IMG/VR virus record: IMGVR_UViG_3300021087_000036
Span: 1-38,025 of that record
DNA length: 38,025 nucleotides
Reading direction: 5' to 3' (one strand)
DNA from: a virus
Both the position numbers and the translations under genes were made by a program. A model generated the notes under the pieces. The model was not told where the DNA came from. It was given only the letters and a program-made list of their open reading frames with translations, and did not search any database. Positions 1 through 38,025 of the stretch are shown here, one piece after another (within the stretch, counting starts at the first letter, position 1; every line of letters starts with the position of its first letter).

Positions 1-1
1 G

Positions 2-574
2 TTACAGTCTTGGAGCACTCGATACCGACCTGACGCAGGCGGTCGAAGACCTTTAATCCTGGATGGAGGTATCGAAGTAGATTCGATCTCAAATGTAAAC
101 TTTAAAGAATTAGATTTTCAGAGTTCTATAGCAGAAAACGAGAAGATCATTCTTAAATCTCTAGGAGTACCACCGATACTACTAGATTCAGGAAATAATG
201 CAAATTTACGACCTAATTTGAGGTTGTATTACTTAGAAACTATACTACCTATAGTACGAAAGATAAACTTTGCATATGAAAGATTTTTCGGATTTCAACT
301 AGAAGAAGATGTAACCAATATACCAGCGTTACAACCAGAACTGAGAGATCAATCTCAGTATTATACTTCTCTAGTAAATGGTGGAGTTATCACACCAAAT
401 GAGGCAAGAGAAGCGATAGGGTTTGATCCTATTGAAGGTAACGACGAGCTAAGAGTTCCGGCTAACATAGCGGGAAGCGCAGCAAACCCAGATGAAGGCG
501 GTGCACCTGCACAGAATGAGGAAGAAGAAGCTGAAGCTGAACCTTCTTTACCGCCCATAGAAGCAGAGGTATAA
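2..574 (+). CDS. Phage portal protein, C-terminal part (5' end outside window)
   Basis: The portal forms the dodecameric ring at one head vertex through which DNA enters and leaves. The frame is open from the first bases of the window and gives 190 residues. It includes a stretch typical of HK97-type portals: a segment reading AENEKIILKSLGVPPILL, then the conserved arginine/asparagine-rich loop and a helix reading YYLETILPIVRKI. The late motif PNEAREAIGFDPIEG is also characteristic of the family. The acidic, alanine/proline-rich tail after about residue 150 looks disordered. An internal TTG at 218 would give only the last 118 residues and is not the real start, because homology-like sequence continues upstream. 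The terminase genes would be expected just before this window. The position directly ahead of protease/capsid is the usual HK97 order. Confidence 0.88.
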   Translation, partial: LQSWSTRYRPDAGGRRPLILDGGIEVDSISNVNFKELDFQSSIAENEKIILKSLGVPPILLDSGNNANLRPNLRLYYLETILPIVRKINFAYERFFGFQLEEDVTNIPALQPELRDQSQYYTSLVNGGVITPNEAREAIGFDPIEGNDELRVPANIAGSAANPDEGGAPAQNEEEEAEAEPSLPPIEAEV

Positions 575-577
575 TAA

Positions 578-892
578 ATGTCAACTAGCATGCAAAAGAA
601 GAAAATGTTAAAAACTTTGTCTGATTATTATATTAAGAAGGGTAAAGTATATGACTCTTCTGTAGAGTATAGCAGGCAGGATGATGCTCCGCATACAATT
701 AAAGAAATTAAGAAAGTTTTTAATGGTTGGAGTTTGTTATTCAAATATATAGAAACTGAATACCCGAATATTCAAGAAGACATAAAGAAAGAAAAGAAGA
801 AGGGTAGAGGAGATTTATTTAAGGACAAGCCTGCTTTTCCTAAGTCAAGAATCCCCCCAACTCCCAAGCCTAGTTCAATGAAATTTGACTAG
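578..892 (+). CDS. Hypothetical small basic head-module protein
   Basis: I do not recognise this 104-residue protein. It begins three bases after the portal stop and ends 14 bases before the protease-capsid gene, so it is co-transcribed with the head genes. It is strongly charged: a lysine-rich N-terminus, a predicted helical middle (around KEIKKVFNGWSLLFKYIETE), then a KKEKKKGRGD stretch and a proline-rich tail ending SSMKFD. There are no cysteine clusters, signal peptide or membrane segments. The aromatic KVFNGWSLLFKYI core resembles a small DNA- or protein-binding helix bundle, but this is only an impression. Possible roles from position alone are head assembly or DNA packaging. Confidence 0.6.
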   Translation: MSTSMQKKKMLKTLSDYYIKKGKVYDSSVEYSRQDDAPHTIKEIKKVFNGWSLLFKYIETEYPNIQEDIKKEKKKGRGDLFKDKPAFPKSRIPPTPKPSSMKFD

Positions 893-906
893 TAAAAAGG
901 AAGATA

Positions 907-2925
907 ATGAATAAAATCTTTAATTTAACTTCCACTTTTAAATCTTCGCCCGAAGAGGATGGCAGCGTTAAAATACGCGGTATGGCTAGTACAGCAGACT
1001 TTGATAGAGCTGGTGATAGTATTAGAGCCGACGCTTGGGGTAAAGGTGGTTTAAACAATTTTAAAAAGAATCCTATTATTCTTTTTAATCACGACTACGA
1101 CCGTCCTATCGGTCGTGCTACGGGTCTCGATGTAACAGATAATGGTCTGGCACTAGAGGCAAAAATTAGTAAGTCAGCGCCCGCGGGGGTCTGCGACTTA
1201 GTTAAAGATGGCGTTCTTGGAGCATTTTCTGTTGGTTTCCGAGTCAAGGATGCCGATTATATCGAGGAAACCGACGGACTTATGATAAAGGACGCTGAAT
1301 TGTTTGAGGTATCGGTTGTTTCCGTTCCTTGCAATCAGGCAGCTACTTTTTCTTTAGCGAAGTCGTTTGACTCTATGGAAGAGTATAATGATTTCAAGAA
1401 AACTTTCACAAATCGTGTAGATCTAGCCGGTCAGTCTCTGGCTAATGAAGATGAGAGATCATCCAGCGTAGCTAGTAATACACCGGTAAGGGCGGGTAAA
1501 ACCGTGCAAAAGGAGATCGTAATGTCGGAAGATAAAACTCCCGAAATCGACTTGGAAGCATTTGCAAAGCAGGTAGCGGAACAAACTGCTACTAATATTG
1601 CAATGAAGCAAGCCGAGTCAAAAGCTGTGGAGAAAGCTGAAGCCGAAAAGGTAGAAGCTGCCGCTGCAGAAAAAGTCAAGCAAGAAACGGAGGTTAAAAC
1701 TGCTATTCAGGTAGGAGTTGAGACTGGTGCAGAAAGGCTTGTAAAAGATGTAGAAGCTAAGCTCGCAGAGAAGGATGTTGAAATTGAGGAAGTTCTCAAG
1801 CAGCATAGAACTGATCTTGAAGAGAAGAAGGAAGAAATTTCCCGCCTTCAGGAGTCAAAGCGAGTTTTCTCAAATCGTGGTGACGGTGATATTTCTAAGT
1901 GGGGCAAAGAGTTTCTCTATGCTTCAGTTCTAGGTAAAATCACTGGTAAAGGTTGGAATACCAACTATGCCCAAGATATTATGCAAAAAGCAGGCGTTAC
2001 TTATGATCAATCAACTGGTATCGGCTTGGATGCAAGCGTATCTTCTACTTTCGAAGAAGAAGTACGACTTGAGCAGAAGGTTGCTAATCTCTTTAGAGAT
2101 ATGGCAGTCGTTTCAGGCGCTACCGTTATGCCAATCATTCCAGATACAGAAGATGCAAATTGGAATACTACTGGCCTAGAAACAAACGCCAATCTATTAG
2201 AGCATGCAGGCGGTACTGGTCAAGAATTTCACGTTGGCCGTGTAACACTTAATGCTTATCGTTTGATTTCTGGTACATTCATTGCTAACGATACAGACGA
2301 GCAAATCGTCGTTAACGTTCTTCCTTGGATTCTATCAGCTCTTGCACGAGCACACGCTCGAGCAATTGATGCTTCTATTCTATTAGGTACTGCTAATCAA
2401 GCAGGTCTATGTGGTGGAGCAGGTACTGATTTCGCTGGTACTGAACTAGCCGATATCTGGGGCGGAACCGCTCTAGCTCTTGACGGCTCAGGCGCAGTAA
2501 CAGGTGCAAACCTGTTAGCAGCACGTTCTGAAATGGGCAAATACGGAGTCAATCCTAGTGACGTAGCATACGTTGTTAACGTTGAGGAGTATTTTAACCT
2601 AATTGCAGATGCCGCGTTCTCAGATATTTCAGAAGTTGGTAGTGATATCGCCATGAAGGTAGTTGGTCAGGTAGGATCTATTTATGGATCTCCTGTAATT
2701 GCAAGTGACCAAATCGCACGTACTGCTAATAGTACAGCAGCGCTAGCGGTCAATGTACATAACTACTTAATGCCTAAGTTACGTAGTGTTGCAATTGAAA
2801 CTGACTATGAAGTAGCGGGTCAGCGCACAGCAGTTGTCGCTTCACAATCCAGAGGATTTGAAGAGTTAGTTGCAGGCAGTGGTGCAAATGAGCCAGCAGT
2901 TGCAATTAGATACGCCGCTTCTTAA
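907..2925 (+). CDS. Fused prohead protease / scaffold / major capsid protein (HK97 gp4-gp5 type)
   Basis: This single 672-residue gene combines functions that are often separate. Residues about 20-165 are a U35/S78-type prohead protease. His62 lies in NHDYDRPIG, Ser108 in GAFSVGF, and an acidic residue, Glu134, in LFEVSVVSVP. Residues about 206-320 are rich in Glu, Lys, Ala and Gln and read as a coiled coil, matching the delta/scaffold domain. From about residue 325 to the end is an HK97-fold major capsid protein. By analogy with HK97, the protease should cleave itself away and trim the scaffold domain after shell assembly, probably near the acidic/basic junction before residue 330. A strong internal start at Met206 (see separate entry) could supply capsid without protease. 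A UUCG-loop terminator follows the gene. The family call is firm; the exact cleavage site is not visible. Confidence 0.92.
   Translation: MNKIFNLTSTFKSSPEEDGSVKIRGMASTADFDRAGDSIRADAWGKGGLNNFKKNPIILFNHDYDRPIGRATGLDVTDNGLALEAKISKSAPAGVCDLVKDGVLGAFSVGFRVKDADYIEETDGLMIKDAELFEVSVVSVPCNQAATFSLAKSFDSMEEYNDFKKTFTNRVDLAGQSLANEDERSSSVASNTPVRAGKTVQKEIVMSEDKTPEIDLEAFAKQVAEQTATNIAMKQAESKAVEKAEAEKVEAAAAEKVKQETEVKTAIQVGVETGAERLVKDVEAKLAEKDVEIEEVLKQHRTDLEEKKEEISRLQESKRVFSNRGDGDISKWGKEFLYASVLGKITGKGWNTNYAQDIMQKAGVTYDQSTGIGLDASVSSTFEEEVRLEQKVANLFRDMAVVSGATVMPIIPDTEDANWNTTGLETNANLLEHAGGTGQEFHVGRVTLNAYRLISGTFIANDTDEQIVVNVLPWILSALARAHARAIDASILLGTANQAGLCGGAGTDFAGTELADIWGGTALALDGSGAVTGANLLAARSEMGKYGVNPSDVAYVVNVEEYFNLIADAAFSDISEVGSDIAMKVVGQVGSIYGSPVIASDQIARTANSTAALAVNVHNYLMPKLRSVAIETDYEVAGQRTAVVASQSRGFEELVAGSGANEPAVAIRYAAS
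1511..1524 (+). promoter_or_regulatory. Internal ribosome binding site and in-frame start inside the protease-capsid gene
   Basis: AGGAG at 1511-1515 lies six bases before an ATG at 1522 that is in frame with the fused gene (codon 206). The ATG falls exactly at the junction between the protease domain and the coiled-coil scaffold. Initiation here would give a 467-residue scaffold-capsid protein without protease. This mirrors nested starts in other phages, such as lambda C/Nu3, and would supply capsid subunits in excess over protease. The sequence signal is clear; use in the cell is inferred. Confidence 0.6.
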
Positions 2926-2952
2926 GTAGGTGTATTTATACTTTTAACTTGT

Positions 2953-2981
2953 GGGAGGACTTCGGTTCTCCCCAGGTTTTT
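2953..2981 (+). terminator. Rho-independent terminator with UUCG tetraloop after capsid gene
   Basis: GGGAGGAC at 2953-2960 pairs with GTTCTCCC at 2965-2972 (one G-U pair) around a TTCG tetraloop, giving an 8-bp stem. It is followed by CAGG and five T residues at 2977-2981. It sits 27 bases after the capsid stop and 13 before the next start. The T run is short and slightly displaced, so partial termination is likely. It would reduce transcription of genes downstream of the abundant capsid protein. Confidence 0.75.
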
Positions 2982-2993
2982 ACTAATTGACTT

Positions 2994-3587
2994 ATGACAG
3001 ATTTAATAACAAGAGACGAGTATAAATCCTTAAAAAATCTTTCACAAAGTGTGAAGGAGGATGGAAGGATTGATGCACTGGTAGATTCAGTAAGCCAATT
3101 AGTAAAAACCTATTGTGGTAACAGTATTGTAGATTATTACAGTTCCAATAAGACGGAAACTTTTAATGTTAATTGGGATACCTCTGTAGTTCAACTAACT
3201 GAGAGCCCTGTTAATACTATTGTAAGTGTAGAAGAGCGAGATGGATATTCTGGTTCTTATACTACTCTTACGACAGGTAATAATGAGTATTACTTAGACA
3301 ATGATACAGATAGTGTAATTCGCACTACCGGCGGTTGGGAATATAAAAACTGGCCAAGAGGTCCTGGCGCTGTTAAGGTAGTCTATACCGCAGGGTATGC
3401 TACTCCGCCAAAAGATTTGCAACTAGCGGTTGCTGATCTTATTACTTATTACTTGAAAGATGAGTATAAAGAAAGACGAACATTACAAGGTGCAAGTGTA
3501 CAAAATAGAGGCACTTCATCAATGAGTGACAATGTGGATTTTCCAGATCACATTAAGAGGGTCTTAGACCTTTATAAGAATTTTTAA
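2994..3587 (+). CDS. Head-tail connector protein (HK97 gp6-like)
   Basis: Connector proteins of this type form a ring under the portal and help close the head and join it to the tail. The 197-residue length, an N-terminal helix beginning with LITRDEYKSLKN, the central VKTYCGNSIVDYY helix, and the motif GPGAVKVVYTAGYATPPKDLQLAV are typical of phage gp6-like and YqbG-like connectors. The last motif is the best marker: a beta strand into a tyrosine/glycine turn followed by a helix. It starts just after the capsid terminator, and its TAA overlaps the ATG of the next gene (TAATG), so the two are translationally coupled. No promoter was found between the terminator and this gene, so expression probably depends on readthrough. 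Family assignment is good; the exact ring position in the neck is inferred from gene order. Confidence 0.8.
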   Translation: MTDLITRDEYKSLKNLSQSVKEDGRIDALVDSVSQLVKTYCGNSIVDYYSSNKTETFNVNWDTSVVQLTESPVNTIVSVEERDGYSGSYTTLTTGNNEYYLDNDTDSVIRTTGGWEYKNWPRGPGAVKVVYTAGYATPPKDLQLAVADLITYYLKDEYKERRTLQGASVQNRGTSSMSDNVDFPDHIKRVLDLYKNF

Positions 3588-5086
3588 TGGCATCAGCAGA
3601 CCTTATACAACTTGATAAAGATATAACAGAAGCTATCAAAAAAGATGCCGGTATCTGGCGAAGAGAATTTGCAGATATAATGCCAACTGCAGTTACTATG
3701 AATGCAAAGGACGTAGAACAGCAATGTTGGGAAGAAATGGCACGAAGAGAAGGCTACCCATCTATAAGCAAATTTAAAGCATCGGAAGCCGATACAGACG
3801 AATTAGGTAAAATAATTAAAAGGGAAGTAAAACCTTTTCTAAAGAAGTATCATACTGCAGTGACAGCAGCCTCTTTAGACAAAAATTGGAATGTTGTTTT
3901 TGATGATAAAAAGAAAAAAAATACTAATTTTGTTTTTACATTATCTTCCATTAAAAAAGGCGGAAATGTATTTAAGAAAATAAAAGAGATGAAACGTGAT
4001 CCTCAGAGATCTTTACTCGCAGCCATAAATGCTTGGGCAAAAGACAATAGTAGAAGAGGTAAGGATATTGGGGGAGATGACCCAACTGAACAAGATAAAG
4101 AGTTTAATAGAAAGGCAGGTTCTGCGGTTAGGGCTAGATCAGGAAAAGTAGCTCCAGGCTCTAAAGAGATTAGATCAAATGATTCTTTTCTTGATTATGG
4201 ACACGTAGGAGACTCTGCAGTAGGAACTCAAAGAGCCCTAGCGACCGCAGACTTTCTTAAGAATTATATGGGAAACGATAAAGGAGCTGCAGCAAAAATA
4301 TTGAAGCAACTTCAAAAAGCTTTTAAATTTGTATTTAAAGAGAGTAAGAGCTATAAAGGAGACATGGAATCAATTCTTGAAGTTACACTTGAATCATCTC
4401 GGATGAACAAAGCCACAATGGATAAAGGAGAAGTAACCTCCATACAATCCATCATAGATGAAGCCTTAGGTAAAGTAGCTGTAAAGAAGGGTGGAAAAAC
4501 ATACTGGGTAATGAGAGAAGGCTCTGATAGCTTTTTTGATATGATTGAAAAGACAGCAATAGCAGGGTTTGCAAAAGGGTTAAAGCCTAATGGTACTACT
4601 AAAAAGATTAGAACTAAGTCAAAGTATAAAAACCGAAAAGATAGCAATACTGATGCAACAGGTAACGAACGTAAAAGAAAAGTAACCGCTAAGAGAGGGC
4701 CGAAGTATAAACTTCCTCCAATAAGCACAAGAAAAGAAGCAAGACAAGCAGCAATGGGTGGAGGAGCATCAACATCTCCTTTAGCTATGATAGGACTAAT
4801 AAACAAAGAATTGCCAGCAGCAGTAGAAGGAAATATGGGAAGACCGAGACTAGAGTCTATAACCGGTAGGCTAGCGGGGTCAGCGAGAGTTACAGATATA
4901 ATTACTACGCCCCAAGGGTTTCCTTCTATTGGATATACTTATCAATTAAGCCCTTATCAGACTTTTGAACAGGGAGGAGCACAAGGTAGCCCTGATTATG
5001 ACCCAAGAAGGTTAATAGACCAATCATTAAGGGCAGTAGCAGCTAAGTTTGCAATGGGAAGGTTTTATACTAGAAGGACACAATAA
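3587..5086 (+). CDS. Neck / head-closure protein with long N-terminal region and gp10-like C-terminus
   Basis: At 499 residues this is about three to four times longer than the HK97 gp10-type proteins usually found between connector and tail terminator. The last roughly 100 residues fit that family by pattern: TGRLAGSARVT, then a beta-hairpin region with FPSIGYTYQLSPYQTFEQGG, then a helix with RRLIDQSLRAVAAKFA. The first 380 residues are not recognised. They are lysine-rich, largely helical, and contain a segment around residues 285-325 (reading IQSIIDEALGKVAVKKGGKTYWV) that looks like an independent small domain. The start overlaps the previous stop (TAATG) and the stop overlaps the next start in the same way. 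No signal peptide or membrane segment is present. Function as a neck or tail-completion component is inferred from the C-terminal pattern and position. Confidence 0.55.
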   Translation: MASADLIQLDKDITEAIKKDAGIWRREFADIMPTAVTMNAKDVEQQCWEEMARREGYPSISKFKASEADTDELGKIIKREVKPFLKKYHTAVTAASLDKNWNVVFDDKKKKNTNFVFTLSSIKKGGNVFKKIKEMKRDPQRSLLAAINAWAKDNSRRGKDIGGDDPTEQDKEFNRKAGSAVRARSGKVAPGSKEIRSNDSFLDYGHVGDSAVGTQRALATADFLKNYMGNDKGAAAKILKQLQKAFKFVFKESKSYKGDMESILEVTLESSRMNKATMDKGEVTSIQSIIDEALGKVAVKKGGKTYWVMREGSDSFFDMIEKTAIAGFAKGLKPNGTTKKIRTKSKYKNRKDSNTDATGNERKRKVTAKRGPKYKLPPISTRKEARQAAMGGGASTSPLAMIGLINKELPAAVEGNMGRPRLESITGRLAGSARVTDIITTPQGFPSIGYTYQLSPYQTFEQGGAQGSPDYDPRRLIDQSLRAVAAKFAMGRFYTRRTQ

Positions 5087-5538
5087 TGGCAACTAGATCA
5101 TATACTACTAGACGACAAGGAATTGTAAATGCCATAGTAGATAAGTTAAAAGCTATTGATGGGTCCGGAAACTATCATACTGATTTAGTGGATAATATAA
5201 GCCCTAGATTAAAATTTTGGGACGAAGTAGAAGAATTTCCTGCAGTACATATAAATGCGGGAAGAGAAGCAAGAGAATATTTAACTGGCGGGATAAAAAA
5301 TAGATTTTTAACTATTACTCTACGCTGTTATGTAAATGAAGAAGACGCTGTAAATGCTTTAGACGCTTTATTAGAAGATGTAGAGACAGTACTAGAAGAT
5401 AATTCAAGTATGACTTATACAGACAAACTAGGGGTATCTCAAGGAATACAACAAATCACAATCCTCAGTATTGATACTGATGAAGGTGTATTAGAGCCGA
5501 TGGGTGTAGCAGAAATGGTCGCCGAGGTTCGATACTAG
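5086..5538 (+). CDS. Tail terminator protein
   Basis: Tail terminators cap the tail tube at its final length and bind the head neck. The 150-residue protein has the family layout: an N-terminal helix (RRQGIVNAIVDKLKAI), a strand carrying FWDEVEEFPAVHINAGRE, a strand reading NRFLTITLRCYVNEED, then a helix of acidic and leucine residues (NALDALLEDVETVL), and a closing strand pair ending MGVAEMVAEVRY. The 'EFPAVHI..G.E' and 'R.LTITL..YV' pair is what I recognise from lambda gpU/gp17-like proteins. It lies between the neck protein and the tail tube, the usual place. Its ATG overlaps the upstream TAA. The 60 bases that follow hold only the next gene's ribosome binding site. Confidence 0.7.
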   Translation: MATRSYTTRRQGIVNAIVDKLKAIDGSGNYHTDLVDNISPRLKFWDEVEEFPAVHINAGREAREYLTGGIKNRFLTITLRCYVNEEDAVNALDALLEDVETVLEDNSSMTYTDKLGVSQGIQQITILSIDTDEGVLEPMGVAEMVAEVRY

Positions 5539-5598
5539 AAAATGCTGGTAGGAACAAAAGTTCAATTCCAAGCCTTTTCAAGATAATAGGAGAAAATA

Positions 5599-7026
5599 AT
5601 GGCTCAACAATTATATTTTAGCCGCGACTCGAAAATGCGTATTGAAATCGGGTCTGTTGTGTGGGAGGTTCCAGTACTTGAAGGATTCTCTTTTTCACAG
5701 GCTACAAACGTAACGGAGATTGGTATTAATGAGATGGAAAGCACCGCAGGAGTCAGTCGTCGAGGTAGACGAGCCTTTAATGACTCTTTATCAGCGGCAG
5801 AATTTTCTTTCAGTACTTATATCCGTCCTTTCTTATCAAAAGGTACTTCTGCTCCGGCAAGCACTGGTGCACTAGAAGCAGACTCTGTTACTACAAATTG
5901 CCATGCGGTAGAAGAATCATTGTGGGCCCTTTTTGGCGGCCCAGCTGCTCGTACAGGGTATAAATTTGATGATCAATTTACTAGTACAGGATCTGCTACA
6001 CATATTAACCTTACTCACTCTAATGTATCAACATTAGGCCCAGACGATGGAGCTAATATTTACTTTCAAATGGGTACAGGAACCGATGCCCTAGTTTATA
6101 AGTTAGGTAAGGTAGTATTAAACGAAGCAACTATTAACTTTGATATTGATGGTATTGCTCAAATTGATTGGGCGGGTATGGCGACATCTATTGATGAAGT
6201 TAGCTCGTTTCCAAATGCAACAATTAATGAGGCTACTGCTGCAACATCCAACTTTATCAGAAATCGTTTAACGACTCTGGCAATTCAAGTAGGAACAGTA
6301 GCAAAACCAACAATAACAGCCGCAGGTGTAGGGTATACTAGTGTACCTACTATAACCTTTAGTCCTCCAGGAGGCTCAGGCGGAACTACAGCTATAGGAT
6401 TTGCAGTACTTTCTGGTGGAACTTCCGGAACACTAACTGATATTGTTGTTACCAATGCGGGTACAGGATATTTAACAGCTGATGCACCTACAGTAGCAAT
6501 AGGAACAGCAGGAGCAAGTACTGTAGCCACAGCTACAACTGCTATACAAACTAATCAGAATCCCACATTAGACGGATCTCTTGAGTTACAACAGGATTAT
6601 AGTTTAACACTAACAGGTGGAAGTATTACAATGACTAATAATGTAACGTATACAACCCCAGAAGAGTTAGGAATTGTAAACCAAGCAGTTGGTCACGTAA
6701 CAGGTTCTCGTACAGTAACAGGGAGTTTCACTTGTTACTTAGCAAAGGATAGTACACATACTAAAGCTAGTAAGGACTTTTACGAGGACTTGTCAGCACT
6801 AACCACGGTAACTTCTAACAGTTTTGATCTTAGATTTGCTATCGGAGGTGCAGCAGGTACTCCTAGGTTAGAAATTCATTGCCCACAAGCTCACGTAGAT
6901 ATCCCTACTCACTCAGTAGAAGATTTAATCTCTGTAGAAACTACTTTTAACGCCTTACCTTCAAGTATGGATAAAGCCGATGATGCAGATTTAACTTATG
7001 TGGGAGCAACTTACACAACTCCATAA
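5599..7026 (+). CDS. Major tail tube protein with inserted surface domain
   Basis: The tube protein polymerises as stacked rings around the tape measure. The start has a good AGGAG six bases upstream. The N-terminal part (about 1-225) and C-terminal part (about 320-475) read as beta-rich tube sequence, with phrases such as QATNVTEIGINEMESTAGVSR and VTGSFTCYLAKD. Between them, residues about 232-315 form a glycine-, threonine- and proline-rich insert: AAGVGYTSVPTITFSPPGG is followed by a second similar unit reading VTNAGTGYLTADAPTVAIG. Such inserts are known on tail tubes (for example Ig-like domains of lambda gpV) and usually project from the surface. At 475 residues it is much longer than a plain tube protein. 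A promoter and terminator lie immediately downstream. Tube identity follows from position and pattern and is fairly secure. Confidence 0.78.
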   Translation: MAQQLYFSRDSKMRIEIGSVVWEVPVLEGFSFSQATNVTEIGINEMESTAGVSRRGRRAFNDSLSAAEFSFSTYIRPFLSKGTSAPASTGALEADSVTTNCHAVEESLWALFGGPAARTGYKFDDQFTSTGSATHINLTHSNVSTLGPDDGANIYFQMGTGTDALVYKLGKVVLNEATINFDIDGIAQIDWAGMATSIDEVSSFPNATINEATAATSNFIRNRLTTLAIQVGTVAKPTITAAGVGYTSVPTITFSPPGGSGGTTAIGFAVLSGGTSGTLTDIVVTNAGTGYLTADAPTVAIGTAGASTVATATTAIQTNQNPTLDGSLELQQDYSLTLTGGSITMTNNVTYTTPEELGIVNQAVGHVTGSRTVTGSFTCYLAKDSTHTKASKDFYEDLSALTTVTSNSFDLRFAIGGAAGTPRLEIHCPQAHVDIPTHSVEDLISVETTFNALPSSMDKADDADLTYVGATYTTP

Positions 7027-7035
7027 AAATAAATC

Positions 7036-7064
7036 TTGACATTTTTGTCAAAGTGAAATATAAT
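7036..7064 (+). promoter_or_regulatory. Sigma70-type promoter after tail tube gene
   Basis: TTGACA at 7036-7041 and TATAAT at 7059-7064 are separated by exactly 17 bases, a perfect consensus promoter. The expected start is near 7071. TTGACA is followed after four T residues by TGTCAA, a perfect inverted repeat over the -35 element that could be an operator. Unusually, a terminator begins almost at the transcription start. Confidence 0.85.
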
Positions 7065-7072
7065 GTATTAAT

Positions 7073-7106
7073 AATCGAGCAGGGGGTAAAACCCCTGCGA
7101 TTTTTT
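7073..7106 (+). terminator. Rho-independent terminator immediately downstream of the promoter
   Basis: GCAGGGG (7079-7085) pairs with CCCCTGC (7092-7098) around a six-base loop. Beyond a two-base bulge, AATC (7073-7076) pairs with GATT (7099-7102). A run of T extends to 7106. The hairpin starts within a few bases of the predicted transcription start at about 7071. It would stop transcripts from the tube gene and also those from the adjoining promoter, unless it is read through or antiterminated. Confidence 0.85.
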
Positions 7107-7126
7107 AACTAAGATAGGATGTAGTA

Positions 7127-7561
7127 ATGACAGAACAAGTAAAGAAGCCTCAGGTTTCGTTAGCGAGTCTTATGACTCCAAGCAAAACAGTATCAATAGA
7201 TTTTCCTGGACATGATGGTTTTATTATAGATTTATGCTACTTAGCTAGAGAAGAGTTAATAAAACTAAGAAAAAGATGCGTATCTACAAAATTTAATAGA
7301 AGCACTCATCAACCCGAAGAAAATTTAGATGAAGAAAAATTTATAATAGAATATACTAAAGCCGTGGTTAAGGGCTGGAAAGGATTGAAATTTTCATACT
7401 TAGAAGAGTTTCTTTTGGTGGATGTTTCAGACTTTAAACCCGATGATACATTACCTTATACTCAAGACAATGCAGAGTTACTTATGAAAAACTCTACTGG
7501 CTTTGATACTTGGGTGTCTGATACTATAGGTGATTTAGAAAATTTTACGGGGAACAAGTAG
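7127..7561 (+). CDS. Tail assembly chaperone, short form (lambda gpG-like)
   Basis: This 144-residue soluble protein sits between tail tube and tape measure, the fixed position of lambda G. It probably binds the tape measure protein and keeps it soluble until the tube forms around it; it is not expected in the finished virion. The sequence begins with a short leader, then SLASLMTPSKTVSIDFPGHDGF, a beta-like start common in tail assembly chaperones, followed by a charged helical region. There is no membrane segment. Near its end the message carries a slippery heptamer at 7540-7546 and a stem-loop, so a fraction of ribosomes shift to the next frame and make the longer GT form. The normal stop is at 7559-7561, inside the stem. 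Confidence 0.8.
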   Translation: MTEQVKKPQVSLASLMTPSKTVSIDFPGHDGFIIDLCYLAREELIKLRKRCVSTKFNRSTHQPEENLDEEKFIIEYTKAVVKGWKGLKFSYLEEFLLVDVSDFKPDDTLPYTQDNAELLMKNSTGFDTWVSDTIGDLENFTGNK

Positions 7562-7585
7562 CACAAATTCAGGATCTACTTGTTC
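7540..7585 (+). promoter_or_regulatory. Programmed -1 frameshift signal
   Basis: In the zero frame the heptamer reads A AAT TTT (7540-7546), a valid X XXY YYZ slippery site. After a five-base spacer comes a perfect 10-bp stem, GAACAAGTAG (7552-7561) with CTACTTGTTC (7576-7585), around a 14-base loop. The short-form stop codon lies in the stem. Slippage joins residue 140 of the G-like protein to a 142-residue extension ending at 7974. Confidence 0.9.
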
Positions 7586-7974
7586 GATATGTAAATGAAC
7601 AAGCCTCTCCAGTAGACTTAGATAAATATTTAAGAATCTGCGAACAGCTTGGAGAAGAACCTGATCCACAAAAGATGCCGCTGAACCAGATGGATTTTCC
7701 GTCTGAAATTCAGGTGGCATTTTTTATGTATGACCTTTTATCAGATGTTTGGGAGGGGATGTCAGGTACATATATGGGGAAGGATTGGTCTCATTGTACT
7801 CAACTCTTCGAATTGTGGGAAGTAGAAGATCCTAAAATAACTATGTATTTTATGAAAGTATATGAACGTATTGTAATACAAAAGAGAGCAGAAGAGGCAG
7901 AACAACAACGTAAAAGAAATGAACGTAAAAAAGGCGGTGACGGCAAAAATTACACCCATAATGTTAAAGGCTAA
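7546..7974 (+). CDS. Tail assembly chaperone frameshift extension (lambda gpT-like part of gpGT)
   Basis: The frame is open from 7534, and after a -1 shift it is entered at 7546, giving a joined product of about 282 residues from 7127. The extension begins YGEQVAQIQDLLVRYVNEQAS, continues with helical, acidic and aromatic segments, and ends in a very basic tail (RAEEAEQQRKRNERKKGGDGK). In lambda, the T part contacts the tape measure while the G part recruits tube subunits; the same is expected here. Its own internal ATG at 7675 has no clear ribosome site and would discard about 40 plausible residues, so separate initiation is unlikely. The stop overlaps the tape measure start (TAATG). Confidence 0.85.
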   Translation, partial: YGEQVAQIQDLLVRYVNEQASPVDLDKYLRICEQLGEEPDPQKMPLNQMDFPSEIQVAFFMYDLLSDVWEGMSGTYMGKDWSHCTQLFELWEVEDPKITMYFMKVYERIVIQKRAEEAEQQRKRNERKKGGDGKNYTHNVKG

Positions 7975-10900
7975 TGGCTAAAAAAGTAAAAATAGACGTA
8001 GAGGTAAAAGGTAAAGGCACAAAGAAAGTTGCCGTTGATGCCAAAAATGCCGGTGATGCTCTCGATAAAACTTCTAAATCTGCGGGTACTGCTGACCGAA
8101 ATATAAAAGGTGTAGCAGCCGCTTCTTCTGGCGCTTCCAAAAACTTCTCAAAAATGGCACAAGGTATGACAGGAGGCATTGTTCCTGCTTATGCCGCTTT
8201 AGCTGCCAATATATTCGCTATTAGCGCTGCTTTTCGCTTTCTTAAAGGCCAAGCAGACTTGGCAAATCTTCAAGACTCCCAAGTACAGTTTGCTGCTACT
8301 ACTGGTATAGCTCTTACGTCTATGACTGCTCGGTTAAGAGAAGCTAGCGGAGGTATGTTAGGATTCAAAGAAGCAGGGCAAGCCACGGCTATAGGATTAG
8401 CTCAAGGGTTCTCCGGCTCTCAGATGGAGAAATTAACCGAAGGGGCTAGAAAAGTATCAATAGCACTTGGTAGAGATTTTGAAGATTCTTTTGATAGATT
8501 AGTAAGAGGTGCTTCAAAAGCAGAACCAGAACTATTAGATGAATTAGGTATTGTTCTTAGATTAAAAACTGCTACTGAAAATTATGCAGCTTCTATAGGA
8601 AAACAAGTAGATGCTTTAACGGCTGCAGAACGAAGCCAAGCCGTATTGATTGAAACTCAGAAACAATTAGATGAAAAGTATGGAGAAGTTGCCGCCAAAG
8701 AAAACCCCTTCACTGTTTTAAAAACCACTTTTGACGATTTAGTTATGAAGATAACTCAATTCTTCTTGCCCGCACTAGAAGCAATGGCTACTTTTATTGC
8801 GTCTAATGCCAAAGCAGCTATGGTAGTTTTTGGCCTTTTAGCCTATTCTATTCTTGCCGCTATGGTACCTATAGATTCATGGGGTGCAAAAATGAAAGCG
8901 TGGGGAGATGGGCATAAAAAAGAAGTGGGCGATGCAATGTCTGACATAAAAAAATATGTGGGTGAAATGAAAACCGCAAAAACAGCTTTAGCCGAAATGC
9001 AAGCTGGCGCGAGCCTTAAAGTACAAAAAGGGGCGACGAAAGCACTAGATGCTGGCGTTCCTGGAAGCCAAGCTTTAAGAGCCGCTGCAAAAGGTAGTAT
9101 GACCAAAGCTCAGGAGAAGCAGTTAAAGAAACAAATCGAAGGCGCTGAAAAGCAAATGAAAAAGTTTGGTAAAGTCACTAGGGGAACTTTTAAAGGTATA
9201 GGCAAGGCCGCACTTAAAGATATCGGCAAGAATATGGATATAGTAGGTAGAAAAGGATTAGGTGCGGGTAGAACAATAAAAAATACTTTTGGCATAGCGT
9301 TCAGAGGCGTAAAAATAGGATTGAAAGGTGTGAAAGTAGCTTCCTCGACTGTATTTAGAGGTATGGCCGCAGGTGCTCGTATGGTGGGTAAAGCCATGGG
9401 AGCTATGATGAAAGGCGCCGTTATCTTTGCAGTCCTTCAACAAATTTATAATATGTTTATAAAAATTTCAGAAGCTCCTTATACTGTAGTTACGAATGTA
9501 ATAGATATGATTTCCAATATGGTTAAGCCTTTTGAATGGTTGTTTAATGTAATTGGTAGTAAGACTTATGAGATGAGAAATAATATACAAAAAATGATAA
9601 ATAGTATCATAGAAAAAATTCCTGCTTGGTTATTGGGCGAAGAAAGAAAAGCGAGCATGAAATTTGAAGTCGACGAAGGCTGGACGGATCTGGACTTATC
9701 GGGCATGGTAAAAGATTTTGCTACGGATATAGCAGAAAACGTACTCGGTCCTCTGGAAGACTTACAAGCATTAGAAGAGGAAATGCAGAGCGAAAACTTT
9801 TGGGAAGAAAGGTTGCACAGTATTGGAGAATATGGCCAAGGGATAAAGGAACAATTACAGATAATTAATGACGGTATAGATATACATACCAAAAATATTA
9901 ATGTAATAACAGATTCTGCCCATAGAGAAGAAAGAGGATTAACTTCAGAAGAAGAAGCAGCCGTAGGAAGAATAGCATCTCAACGTACTTTACAAATGTA
10001 TCAAGGTATACAGTCCATACAAATAAAAGAAGGGATGGCAGAACAACTTGCAGGTTTGGAAGGGAGCCAACGAGAGGCAGCAATACAAAATATGTTAGCC
10101 GGATTTGGAGATGAATTAACAAGGCTATCTCCTGCAATGTTAGAAGCATTGAAAGCCGGAGATGTTGAATCTGCAGAAGCAATACAAGAAACAGCACGTT
10201 CCTATGTTGCTGAACGATCCTCTCTTATAGAACAACTTAATGATTTTGCCACTAAAATTAAGGGCGATACTTTTGATAAAGAAGCGTGGTTAAATGAGTT
10301 AATCAAGTCTAGAGATGCCGCAATGACCACAGCAGCAGCGGATGGGGTGGAAACTGATGTTTTTGAGATACTAGATTCCAGATTCGAAGCCTTCGGAGGG
10401 GCCGATGCATATAGAGACTCATTAGCTGGAATACGTGAAGAAGCTCTTAAAATTGCAGTTGCTCAAAATAATGTCGCAATAGCTATGCAAAATACTCAAT
10501 TTCTGCCTCCGGGTCTAAAAGCTAGACAGATGGAAATCTTAAATATAGAAAAACAAAGATTAACTATTGCAGAAATGCGAAGAAAGCTAGAAGAAGATAG
10601 ACAGAATGCACTTGGTATGTCGGGCAGTGAGCTCGATCGAGAGAATGCCCGTCTGGCTCAAGACGAAGCAGCACTGAAAGTAGCAGAAAATGGTTTAGAA
10701 CTCGCAAAGAAAGCCGGTACAGATAGTCAAAAAATACTAAATACTGTTAGTAGTAGTATAGAATCAAATTTAATAAGTAATATTAATGCAGTTATTGATG
10801 GCACTAAATCAATGAAACAAGGTTTTGCAGATATGGCCGTCGCAGTATTAAAGAATATATCTGATATAATTGTTAAATTACTCGTAATGAAAGCCTTAGA

Positions 10901-11264
10901 AGCTACAGGTATGTCAATGTTTGCCTCTCCCGCTGCCCCTCCTGTAGCAAAATTAGGGGGAGTATTTAGTGAAGGCAAGAAAACATACGCAGGTGGCGGA
11001 GTTGCTAGAGGACCAAGAAGCGGCTACCCTGCTACTTTACATGGAACAGAAGCAGTTGTACCACTACCTGGCGGAAGGGCTATACCAGTAAATATGACTG
11101 GCGGGGCTAATAATATAGTTGTTAATGTTTCTGGGGATGGGGGTATGCAAACTCAGGGTGGAGATCAAGAAGGACTAGGCAGAGCTATAGCTAGTGCCGT
11201 TCAAACTGAACTACAGAATCAAAAACGATCGGGCGGCCTTCTTAATCCGTATGGAGTAGCATAA
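7974..11264 (+). CDS. Tape measure protein
   Basis: This protein sets tail length and is ejected ahead of the DNA. At 1096 residues it predicts a tail of roughly 160 nm by the usual 0.15 nm per residue. It is rich in Ala, Lys, Gln and Glu, with long helices. Hydrophobic stretches lie at about residues 67-91, 281-300 and 481-498, as in tape measures that cross the host membrane. A lysine/glycine-rich block precedes the third segment. The C-terminus is diagnostic: GGGVARGPRSGYPATLHGTE followed by AVVPLPGGRAIPV, then a glycine-rich end, a pattern shared with lambda gpH-type proteins. There is no clear lysozyme or peptidase domain. It starts one base into the stop of the GT extension and is followed directly by the M-like tip gene. 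Confidence 0.93.
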   Translation: MAKKVKIDVEVKGKGTKKVAVDAKNAGDALDKTSKSAGTADRNIKGVAAASSGASKNFSKMAQGMTGGIVPAYAALAANIFAISAAFRFLKGQADLANLQDSQVQFAATTGIALTSMTARLREASGGMLGFKEAGQATAIGLAQGFSGSQMEKLTEGARKVSIALGRDFEDSFDRLVRGASKAEPELLDELGIVLRLKTATENYAASIGKQVDALTAAERSQAVLIETQKQLDEKYGEVAAKENPFTVLKTTFDDLVMKITQFFLPALEAMATFIASNAKAAMVVFGLLAYSILAAMVPIDSWGAKMKAWGDGHKKEVGDAMSDIKKYVGEMKTAKTALAEMQAGASLKVQKGATKALDAGVPGSQALRAAAKGSMTKAQEKQLKKQIEGAEKQMKKFGKVTRGTFKGIGKAALKDIGKNMDIVGRKGLGAGRTIKNTFGIAFRGVKIGLKGVKVASSTVFRGMAAGARMVGKAMGAMMKGAVIFAVLQQIYNMFIKISEAPYTVVTNVIDMISNMVKPFEWLFNVIGSKTYEMRNNIQKMINSIIEKIPAWLLGEERKASMKFEVDEGWTDLDLSGMVKDFATDIAENVLGPLEDLQALEEEMQSENFWEERLHSIGEYGQGIKEQLQIINDGIDIHTKNINVITDSAHREERGLTSEEEAAVGRIASQRTLQMYQGIQSIQIKEGMAEQLAGLEGSQREAAIQNMLAGFGDELTRLSPAMLEALKAGDVESAEAIQETARSYVAERSSLIEQLNDFATKIKGDTFDKEAWLNELIKSRDAAMTTAAADGVETDVFEILDSRFEAFGGADAYRDSLAGIREEALKIAVAQNNVAIAMQNTQFLPPGLKARQMEILNIEKQRLTIAEMRRKLEEDRQNALGMSGSELDRENARLAQDEAALKVAENGLELAKKAGTDSQKILNTVSSSIESNLISNINAVIDGTKSMKQGFADMAVAVLKNISDIIVKLLVMKALEATGMSMFASPAAPPVAKLGGVFSEGKKTYAGGGVARGPRSGYPATLHGTEAVVPLPGGRAIPVNMTGGANNIVVNVSGDGGMQTQGGDQEGLGRAIASAVQTELQNQKRSGGLLNPYGVA

Positions 11265-11665
11265 TGGCACTAGGATTTACTATACCAGCTGGATATGTGA
11301 GTACTAATAATCCATTATCAAATATGGAAGTTAGGCCAGATAGAGGAATGTCTAGGAAAGCCAAGTCTAGAATACGGATTGCAAAATTTGGTGATGGGTA
11401 TGAGCAAAGAATCGCAGATGGCATTAATAATGTAGAAGAGGCTTATAGTGTTAAATTCAGTAATAGATCAAAAGAAGTAATAGATGATATTGCCTATTTT
11501 TTCGAAACTAAAAAAGCTACAGCTTTTGATTTTACTATTCCTGATAGTAACAATTCTGGAGAAACTACAATTAAAGTAGTAGTAGGAGATTATACTTTAA
11601 ACTATGATAACCATCCTGTAACTTATAGTATTTCAACCACATTTAGAAGAGTTTATGAAGCATGA
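11264..11665 (+). CDS. Minor tail protein (lambda gpM-like)
   Basis: This is the first tail-tip gene after the tape measure, in the same place as lambda M. The 133-residue protein shows the family pattern: a short N-terminal segment, then a strand with AKFGDGYEQRIADGINNVEE, a strand ending YSVKFSNRSKE, a helix with IDDIAYFFETKKAT, and a strand pair with FDFTIPDSN and a final YSISTTFRRVYEA. The FGDGYEQR..GIN motif is the strongest mark of Phage_min_tail proteins. It should form a ring in the tip that initiates tube assembly (Dit-like role). Its ATG overlaps the tape measure stop, and its TGA overlaps the next ATG, so these genes are translated together. Confidence 0.85.
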   Translation: MALGFTIPAGYVSTNNPLSNMEVRPDRGMSRKAKSRIRIAKFGDGYEQRIADGINNVEEAYSVKFSNRSKEVIDDIAYFFETKKATAFDFTIPDSNNSGETTIKVVVGDYTLNYDNHPVTYSISTTFRRVYEA

Positions 11666-12687
11666 CCGAGTTAATAGAATTAGTACAAAAACACGATCCT
11701 GGCAGCGCGCTAATATCGTTATTTGAGTTGACCTTTAATAGTACAACTCTATACTTCCATCCTGGACTAGATGAAAGTTTAGGTAAAGTATACTTCGAAG
11801 ATATGACTAGTCCTTATAAGATTAGAGAATACGAACCCTTCCCTCTAGAAATGAGTGGCGTCGAGTATAATGCCGATGGAGCTACTAATAGACCTTCTCT
11901 TACTATTGCCAATGTTACCGATGTATTTAGTGATGCATTAGGAGGTTTATCGAATCAAGATTTACTAGGATCAACCATTGTCGTAAGACAAACATTAGCG
12001 AAATACTTAGAGACCTCCTCCACATATGCCAGTAATACAGGCAACGGAACTCTTCCTATAGAATTTCCCAAAAAGAAGTTTATTTTAGATAGAGTTTCAG
12101 GAGAATCACCGGTAGCAGTGACTTTTGAAATTAGTTCTCCTTATGATTTACAAGGTATAAAACTACCTAATAGACAAATTATAGGTAAATACTGTAGCTG
12201 GGTATATCAGGGATACGACAGAGAAATGGGGGGTGGCTGTACTTGGGGGATAGATAGTAAAGTAGACTATGATAATGGTGCTGCTATACTTTCTCACAAG
12301 GCTTATTTTGACAAAAATAATAATCCTATAGTTACAGCAGCACAATTAACAGCTACTGTAGCTGCGGGGCATACTGGGGCTAAAGGTTATATAGCTTATG
12401 TCAATAGTGCGGCAATTACAGCAGGCACTTACCATGAACACGGTAATACAGTATGGAAAGCTTTATTAGCACAAGCAACAACAGGTTCCGGTCAAATCGC
12501 TCCACAAACTAAATCTATTTATTGGATTAGAGCAGATGTATGTGCTAAAACATTAACTGCCTGTAAATGTCGGTTTCAGTTTGTGCCTAATACTCCGACC
12601 ACAGCTAATTCTTATCCTACAACAAGTAAAAATACAAATGAGATTTTACCTTTTGGGTCTTTTCCAGGAACTATGAAGTTTAGATGA
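11662..12687 (+). CDS. Minor tail protein (lambda gpL-like, probable iron-sulfur binding)
   Basis: Lambda gpL links the M ring to the J hub and carries an iron-sulfur cluster in its C-terminal half. The 341-residue protein here matches in order and pattern. The N-terminal half contains PLEMSGVEYNADGATNRPSLTIANV, and the C-terminal half carries cysteines at residues 178, 193, 294, 301 and 303. The first two lie in GKYCSWVYQGYDREMGGGCTWG, and the rest in DVCAKTLTACKCRFQF. Four of the five could be cluster ligands. About 100 residues between Cys193 and Cys294 form a larger spacer than I would expect, with a segment resembling a small beta domain. The ATG overlaps the M-like stop, and the TGA overlaps the next start (ATGA). 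Confidence 0.85.
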   Translation: MTELIELVQKHDPGSALISLFELTFNSTTLYFHPGLDESLGKVYFEDMTSPYKIREYEPFPLEMSGVEYNADGATNRPSLTIANVTDVFSDALGGLSNQDLLGSTIVVRQTLAKYLETSSTYASNTGNGTLPIEFPKKKFILDRVSGESPVAVTFEISSPYDLQGIKLPNRQIIGKYCSWVYQGYDREMGGGCTWGIDSKVDYDNGAAILSHKAYFDKNNNPIVTAAQLTATVAAGHTGAKGYIAYVNSAAITAGTYHEHGNTVWKALLAQATTGSGQIAPQTKSIYWIRADVCAKTLTACKCRFQFVPNTPTTANSYPTTSKNTNEILPFGSFPGTMKFR

Positions 12688-13385
12688 TAGTAAAGCATTT
12701 AGAAGTTATAGAGAAGCATTTCAAAAAGTGGTACCCAAAAGAAGGGTGTGGAATAATTGGAGTTGTTAAAGGAAAATCAAAATGGTTTCCTTGCGAAAAT
12801 CTCGCGGAAGAAGAGGAAGACTTTGTAATAAATCCAGATGATTTCAACAGAGCCAATGCAGAAAGCGATATAATAGGAATAGTACATAGTCATGTCAATA
12901 GCAGCCCAAAGGCTAGTTATAATGATAGAAAATTTTGTAATGTTATAGGAATTCCTTATTATATTTTTAGTTATCCTAATATGGAACTAGAAATATTAAA
13001 GCCTAAAAAAGTAGTTAATGAACTAGCGGGTCGAGAGTATGAGTTTGGTGTATTTGATTGTTTAGAGGCAGTACGAGACTTTTATACCCAGAATCTGAAC
13101 ATAGAACTAAGAAGAAGAGACCCTTATTTAGATGATTGGTGGGAAAAAGAAGAAGATTATTTTACGGCTAAACACATTAAAGAATGGGGATTTAGCCCTG
13201 TAAATAATTTAAAAGAAAACGATATTCTCATTTTTAATATGGGAGCAAATATAGGCACACATTGTGGTGTGTACTTATATGATGATATATTTTTTCATCA
13301 CGCAGTAAATAGATTATCTTGTAAAGAAAATCTTTACCCTTTATGGAAGAAGCACTTAACTGGAATATATAGATATGGCACGTAA
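12684..13385 (+). CDS. Tail-tip peptidase pair: JAMM domain plus NlpC/P60 domain (lambda gpK-like)
   Basis: Two enzyme domains lie in 233 residues. The N-terminal JAMM/Mov34 metallopeptidase has Glu20 (in KEGCGIIG) and the zinc motif His68-x-His70-x7-Ser78-x2-Asp81. The C-terminal NlpC/P60 cysteine peptidase has Cys126 in FGVFDCLEAVRDF and His193 in GTHCGVYLY, with a further HHAVN polar motif. Both active sites look complete. In lambda this protein is needed for tail assembly and is thought to process tail components or cut peptidoglycan peptides during entry. It overlaps the L-like gene by four bases and the giant I-J gene by eleven, so it belongs to one translational unit. Confidence 0.88.
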   Translation: MIVKHLEVIEKHFKKWYPKEGCGIIGVVKGKSKWFPCENLAEEEEDFVINPDDFNRANAESDIIGIVHSHVNSSPKASYNDRKFCNVIGIPYYIFSYPNMELEILKPKKVVNELAGREYEFGVFDCLEAVRDFYTQNLNIELRRRDPYLDDWWEKEEDYFTAKHIKEWGFSPVNNLKENDILIFNMGANIGTHCGVYLYDDIFFHHAVNRLSCKENLYPLWKKHLTGIYRYGT

Positions 13386-16300
13386 AATTTACTTAAATGG
13401 CGAAATGGCCAATAAATTTGGAACTGTACACCCTTTTGTGGGGGATACGGTACAAGATGCTGTTCGCCTTTTAAGTGCTAATAATTCAGAGTTTAAGCCT
13501 TATTTAATAAACTGTATGGAAAACGATATTCAGTTTTCTGTAGCAGTACATGGCCAAGAATTAACTGATATTAAAGAATGTTTACTTCCTCTAACAGAGG
13601 GAGATATAATTATTACTCCTATTCCCGCAGGATCAAAATCTGGCGAAGCCAAAATACTTACGGCAATGGCCATTGCTGCACTAATGTTTATACCTGTATT
13701 TGGCCCTACCATGGCACAAATGGCAGTTGGGCCAATGCAGGCACAAAGTCTGTTTGCTCTTTCACAAGCCACTGGAGGTTTAGCAGCTGCTGCAGGCATG
13801 GCAGGTGTAGCTATAGCCGCTAATTTAGCTATTAACGGTATTCAACAAATAATGGCACCTGATCCTTCTGTAGACGCTGAGGAAGAAGAGGGTTATATGT
13901 TAAGCGGGTCTCAGAAGAATGCTGTAGAAGGAGATCCCGTACCTGTATTATATGGAGAATTAAGAGTTCCAGGAACTCCTGTGTCCTTTGAAGTAAGTAA
14001 TACACAATATAAAATGCAAAGCGAATCGGTTACGGCTTCCGGCGGTTTGCAATCAATGATTGCAGCAGCAGGGTTTAGGGATGATCCTAGTCAGTCAGGT
14101 CGGATGAAACTTCATCCAGAAGACTTAGCAACTTTAACAAGTGCTGGGCCTGAATCTGCAACTACTACAATGTATAAAACTCTGAATTCGTTCGGAAAAA
14201 ATCAAGATATATGTGTCACAGATGTAATATCAGAGGGGCCAATATTAGGATTAGTTAATAATAATAATAGTGTACATTTAAATGATGTACCTGCTGTAGA
14301 CCTAGGAAACGCTGGTGTTACTCGCGCCTCAACTGGAGCAAAATTTTACCTTCAACTAAATAGTAGTCAATGTACTTATAAGCCTAATGGCCACGCCGCT
14401 CTACCTCCTTCCGATGGTATTAATGATAGATGGTTAGCTATAAAAGATTATAAAACTCAAGAGAGTGCTTCAGTCGTAACGAGGTATATAGGTGCAGGCT
14501 ATCCGGTAAATACAGTTATAGTTACAACAGATACTGCTTTTTTTCCAACTACCACCGCTGAAAAAAAATCTTGGGTATTTAATGATAATAATAAGCTTCA
14601 AAATGTAGTTACGCATCTATCTATAGGCGGAAACATAACTGATTGGCACATACCTTCTCTAGGCACACTTGTTGGCCCCGCAGGTGATCCAACATCAGTA
14701 GGTATCAGCGCCTTTATATCCCCTACTAGATGTATTTTTCACAGTAAATCTCATAAAATTCCTAAAATTATTGAAAAAAATATTAAGGATGGGGATGACT
14801 TTAAAGTACACGTAGATTACGCCCAAAGTTTTAAAACAATGACGGGAAGCAACACAATTAATCTGAATACCGCCTTTCTAGGTACTACAGGGGACTATGC
14901 GGCTAATATCACCGGAACAGATAGAAATCAAATAGAGACGCATAGAGGCATAGGTAGTTCTATTAAATATGATGGATTTCGTTGTAATTTTAAAACTGGT
15001 CAGCTTGATCAAGAATTCTTCCCCGCGCCTGCAGGTACCGGGATGGGAAATATAGCACTTCCAGGGGGTGTTTCTGGTGAGGCAATTGCTGGCCCTCTAG
15101 ACGGGACTACTGCTAGTGTTAAAACATTTACAGGTACTAATTCTGGGCATTTTGCTCTATCTGATTCGCAAGCTCGAGAAGCGGATGAAATTAGAATACT
15201 TTTCACTTATGGTTCTTTAACGAATACTTCTGCAAAGGGTACAGACCATGATGGAAAAGTTTTTTATAAAATGCGAATTAGATTAAAACATGGTAACGAC
15301 TATGGAAATTGGCAAGATATTCATACCCAAGAAACTCCTTTAAGACATATAGGATTTTCTAGAAGCGCAGTCTCTATAGAAGAAATCTTAGTCTTAAGAG
15401 ATTATGGTACTAACTTTTCTGACTTTCAAGTAGAAATAACACGATTGAGTGAGGTAGATAGAGCGTACTATACTACGTTTAGTAAGCCTTATAACGCTGA
15501 TTATACTAGTGCTACTCCTTGTACTATTGTGAGTTTAAATACTATAATTAAAGAAAATTTATCCTACCCTTATACGGCAATGGCCCAAGTAGGTATAAAT
15601 ACTAAAGCATTTAGAACTGTTCCTAAACGAACTTATCATTTGAAGGGAATGTTAATAAAAGTCCCTTCTAATTATGTAACTAGAGATGAGACCTCTGATA
15701 GTGATGGAGGAGCAAACTATCGACGAATAGATAAAGATACAATACATGCTAGTGAATATCAAAACTGGGATGGGGCTTTCAGAGAAGAATCTGTATATAC
15801 GAATAATCCAGCTTGGGTATTCTATGATATAATAACTAATAATAGATATGGATTAGGCGCTTGGCTAACAGCCACAGACATTGATAAATATGCACTATAT
15901 AGAATTGGCAGATATTGTGATGAAATGGTTCCAGATGGAAAGGGGGGTTTAGAGCCTCGCTTTACTACTAATGTATACTTTCAAAAAGCTACTGATGCCT
16001 ATAAAGTACTAAAAGACTTATCAACAGTATTTAGAGGAATGCTGTACTGGTTAGACGGTAATATATTTCCAATCATGGATGAGCCTAAAAATCCTGTGTA
16101 TAACTTCACCACAGGTAATGTAATTGACGGGCTATTTTCTTATCAATCCACAGGCAGTAAAACTAGAACTAATCAAACTGTAGTCACTTGGATCAATCCA
16201 GAACAAGATTATAAACAAGAAGCGTTACTAGTAGAAGATAAAGAAAATATCATAGAAACAGGTAAAATAATTTCGGAAAATGCTGTTGCTTTCGGAGCAG

Positions 16301-19300
16301 TAACAGAAGGCCAAGCTACAAGATATGGCAGATGGAAAGTATGGACCGCAAAAAATCAAACTGAAATAGTTAGCTTTAAAACTGCCCTTGGAGCAGCATT
16401 TTTAGCCCCTGGCGATGTGGTTAATATACAAGATGCTAATAGGGCGTCTTCACAACTTCAATATAGTGGTAGAGTCTCCTCCGCTAGTACCCCTAGCACC
16501 ACAGTAATCCCTTTAGATAGAGCTGTGTCTTTAAATTCCGCTTCCACATATGAACTAAGTGTACTTATAGAAAAGCCAGGAGTATTTCTAACTCAAAATG
16601 ATTCAGCAACAATTGAGGGCGTAGTCTATAATAAAGGAGATTTAATACTTGGAACATATACTGAAAGTCAAGCTTCAGATATTATTCAAACCGATGGTAG
16701 TAGTGCCCCTATTCTTAGTGGAGGTCTCGAACAGCCTGTAACTACAGCTTGGCAGCCTTATACACGAGTTGAAACTCAAGCAGTTCATGCGAGTTCTATT
16801 GCTGCCAGCCCAACTTCTTCTATAACAGTTCAAGCAGCATTTTCAGAAGAACCTGATAGTCAAACCATTTGGGCACTAAAAGAGGTAAATGCGGCGGGTG
16901 TTGAAGTATCTGGCTCAAAGAAGCCTTATAAAATATTATCTATTTCAGAAGGAAAAAATGAATACGATATAACAGCAGTAGAACATTATAATGACAAATT
17001 TGTAGAAGTAGACGAAGATTTCACACATTCTGTAGGAGATACAGTATATCCATCAATTACCGCTAGTGATACAGTACCTCCTCCAGGTGTTTTTTACGCT
17101 AGTACCCGTAATATTAATGATAGTGGGGAGATAGCTGATGACATTATATTATTTTGGGATGCGCCTACTAATCCAGGAAAGTCTGTCGGCGATGTTGGTT
17201 ATTTATATGAACACGTAAAAGGGTACCAACTAGAGCACGATGGGGCAGTAATAACTTTGCCTAAAACCTCTACTTCTTTTACAGGATTAGATATTCCAGC
17301 AGGTACTTATACTCTTGGGCTAAGAACCCTGAGTACTATAGATTCACCATCTCTTCCTGCTACCGTTACTGTTACTGTGGGGGACACATTCTCTAATCCT
17401 GCCCCAAGATTCGCCGGCATACCTATAGGAGGTATATTATCTCGAGATGTAGATTTGGTTTCTACTACTAGCCCTACTGCTAAAACCTTTAAAATATTAA
17501 ACGCTGATTATAAATTTGCTTCAGCGGGCAGTCCACTTATACTTACTGAACGTAGCGGAGGGGCTGTAACCACTTATCAACAAGATTGTACTAATATAAC
17601 TACTGTTAATTATGCAGGGTTAAATGATTATGATACACAAGTAGCTAGTCATTATATATTCTTTGATGCTAGTGATACAACCGAAACTTTAAAATTAATA
17701 AAGTATCATATAGATTCTAATTTAAATGAAAACTACTTTTATGACGCAGGTACAGGAAGTGGTACAGCTGCTTCTAATTTTAATGCTGCTGGCACGGGTA
17801 CTATAACTCTTGCTGCTAACTCTATAAAAGTAATAGGAGCAAGTACAGCTTTTGAGACAGATTATAATGTTGGAGAAATAATTTATTTTAATAGCACACA
17901 AGCAGCTAGAATTGCTCATATTGCTTCCAATACAGATATACGATTAGATAAAAGTTTCCCTACTGCGATAGCTGCTGGATCTTCTCATTATCCACAAAAG
18001 TTTAAATTTGACGTAAATAAAGATGCAATTATAGCTAATGTTAGAAATAATAATGGAACTTTTACCTTCTATTCAGAAGCAACTATAAACAAGGATTTAA
18101 ATGATAGTCCTAGAGTAGTTATTATATCTGCAGACCCTACTTCATTAAGCTTTGATGGAGAAGATCCGCCTGTTTTGAAGTCAGGACAAGATGACACTAT
18201 AACCCTAACCGTTGATGCCCAAGGATTTCAAAATCCAGAATTTAAAATAACTGGAGCAGGATTTGGTCATACAGATATTAGTCAATCTGCAGAAACTAGT
18301 TTTACTAATAATGGTACTACAACTTATTCAAAAGCTTTATCCGCGATTTCAACTCATAGTGACACTAATTTAGTATTTACTGCAACTGTTAGGGAAACTG
18401 ACGATCCTGAAAATAGCGCAAAACAAGTTGAGTCAACACTTACTGTTTCTTTTCTTAAAGATGGAGAAGACGGCGGAACAGGCGTAACCGGAGACGACGG
18501 AGACGGAGTAGATATTGTATTTAAACGTTCTACTACTGTACTTACAACTGCACCAAGTGCTTCTTCTAGCACCCCTCCTAGTGGCTGGTATACAGATGTA
18601 GCAAATGTTCCTGCTTTATCTAACTCTTTGATGTATTCAAGTGTAGGCTCAAAACTTGCAGGAGCGACTAACTGGATTTGGCAAGTTCCTATTCAAATAG
18701 AAGGCTCAGACGGAACCGATGGAATCTCTATAGCAGAATTAACTATTTATCAGAGATCAAATACTCTTCTTACCTCTAGTCATACACCTTCTAGTTCTAC
18801 ATATAATTTTGGAACTAATACTATATCTAATTTAGGCTCATGGTCTCGAACGATACCTACGGGAAGTTCAACTCCTTTATACGCTTCCGCAGCTGTTGCT
18901 ACTGTGACAGGAGCAACAGGAACTTCTGGAACACTTACTTGGTCCACTCCTGTTCTTAGTATGCAAGATGGTACGGATGGAGATCCGGGGTTAAGAACAA
19001 TACAAGGTTATTTATATCAAGAGAAAACTACTTCTGGTACGCCGACCGCGCCTGGGGGCACTACTTATACATTTAGTACTGGAAAGGTATCTGGATCCAA
19101 TATTAATGATAGTGGCACAACAAATACATGGAAAAATTCTCCAAATACACAAGAAGCAGATTCAACTAATACATACTATACTATTCGATACACTGGGCAA
19201 GAGGCAACTGCAGAAGCGCTAACAATTACTGTATCTTATAGTGCTGCAGTTGAGCATACAAGTTTTTCTGGTGTTGTAACTTTTGTTGACGGAACCGGAC

Positions 19301-21630
19301 TCTTTAAAAAGGATGGTACTAATATAACTACTATTGATGGTGGTGGTATTACAACTGGTATGATAAGAGATAGTGATGCTTTTACCGCAAATGAAGATGG
19401 CACTGATTTTACCACAAATGGTATGGTAATAGACTTAGATTCCGGTAATATAGCCACTGAAGAATTTAAAGTAGTGGGTGGATCTGCTACTTTTAAAGGC
19501 GCGCTGCAAGCAGCTAGCGGTAGTTTTAGTGGAAGTGTAACTGCCAGTTCTGGTGCTATCGGCGGCTGGGCTATTGATACTGGATATATCTATAATGGAA
19601 CTAAGCATACTACTTCTGATTATTCCAGCTCCGGCATAACTTTAAATGGTAGTGGTAATGGTAGTATTCACTCTCCAAACTTTTATATTAATAGTGATGG
19701 AACCGCAGGCTTTAAAGGAACTCTAACTATAGATGGTACTGATTTAACTGATACTAACACTTTTAATGAACATACAACAGCGGCTAATGTGGGGTTGGAG
19801 AACGTAGATAATACTTCTGATGCAACCGTATTAAGTACTGCGGCAACTGCAGCTAATACACAGAATAAAACAGGGGGGTCAGTAGGAGGTTTAACACTTA
19901 CTAGCACTAAAATTTATCAAGGAACGGGCGACTGGGGCAATACTAATACAGGTTTTTATGTTGATAACTCTGGAAACTTTTCTTTACAAGACAAATTAAA
20001 GTGGAATGGCAGTACTCTAACAATTGATGGCGGTGGTACTTTTAGTGGAACTCTCACTGCATCAACATTAGCGAGTATGAACGTCACAGGGGGTGTCTTT
20101 AAAGCAGGAGCTGGCACACAAATCTCTGGCTATCCCGCTGTTATAATCGGACAAGGAAACAGCGGCTATGTCGGAGTTGCAGGAACTGCATTAGGTACTG
20201 CAGGAGTAGCAGGAGCAGGAACCGGCACCAATGGTTATGGCGGCTGGTTTGGACGTGCTAGTTCGGCATGGGGTGGTTTTTCAAATCAAGTACATCTATC
20301 TACTAGTAGTTATTCTATATTGACATATGGTGCTGTTAGAATTGCTGATACCTATACTTTACCAACAGTAGATGGCAGTGCCGATCAAGTTTTAACAACA
20401 GACGGGTCTGGTACTGTTACTTGGGAAGATGGCGGAAGTGGGGGTGGTTCAGGTACTATAACAGGTATTACAGCAGGTACTCATTTAACTGGAGGGGGTA
20501 CTTCAGGTAATGTTACTGTTAGTCATTTAACAACTGCGGGAAATAAACATATACCTACAGGAGGCTCTTCAGGGCAGTTCTTAAAATACAGTTCCTCAGG
20601 AACAGCTGTATGGGATGCAATACCGGGGGGCTTAGCTCTAGGTACTGGTTCGGGAGATGCACATAGAGGAGACCATGGTAGTGCAGCTTATACACATAGT
20701 CAAGCTGCCCACGCACCAAGTAATGCTACAGCAAATACTGGTACTGTTACAAATGTAGCCACAGGAAATGGATTAACAGGCGGACCAATTTCTACTACTG
20801 GTACTATAAGTCACGCTAATACAAGTAATCAGGCGAGTTCAAATAATGCGGGTAGAGTAGGGATTCAGGATATAACGTTAGATGAGTTTGGGCATATAAC
20901 AGGTATTGAAACAGCAACTTTTACTGACACAAATACAACTTATGTAGCAAGTGACTTTTCTCATAATTCTTTAAGCGGTGTTAGTGCCGCAGAACATATA
21001 AACTGGACAAGTTCTGGTGCGGGCACAATTCATTCAAGTAATTATACAAATACAACTTATCTTGGCGGTGCTGGAATGGCACTTAGTGGAATAACATTTA
21101 ATATTGGTGGAGGAACTGGAATAAATGTAGCTGCTGATCAAATTTCTGTTGATATGGGTGATTTTGATACTGATAACTTATCCCAAGGTTCTACTAATAA
21201 ATATTATAGTGATACTTTAGTTAACACTAGACTTGCAGGTTCTATAAGTACCGGAGCTATTGCTTGTAGCAGCACTATTACTGCTGATGGCAATATCACA
21301 GCCTTTAATTCTTCTGATATTGCTTTAAAAGAAGATTTAAATCCCATAAGTAATGCACTTGATAAAGTTATGTCTATTTCTGGATATAACTTTAGTTGGA
21401 AGGATAGTAATATTAAAGAAAGAGGTGGCGAAGACGGATACTTTGTTAGAAAGAAAGATGTAGGTATGGTTGCTCAAGAAATAGAAAAAATTCTTCCCGA
21501 AGCTGTTGCAGACAGGGTAGATGGTACTAAAGGTGTGAGATACGAACTACTAGTTCCACTACTAGTCAATGCAATCAAAGAATTAAAAGAAAAAGTAGAG
21601 GAATTAGAAAATGGCAAATCTTCAAAGTAG
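13375..21630 (+). CDS. Giant tail-tip hub and host-specificity protein: gpI + gpJ fusion with S74 chaperone end
   Basis: This 2751-residue protein joins lambda-type I and J. Residues about 1-215 match gpI: an N-terminal ubiquitin-like part starting ARKIYLNGEMANKFG, AGSKSGEAKILTA, a hydrophobic glycine/alanine segment, then VPVLYGELRVPG. From about 283 (DVISEGPILGLVNN) to about 1220 it follows gpJ, the central hub. A fibronectin-like domain lies near 1236-1337. The rest is a long beta-rich fibre with DGEDGGTGVTGDDGDG near 1696 and many serine/threonine/glycine repeats. It ends in a Peptidase_S74 intramolecular chaperone with Ser2647 and Lys2652 in SSDIALKEDL, then DVGMVAQEIEKILPEAV. It probably trimerises the fibre and cuts itself off before Ser2647, losing about 105 residues. 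Domain calls rest on motif recognition. Receptor binding is inferred. Confidence 0.9.
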   Translation: MARKIYLNGEMANKFGTVHPFVGDTVQDAVRLLSANNSEFKPYLINCMENDIQFSVAVHGQELTDIKECLLPLTEGDIIITPIPAGSKSGEAKILTAMAIAALMFIPVFGPTMAQMAVGPMQAQSLFALSQATGGLAAAAGMAGVAIAANLAINGIQQIMAPDPSVDAEEEEGYMLSGSQKNAVEGDPVPVLYGELRVPGTPVSFEVSNTQYKMQSESVTASGGLQSMIAAAGFRDDPSQSGRMKLHPEDLATLTSAGPESATTTMYKTLNSFGKNQDICVTDVISEGPILGLVNNNNSVHLNDVPAVDLGNAGVTRASTGAKFYLQLNSSQCTYKPNGHAALPPSDGINDRWLAIKDYKTQESASVVTRYIGAGYPVNTVIVTTDTAFFPTTTAEKKSWVFNDNNKLQNVVTHLSIGGNITDWHIPSLGTLVGPAGDPTSVGISAFISPTRCIFHSKSHKIPKIIEKNIKDGDDFKVHVDYAQSFKTMTGSNTINLNTAFLGTTGDYAANITGTDRNQIETHRGIGSSIKYDGFRCNFKTGQLDQEFFPAPAGTGMGNIALPGGVSGEAIAGPLDGTTASVKTFTGTNSGHFALSDSQAREADEIRILFTYGSLTNTSAKGTDHDGKVFYKMRIRLKHGNDYGNWQDIHTQETPLRHIGFSRSAVSIEEILVLRDYGTNFSDFQVEITRLSEVDRAYYTTFSKPYNADYTSATPCTIVSLNTIIKENLSYPYTAMAQVGINTKAFRTVPKRTYHLKGMLIKVPSNYVTRDETSDSDGGANYRRIDKDTIHASEYQNWDGAFREESVYTNNPAWVFYDIITNNRYGLGAWLTATDIDKYALYRIGRYCDEMVPDGKGGLEPRFTTNVYFQKATDAYKVLKDLSTVFRGMLYWLDGNIFPIMDEPKNPVYNFTTGNVIDGLFSYQSTGSKTRTNQTVVTWINPEQDYKQEALLVEDKENIIETGKIISENAVAFGAVTEGQATRYGRWKVWTAKNQTEIVSFKTALGAAFLAPGDVVNIQDANRASSQLQYSGRVSSASTPSTTVIPLDRAVSLNSASTYELSVLIEKPGVFLTQNDSATIEGVVYNKGDLILGTYTESQASDIIQTDGSSAPILSGGLEQPVTTAWQPYTRVETQAVHASSIAASPTSSITVQAAFSEEPDSQTIWALKEVNAAGVEVSGSKKPYKILSISEGKNEYDITAVEHYNDKFVEVDEDFTHSVGDTVYPSITASDTVPPPGVFYASTRNINDSGEIADDIILFWDAPTNPGKSVGDVGYLYEHVKGYQLEHDGAVITLPKTSTSFTGLDIPAGTYTLGLRTLSTIDSPSLPATVTVTVGDTFSNPAPRFAGIPIGGILSRDVDLVSTTSPTAKTFKILNADYKFASAGSPLILTERSGGAVTTYQQDCTNITTVNYAGLNDYDTQVASHYIFFDASDTTETLKLIKYHIDSNLNENYFYDAGTGSGTAASNFNAAGTGTITLAANSIKVIGASTAFETDYNVGEIIYFNSTQAARIAHIASNTDIRLDKSFPTAIAAGSSHYPQKFKFDVNKDAIIANVRNNNGTFTFYSEATINKDLNDSPRVVIISADPTSLSFDGEDPPVLKSGQDDTITLTVDAQGFQNPEFKITGAGFGHTDISQSAETSFTNNGTTTYSKALSAISTHSDTNLVFTATVRETDDPENSAKQVESTLTVSFLKDGEDGGTGVTGDDGDGVDIVFKRSTTVLTTAPSASSSTPPSGWYTDVANVPALSNSLMYSSVGSKLAGATNWIWQVPIQIEGSDGTDGISIAELTIYQRSNTLLTSSHTPSSSTYNFGTNTISNLGSWSRTIPTGSSTPLYASAAVATVTGATGTSGTLTWSTPVLSMQDGTDGDPGLRTIQGYLYQEKTTSGTPTAPGGTTYTFSTGKVSGSNINDSGTTNTWKNSPNTQEADSTNTYYTIRYTGQEATAEALTITVSYSAAVEHTSFSGVVTFVDGTGLFKKDGTNITTIDGGGITTGMIRDSDAFTANEDGTDFTTNGMVIDLDSGNIATEEFKVVGGSATFKGALQAASGSFSGSVTASSGAIGGWAIDTGYIYNGTKHTTSDYSSSGITLNGSGNGSIHSPNFYINSDGTAGFKGTLTIDGTDLTDTNTFNEHTTAANVGLENVDNTSDATVLSTAATAANTQNKTGGSVGGLTLTSTKIYQGTGDWGNTNTGFYVDNSGNFSLQDKLKWNGSTLTIDGGGTFSGTLTASTLASMNVTGGVFKAGAGTQISGYPAVIIGQGNSGYVGVAGTALGTAGVAGAGTGTNGYGGWFGRASSAWGGFSNQVHLSTSSYSILTYGAVRIADTYTLPTVDGSADQVLTTDGSGTVTWEDGGSGGGSGTITGITAGTHLTGGGTSGNVTVSHLTTAGNKHIPTGGSSGQFLKYSSSGTAVWDAIPGGLALGTGSGDAHRGDHGSAAYTHSQAAHAPSNATANTGTVTNVATGNGLTGGPISTTGTISHANTSNQASSNNAGRVGIQDITLDEFGHITGIETATFTDTNTTYVASDFSHNSLSGVSAAEHINWTSSGAGTIHSSNYTNTTYLGGAGMALSGITFNIGGGTGINVAADQISVDMGDFDTDNLSQGSTNKYYSDTLVNTRLAGSISTGAIACSSTITADGNITAFNSSDIALKEDLNPISNALDKVMSISGYNFSWKDSNIKERGGEDGYFVRKKDVGMVAQEIEKILPEAVADRVDGTKGVRYELLVPLLVNAIKELKEKVEELENGKSSK

Positions 21631-22681
21631 TGGGGCTATTTCTATTGGTAATTTGAGAACTCATTTTGGGGGTCCCACACCTAGTAGTATGAATCAGTAT
21701 TATAAAGGAGGCTCTTATGTACCTAATAATATTTATAATGCAAGTGTTCCTTTTTCTAATAACCCAATTTCATTAAATAATTTTTATAATGCAACTAATG
21801 AGTCTTTTGTAATGTCTGTTGCTTCTGCTGCAGTTAATGAAGGAGGAGTTCAAACTATTACTTTAACCACTACTAATGTTGCTAATGGTACTCAAATTCA
21901 TCATCGCACAACAGGTATTCAATCAGCAGATATAGTAGGAAATCCTAATTTAGATGGAACTTTTGTTATTTCAGGTAACTCAGCTTCAGCCACTTTTACT
22001 GTAAAAGCAGATTTAGTTTCTGATGGCGATTTTGATAATGATGGATATCCCTTAGCTAATAATGAAGTTGCTACTACTACTTTATATACAGATAGTAGTC
22101 GCCAAGACGCTATAGGAGGAGACTATGGTGCTGTGACTTGGACAATTAATGATACTTCTTTAAGTTGGTATTTAAAAATTTTACAGCCTACTATAAATAA
22201 TGGAATTTATGAAGTATCAGCTTATGCAAGTGAGGTGACAACTGCAGATAGTTCAGGTTTTACTACTGCTACCGTAGATGTTAGGGCAGGAGGAACAGGT
22301 ACATTTAAAATAAAAGGAAATCTTAATAATCCTAGTTATAGTGTAAGTACTGAACTTGACTCTAGTTATGGGAATAGTGGTAGATTAGTTAGTCCTGCAG
22401 ATCCAGACTCTCAATTATCAGCAAATCAAAATGTAACGCTATATCAAGGTAATATTTATAGTCAAACTTCTTGGGCAAATAATACAGCCGAGCCTTCCAT
22501 TTATATATCTCGTGATGGTACATTTCCAACGGGGCTTGAAGAAGATAATGTATATCAATATTCAATAAGAGAAAGAGGTAGATTTAAATTAACTGAAATT
22601 GGAGGGACTGGAAGAGTTATTTATTCAGATTGGTGTATATTTAAAACTACACACACGTTAGAAGTATTAATTGGAGGATAG
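21611..22681 (+). CDS. Virion-associated tail protein, beta-rich (function unknown)
   Basis: The 356-residue protein overlaps the end of the J-like gene by 20 bases and has an upstream GAGG, so it is coupled to it. The N-terminus reads QSSGAISIGNLRTHFGG followed by MNQYYKGGSYVP, a short adaptor pattern I recognise from many phage tail proteins of aquatic bacteria. It probably docks the protein on the virion. Residues about 65-180 (NESFVMSVASAAVNEGGVQT, with acidic DGDFDNDGYPL) resemble a Calx-beta or Ig-like sandwich with calcium-type acidic loops. The remainder is beta-rich with no active-site motif. A new promoter begins about 58 bases after its stop, so it ends the tail-tip operon. A structural or adhesion role is inferred. 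Confidence 0.65.
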   Translation: MANLQSSGAISIGNLRTHFGGPTPSSMNQYYKGGSYVPNNIYNASVPFSNNPISLNNFYNATNESFVMSVASAAVNEGGVQTITLTTTNVANGTQIHHRTTGIQSADIVGNPNLDGTFVISGNSASATFTVKADLVSDGDFDNDGYPLANNEVATTTLYTDSSRQDAIGGDYGAVTWTINDTSLSWYLKILQPTINNGIYEVSAYASEVTTADSSGFTTATVDVRAGGTGTFKIKGNLNNPSYSVSTELDSSYGNSGRLVSPADPDSQLSANQNVTLYQGNIYSQTSWANNTAEPSIYISRDGTFPTGLEEDNVYQYSIRERGRFKLTEIGGTGRVIYSDWCIFKTTHTLEVLIGG

Positions 22682-22690
22682 AAAAAATCA

Positions 22691-22782
22691 TTTTTTTGTT
22701 TTACAATCACAACTGAAGAGGTAGCTAAAAAAAATTTCTTGACTTAAAATGTCGAGCTTGCTATAATAACAGCATGGAGAAT
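22691..22782 (+). repeat. Promoter cassette copy A (direct repeat of 29796-29887)
   Basis: Hand alignment of 92 bases against 29796-29887 shows nine mismatches and no gaps. The block includes an A/T-rich upstream part, the invariant CACAACTGAAGAGGTA element, the full promoter and the start-proximal AGCATGGAGAAT. The two copies are 7105 bases apart, in the same orientation. Confidence 0.9.
22739..22767 (+). promoter_or_regulatory. Sigma70-type promoter A for the tail-fibre operon
   Basis: TTGACT (22739-22744) and TATAAT (22762-22767) have a 17-base spacer. Transcription should start near 22774, so the untranslated leader is only about 13 bases. It begins with ATGGAG, whose GGAG (22776-22779) serves as ribosome site for the ATG at 22787. 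Confidence 0.85.
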
Positions 22783-22786
22783 TTCA

Positions 22787-23125
22787 ATGACGGCAGCAGC
22801 TTATAATTTAAAAATAGATCAGGGTTCAGACTTCGCCCTAGATTTAGTCGTAAAAGAAGATAATGTAGTAAAGAATCTTACTGGTTATTCAGCTCGGGCG
22901 CAAATGCGTAACACTAAAGGGGCCGCTACCGCAGCAGCTACTTTTACTTGTTCTATAATTGATGCGGCTGCTGGATCATTAAAAATGCAATTAACAAATT
23001 CAACTTCATCTGCTATATCTGCAGGGAAGTATTATTATGACTTAGAAATATATACTGCTTCAGATGTAATAGTTAATAGATTAATGGAAGGAACAGTTAT
23101 TTTAACTCCGGAGGTGACTAGATAA
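22787..23125 (+). CDS. Small tail-fibre-module structural protein
   Basis: The 112-residue protein is the first gene of the promoter-A operon. It reads as a small beta sandwich. It opens AAAYNLKIDQGSDFALDLVV, continues NVVKNLTGYSARAQMRN, and closes SAGKYYYDLEIYTASDVIVN and RLMEGTVILTPEVTR. This layout (an N-terminal 'dqGsdf...l.v.d..G.v.nLtGy.a.aqmR' and a final 'Y.yDle.t...g.v.rl.eG.v..t..vTr') is common in phage structural proteins of the baseplate-upper-protein-like or Ig-like type. It probably serves as an attachment collar for the fibre proteins that follow. The TAA overlaps the next ATG. No catalytic motif is present. A virion role is likely; the exact place is unknown. Confidence 0.7.
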   Translation: MTAAAYNLKIDQGSDFALDLVVKEDNVVKNLTGYSARAQMRNTKGAATAAATFTCSIIDAAAGSLKMQLTNSTSSAISAGKYYYDLEIYTASDVIVNRLMEGTVILTPEVTR

Positions 23126-23529
23126 TGCCAGGTCCAATATCAATAGAGATTACAGAATCTGTAACAACTGTAGAGGCCACAGGGTCTACTACATCTTTAT
23201 CAATATCACCTACAATTACGGAAGTAAATGCTTATAATTTAGCGTTAGCCGTAGGAGTTACACCAGCGTCATCAATACTTAGCACAGCATATGGTTCTAT
23301 AACTGCAACAAATGTGCAAGACGCTTTAGAGCAATTAGCAGATCAGAGTTTTAGACAAGCTGCTGCACCTACAGGAGCTTCCGTAAGTGAAGGTGATACT
23401 TGGTATGATACGGATGACGAGGACTTTAAAGTATACAGAGAAACATCAACTGGAGTTTATGAGTGGGTACCAATAATGCTTGGAACCCCTCCCGGAGACT
23501 CAGATATAGTTGATGCAGGAGCTTTTTAG
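23125..23529 (+). CDS. Small tail-fibre-module structural protein
   Basis: The 134-residue protein starts within the previous stop (TAATG), with GGAGG upstream. The N-terminal third is serine/threonine-rich beta sequence (ISIEITESVTTVEATGSTTS). The middle carries a motif frequent in phage fibres, SILSTAYGSITATNVQDALEQLAD, which probably forms a trimeric coiled segment. The C-terminal part, ASVSEGDTWYDTDDEDFKVYRE followed by WVPI, resembles the short 'GDTWYDTDxxxLKVY' modules found in tail fibres and head decoration proteins. I infer a fibre linker or knob. No enzyme motif is visible. Confidence 0.68.
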   Translation: MPGPISIEITESVTTVEATGSTTSLSISPTITEVNAYNLALAVGVTPASSILSTAYGSITATNVQDALEQLADQSFRQAAAPTGASVSEGDTWYDTDDEDFKVYRETSTGVYEWVPIMLGTPPGDSDIVDAGAF

Positions 23530-23546
23530 CTTAATAGAGTAATTTC

Positions 23547-24413
23547 ATGGTACAAATAGTAAAAATTAAACGAAGTAATACTACGGCAGTACCTTCTACC
23601 CTTACTAAAGGGGAGTTGGCATATTCTTCTTCCAGCCATAAATTATTCGTTGGGCATCCAGGAGATTCTAGTGTAGAGGTAATTGGCGGTAAGTTATATG
23701 TTGATTATCTTGATCATGCAGCGGGTGCTTTAACCGCTTCCAGTGCTCTAATAGTAGATGCTAATAGTAAACTTGATCAGTTAAATGTTGATAATTTAAC
23801 ATTTAATGGCAATACTATTACTTCTACTGATACTAATGGTGATATTAATATTAATCCAAATGGTACTGGAAATCTTACTACTTCTGGTAATTTAATTGTT
23901 GCTGGGGACTTCACAGTAAACGGTACAACTACTACTGTTAATACTGAAACTATGAGTGTTGAAGATCCATTAATGGCTTTAGCAACTGGTAATAATACAG
24001 CAGACGCTGTAGATATTGGTTTCTACGGATTATACGATACTTCAGGTTCACAAGATGCATACTCTGGATTATTTAGAGATGCGACAGATAAGAAATGGCA
24101 TTTATTTAAAGATAATCAAGCGGTACCTGGTACAACTGTAAATAAAAATGGAACTGGGTACGAAATAGCTACCGTAGTTGCTCACTTAGAAGATAGTTCA
24201 GTAGCAATTACAGGTGGTAGTGTAACAGGAATTACAGATTTAACGGTAGCAGATGGTGGAACAGGACGAAGCTCCTTTACTACAGACGGTATTTTATACG
24301 GTGATGCAGCAAATGGCATAAAGGCCACAGCGGCTGGAACAGATGGCTATTTGCTCGTATCTAACTCTGGCACTCCTACATGGACAAGCACTGTCGATGG
24401 AGGCACGTTCTAA
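23547..24413 (+). CDS. Tail fibre protein with N-terminal adaptor domain (1 of 3)
   Basis: The first 50 residues (QIVKIKRSNTTAVPSTLTKG, then ELAYSSSSHKLFVGHPGD) are the short beta adaptor found at the start of many phage fibres, sometimes called the MTD N-terminal-like domain. The next two genes carry relatives of it. Residues about 95-150 hold beta-helix-like repeats (NGNTITSTDTNGDININPNG, SGNLIVAGDFTVNGTTTTVN). The C-terminus has the recurrent fibre module VADGGTGRSSFTTDGILYGD ending with a VDGGTF signature. Length is 288 residues. The ATG lies 17 bases after the previous stop, with a weak GAG-type ribosome site. It probably forms a trimeric fibre segment in the virion; the receptor is unknown. 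Confidence 0.75.
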   Translation: MVQIVKIKRSNTTAVPSTLTKGELAYSSSSHKLFVGHPGDSSVEVIGGKLYVDYLDHAAGALTASSALIVDANSKLDQLNVDNLTFNGNTITSTDTNGDININPNGTGNLTTSGNLIVAGDFTVNGTTTTVNTETMSVEDPLMALATGNNTADAVDIGFYGLYDTSGSQDAYSGLFRDATDKKWHLFKDNQAVPGTTVNKNGTGYEIATVVAHLEDSSVAITGGSVTGITDLTVADGGTGRSSFTTDGILYGDAANGIKATAAGTDGYLLVSNSGTPTWTSTVDGGTF

Positions 24414-24890
24414 ATGTCACAAATAATTAAGCTCAAGCGGTCTAGTACTGCTAGTGCCGAGCCTACTACTGCTCAACTTGCTTTAGGTGAAGTTGCAATT
24501 AATACCTATGATGGCAAGATGTACATCAAGAAAGATGATGGTACTGAAGAAATTATAGAAGTTGGGGCTAGTAGTGGCGGTCTTGTATATGTAAAGACTA
24601 CTTTTACTGCAACAGCAAATCAAACACTTTTTACAGGACTTACTTATACAGTAGGACTTGTAGACGTATATATGAACGGAGTCAAATTAGTAGTAGGAAC
24701 AGACGTGACTGCTACCAATGGAATTAGTATAACATTGGCTTCAGGAGCAACAGTAGACGATATTATACAAGTAGTCGCATTTGCGGAATCAGGCAGTTTT
24801 AGACAACATATTATTAAAGCAGATGGTGGAAGTGCTACTACAGCTTATACAAGCGCACAAACAATAAACGGAGGAACTGCCAGTGGCTGA
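24414..24890 (+). CDS. Tail fibre protein with N-terminal adaptor domain (2 of 3)
   Basis: The 158-residue protein follows the previous stop directly. Its first 50 residues (SQIIKLKRSSTASAEPTTAQ, LALGEVAINTYDGKMYIKKD) are a close relative of the adaptor in the genes before and after. The rest is a compact beta domain (FTATANQTLFTGLTYTVGLV, DVYMNGVKLVVGTDVTATNG) that matches a short fibre module often seen in marine phage proteins. It ends TSAQTINGGTASG, resembling the 'DGGTF'-type close of the preceding protein. It overlaps the next gene by eight bases. Likely a short fibre or fibre-tip subunit. Confidence 0.75.
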   Translation: MSQIIKLKRSSTASAEPTTAQLALGEVAINTYDGKMYIKKDDGTEEIIEVGASSGGLVYVKTTFTATANQTLFTGLTYTVGLVDVYMNGVKLVVGTDVTATNGISITLASGATVDDIIQVVAFAESGSFRQHIIKADGGSATTAYTSAQTINGGTASG

Positions 24891-26673
24891 TGTTATACAA
24901 ATTAGAAGAGATACTGCAGCTAATTGGACCAGTGCTAATCCTACTTTAGCCAGCGGCGAATTAGGATTTGAAACTGATACTGATAAAATTAAAATAGGAG
25001 ATGCGTCTACAGCTTGGACTAGTCTTGGTTATGTTATAAATGCAAGCACATATGCTCTTACAACTGGAACTACGTTTACAGGTGCAGTAGTTGGAACAAC
25101 TTTTGCGGGCGCCTTAACTGGTGATGTAACTGGTGATGTAACTGGTGATGTAAGTGGCTCTTCAGGATCGACTACGGGTAACGCAGCAACAGCAACAGCA
25201 TTAGCAACGGCAAGAACTATTGGTGGTGTATCATTTAACGGCACAGCTAATATCGACTTACCAGGAGTTAACGCAGCAGGCACACAAGACACATCAGGCA
25301 CCGCAGCAACAGCAACACTTGCTACTACAGCTACAGTTACAGATAGCGCAGTAAATACAAATTTTCCTGTAGTATTTCATAATGAGTCTAATGGGCTCTT
25401 AGATGATACAGGTGCATTACGATATAATCCAAGTACAGGAGAATTATTAGTTCCTAATCTTACAGTTGCAGGTACATCAACTGTAGTTGATACTGTTACA
25501 ATGAACGCTCAAAATGCTATAATATTTGAAGGCGCTACAGCGGATGCACACGAAACTACACTTAGTGTTGTAGACCCAACAGCAGATCATACTCAATATT
25601 TAATTAATCAAGGTGGATATATTCCAGTCTTGGCGGCCTCTACAACTACAGCTATCACTTCAACGCCTGCTGAGTTAAATAAATTAGATGCATTAAGTAG
25701 AGGATCAATACTTTATGGTAATTCATCTGGAGCAACTACAGTACTTCCACCGGGCTCAAATGAACAAGTTCTTATTAGTGATGGTACAGATATAGCATGG
25801 GCAAATAATACAGGCGCGGGAGCCGAAACACTGGGCGCTTTAAACGATGTTAGTACTTCAGGTGTTGCAAATGGAAAAATTTTAAAATACAACGGTACTT
25901 CTTGGGTAGTATCAGATGATACTGGTGGATCTGAAACACTAGCAGGTTTAACAGATGTTAGTACTTCAGGTGTTGCAAATGGTAAAATTTTAAAATACAA
26001 CGGTACTTCTTGGGTAGTATCAGATGATACTGGTGGTATAGATCATGTTGTAGAAGATCTAACACCACAACTTGCTGGCGACTTAGATGTTCAAGACAAC
26101 GAATTAACAACAAGTACAAGTAATGGCAATATAAAAGTTACTCCAAATGGATCAGGAGTTTTTGAGGTCAAAGGTGCTGGCGGTGCTGATGGTACAGTGC
26201 AACTCAATTGTTCATCTAATACTCATGGTGTAAAGATAAAATCCCCACCACATAGTGCGTCAGCTAATTATACATTAATATTACCAAATACTGCAGGTAC
26301 TGCAGATCAAATATTACAAACAAATGGTACTGGTACATTAAGTTGGGCTGATGCAACTAGTGGAGATGCTACACAAACTTTGACTGATGCAGCTACAGTT
26401 GCTTGGAATATAGCTAATGGAAATATAGGTTTGTGGCAAATAGATGGCAATAGAACACTGCAAGCTCCAACAAATGCGGTAGTGGGTACTTCTGTATTAA
26501 GAATTACTCAGTATGGTGCAGGTAATAGACTTGTTACTTGGCCTGCTAACTTTAAGTGGAGTGCAGGATCCGCACCAGTATTATCTACAGCAGCTAATGC
26601 GATAGACATTTTATCATTTTTTTATGACGGTACTAATTTTTATGGTGCATTAGTATCTAGAGGTGCTTCATAA
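24883..26673 (+). CDS. Tail fibre protein with N-terminal adaptor domain (3 of 3)
   Basis: The start is a GTG at 24883, preceded by GGAGG; it overlaps the preceding stop. The 596-residue protein opens with DVIQIRRDTAANWTSANPTL and GELGFETDTDKIKIGD, the third and most classical form of the adaptor. A short GDVT tandem follows, then NAATATALATARTIGGVSFN and GTANIDLPGVNAAGT, the common tail-fibre collar sequence. Residues about 322-385 contain an almost exact tandem copy of a 36-residue unit (LNDVSTSGVANGKILKYNG...). The C-terminal 100 residues (TLTDAATVAWNIANGNIGLW through NAIDILSFFYDGTNFYG) form a tip domain common in phage fibres. It probably forms a long trimeric side fibre. The stop overlaps the next ATG. 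Confidence 0.8.
   Translation: MADVIQIRRDTAANWTSANPTLASGELGFETDTDKIKIGDASTAWTSLGYVINASTYALTTGTTFTGAVVGTTFAGALTGDVTGDVTGDVSGSSGSTTGNAATATALATARTIGGVSFNGTANIDLPGVNAAGTQDTSGTAATATLATTATVTDSAVNTNFPVVFHNESNGLLDDTGALRYNPSTGELLVPNLTVAGTSTVVDTVTMNAQNAIIFEGATADAHETTLSVVDPTADHTQYLINQGGYIPVLAASTTTAITSTPAELNKLDALSRGSILYGNSSGATTVLPPGSNEQVLISDGTDIAWANNTGAGAETLGALNDVSTSGVANGKILKYNGTSWVVSDDTGGSETLAGLTDVSTSGVANGKILKYNGTSWVVSDDTGGIDHVVEDLTPQLAGDLDVQDNELTTSTSNGNIKVTPNGSGVFEVKGAGGADGTVQLNCSSNTHGVKIKSPPHSASANYTLILPNTAGTADQILQTNGTGTLSWADATSGDATQTLTDAATVAWNIANGNIGLWQIDGNRTLQAPTNAVVGTSVLRITQYGAGNRLVTWPANFKWSAGSAPVLSTAANAIDILSFFYDGTNFYGALVSRGAS
25846..26036 (+). repeat. Tandem duplication, 108-base period, in tail fibre gene
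   Basis: The stretch starting GATGTTAGTACTTCAGGTG at 25846 recurs at 25954, and the match runs to GATACTGGTGG in both copies (25928 and 26036), with almost no base differences. The period of 108 bases keeps the frame and duplicates 36 residues. Near identity at silent positions implies a recent duplication or gene conversion. Confidence 0.9.
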
Positions 26674-27680
26674 TGATGGCATTTACAGGGGTACCTTTAA
26701 TAGTGTTAACCCCTGGTACAGGAAACGACTATACCATTTATACAGCTGCGGGTTCCCCTCCAAATGCTGTGCGCTGTGAGGCGATATTCGATTCTGACCT
26801 CGGGTCAACCAACCTTAACCAACCGGCTATTAGAACCGGTTCTACATGGCGTGCGGGTAGCGACATCTTGATTAGACAGAACGCTACATGTACAGCTTAT
26901 GCTGTAGCCGGTACTGCAGGTTCTACCGGTAGTACCGGTAGTGAGGGCAATTCTCCTTATGTCATGCCCCCAGGTGTTGGAGGCGCTAATGGTGCGGGTG
27001 GTTCTACCGGTGGTACCGGTGGTCCGGGCACTCAAGGTAGTGCGGGCACCAATGGTGCTAGTGCATCGGGCAATTATGGCACTCCCGGAGGTCCAGGTGG
27101 TACTGGAGGTAATGGAGGAACGGGTGGCCAAGGGGGTATAGCATTTACCGCTGATAATAATAGCGGTGTCGTAACTACTGTTTATAATTCTGGTACTATA
27201 CAAAGCCTAGGAGGTGCTGCAGGTGCTGCAGGTCCCGGAGGTCCAGGTGGACTTGGAGGAATGGGATTGGGCGGCGGAGGCGGCGGAGGCGGAGGCGGCG
27301 GCGGAGGCGGCGGTTCCAATATGCAAGGTGGTGGTCCCGGCTCTTATGGCGGAACTTCACCGTTAGGAGGACCGGCGGCCTATCCATGCCCCGGCTCAAA
27401 TGGTGGTGGCGGAGGCGCTGGTGCTGGAGGTACTGGAGGAATGGGAGCCAGTGGTGGTACTGGTGGTATGGGCCTAGCAGGTCAAGATGGTGCCCTAGGT
27501 TATACTGGAGGAGCGAGAGCTTGGTTTGGATATCCTGGCTCAAATACTCCAAGACAAAATAGTGGTCCTACGGGTCCAGCAGGTAATGCAGGTTCAGCAG
27601 GTCCTACGGGTGCAGCCATTACTGGAGACGCAAATATTACATGGCGACAAACTGGTACACGAACTGGCACTATTACTTAG
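26673..27680 (+). CDS. Glycine-rich tail adhesin with collagen-like segments
   Basis: Of 335 residues, the region from about 80 to 325 is dominated by glycine. It includes 15 glycine codons in a row (27270-27314). Glycine-rich motifs alternate with short variable segments (PYVMPPG, ADNNSGVVTTVYNSGT, AYPCPG, ARAWFGYPGSNTPRQN). This is the layout of gp38-type adhesins of T-even-like phages, whose polyglycine II helix sandwich displays host-binding loops. Stretches such as GPTGPAGNAGSAGPTGA are also collagen-like Gly-X-Y. The N-terminal 75 residues form a non-repetitive beta domain (VPLIVLTPGTGNDYTIYTAA). It follows the fibre gene with a TAATG overlap, like an adhesin loaded on the fibre tip. 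Receptor binding is inferred. Confidence 0.75.
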   Translation: MMAFTGVPLIVLTPGTGNDYTIYTAAGSPPNAVRCEAIFDSDLGSTNLNQPAIRTGSTWRAGSDILIRQNATCTAYAVAGTAGSTGSTGSEGNSPYVMPPGVGGANGAGGSTGGTGGPGTQGSAGTNGASASGNYGTPGGPGGTGGNGGTGGQGGIAFTADNNSGVVTTVYNSGTIQSLGGAAGAAGPGGPGGLGGMGLGGGGGGGGGGGGGGGSNMQGGGPGSYGGTSPLGGPAAYPCPGSNGGGGGAGAGGTGGMGASGGTGGMGLAGQDGALGYTGGARAWFGYPGSNTPRQNSGPTGPAGNAGSAGPTGAAITGDANITWRQTGTRTGTIT

Positions 27681-27688
27681 GAGATAAC

Positions 27689-28051
27689 ATGAATTTCAAA
27701 TACAAAATTATAGAAGTACACCCAGAGCAGCACAGCATCGTTGTTCGATTCTATACTGACAAAGTATCGGTGGAACATCTTTGCCTTAAAGACGAAGATG
27801 GGAACCCTAGACTCAATGAGGATGGCGAGATTGCGCGTTGTAAAACCGATTTTAATATAAACCTGTGGGAAGTCCCAGCCATTACTGGAGATGCTTTGCA
27901 TGCAAGAATAGTGGAGTGCTGCCCATCTGTCCTGTTAGCTTTAGAAGAAAAAATTCTTGACTCAGAACTAGATACATCACTAACAGGAATGACATCTCTA
28001 ATAGGAGAAGAAGTTGAAGGGGAATCAACTATTCCATCATCAGAATTATGA
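27689..28051 (+). CDS. Hypothetical protein following the glycine-rich adhesin
   Basis: I choose the ATG at 27689 because AGGAG lies just upstream (spacing six to seven bases) and because the earlier possible ATG at 27641 is inside the adhesin gene. This gives 120 residues. The protein starts with FKYKIIEVHPEQHSIVVRFY and has TDFNINLWEVPAITGDALHARIVE, then an acidic tail ending PSSEL. The pattern of a short beta start, 'IDLW..P..G..L...I', and a helical second half resembles small proteins found beside tail-fibre genes in aquatic phages, which may be fibre assembly factors. I do not recognise a named family. Its last bases overlap the next ATG (ATGA). Confidence 0.62.
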   Translation: MNFKYKIIEVHPEQHSIVVRFYTDKVSVEHLCLKDEDGNPRLNEDGEIARCKTDFNINLWEVPAITGDALHARIVECCPSVLLALEEKILDSELDTSLTGMTSLIGEEVEGESTIPSSEL

Positions 28052-28452
28052 ACAATCCAGAAATAACTTTAGGATGTGTATCTAACTTGTGGAGCCGAAT
28101 GATGTTTTTCAGGTCTGTTGGAGACATAGAGTACGGACATACTCATCAGTTCGATCACATGACCCTTCTTGCGGCTGGAGCACTTCAAGTTACTGTAAAC
28201 GGACAAGCTACTGAATTTAAAGCACCCCATATGATACTTATCCGTCAAGGCAAGAGTCACGAGTTGGTTGCCTTAGAAGACAATACAGTTGCATTTTGTA
28301 TTCATGCAATGCGTACTGGTGATCGGGTAGAGGATATTGTTGATCCTGCTAGCATCCCTCGTGGTATGAACTTGGCGGATCCTTCTTATATTCCTCCAGG
28401 CGTGTCTATAAAACCATTTAGCTATGTGGATACAATAAATGAATCTAACTAA
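28048..28452 (+). CDS. Cupin-fold protein
   Basis: The 134-residue protein shows the small double-stranded beta-helix pattern of single-domain cupins. The first metal-type motif is GHTHQFDHMTLLAAGALQVT and the second is APHMILIRQGKSHELVALED. His in GHTHQFDH and His in KSHELV are plausible metal ligands, although the second motif is shorter than usual. It lies between a small unknown protein and the 2-oxoglutarate oxygenase and overlaps the latter by 14 bases, so the two are made together. It may bind a metal or small molecule, or act as a structural partner in modification of tail proteins. The fold call is reasonable; the role is unknown. Confidence 0.65.
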   Translation: MNNPEITLGCVSNLWSRMMFFRSVGDIEYGHTHQFDHMTLLAAGALQVTVNGQATEFKAPHMILIRQGKSHELVALEDNTVAFCIHAMRTGDRVEDIVDPASIPRGMNLADPSYIPPGVSIKPFSYVDTINESN

Positions 28453-29023
28453 TAATTATTATTATTTTACCAGAGCAATAGACAGAAAAACTTGTAATAA
28501 AATATTGAAGGTAGGAGGTAAAGAAGAAGAAGCAGTAGTGGGTCATGGCGGACAAGCTACGAAGATAGACAAAAAAGTTAGAATAAGTAAAGTTGCTTGG
28601 ACAAGTGATCAATGGGTATATGATTTAATCTGGCCCTATATGCTAGAAGCAAATGATCTGGCTGGTTGGAGATACGACATTACAGGTGCCGAATCCGTAC
28701 AAATTGGCAAGTATGAAGAAGGAGGTTTTTATGACTTCCACCATGATGGCAAAAGCGACAATTTTAGTGTATACAATACACCAGAAAATAAAATCAAACA
28801 CGGAAATGTTAGAAAACTGAGTATGGGCATCATACTAAATGACGATTATGAAGGGGGCAACTTTCAGTTTAAGACAATTAGACAAGAAATATATACTCCA
28901 GAGTTTAATGGAGTAGGAACTGTTATAGTGTTTCCTTCTTTTATGATGCACAGAGTTGAACAAGTAACTAAGGGCACCCGATGTTCACTTGTTACATGGT
29001 TTGTAGGGCCACCGTTTAGATAA
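28439..29023 (+). CDS. 2-oxoglutarate/Fe(II)-dependent oxygenase (prolyl 4-hydroxylase-like)
   Basis: The 194-residue protein has the complete iron triad of this superfamily: His101-x-Asp103 in YDFHHDGKSD and His171 in FPSFMMHRVEQVTKGTR. Arg181, ten residues after the distal histidine, is placed to bind 2-oxoglutarate. Surrounding phrases (VQIGKYEEGGFYDFHHD, LSMGIILNDDYEGGNFQF, CSLVTWFVGPPF) match prolyl hydroxylase and PKHD-type enzymes. The expected reaction is hydroxylation of a protein or small substrate with oxygen and 2-oxoglutarate, giving succinate and carbon dioxide. It overlaps the cupin gene by 14 bases and lies 1.4 kb after a collagen-like glycine-rich adhesin. Tail protein is therefore a possible substrate, which is inference only. 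Phage-encoded members are known, mostly without a proven target. Confidence 0.88.
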   Translation: MNLTNNYYYFTRAIDRKTCNKILKVGGKEEEAVVGHGGQATKIDKKVRISKVAWTSDQWVYDLIWPYMLEANDLAGWRYDITGAESVQIGKYEEGGFYDFHHDGKSDNFSVYNTPENKIKHGNVRKLSMGIILNDDYEGGNFQFKTIRQEIYTPEFNGVGTVIVFPSFMMHRVEQVTKGTRCSLVTWFVGPPFR

Positions 29024-29046
29024 AAAAGATACCAAAGGAGTAAACT

Positions 29047-29214
29047 ATGACTAGAGCAAGAGATATAGCAGATAGCGGAGCAATAATAGATCATTTAGAT
29101 GATGTTAGTTCTGATGTTCAAGCTCAAATAGATGCTGCAGATGCAGCCGCTGCAGCCGCTCAAGCAGCTGTTAGTGATACTGCTGTAGCGATGGCTATAG
29201 CATTAGGAGGCTAA
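29047..29214 (+). CDS. Small alanine-rich coiled-coil protein (55 residues)
   Basis: A short gene with a strong AAAGGAG ribosome site lies between the oxygenase and the next structural gene. It starts TRARDIADSGAIIDHLDDVS. This 'TRA(R/K)DIAD' beginning is familiar from structural proteins of aquatic phages. It continues with an alanine-rich heptad-like helix (VQAQIDAADAAAAAAQAAVS) and ends ALGG. Two bases separate its stop from the next ATG, and GGAGG within its end serves that next gene. It could be a trimeric coiled-coil tether or fibre bundle. The compact fit between neighbours argues that it is real. Confidence 0.72.
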   Translation: MTRARDIADSGAIIDHLDDVSSDVQAQIDAADAAAAAAQAAVSDTAVAMAIALGG

Positions 29215-29215
29215 T

Positions 29216-29539
29216 ATGGCTAATGCGTTCAAAAATAAAGGGCTTAGTCTTACTGCTACCGCTCAAACAATGTATACAGCTCCTGTGGCAACTCAATCGG
29301 TAGTAAATGCATTATTTTTAACTAACATAACTGAGGCTTATGAGGGTCTTGTAACTATTATTGTTAATGATGCCTCTGCAAGCACAGACTATAAGATTCT
29401 TTATAGAGCACCTGTTCCACCAGGCAGTACATTAACATTCGATAAACCGATAAATCTAGAAGCGGGAGATAGTATAAAGGCTTTAGCCTCAAGTACCAAT
29501 CTTATGACCGCATTCTTAAGCGTATTGGAGGTAACCTAA
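29216..29539 (+). CDS. Small beta-sandwich virion protein
   Basis: The 107-residue protein reads as an all-beta domain: KNKGLSLTATAQTMYTAPVA, VVNALFLTNITEAYEGLVTI, STDYKILYRAPVPPGSTLTF, NLEAGDSIKALASSTNLMTA. Similar small proteins occur in tail-fibre modules of aquatic phages and are annotated as structural. The phrase 'Lf.tni.......vti.v.das....y.i......pp..tl....pi.L..gD.i....' suggests a decoration or collar subunit. It is followed by a TAATG overlap. Specific function unknown. Confidence 0.7.
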   Translation: MANAFKNKGLSLTATAQTMYTAPVATQSVVNALFLTNITEAYEGLVTIIVNDASASTDYKILYRAPVPPGSTLTFDKPINLEAGDSIKALASSTNLMTAFLSVLEVT

Positions 29540-29781
29540 TGGCTTATATAGGAGCTCAACCTGGTGATACACCAACACATAGTCATGAAGCTTTCTATGG
29601 CTTTAAGCTGGATAAAAGTACAGGTAATCTAACTGTAGAAATCATAGATGACGCCACAGTGATTTTACCTGACAGTGCCTACATTCAGAACGATAGTGAT
29701 TATAAAGACTACTTCTGGTCACAAAGTAAATTAGTGTACCAGTGGGGCACAAGCGGACATTTAGAAGTAGTATACGAATAA
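29539..29781 (+). CDS. Small hypothetical structural protein
   Basis: The 80-residue protein opens AYIGAQPGDTPTHSHEAFYG. The 'AYIGAQPGDTPT' start is a recurring N-terminal tag in phage tail proteins, probably a virion attachment sequence. It continues FKLDKSTGNLTVEIIDDATV and ends LVYQWGTSGHLEVVYE. Two histidines near residues 14-16 are the only notable polar cluster. It is the last gene before promoter B, so it closes the operon begun at promoter A. Role unknown; structural by context. Confidence 0.65.
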   Translation: MAYIGAQPGDTPTHSHEAFYGFKLDKSTGNLTVEIIDDATVILPDSAYIQNDSDYKDYFWSQSKLVYQWGTSGHLEVVYE

Positions 29782-29795
29782 CAACTTAAAAATAA

Positions 29796-29887
29796 TTTTT
29801 CTGTTTTAGAATCACAACTGAAGAGGTACCGAAAAAAAAATTCTTGACATAAAATGTCAGGCTTGCTATAATAATAGCATGGAGAAT
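29796..29887 (+). repeat. Promoter cassette copy B (direct repeat of 22691-22782)
   Basis: This 92-base block differs from copy A at nine positions and has no gaps. It contains the same CACAACTGAAGAGGTA element upstream, the promoter, and the AGCATGGAGAAT leader. It stands before the long repeat-built fibre gene. Confidence 0.9.
29844..29872 (+). promoter_or_regulatory. Sigma70-type promoter B for the distal tail-fibre operon
   Basis: TTGACA (29844-29849) and TATAAT (29867-29872) with a 17-base spacer make a perfect consensus. The expected start is near 29879. TGACAT and ATGTCA flank AAA at the -35 as a perfect inverted repeat, a possible operator. The leader is about 17 bases. Confidence 0.88.
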
Positions 29888-29895
29888 CAAGGAAA

Positions 29896-31914
29896 ATGAG
29901 CACAACTATTGATTTAGGAAAACTACGATTTAATTGGGTTGGAGAGTGGGCGTCAAACACCCAGTATGAATCCAATGACTTGGTGCGTTACGGTGGTGAC
30001 GTATATGTTTACATTTATGCACTAAAAACAAGCGGTAATCTAACCACAAACGCTACCTACTGGGCATTAGTTCAGGAAGGGCTATCGTGGAAAGGTGAAT
30101 ACGCTGCAGCAACTGCATACAAGGCTCACGAAGTGGTACACCATGCTAATAACGCATATGTATGTATCCTTACTGAACCATCTGCAGGTAATGCACCTCC
30201 AAATGCTACCTACTGGCAGCTACTCGCTACAGGTGTTAAGTTTGAAGGCGCATACGACAATTCAACGGTATATCAAGTAGATGATATCGTTTATTATGGT
30301 GCCAATACTTATATTTGTGTTCAAAATTCAGCGGGAGGCAATCTTCCCACAAACGCAACATATTGGAATACATTCTCACATGGTATTCAATGGGAAGGAG
30401 TTTATAATAATTCCTCCTCTTATCAGAAAGATGATGTAGTCACTTATGGTGCTAATGTATATATTTCAAAAATGGACAACGTGGGTCAATTACCCACAGA
30501 CACAGCTAAATGGGATGTGCTCACAAGTGGTATTAAGTATACTGCTGCTTGGGATACTTCTAAAGCCGATTATAAAATCAATGACGTAGCTACTTTTGGT
30601 GGCAACGCATATATTGCCACAGCTGATAATCCTACTCAAGGTAGTGATCCATCTGTCAATACTGCACATTGGGACGTATTGTCTTCTGGTATTGATTGGA
30701 TGGGTGACTGGGCTATTGGTACTGCTTATCAGAAAGATGATGTTGTAGGTTATGGTGGTAATACCTACATCGCTCGTATCACAAATACAGGCGACAACCC
30801 TGCAACAGTTACAGCTTCTTGGGAGCGTATGACTTCCGGTATTGAATGGATAGGTGTTTGGGATGTTGCCGTTAATTATCAGAAAGATGATCTTGTGTCT
30901 TATGGAGCTACTACCTATATTGCATTAGTAACTAATGTAGGTGATAATCCTGGAACGGTTACAGCTTCTTGGCAAGAATTGGCCAAAGGCGTTCAGTTTC
31001 TTGCTGCTTGGGCTGGTGGTACTGCTTATGTCAAAGGTGACATTGTAACTTATGGAGCGAACTCCTATGTCGCACTAGCAAATACTACAGGTGATAATCC
31101 TGTAACTGTTACAGCTAAATGGCAACCATTTTCTGTAGGCATAGAGTTTATAGGCGTTTGGGCTACTGGTACTGCTTATACTGTAAATGACATTGTAACT
31201 TATGGTGGTAACAGCTATATTGCTAAAGTAGATACTACAGGGGACATTCCCAACATAGTTACCGCTTCTTGGGAGCGCATGGCTGCGGGGTTTAGGCATA
31301 TAGGGAATTGGGCTACTTCTACTTCCTATCTACTGGATGACATCGTAACTTATGGTGGTCAAACCTATAGGACATTAGTATCACATTCTTCCGGAGTGTT
31401 TGCAACAGACTTAGCTGCATCTAAATGGGCGAAGTTTTCTGGCGGGATGGACTGGAAAGGCGCTTGGCTAACAGCCACAGTTTACAAGATTAATGATATT
31501 GTGAATTCAGGCGGAGCGACGTATGTAGCTACTGCGGATCACACCTCAACTGCATTTGGTTCAGACTCAGCACATTGGGATAATTTTGCAAATGCGGGTA
31601 CGGACGTAGCAACAACAATCACCACACATGGAGATTTCTTAATCCGTGATGCAACAGGGCCAGCAAGACTGGGTCCTGGTGCAAATGGTCAAATTTTACA
31701 ATCAGGCGGAGCTAACGCTAACCCGAAGTATTTGGCACAAGGTACTGACGGCCAAATTTTACAATCAGGAGGAGCAGCCGCTGATCCGAAGTATCTGGCA
31801 CAAGGTACTACAGGACAACTTTTAACGTCGGCAGGCGCTGCCGCAGATCCCACTTGGGAAACTCCAGTAGAAGCTGCTGGATTTACCATAGCTGGCTACT
31901 TAATGTACTCATAG
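29896..31914 (+). CDS. Tail fibre built of eleven carbohydrate-binding-like repeats
   Basis: Residues about 14-565 of this 672-residue protein consist of eleven consecutive units of about 50 residues. Each follows W-x-G-x-W/Y, x-Y-x-x-x-D-x-V-x-Y-G-x-x-x-Y and ends with a short proline/asparagine loop and x-Y/H-W. Aromatic spacing of this kind matches the chitin-binding type 3 / CBM5-12 fold, found in chitinases and in fibres of aquatic phages. After the repeats come three short modules (ANGQILQSGGANANPKYLAQ and two relatives), ending AGYLMYS. The gene starts at promoter B. It probably forms an elongated fibre that contacts surface glycans repeatedly. Sugar type is unknown. Confidence 0.82.
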   Translation: MSTTIDLGKLRFNWVGEWASNTQYESNDLVRYGGDVYVYIYALKTSGNLTTNATYWALVQEGLSWKGEYAAATAYKAHEVVHHANNAYVCILTEPSAGNAPPNATYWQLLATGVKFEGAYDNSTVYQVDDIVYYGANTYICVQNSAGGNLPTNATYWNTFSHGIQWEGVYNNSSSYQKDDVVTYGANVYISKMDNVGQLPTDTAKWDVLTSGIKYTAAWDTSKADYKINDVATFGGNAYIATADNPTQGSDPSVNTAHWDVLSSGIDWMGDWAIGTAYQKDDVVGYGGNTYIARITNTGDNPATVTASWERMTSGIEWIGVWDVAVNYQKDDLVSYGATTYIALVTNVGDNPGTVTASWQELAKGVQFLAAWAGGTAYVKGDIVTYGANSYVALANTTGDNPVTVTAKWQPFSVGIEFIGVWATGTAYTVNDIVTYGGNSYIAKVDTTGDIPNIVTASWERMAAGFRHIGNWATSTSYLLDDIVTYGGQTYRTLVSHSSGVFATDLAASKWAKFSGGMDWKGAWLTATVYKINDIVNSGGATYVATADHTSTAFGSDSAHWDNFANAGTDVATTITTHGDFLIRDATGPARLGPGANGQILQSGGANANPKYLAQGTDGQILQSGGAAADPKYLAQGTTGQLLTSAGAAADPTWETPVEAAGFTIAGYLMYS

Positions 31915-31923
31915 GAACTTAAA

Positions 31924-33174
31924 ATGGCAGAAAATGTAAAAGTATTTAAAAACACTGGGGGCACCGCCGTCGTACCAGGAGACATGGATGCAGCTATAGA
32001 CTACACTCTACATACTACATCAGCCAATCAAAGAGCTGTCATTAAAGATGTGGAATTTAATTGTGGTAACACTGGCAAACAACGCGTCTCTCCCATCGAG
32101 CTTGATTTAGACGGGTATACGGCGGCCACAGGAACAGATGGAAATCTTTCAGTTGAGGGCACCCTTATAATGGGACCTAATTCAACATTGAAGATTAAGG
32201 CGACGCCGATATCAGGCTACGTCGGCACCGAGAACTATTTTAAAGGAATGTTCTTCAGTGAGAACTCATCTGGCCTACAATTCCTTGAGGGGAATGGTGT
32301 CGACGCTGCCTCAATAACACCGACTCAATTATCAACTGGTGGGCAACCTTGTGATGATGCCACTGGAGCGTTTGTTAAGGGAACACTGCATGGTGGCTCA
32401 GCTACTGGGACACGCTTCTACTATAAGTTGTACAATAATGCAATTTATAAGTATTCTGAAGCCGGCAGCTTTGTTCACAGCTGGACTCATGGTTCTACCG
32501 GCTATGGTATATGTAATGACGGAGAATACATTTATAGATCGGCATCGGGATCTACAACTACAATTTACAGAACGAAAATGTCTGACCAATCTGAGAGCAC
32601 GATAAACACAACGGGAGGTTCTTATAATGCACCTCGAGGTAACCAAGGTGCTTGTTTTCATCATCACAAGGGCTTCTTATACTCCAGAGACGAAGGCAAT
32701 AGTACATATCTTGACAAAATTCGCCTTTCGGACATGAATGTGACAAGAACTAACTCTAGCGATTTTAATACGGGTTCCTATTGTGACGGAGGTTTCACAA
32801 CAACCGCTCTGGACGGAACGAACTATGTTGTAGAGGCAGGAGATAATTACTGGTGGTATTATAATATAGATACTGACGTGGTAACAAGAGTCTCTAATGG
32901 TACTAGTACATCAACAGAATATGCACAAGGTGGTGCAGAAATAGCGCCGGGGGTAGGTATTATCTTTGGAGAACAAACTGATCGTGCGACATTAATAGAT
33001 TTGAATACGATGACTTATACTACCACTACTAGTAGTGGTGCTGGTCATGGTTATACTACTAATTACTCTTACGGCAACAGGTTCGGTTTTGCAGGAATTT
33101 TGGGCAGCGTTGCAGATGAGACTATGCAAGACTTTAATTACGAAGCCTTAGTAAGCGGCGTAGAGGTAACATAG
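31924..33174 (+). CDS. Tail-associated beta-rich protein, paralogue 1
   Basis: The 416-residue protein is clearly related to the next one. Both begin AE(N/T)(V/L)KVFKN, share TTSA.(Q/E)RAVIKDV, LDLDG(Y/H), and near the end G(T/S)(T/S)STEYAQGG(A/S)EIAPGV and NRFGFAG. Residues about 1-120 look like a compact beta sandwich for virion attachment. Residues about 150-400 contain several short strand-turn units (NAIYKYSEAGSFVHSWTHGS, GEYIYRSASGSTTTIYRTKM, KGFLYSRDEGNSTYLDKIRL, YVVEAGDNYWWYYNIDTDVV) that read like blades of a beta-propeller. No catalytic motif is seen. It lies ten bases downstream of the repeat fibre. A receptor-binding role is inferred. Confidence 0.7.
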   Translation: MAENVKVFKNTGGTAVVPGDMDAAIDYTLHTTSANQRAVIKDVEFNCGNTGKQRVSPIELDLDGYTAATGTDGNLSVEGTLIMGPNSTLKIKATPISGYVGTENYFKGMFFSENSSGLQFLEGNGVDAASITPTQLSTGGQPCDDATGAFVKGTLHGGSATGTRFYYKLYNNAIYKYSEAGSFVHSWTHGSTGYGICNDGEYIYRSASGSTTTIYRTKMSDQSESTINTTGGSYNAPRGNQGACFHHHKGFLYSRDEGNSTYLDKIRLSDMNVTRTNSSDFNTGSYCDGGFTTTALDGTNYVVEAGDNYWWYYNIDTDVVTRVSNGTSTSTEYAQGGAEIAPGVGIIFGEQTDRATLIDLNTMTYTTTTSSGAGHGYTTNYSYGNRFGFAGILGSVADETMQDFNYEALVSGVEVT

Positions 33175-33183
33175 GAAACTAAA

Positions 33184-34446
33184 ATGGCAGAAACACTAAA
33201 AGTATTTAAAAATGTTAATGACGTCGTTCCCTCGACAGCTCAAAATGCGGGGTCCGCAGCTTTAGAGATAGACATAGTGACTACATCAGCATCTGAAAGA
33301 GCCGTCATTAAGGATGTGGTTTTTCAGGTTGATTCAAATAGTGTCGCTGGTAAAGGAAAGACTCGTGTGCCAACTCCTACTCTTGATTTAGATGGGCATA
33401 CCCATACTACAGGAGCAGATTCAGCTTTTTCACTAGATGGCAACCTTATAGTTGGTCCCAGTTCAACATTAAAGATTATAGCTACTCCTACTACTGACAC
33501 AGGTTGGGCAGGTTCATTTGAAGGCATGTTTTTTGCCGAGGGCTCCACTGGCATACAATATATGACTGGTCCAGGAACAGGTTCGCCGACATCGATGACC
33601 ACAAAGACTCAATACACCTCTTCTGGTACTAACGCTGATGATGCTGTCGCAGCGGTACCTCCTTCTGGAGCTACAGGCGGTGGAGATGGTTCTACCCCCT
33701 ACTTTTACAGACAATATAGCAACAATATTTATAAATATAGGGGATCACAGACTGCTCTGGCTTCGTGGAGTCTTCCTTCTACCTCCTATGCTATAACAGC
33801 AGATGACGAGTACCTTTATAGCTCTGCTAGTGGAACTACCACTGACCTCTATAGAACAAGCTTAAAGGACCATACCTATAGCACGCTGACCACAGGTAGC
33901 ACTTATGAAGCATGTCAAGGGAATCAAGGATCATACTTGCTACATCATGACGGTAAGCTTTGGTCTAAAAGAGAAGGGGGGAACCAGAATTTATGGGAAA
34001 TTAATCTTAGTGGGCTGACTGTAACACAGCATACCAACTCTAACTTTAATGTCGGTAGCTATTGTGATGGTGCCTGTATAGTAACACCGGTGAGCGGGCC
34101 ATATGCTGGAAAGGCATTAATCATAGAGCAGGGAACTAGTCACTGGAGTTATTTCGATATAGCTACCAGCACTGTAACAAGAGTCGCTAATGGTACCAGT
34201 GGATCAACGGAATATGCACAAGGTGGTAGCGAAATTGCGCCGGGAGTAGCCTTGATCTTTACTGAATGGAGCGATCAATGTGTATTAATAGACATGAATC
34301 CCAGCACTCCCACATGGGTTCGGGGTGTTTCTAGTCCTTTTGTAACACAAACAGCGTTTGGAAACAGATTTGGTTTCGCAGGTTATATGAAACACAATAC
34401 AGGCATTACTTACAGCGCCTATGCATCAGGCATAGAAATTACATAG
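33184..34446 (+). CDS. Tail-associated beta-rich protein, paralogue 2
   Basis: The 420-residue tandem relative of the previous gene is collinear along its whole length, apart from short insertions near residues 12-25 and 55. The same blade-like units are visible (NNIYKYRGSQTALASWSLPS, DEYLYSSASGTTTDLYRTSL, HHDGKLWSKREGGNQNLWEI, TSHWSYFDIATSTVTRVANG). Conservation is strongest in the N-terminal beta sandwich and in the STEYAQGG.EIAPGV segment. The proposed blade loops differ more. That is the expected outcome if the N-terminus anchors the protein and the propeller face binds different targets. It starts nine bases after the first copy, with the same ACTAAA spacing. Confidence 0.7.
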   Translation: MAETLKVFKNVNDVVPSTAQNAGSAALEIDIVTTSASERAVIKDVVFQVDSNSVAGKGKTRVPTPTLDLDGHTHTTGADSAFSLDGNLIVGPSSTLKIIATPTTDTGWAGSFEGMFFAEGSTGIQYMTGPGTGSPTSMTTKTQYTSSGTNADDAVAAVPPSGATGGGDGSTPYFYRQYSNNIYKYRGSQTALASWSLPSTSYAITADDEYLYSSASGTTTDLYRTSLKDHTYSTLTTGSTYEACQGNQGSYLLHHDGKLWSKREGGNQNLWEINLSGLTVTQHTNSNFNVGSYCDGACIVTPVSGPYAGKALIIEQGTSHWSYFDIATSTVTRVANGTSGSTEYAQGGSEIAPGVALIFTEWSDQCVLIDMNPSTPTWVRGVSSPFVTQTAFGNRFGFAGYMKHNTGITYSAYASGIEIT

Positions 34447-34456
34447 AGGTTAAATT

Positions 34457-35293
34457 ATGGCTTTAACAGCAAAAACAGGAGGAGCAGCAGCAGCAGCATC
34501 AAGCGGTGGAGGTGCAGCCGTAGGTCAAGCACTATACAATCTTGGGGGTTTATCATATTGGACATGTCCAACAGGGGTGACTTCAGTTTGCGTAGTATGT
34601 ATTGGCGGCGGTGAAGCAATGCACGGAGCCGTATGGGCAAATGATGGCGGTCGAGGTGGAGGCTTAGGCTGGAAGAATAATATTCCAGTTACTGCAGGTA
34701 CTGTATATGATGTAATGGTTGGTAGAGCCGGTGGTGCTGGCACTGACCCACACAATACAGCATCAACTAATAATTATCATGGTGGTGATTCGTATTTTAT
34801 AGATACTTCCACAGTATGCGGTCAAGGCGGTGGTAAAGGCTCGGGATTCACTGGTGACGGTGGTGGTAACGGCGGCACTAGTCCAAGCTGGGGCTGGGGT
34901 TGCGGTGCTGGAGGTTATACCGGTGATGGCGGAACTGGAGCTACAGATCCAGGAGCTGGTGGTGGCGGTGCTAGTGGTAGTCCTTACAGTTCTACACACG
35001 GTGGTGCTTCTGGTGGCGGTACTGGTCCTTGGGGACAAGGCCCTTCAGGGACAGCAGCAAACTATGCTGGCGGAGAAGGTGGATCTGGAGGAGAAAGTGG
35101 GTTGTGTGGTGAAAATAATTGGTGGGGTAAAGGCGTAAAACAGCGCAAAGGTGGAGATTATGGTGGTGGTGCTGGTGGTGCTGGCACTACTGAATGGAGT
35201 GGAGGCGGGCATCATCCTGGCGGAAGAGGTTGTGTTCGTATTATATGGGGTGAAGGACGAAAGTTCCCAGATACTAAGACAGGAGATATGTAA
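34457..35293 (+). CDS. Glycine-rich tail adhesin, second type
   Basis: The 278-residue protein has an N-terminal alanine/glycine linker. It continues with a beta domain (LYNLGGLSYWTCPTGVTSVC, VVCIGGGEAMHGAVW, VPVTAGTVYDVMVG-like strands), the pattern of glycine-rich adhesins that start 'WtvP.GvtsV.vv.vGgGg'. About residues 95-260 are glycine-rich motifs with variable loops holding Trp, Tyr and Cys. It ends GGRGCVRIIWGEGRKFPDTK; 'G.VRIIWG.GR.FP.T' is a conserved closing motif of phage fibre proteins in aquatic environments. The presence of six or more cysteines is unusual in a fibre tip. It precedes an assembly chaperone with a TAATG overlap, consistent with a fibre-tip protein plus its helper. 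Confidence 0.75.
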   Translation: MALTAKTGGAAAAASSGGGAAVGQALYNLGGLSYWTCPTGVTSVCVVCIGGGEAMHGAVWANDGGRGGGLGWKNNIPVTAGTVYDVMVGRAGGAGTDPHNTASTNNYHGGDSYFIDTSTVCGQGGGKGSGFTGDGGGNGGTSPSWGWGCGAGGYTGDGGTGATDPGAGGGGASGSPYSSTHGGASGGGTGPWGQGPSGTAANYAGGEGGSGGESGLCGENNWWGKGVKQRKGGDYGGGAGGAGTTEWSGGGHHPGGRGCVRIIWGEGRKFPDTKTGDM

Positions 35294-35670
35294 TGACAGT
35301 ATATTATAATTTAGTAGATGAGGATGGTAATGTAGTCGAAGGCCCTATTTCTTATCCAGACGTGAAACGGAAAACTGGTCTAAAAGATCAAGTCGGTTTA
35401 GACGAACTTGGATGGAAAGAGCACTTCCCCCCACTGATTGCCCCAGTATGGACAGAGGAGCAGATTGCAACGTTTATTAGAAGTACTCGTGATGCTATCT
35501 TAGCTCACTGCGATTGGACACAGACTGCGGATAGTCCTTTATCAGATGCCAAAAAAGCCGAATGGGCTACTTACAGACAGAAACTTAGAGATATGCCTGC
35601 AGATAACGATGATGTTGAAACCGAAGGGTTTGAACCAGATGATATAACGTTTCCTACTGAACCTTCATAG
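35293..35670 (+). CDS. Tail fibre assembly chaperone-like protein
   Basis: The 125-residue protein ends the rightward structural operon. Its C-terminal half has the Phage_tail_APC pattern: a helix with IRSTRDAILAHCDWTQTADS followed by PLSDAKKAEWATYRQKLRDM and a proline. The N-terminal part (YYNLVDEDGNVVEGPISYPD) is a short beta module typical of tail fibre assembly proteins. Such proteins help fibres or adhesins fold or attach and are usually encoded directly after the fibre they serve, here the glycine-rich adhesin. The acidic end (NDDVETEGFEPDDITF) looks flexible. The start overlaps the adhesin's stop. Confidence 0.82.
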   Translation: MTVYYNLVDEDGNVVEGPISYPDVKRKTGLKDQVGLDELGWKEHFPPLIAPVWTEEQIATFIRSTRDAILAHCDWTQTADSPLSDAKKAEWATYRQKLRDMPADNDDVETEGFEPDDITFPTEPS

Positions 35671-35676
35671 GCTTAG

Positions 35677-35716
35677 TACTTAGGTTAGTCCCACTACCTT
35701 GGGACCGACCTAAGTA
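35677..35716. terminator. Long inverted repeat between convergent operons, probable bidirectional terminator
   Basis: TACTTAGGT (35677-35685) pairs with ACCTAAGTA (35708-35716), and, after a two-base mismatch, GTCCC (35688-35692) pairs with GGGAC (35701-35705) around an eight-base loop. It sits between two converging genes. Neither side has a strong T run, so it may act as a weak terminator, a 3' end protector or a processing site rather than a classical terminator. Confidence 0.65.
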
Positions 35717-35730
35717 TGTCTTAAAACTGC

Positions 35731-36579
35731 TTATTTTATAGTCACTGGCATTGCTGTTTTATTTTTTTCATACATAATAAATGTGCGTTGTTGGTATTCC
35801 CACGGAGAGACTAATTTAAAGTTAGATATGCCCATTTTTTCGTACATTGGTAAATCAAAATAAAACTCACTCCAATTTATATCATCATTATAAAATGTGC
35901 GTTCTAATCCCAAATCATAGAAACTACACTGCATTTTAGTTGCTGTTCCAGATGCTGAGTCCTTATTATATATAGATGTTGTATTATAACAAACCTTACT
36001 AGGACAATTATAAGAACATTCTACGTTCATAAATAATCTCAACAAATCTTTTCTTTTAATACTTTCTATAAATTTAATATCATCATTACTATGAATAGGT
36101 AAAACAATCGTATCATATAATCCTAATGCGACTTTCTTTTCATAGTGTTTATTATCAGTAATAGCTTGTATACAACTTGCTTCAATTTTATAATCTGGAA
36201 AATCATTTCTAATACATTCAGCCAACTTATCAGTTGCAACAATAATACCGTTTCCTTTTCGATGATAACGTTTTAAAGTATCAAGACTTCCTTTATACAT
36301 ATCATCACTAAAAACTTTAGAAGACAAAGGCATTTTTATACCTATATTATGATCATATAACCAATATTCATCTAATCTGGTTAAATTAATCACATTCTCT
36401 GGAGTAATTCTGCCCCCTTTAAGCGGAGAATGTCCTTCAACAACGCCAAAAGCATAGTCTATATCATCATAGTCAAATTCAAAATTACTATGAATCCTTG
36501 CATGGCTTCTTTGAAGATCCAACCAATCTCTGATATGAAAGTGCCAGTCTTTTCGGCCTGAACATGAAATATTAAACAT
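35731..36579 (-). CDS. Unknown protein with CX3CX4C cysteine cluster
   Basis: I cannot name this 282-residue protein with confidence. It begins MFNISCSGRKDWHFHIRDWL. A central part reads GNGIIVATDKLAECIRNDFP, then YDTIVLPIHSNDDIKFIESI, then a cluster with Cys188, Cys192 and Cys197 (NVECSYNCPSKVCYNTTS) and a further Cys near 217. Alternating strands and helices, the 'IIVATDKLAE.IR..FP.YKIEAS' and 'LFMNVECSYNCP..VCY' phrases resemble uncharacterised TIM-barrel-like proteins loosely related to peptidase U32, where clustered cysteines bind iron-sulfur. The radical SAM CX3CX2C motif is absent. It lies 14 bases after nrdB on the same strand and so belongs to its operon. An oxidoreductive or RNA/metabolite role is only a guess. 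Confidence 0.6.
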   Translation of the reverse strand: MFNISCSGRKDWHFHIRDWLDLQRSHARIHSNFEFDYDDIDYAFGVVEGHSPLKGGRITPENVINLTRLDEYWLYDHNIGIKMPLSSKVFSDDMYKGSLDTLKRYHRKGNGIIVATDKLAECIRNDFPDYKIEASCIQAITDNKHYEKKVALGLYDTIVLPIHSNDDIKFIESIKRKDLLRLFMNVECSYNCPSKVCYNTTSIYNKDSASGTATKMQCSFYDLGLERTFYNDDINWSEFYFDLPMYEKMGISNFKLVSPWEYQQRTFIMYEKNKTAMPVTIK

Positions 36580-36593
36580 TATGTTTTTCCTTG

Positions 36594-37553
36594 TTATTTA
36601 AATATATCTTTCCAATTCCCAGTTGTACTGGCTTTGGAGTATTCTGTAGCCCTATTTTCAAAGAAATTAGTGTGCTCTACTCCATTTAACATATAGTCTA
36701 GCCAAGTTAGGGGGTTGGTAGTGCTTCCAAATATCTTTTTCATGCCCAGTCCTAGTAAACGTCTATCAGCAATATATCTGATATACTCTTTCACCTCTTC
36801 AGGTGTTAGATCAGGTACTTCTGCGTTCTCAAAACATAGATCAATAAAAGAATCTTCTAGTTCTACAGTTCTTTCCGCAGCACAGTAGATTTCATACTTT
36901 AAATCATCGTTCCATATATACTTATTTTCTTTAATAAAAGTACGGAATAACTGTGTCATTCCTTCAACGTGTAGACTTTCATCTCGAACAGACCAAGTAA
37001 CAATCTGTCCCATACCTTTCATTAAATTGTGTCTGGGAAAATTTAAAAGAATAGCAAAACTACTAAACAGTTGAACTCCCTCTGTAAATCCTGAGTATAT
37101 AGCCATAGTTTTAGCTAAGTCAGTAGGATTTCGTGTGCCAAAATTACTTAGATACTCATGCTTATCTAACATAGCTTGATACTCTAGAAACATTTGATAC
37201 TCTTCATCAGGGAATCCCAATGTCTCTAATAATAAGGAATACGCTTCCTGATGCACCGCTTCCATAGATGCAAAAGAAGCTAGCATCATTCTTACTTCTG
37301 GCTGTTTAAATGTGGGAAGATAGTGATTAGCATAGCCTGCACATACATCCACGTCTGCTTGTGTAAAGAATCTAAAAATCTGAGTAATTAACTTTCGATT
37401 TTCTACTGTTAATTTTTCTTTATAATCCCTTAAATCATCTGCTAGGTTTACTTCGCTTGGAAGCCAATGCATTTGTTGTTGAAGTTTGTAATTTTCAAAT
37501 GCCCATGGGTAATTGAAAGGCTTGTAATAATTTCGTTCGTCTAATAATCCCAT
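36594..37553 (-). CDS. nrdB: Ribonucleotide reductase class I, small subunit (R2)
   Basis: The 319-residue protein supplies the tyrosyl radical for deoxyribonucleotide synthesis. All six di-iron ligands are in place: Asp67, Glu98, His101, Glu158, Glu192 and His195. The spacings (31 residues from Asp67 to Glu98; 34 from Glu158 to Glu192) equal those of E. coli NrdB. Tyr105, in EAVHQEAYS, sits where E. coli Tyr122 does, so a tyrosyl radical enzyme is expected rather than the class Ic type that lacks it. It starts one base after the nrdA stop, so the subunits are co-translated. The phage probably uses it to make DNA precursors while degrading or outgrowing the host pool. Confidence 0.95.
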   Translation of the reverse strand: MGLLDERNYYKPFNYPWAFENYKLQQQMHWLPSEVNLADDLRDYKEKLTVENRKLITQIFRFFTQADVDVCAGYANHYLPTFKQPEVRMMLASFASMEAVHQEAYSLLLETLGFPDEEYQMFLEYQAMLDKHEYLSNFGTRNPTDLAKTMAIYSGFTEGVQLFSSFAILLNFPRHNLMKGMGQIVTWSVRDESLHVEGMTQLFRTFIKENKYIWNDDLKYEIYCAAERTVELEDSFIDLCFENAEVPDLTPEEVKEYIRYIADRRLLGLGMKKIFGSTTNPLTWLDYMLNGVEHTNFFENRATEYSKASTTGNWKDIFK

Positions 37554-37554
37554 A

Positions 37555-38025
37555 TTAACCTTCGCACGCTAAGCACGTTTCTTCTGAAATTGAATCGAAT
37601 ATATACTGTCTAAGAGCTTCATCAGATACCTTATCTGCGCGTTTTATGGCTTCACTTCTTAAATAATATAGCGTTTTTACTCCTTTTTTCCAAGCCATCA
37701 TATGTACGGCATGGAGCTCTTGCTTTGAAACATCTGCCGGAAAAAATAAATTAAGAGACTGGCTCTGACAAATATGTTCTTGCCTATCAGCGGCAAATTC
37801 TACAATCCATCTTTGATCTATTTCTACTCCGGTCTTAAATATGTCTTTCGTGTCCTGATCTAAAAATTCTAAATGCTGTACTGACCCATCATGTGTAATG
37901 ATGTCTTTCCAAATATCCTCATTATTCATACCTAGTTCATCTAAACAATGCTCTAAGTATTCGTTTTTGAGGAGACTACTTCCTGTCTTAGTTTTTTGTA
38001 CAAATGCATTAGCGCGGTAGGGTTC
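37555..38025 (-). CDS. nrdA: Ribonucleotide reductase class I, large subunit, C-terminal part (5' end outside window)
   Basis: The frame is open to the window edge and gives 156 residues of the end of the catalytic subunit. The sequence upstream of the internal ATG at 37929 (RANAFVQKTKTGSSLLKNEY, LEHCLDELG) belongs to the same protein, so that ATG is not the start. Conserved marks are QSQSLNLFFPAD, which borders the active-site barrel, and KGVKTLYYLRSEA. The final CLACEG carries the paired cysteines that pass electrons from thioredoxin or glutaredoxin to the active site. It is directly followed by nrdB. The allosteric ATP cone and active-site cysteines would lie upstream, outside this window. 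Confidence 0.93.
   Translation of the reverse strand, partial: EPYRANAFVQKTKTGSSLLKNEYLEHCLDELGMNNEDIWKDIITHDGSVQHLEFLDQDTKDIFKTGVEIDQRWIVEFAADRQEHICQSQSLNLFFPADVSKQELHAVHMMAWKKGVKTLYYLRSEAIKRADKVSDEALRQYIFDSISEETCLACEG

Follow-up and report, generated by a model that had tools for sequence, protein, structure and literature searches.

A phage that encodes a hydroxylase-like enzyme directly behind a tail adhesin raises the question of whether the adhesin is the substrate. Such an arrangement is present in the sequence analysed here, a complete IMG/VR virus record of 38,025 bases (the window). The original prediction was that a prolyl-hydroxylase-like enzyme modifies a collagen-like tail adhesin, and that the two small proteins encoded between them could be substrate carriers.

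Four genes on the plus strand, 3′ of the tail gene set, overlap or nearly so. The first encodes a Gly-rich, apparently partly collagen-like tail adhesin of 335 amino acids (positions 26673–27680), which is the proposed substrate. It is followed by a 120-residue protein occupying the position of a tail-fibre assembly protein (27689–28051; the open reading frame opens at 27641), a small cupin of 134 residues (28048–28452), and a 2-oxoglutarate (2OG)/Fe(II) oxygenase of 194 residues (28439–29023), the proposed modifying enzyme. The reading-frame positions in the original prediction are correct. As described there, the oxygenase gene overlaps the cupin gene and lies three genes on from the adhesin gene.

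Predicted Fold of the Oxygenase

The oxygenase matches PF13640 in a Pfam profile search (E 1.2e-11; 45.9 bits against a cut-off of 27) and PHROG 61, "2OG-Fe(II) oxygenase" (E 1.3e-32). Residues H101, D103, and H171, which form the HxD...H iron triad, are invariant in 31 oxygenase sequences. R181, at the 2OG-binding position, is at least 90% conserved in the same 31 sequences and invariant in closer sets. The match and the conserved residues bear out the prediction of a complete 2OG/Fe(II) oxygenase. The 2OG-binding residue is an arginine, as in PHD/PKHD; in collagen P4Hs it is a lysine.

An AlphaFold2 model built from 27 sequences (pLDDT 88, pTM 0.86) gave as its top structural match the P. 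putida P4H with EF-Tu (4iw3; Z 18.2, 2.9 Å, 171 residues). Close behind were the viral collagen P4H of PBCV-1 (5c5t; Z 17.9, with 21% identity across 163 aligned positions), the algal P4H with (Ser-Pro)5 (3gze; Z 17.6), and PHD2 (Z 17.4). These matches to protein prolyl hydroxylases cover almost the entire length of the model. The nearest relatives by sequence profile are PKHD-type hydroxylases (PKHD/PiuC) and bacterial P4H, and a single-sequence search matched prolyl 3-hydroxylase 1 (E 1.7e-4). Judged by the model, "prolyl-hydroxylase-like" is thus a fair label for the fold, and at this level the original assignment is supported; the substrate does not follow from the fold.

The PBCV-1 enzyme vCPH is virus-encoded and has the same fold, and work on it has reported 4-hydroxyproline in viral proteins (Eriksson 1999, cited by PMC9301287), but it belongs to an algal virus rather than a tailed phage and has no tail adhesin as partner. 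The P. putida P4H also acts on a protein; however, its gene is chromosomal and its target is the translation factor EF-Tu. PiuC/YbiX (3dkq, 9ghl) provide the nearest sequence profile and share the HxD...H...R pattern, but they are cellular enzymes and the profile alignment covers only about 100 residues. Going by its name, PiuC is an iron uptake factor.

The Window Adhesin

Of the 23 prolines of the adhesin, 17 fall in the Gly-rich region, where proline accounts for 7.5% of residues. This level is attained by 3.8% of enzyme-less loci versus 32% of enzyme-positive loci. The predicted Gly-Pro-Thr/Gly-Pro-Ala segments were found at residues 298–315. Tiled Gly-X-Y triplets number 46, whereas composition-matched shuffles give 16 ± 6; the pattern therefore exceeds what composition alone gives. 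The longest run has 10 triplets (p=0.016), and seven prolines lie inside such runs (three in X, four in Y). Many of the tiled triplets are GG-rich. On this pattern the adhesin appears partly collagen-like, and a GG-rich sandwich and a triple helix are equally compatible with it. The description "collagen-like adhesin" would fit this GG-rich protein only in part.

The adhesin resembles T-even gp38 and PF21722 adhesins in being a Gly-rich tail tip, but it has no significant match to either: searches of Pfam gave nothing up to E 0.1, PF21722 (Gly_rich_2) included, and comparison with the solved gp38 sequence gave no match. A relative that shares its C-terminal motif matched gp38 weakly (E 0.53). 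That motif, AITGDANITW..TGTRTGTIT, also occurs in other phage Gly-rich adhesins. The N-terminal 75 or so residues are common to a single relative, at locus L115. Neither the adhesin nor the cupin had a significant tblastn match in the phage collection. The window encodes a second Gly-rich protein some 5.4 kb away, which is proline-poor (3.3%). PF21722 matches this second protein and a protein of one relative.

Conservation of the Neighbourhood

A lack of this gene combination in relatives would have counted against the prediction; the combination was found. The closest replicate is L115, which keeps the same gene order with an adhesin, small protein, and oxygenase that are 61, 47, and 65% identical to those of the window. 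In the position of the cupin, L115 has a gene that resembles a sulfotransferase (PF03567, below cut-off), and another 2OG oxygenase follows it. The L115 adhesin has Gly-X-Y runs of 19, 20, and 16 triplets; a run of 20 arose in 0 of 2000 shuffles. Its tiled triplets number 76 versus 29 ± 7 in shuffles, and within the runs 12 prolines occupy Y positions and 14 occupy X positions. By its sequence pattern, this adhesin is plainly collagen-like.

The arrangement extends well beyond this pair. A Gly-rich protein is encoded at most four genes upstream in 57 of 70 window-type oxygenase loci (non-redundant, selected by the enzyme, with at least 1 kb of upstream sequence) versus 6 of 45 loci with other 2OG oxygenases (p=3e-13). 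The remaining 13 of the 70 have no visible Gly-rich neighbour. The window oxygenase groups with those of L115, L192, and other Gly-associated enzymes. Two cultured pelagiphages (HTVC033P, HTVC023P) and two cyanophages (S-RSM4, S-SM1) have similar layouts.

Co-variation of Proline Content with the Enzyme

Many Gly-rich proteins at the loci retrieved with the enzyme contain the insertion GNTPPVSPPQGN where others have GTSGQGN. Because the enzyme had served to select this first set, contigs were then drawn blind to oxygenases, caught only by DNA patterns for VAGGGGG (sample 1) or ITVGAGG (sample 2). Sample 2 comprised new loci only, and the prediction was fixed before it was drawn. The original labels counted any 2OG oxygenase within six genes on the same strand, and the motif was defined as the diproline sequence PPVSPPQG. 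In sample 1, an oxygenase was near 16 of 21 loci with the motif versus 5 of 38 without it (p=2e-6), and proline made up 6.47 versus 2.93% of the Gly-rich region. Sample 2 replicated the result (20 of 23 versus 10 of 47, p=2e-7; proline 5.93 versus 2.64%, p=6e-8). The proline effect persists within low-GC contigs and within contigs that carry the common "MAHFA" gene.

Five motif-carrying loci without a labelled enzyme were inspected one gene at a time: three encode the window-type enzyme on the other strand, and in two the sequence stops too early. Under refined labels, which were set after these exceptions had been seen (both strands, window-type enzyme only, 8 kb), the enzyme is present at 31 of 32 diproline loci versus 16 of 81 others (p=7e-15), with proline at 6.73 versus 2.59%. 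Phylogenetic regression (PGLS) on a tree of the Gly-rich domains, which is uncertain for low-complexity domains, gave +1.1 points of proline with the first labels (p=0.02) and +2.55 points with the refined ones (p=6e-6, or p=1e-4 when GC is included as a covariate).

The contrast is also seen within one genome. HTVC023P encodes four diproline Gly-rich proteins upstream of its enzyme, with 5.8–7.7% proline, and a fifth Gly-rich protein downstream that has 1.6% proline and no motif. Together with the proline-poor second Gly-rich protein of the window, this speaks against base composition or lineage being the whole cause. There are exceptions: the enzyme-positive loci L472 and L494 have proline-poor Gly-rich proteins. 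The strongest statistics are not directly about the window, because its adhesin does not contain the exact PPVSPPQG motif (it has GNSPYVMPPG at residues 92–101) and belongs to another Gly-rich family than most of those tested. The sequence statistics strongly support the claim for the family, and by extension they would apply to the window.

Three other explanations were weighed against this co-variation. The first is that the enzyme modifies the tail protein or the assembly protein at Asp, Asn, Lys, or His, with the proline enrichment marking a structural type that travels with the module. 2OG oxygenases of the prolyl-hydroxylase-like fold do hydroxylate several residue types, and other 2OG types and a protein of the Asp/Asn hydroxylase family (PF05118) share such modules. 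Of the alternatives, it is the only one that predicts co-variation with the tail protein, though not with proline specifically. The fold neighbours of the oxygenase, however, are prolyl hydroxylases, and proline shifted most among the 20 residues in both samples. A motif variant with Ser for Pro is mostly found away from the enzyme, which accompanies it in 2 of 8 cases. We regard this explanation as unlikely. Where the only 2OG oxygenases are of other types, proline is 3.8% (n=7) versus 6.5% with the window-type enzyme (p=0.006).

The second explanation, that the enzyme merely sits in the tail module and targets a host protein or another phage protein, would fit the top fold match, which is a hydroxylase of EF-Tu, and gene cassettes near tail fibres are mobile. 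It does not predict that the enzyme should co-vary with the proline content and diproline motif of its neighbour, and we give it a small chance. Least probable is an ordinary auxiliary metabolic gene that acts on small molecules, in DNA repair, or in balancing 2-oxoglutarate, as the literature on cyanophages and pelagiphages proposes (PMC3037559, PMC11288001, and PMC9599517), against which stand the position behind Gly-rich tail genes, the co-variation with tail protein sequence, and the protein-hydroxylase fold.

Proposed Modification of the Tail Protein

From the observed genes, catalytic residues, fold, linkage, and co-variation with proline, our preferred reading is that the adjacent enzyme hydroxylates prolines of the tail protein, and we consider it reasonably probable that the oxygenase serves the phage as a protein prolyl hydroxylase acting on the neighbouring Gly-rich tail protein. 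Against this reading count the window-type enzymes that lack a visible Gly-rich neighbour, the position of PKHD/PiuC as nearest sequence profile, and the arginine where collagen P4Hs have lysine. Late in infection, the oxygenase would use Fe(II), O2, and 2-oxoglutarate to modify prolines of the Gly-rich tail protein from the gene immediately upstream once it has been synthesised, before or during assembly of the tail tip. Proline would be the modified residue, and the modified form would be present in the virion. The gain may be stability of the Gly-rich fold or a contribution to receptor contact. The joint presence of the enzyme and proline-rich tail proteins in many marine phage contigs suggests that these phages complete their own receptor-binding proteins by chemical modification.

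A prolyl hydroxylase of viral origin has been described for the chlorella virus. The 2OG-Fe(II) oxygenase/"ferrochelatase" clusters of cyanophages and pelagiphages, HTVC023P among them, contain the same enzyme families in clustered genes, but the accessible text of PMC3037559 and PMC9599517 describes them as auxiliary metabolic genes, without a tie to Gly-rich tails or proline. A survey (PMC9301287) notes a virus-associated prolyl 4-hydroxylase whose viral use "remains cryptic". Our literature search, whose coverage excluded most subscription journals, returned no experimental report of hydroxyproline or prolyl hydroxylation in phage tails and no paper linking these enzymes to Gly-rich tail proteins.

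Cyanophages and pelagiphages carry many 2OG oxygenases, whose roles have so far been guessed as DNA repair or metabolism. The link described here points to a proposed substrate, to the PPVSPPQG insertion as its candidate site, and to cultured phages to examine, so that the question becomes testable by mass spectrometry. If the proposal is true, receptor-binding proteins as predicted from sequence are chemically incomplete, which would be relevant to host recognition and to the recombinant production of such adhesins. It would also contradict the statement in PMC3368898 that bacteria and viruses have no prolyl hydroxylases for their collagen-like proteins.

The Small Protein and the Cupin

No support was obtained for the 120-residue protein and the cupin as substrate carriers. 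Single-protein searches with the 120-residue protein found no relatives, and its one relative surfaced only through locus L115. Its comparison with other small assembly proteins by hhalign was weak (prob 6.8).

The assignment of the cupin is weak in Pfam (Cupin_2, E 9e-4) and clear by profile and fold, with matches to the PDB profile 5fpx (E 1.2e-5) and by Foldseek (1.9e-6). Its model resembles KdgF and TM1459. H31, H33, H37, and H71 are invariant in the cupin family, with a spacing that we take to be that of the four-histidine site of TM1459. The cupin is thus predicted, from sequence, to hold probably a four-histidine metal site.

Of about 74 non-redundant loci with relatives of the cupin (about 60% identity), most place the gene at a tail tip. 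Two settings recur. In one, a Gly-rich adhesin and a small protein precede the cupin, with or without an oxygenase; in the other, a collar-type tail tip, small proteins, and the cupin are followed by at least two 2OG oxygenases. The cupin therefore tracks tail tips partly independently of Gly content and of the oxygenase. Because it also accompanies enzyme-less Gly-rich tips and non-Gly-rich tips, the cupin/adhesin pair is no evidence for hydroxylation. What carries the predicted enzyme–adhesin relation is instead the fold, the linkage, the co-variation with proline and the diproline motif, and the collagen-like L115 adhesin; the cupin pairing and the carrier roles drop out. Cupin-associated adhesins with and without oxygenases have 3.8 versus 2.6% proline, a trend only (p=0.12).

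Cupin loci pair 2OG oxygenases mostly with non-Gly-rich collar-type tips, which initially cast doubt on the Gly-rich link. This doubt held for the cupin and another oxygenase subtype, and not for the window-type enzyme. Nothing could be learned from a remote cupin match in Vibrio phage VPMS1 (E 0.02).

Like the other 2OG oxygenases beside such adhesins in relatives, the cupin probably serves to tailor the tail tip further or to bind metal, although this is a weak suggestion. A broader and distinctly more tentative possibility is that marine tailed phages have a dedicated post-translational finishing of receptor-binding proteins, by enzymes encoded directly behind the adhesin, in which hydroxyproline and further groups would alter host recognition. 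The set of proteins would then comprise up to several 2OG oxygenases (the prolyl hydroxylase, a PF13759 type, a "ferrochelatase"-named type), the metal cupin, and sometimes a sulfotransferase. Among the structural matches of the cupin, the title of one mutant structure names H52 and H58.

Glycine-rich domains and neighboring genes

A recurrent insertion, GNTPPVSPPQGN[DNP]GG, is observed in the glycine-rich domains of proteins from the compared loci L205-L271 and from the cultured pelagiphages HTVC033P and HTVC023P. Other glycine-rich domains carry GTSGQG at this position. PSTSPSQG is a Ser-for-Pro variant of the insertion, and the prolyl-hydroxylase-like enzyme is mostly absent alongside it. 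In L205-L271, a recurrent gene pair is located between the glycine-rich protein and the oxygenase (for example, L213:2392-3363). It encodes a 'MAHFAKL' protein (143-165 aa), followed by a protein without an assigned family (167-171 aa) that ends in an oxygenase-like FPS pattern.

The phage family annotated 'ferrochelatase' (PHROG 2954, 3531; L120:4701-5285 and relatives, HTVC033P gp58, HTVC023P gp67) contains the HxD...H pattern and is labeled 2OG-Fe(II) oxygenase in some records. At tail tips, its genes are clustered together with those of 2OG oxygenases. 'Ferrochelatase' looks like a misnomer.

Around one collar-type (not glycine-rich) tail tip, five different 2OG-oxygenase-like genes and the cupin lie within 4 kb (L126:3762-7661). 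A sulfotransferase-family gene sits between the adhesin and the prolyl-hydroxylase-like gene in both L115 (9105-9668; PF03567, weak match) and L192 (3081-3869; PF13469, E 1.8e-15); L192 also encodes an Asp/Asn hydroxylase (PF05118).

Other tail proteins of the window

The second glycine-rich tail protein (34457-35293; PF21722, E 4.9e-8) is proline-poor. Directly after it is a 125-aa protein (35293-35670) that has the appearance of a tail assembly chaperone. By sequence reading, 13375-21630 encodes a tail protein of 2751 aa, whose C-terminal end (ALKEDLNPISNALDKV...GMVAQEIEKILPEAV) resembles an S74-type intramolecular chaperone. The tail fibre encoded at 29896-31914 contains eight carbohydrate-binding repeats of the CBM_5_12 family (E 1.6e-39).
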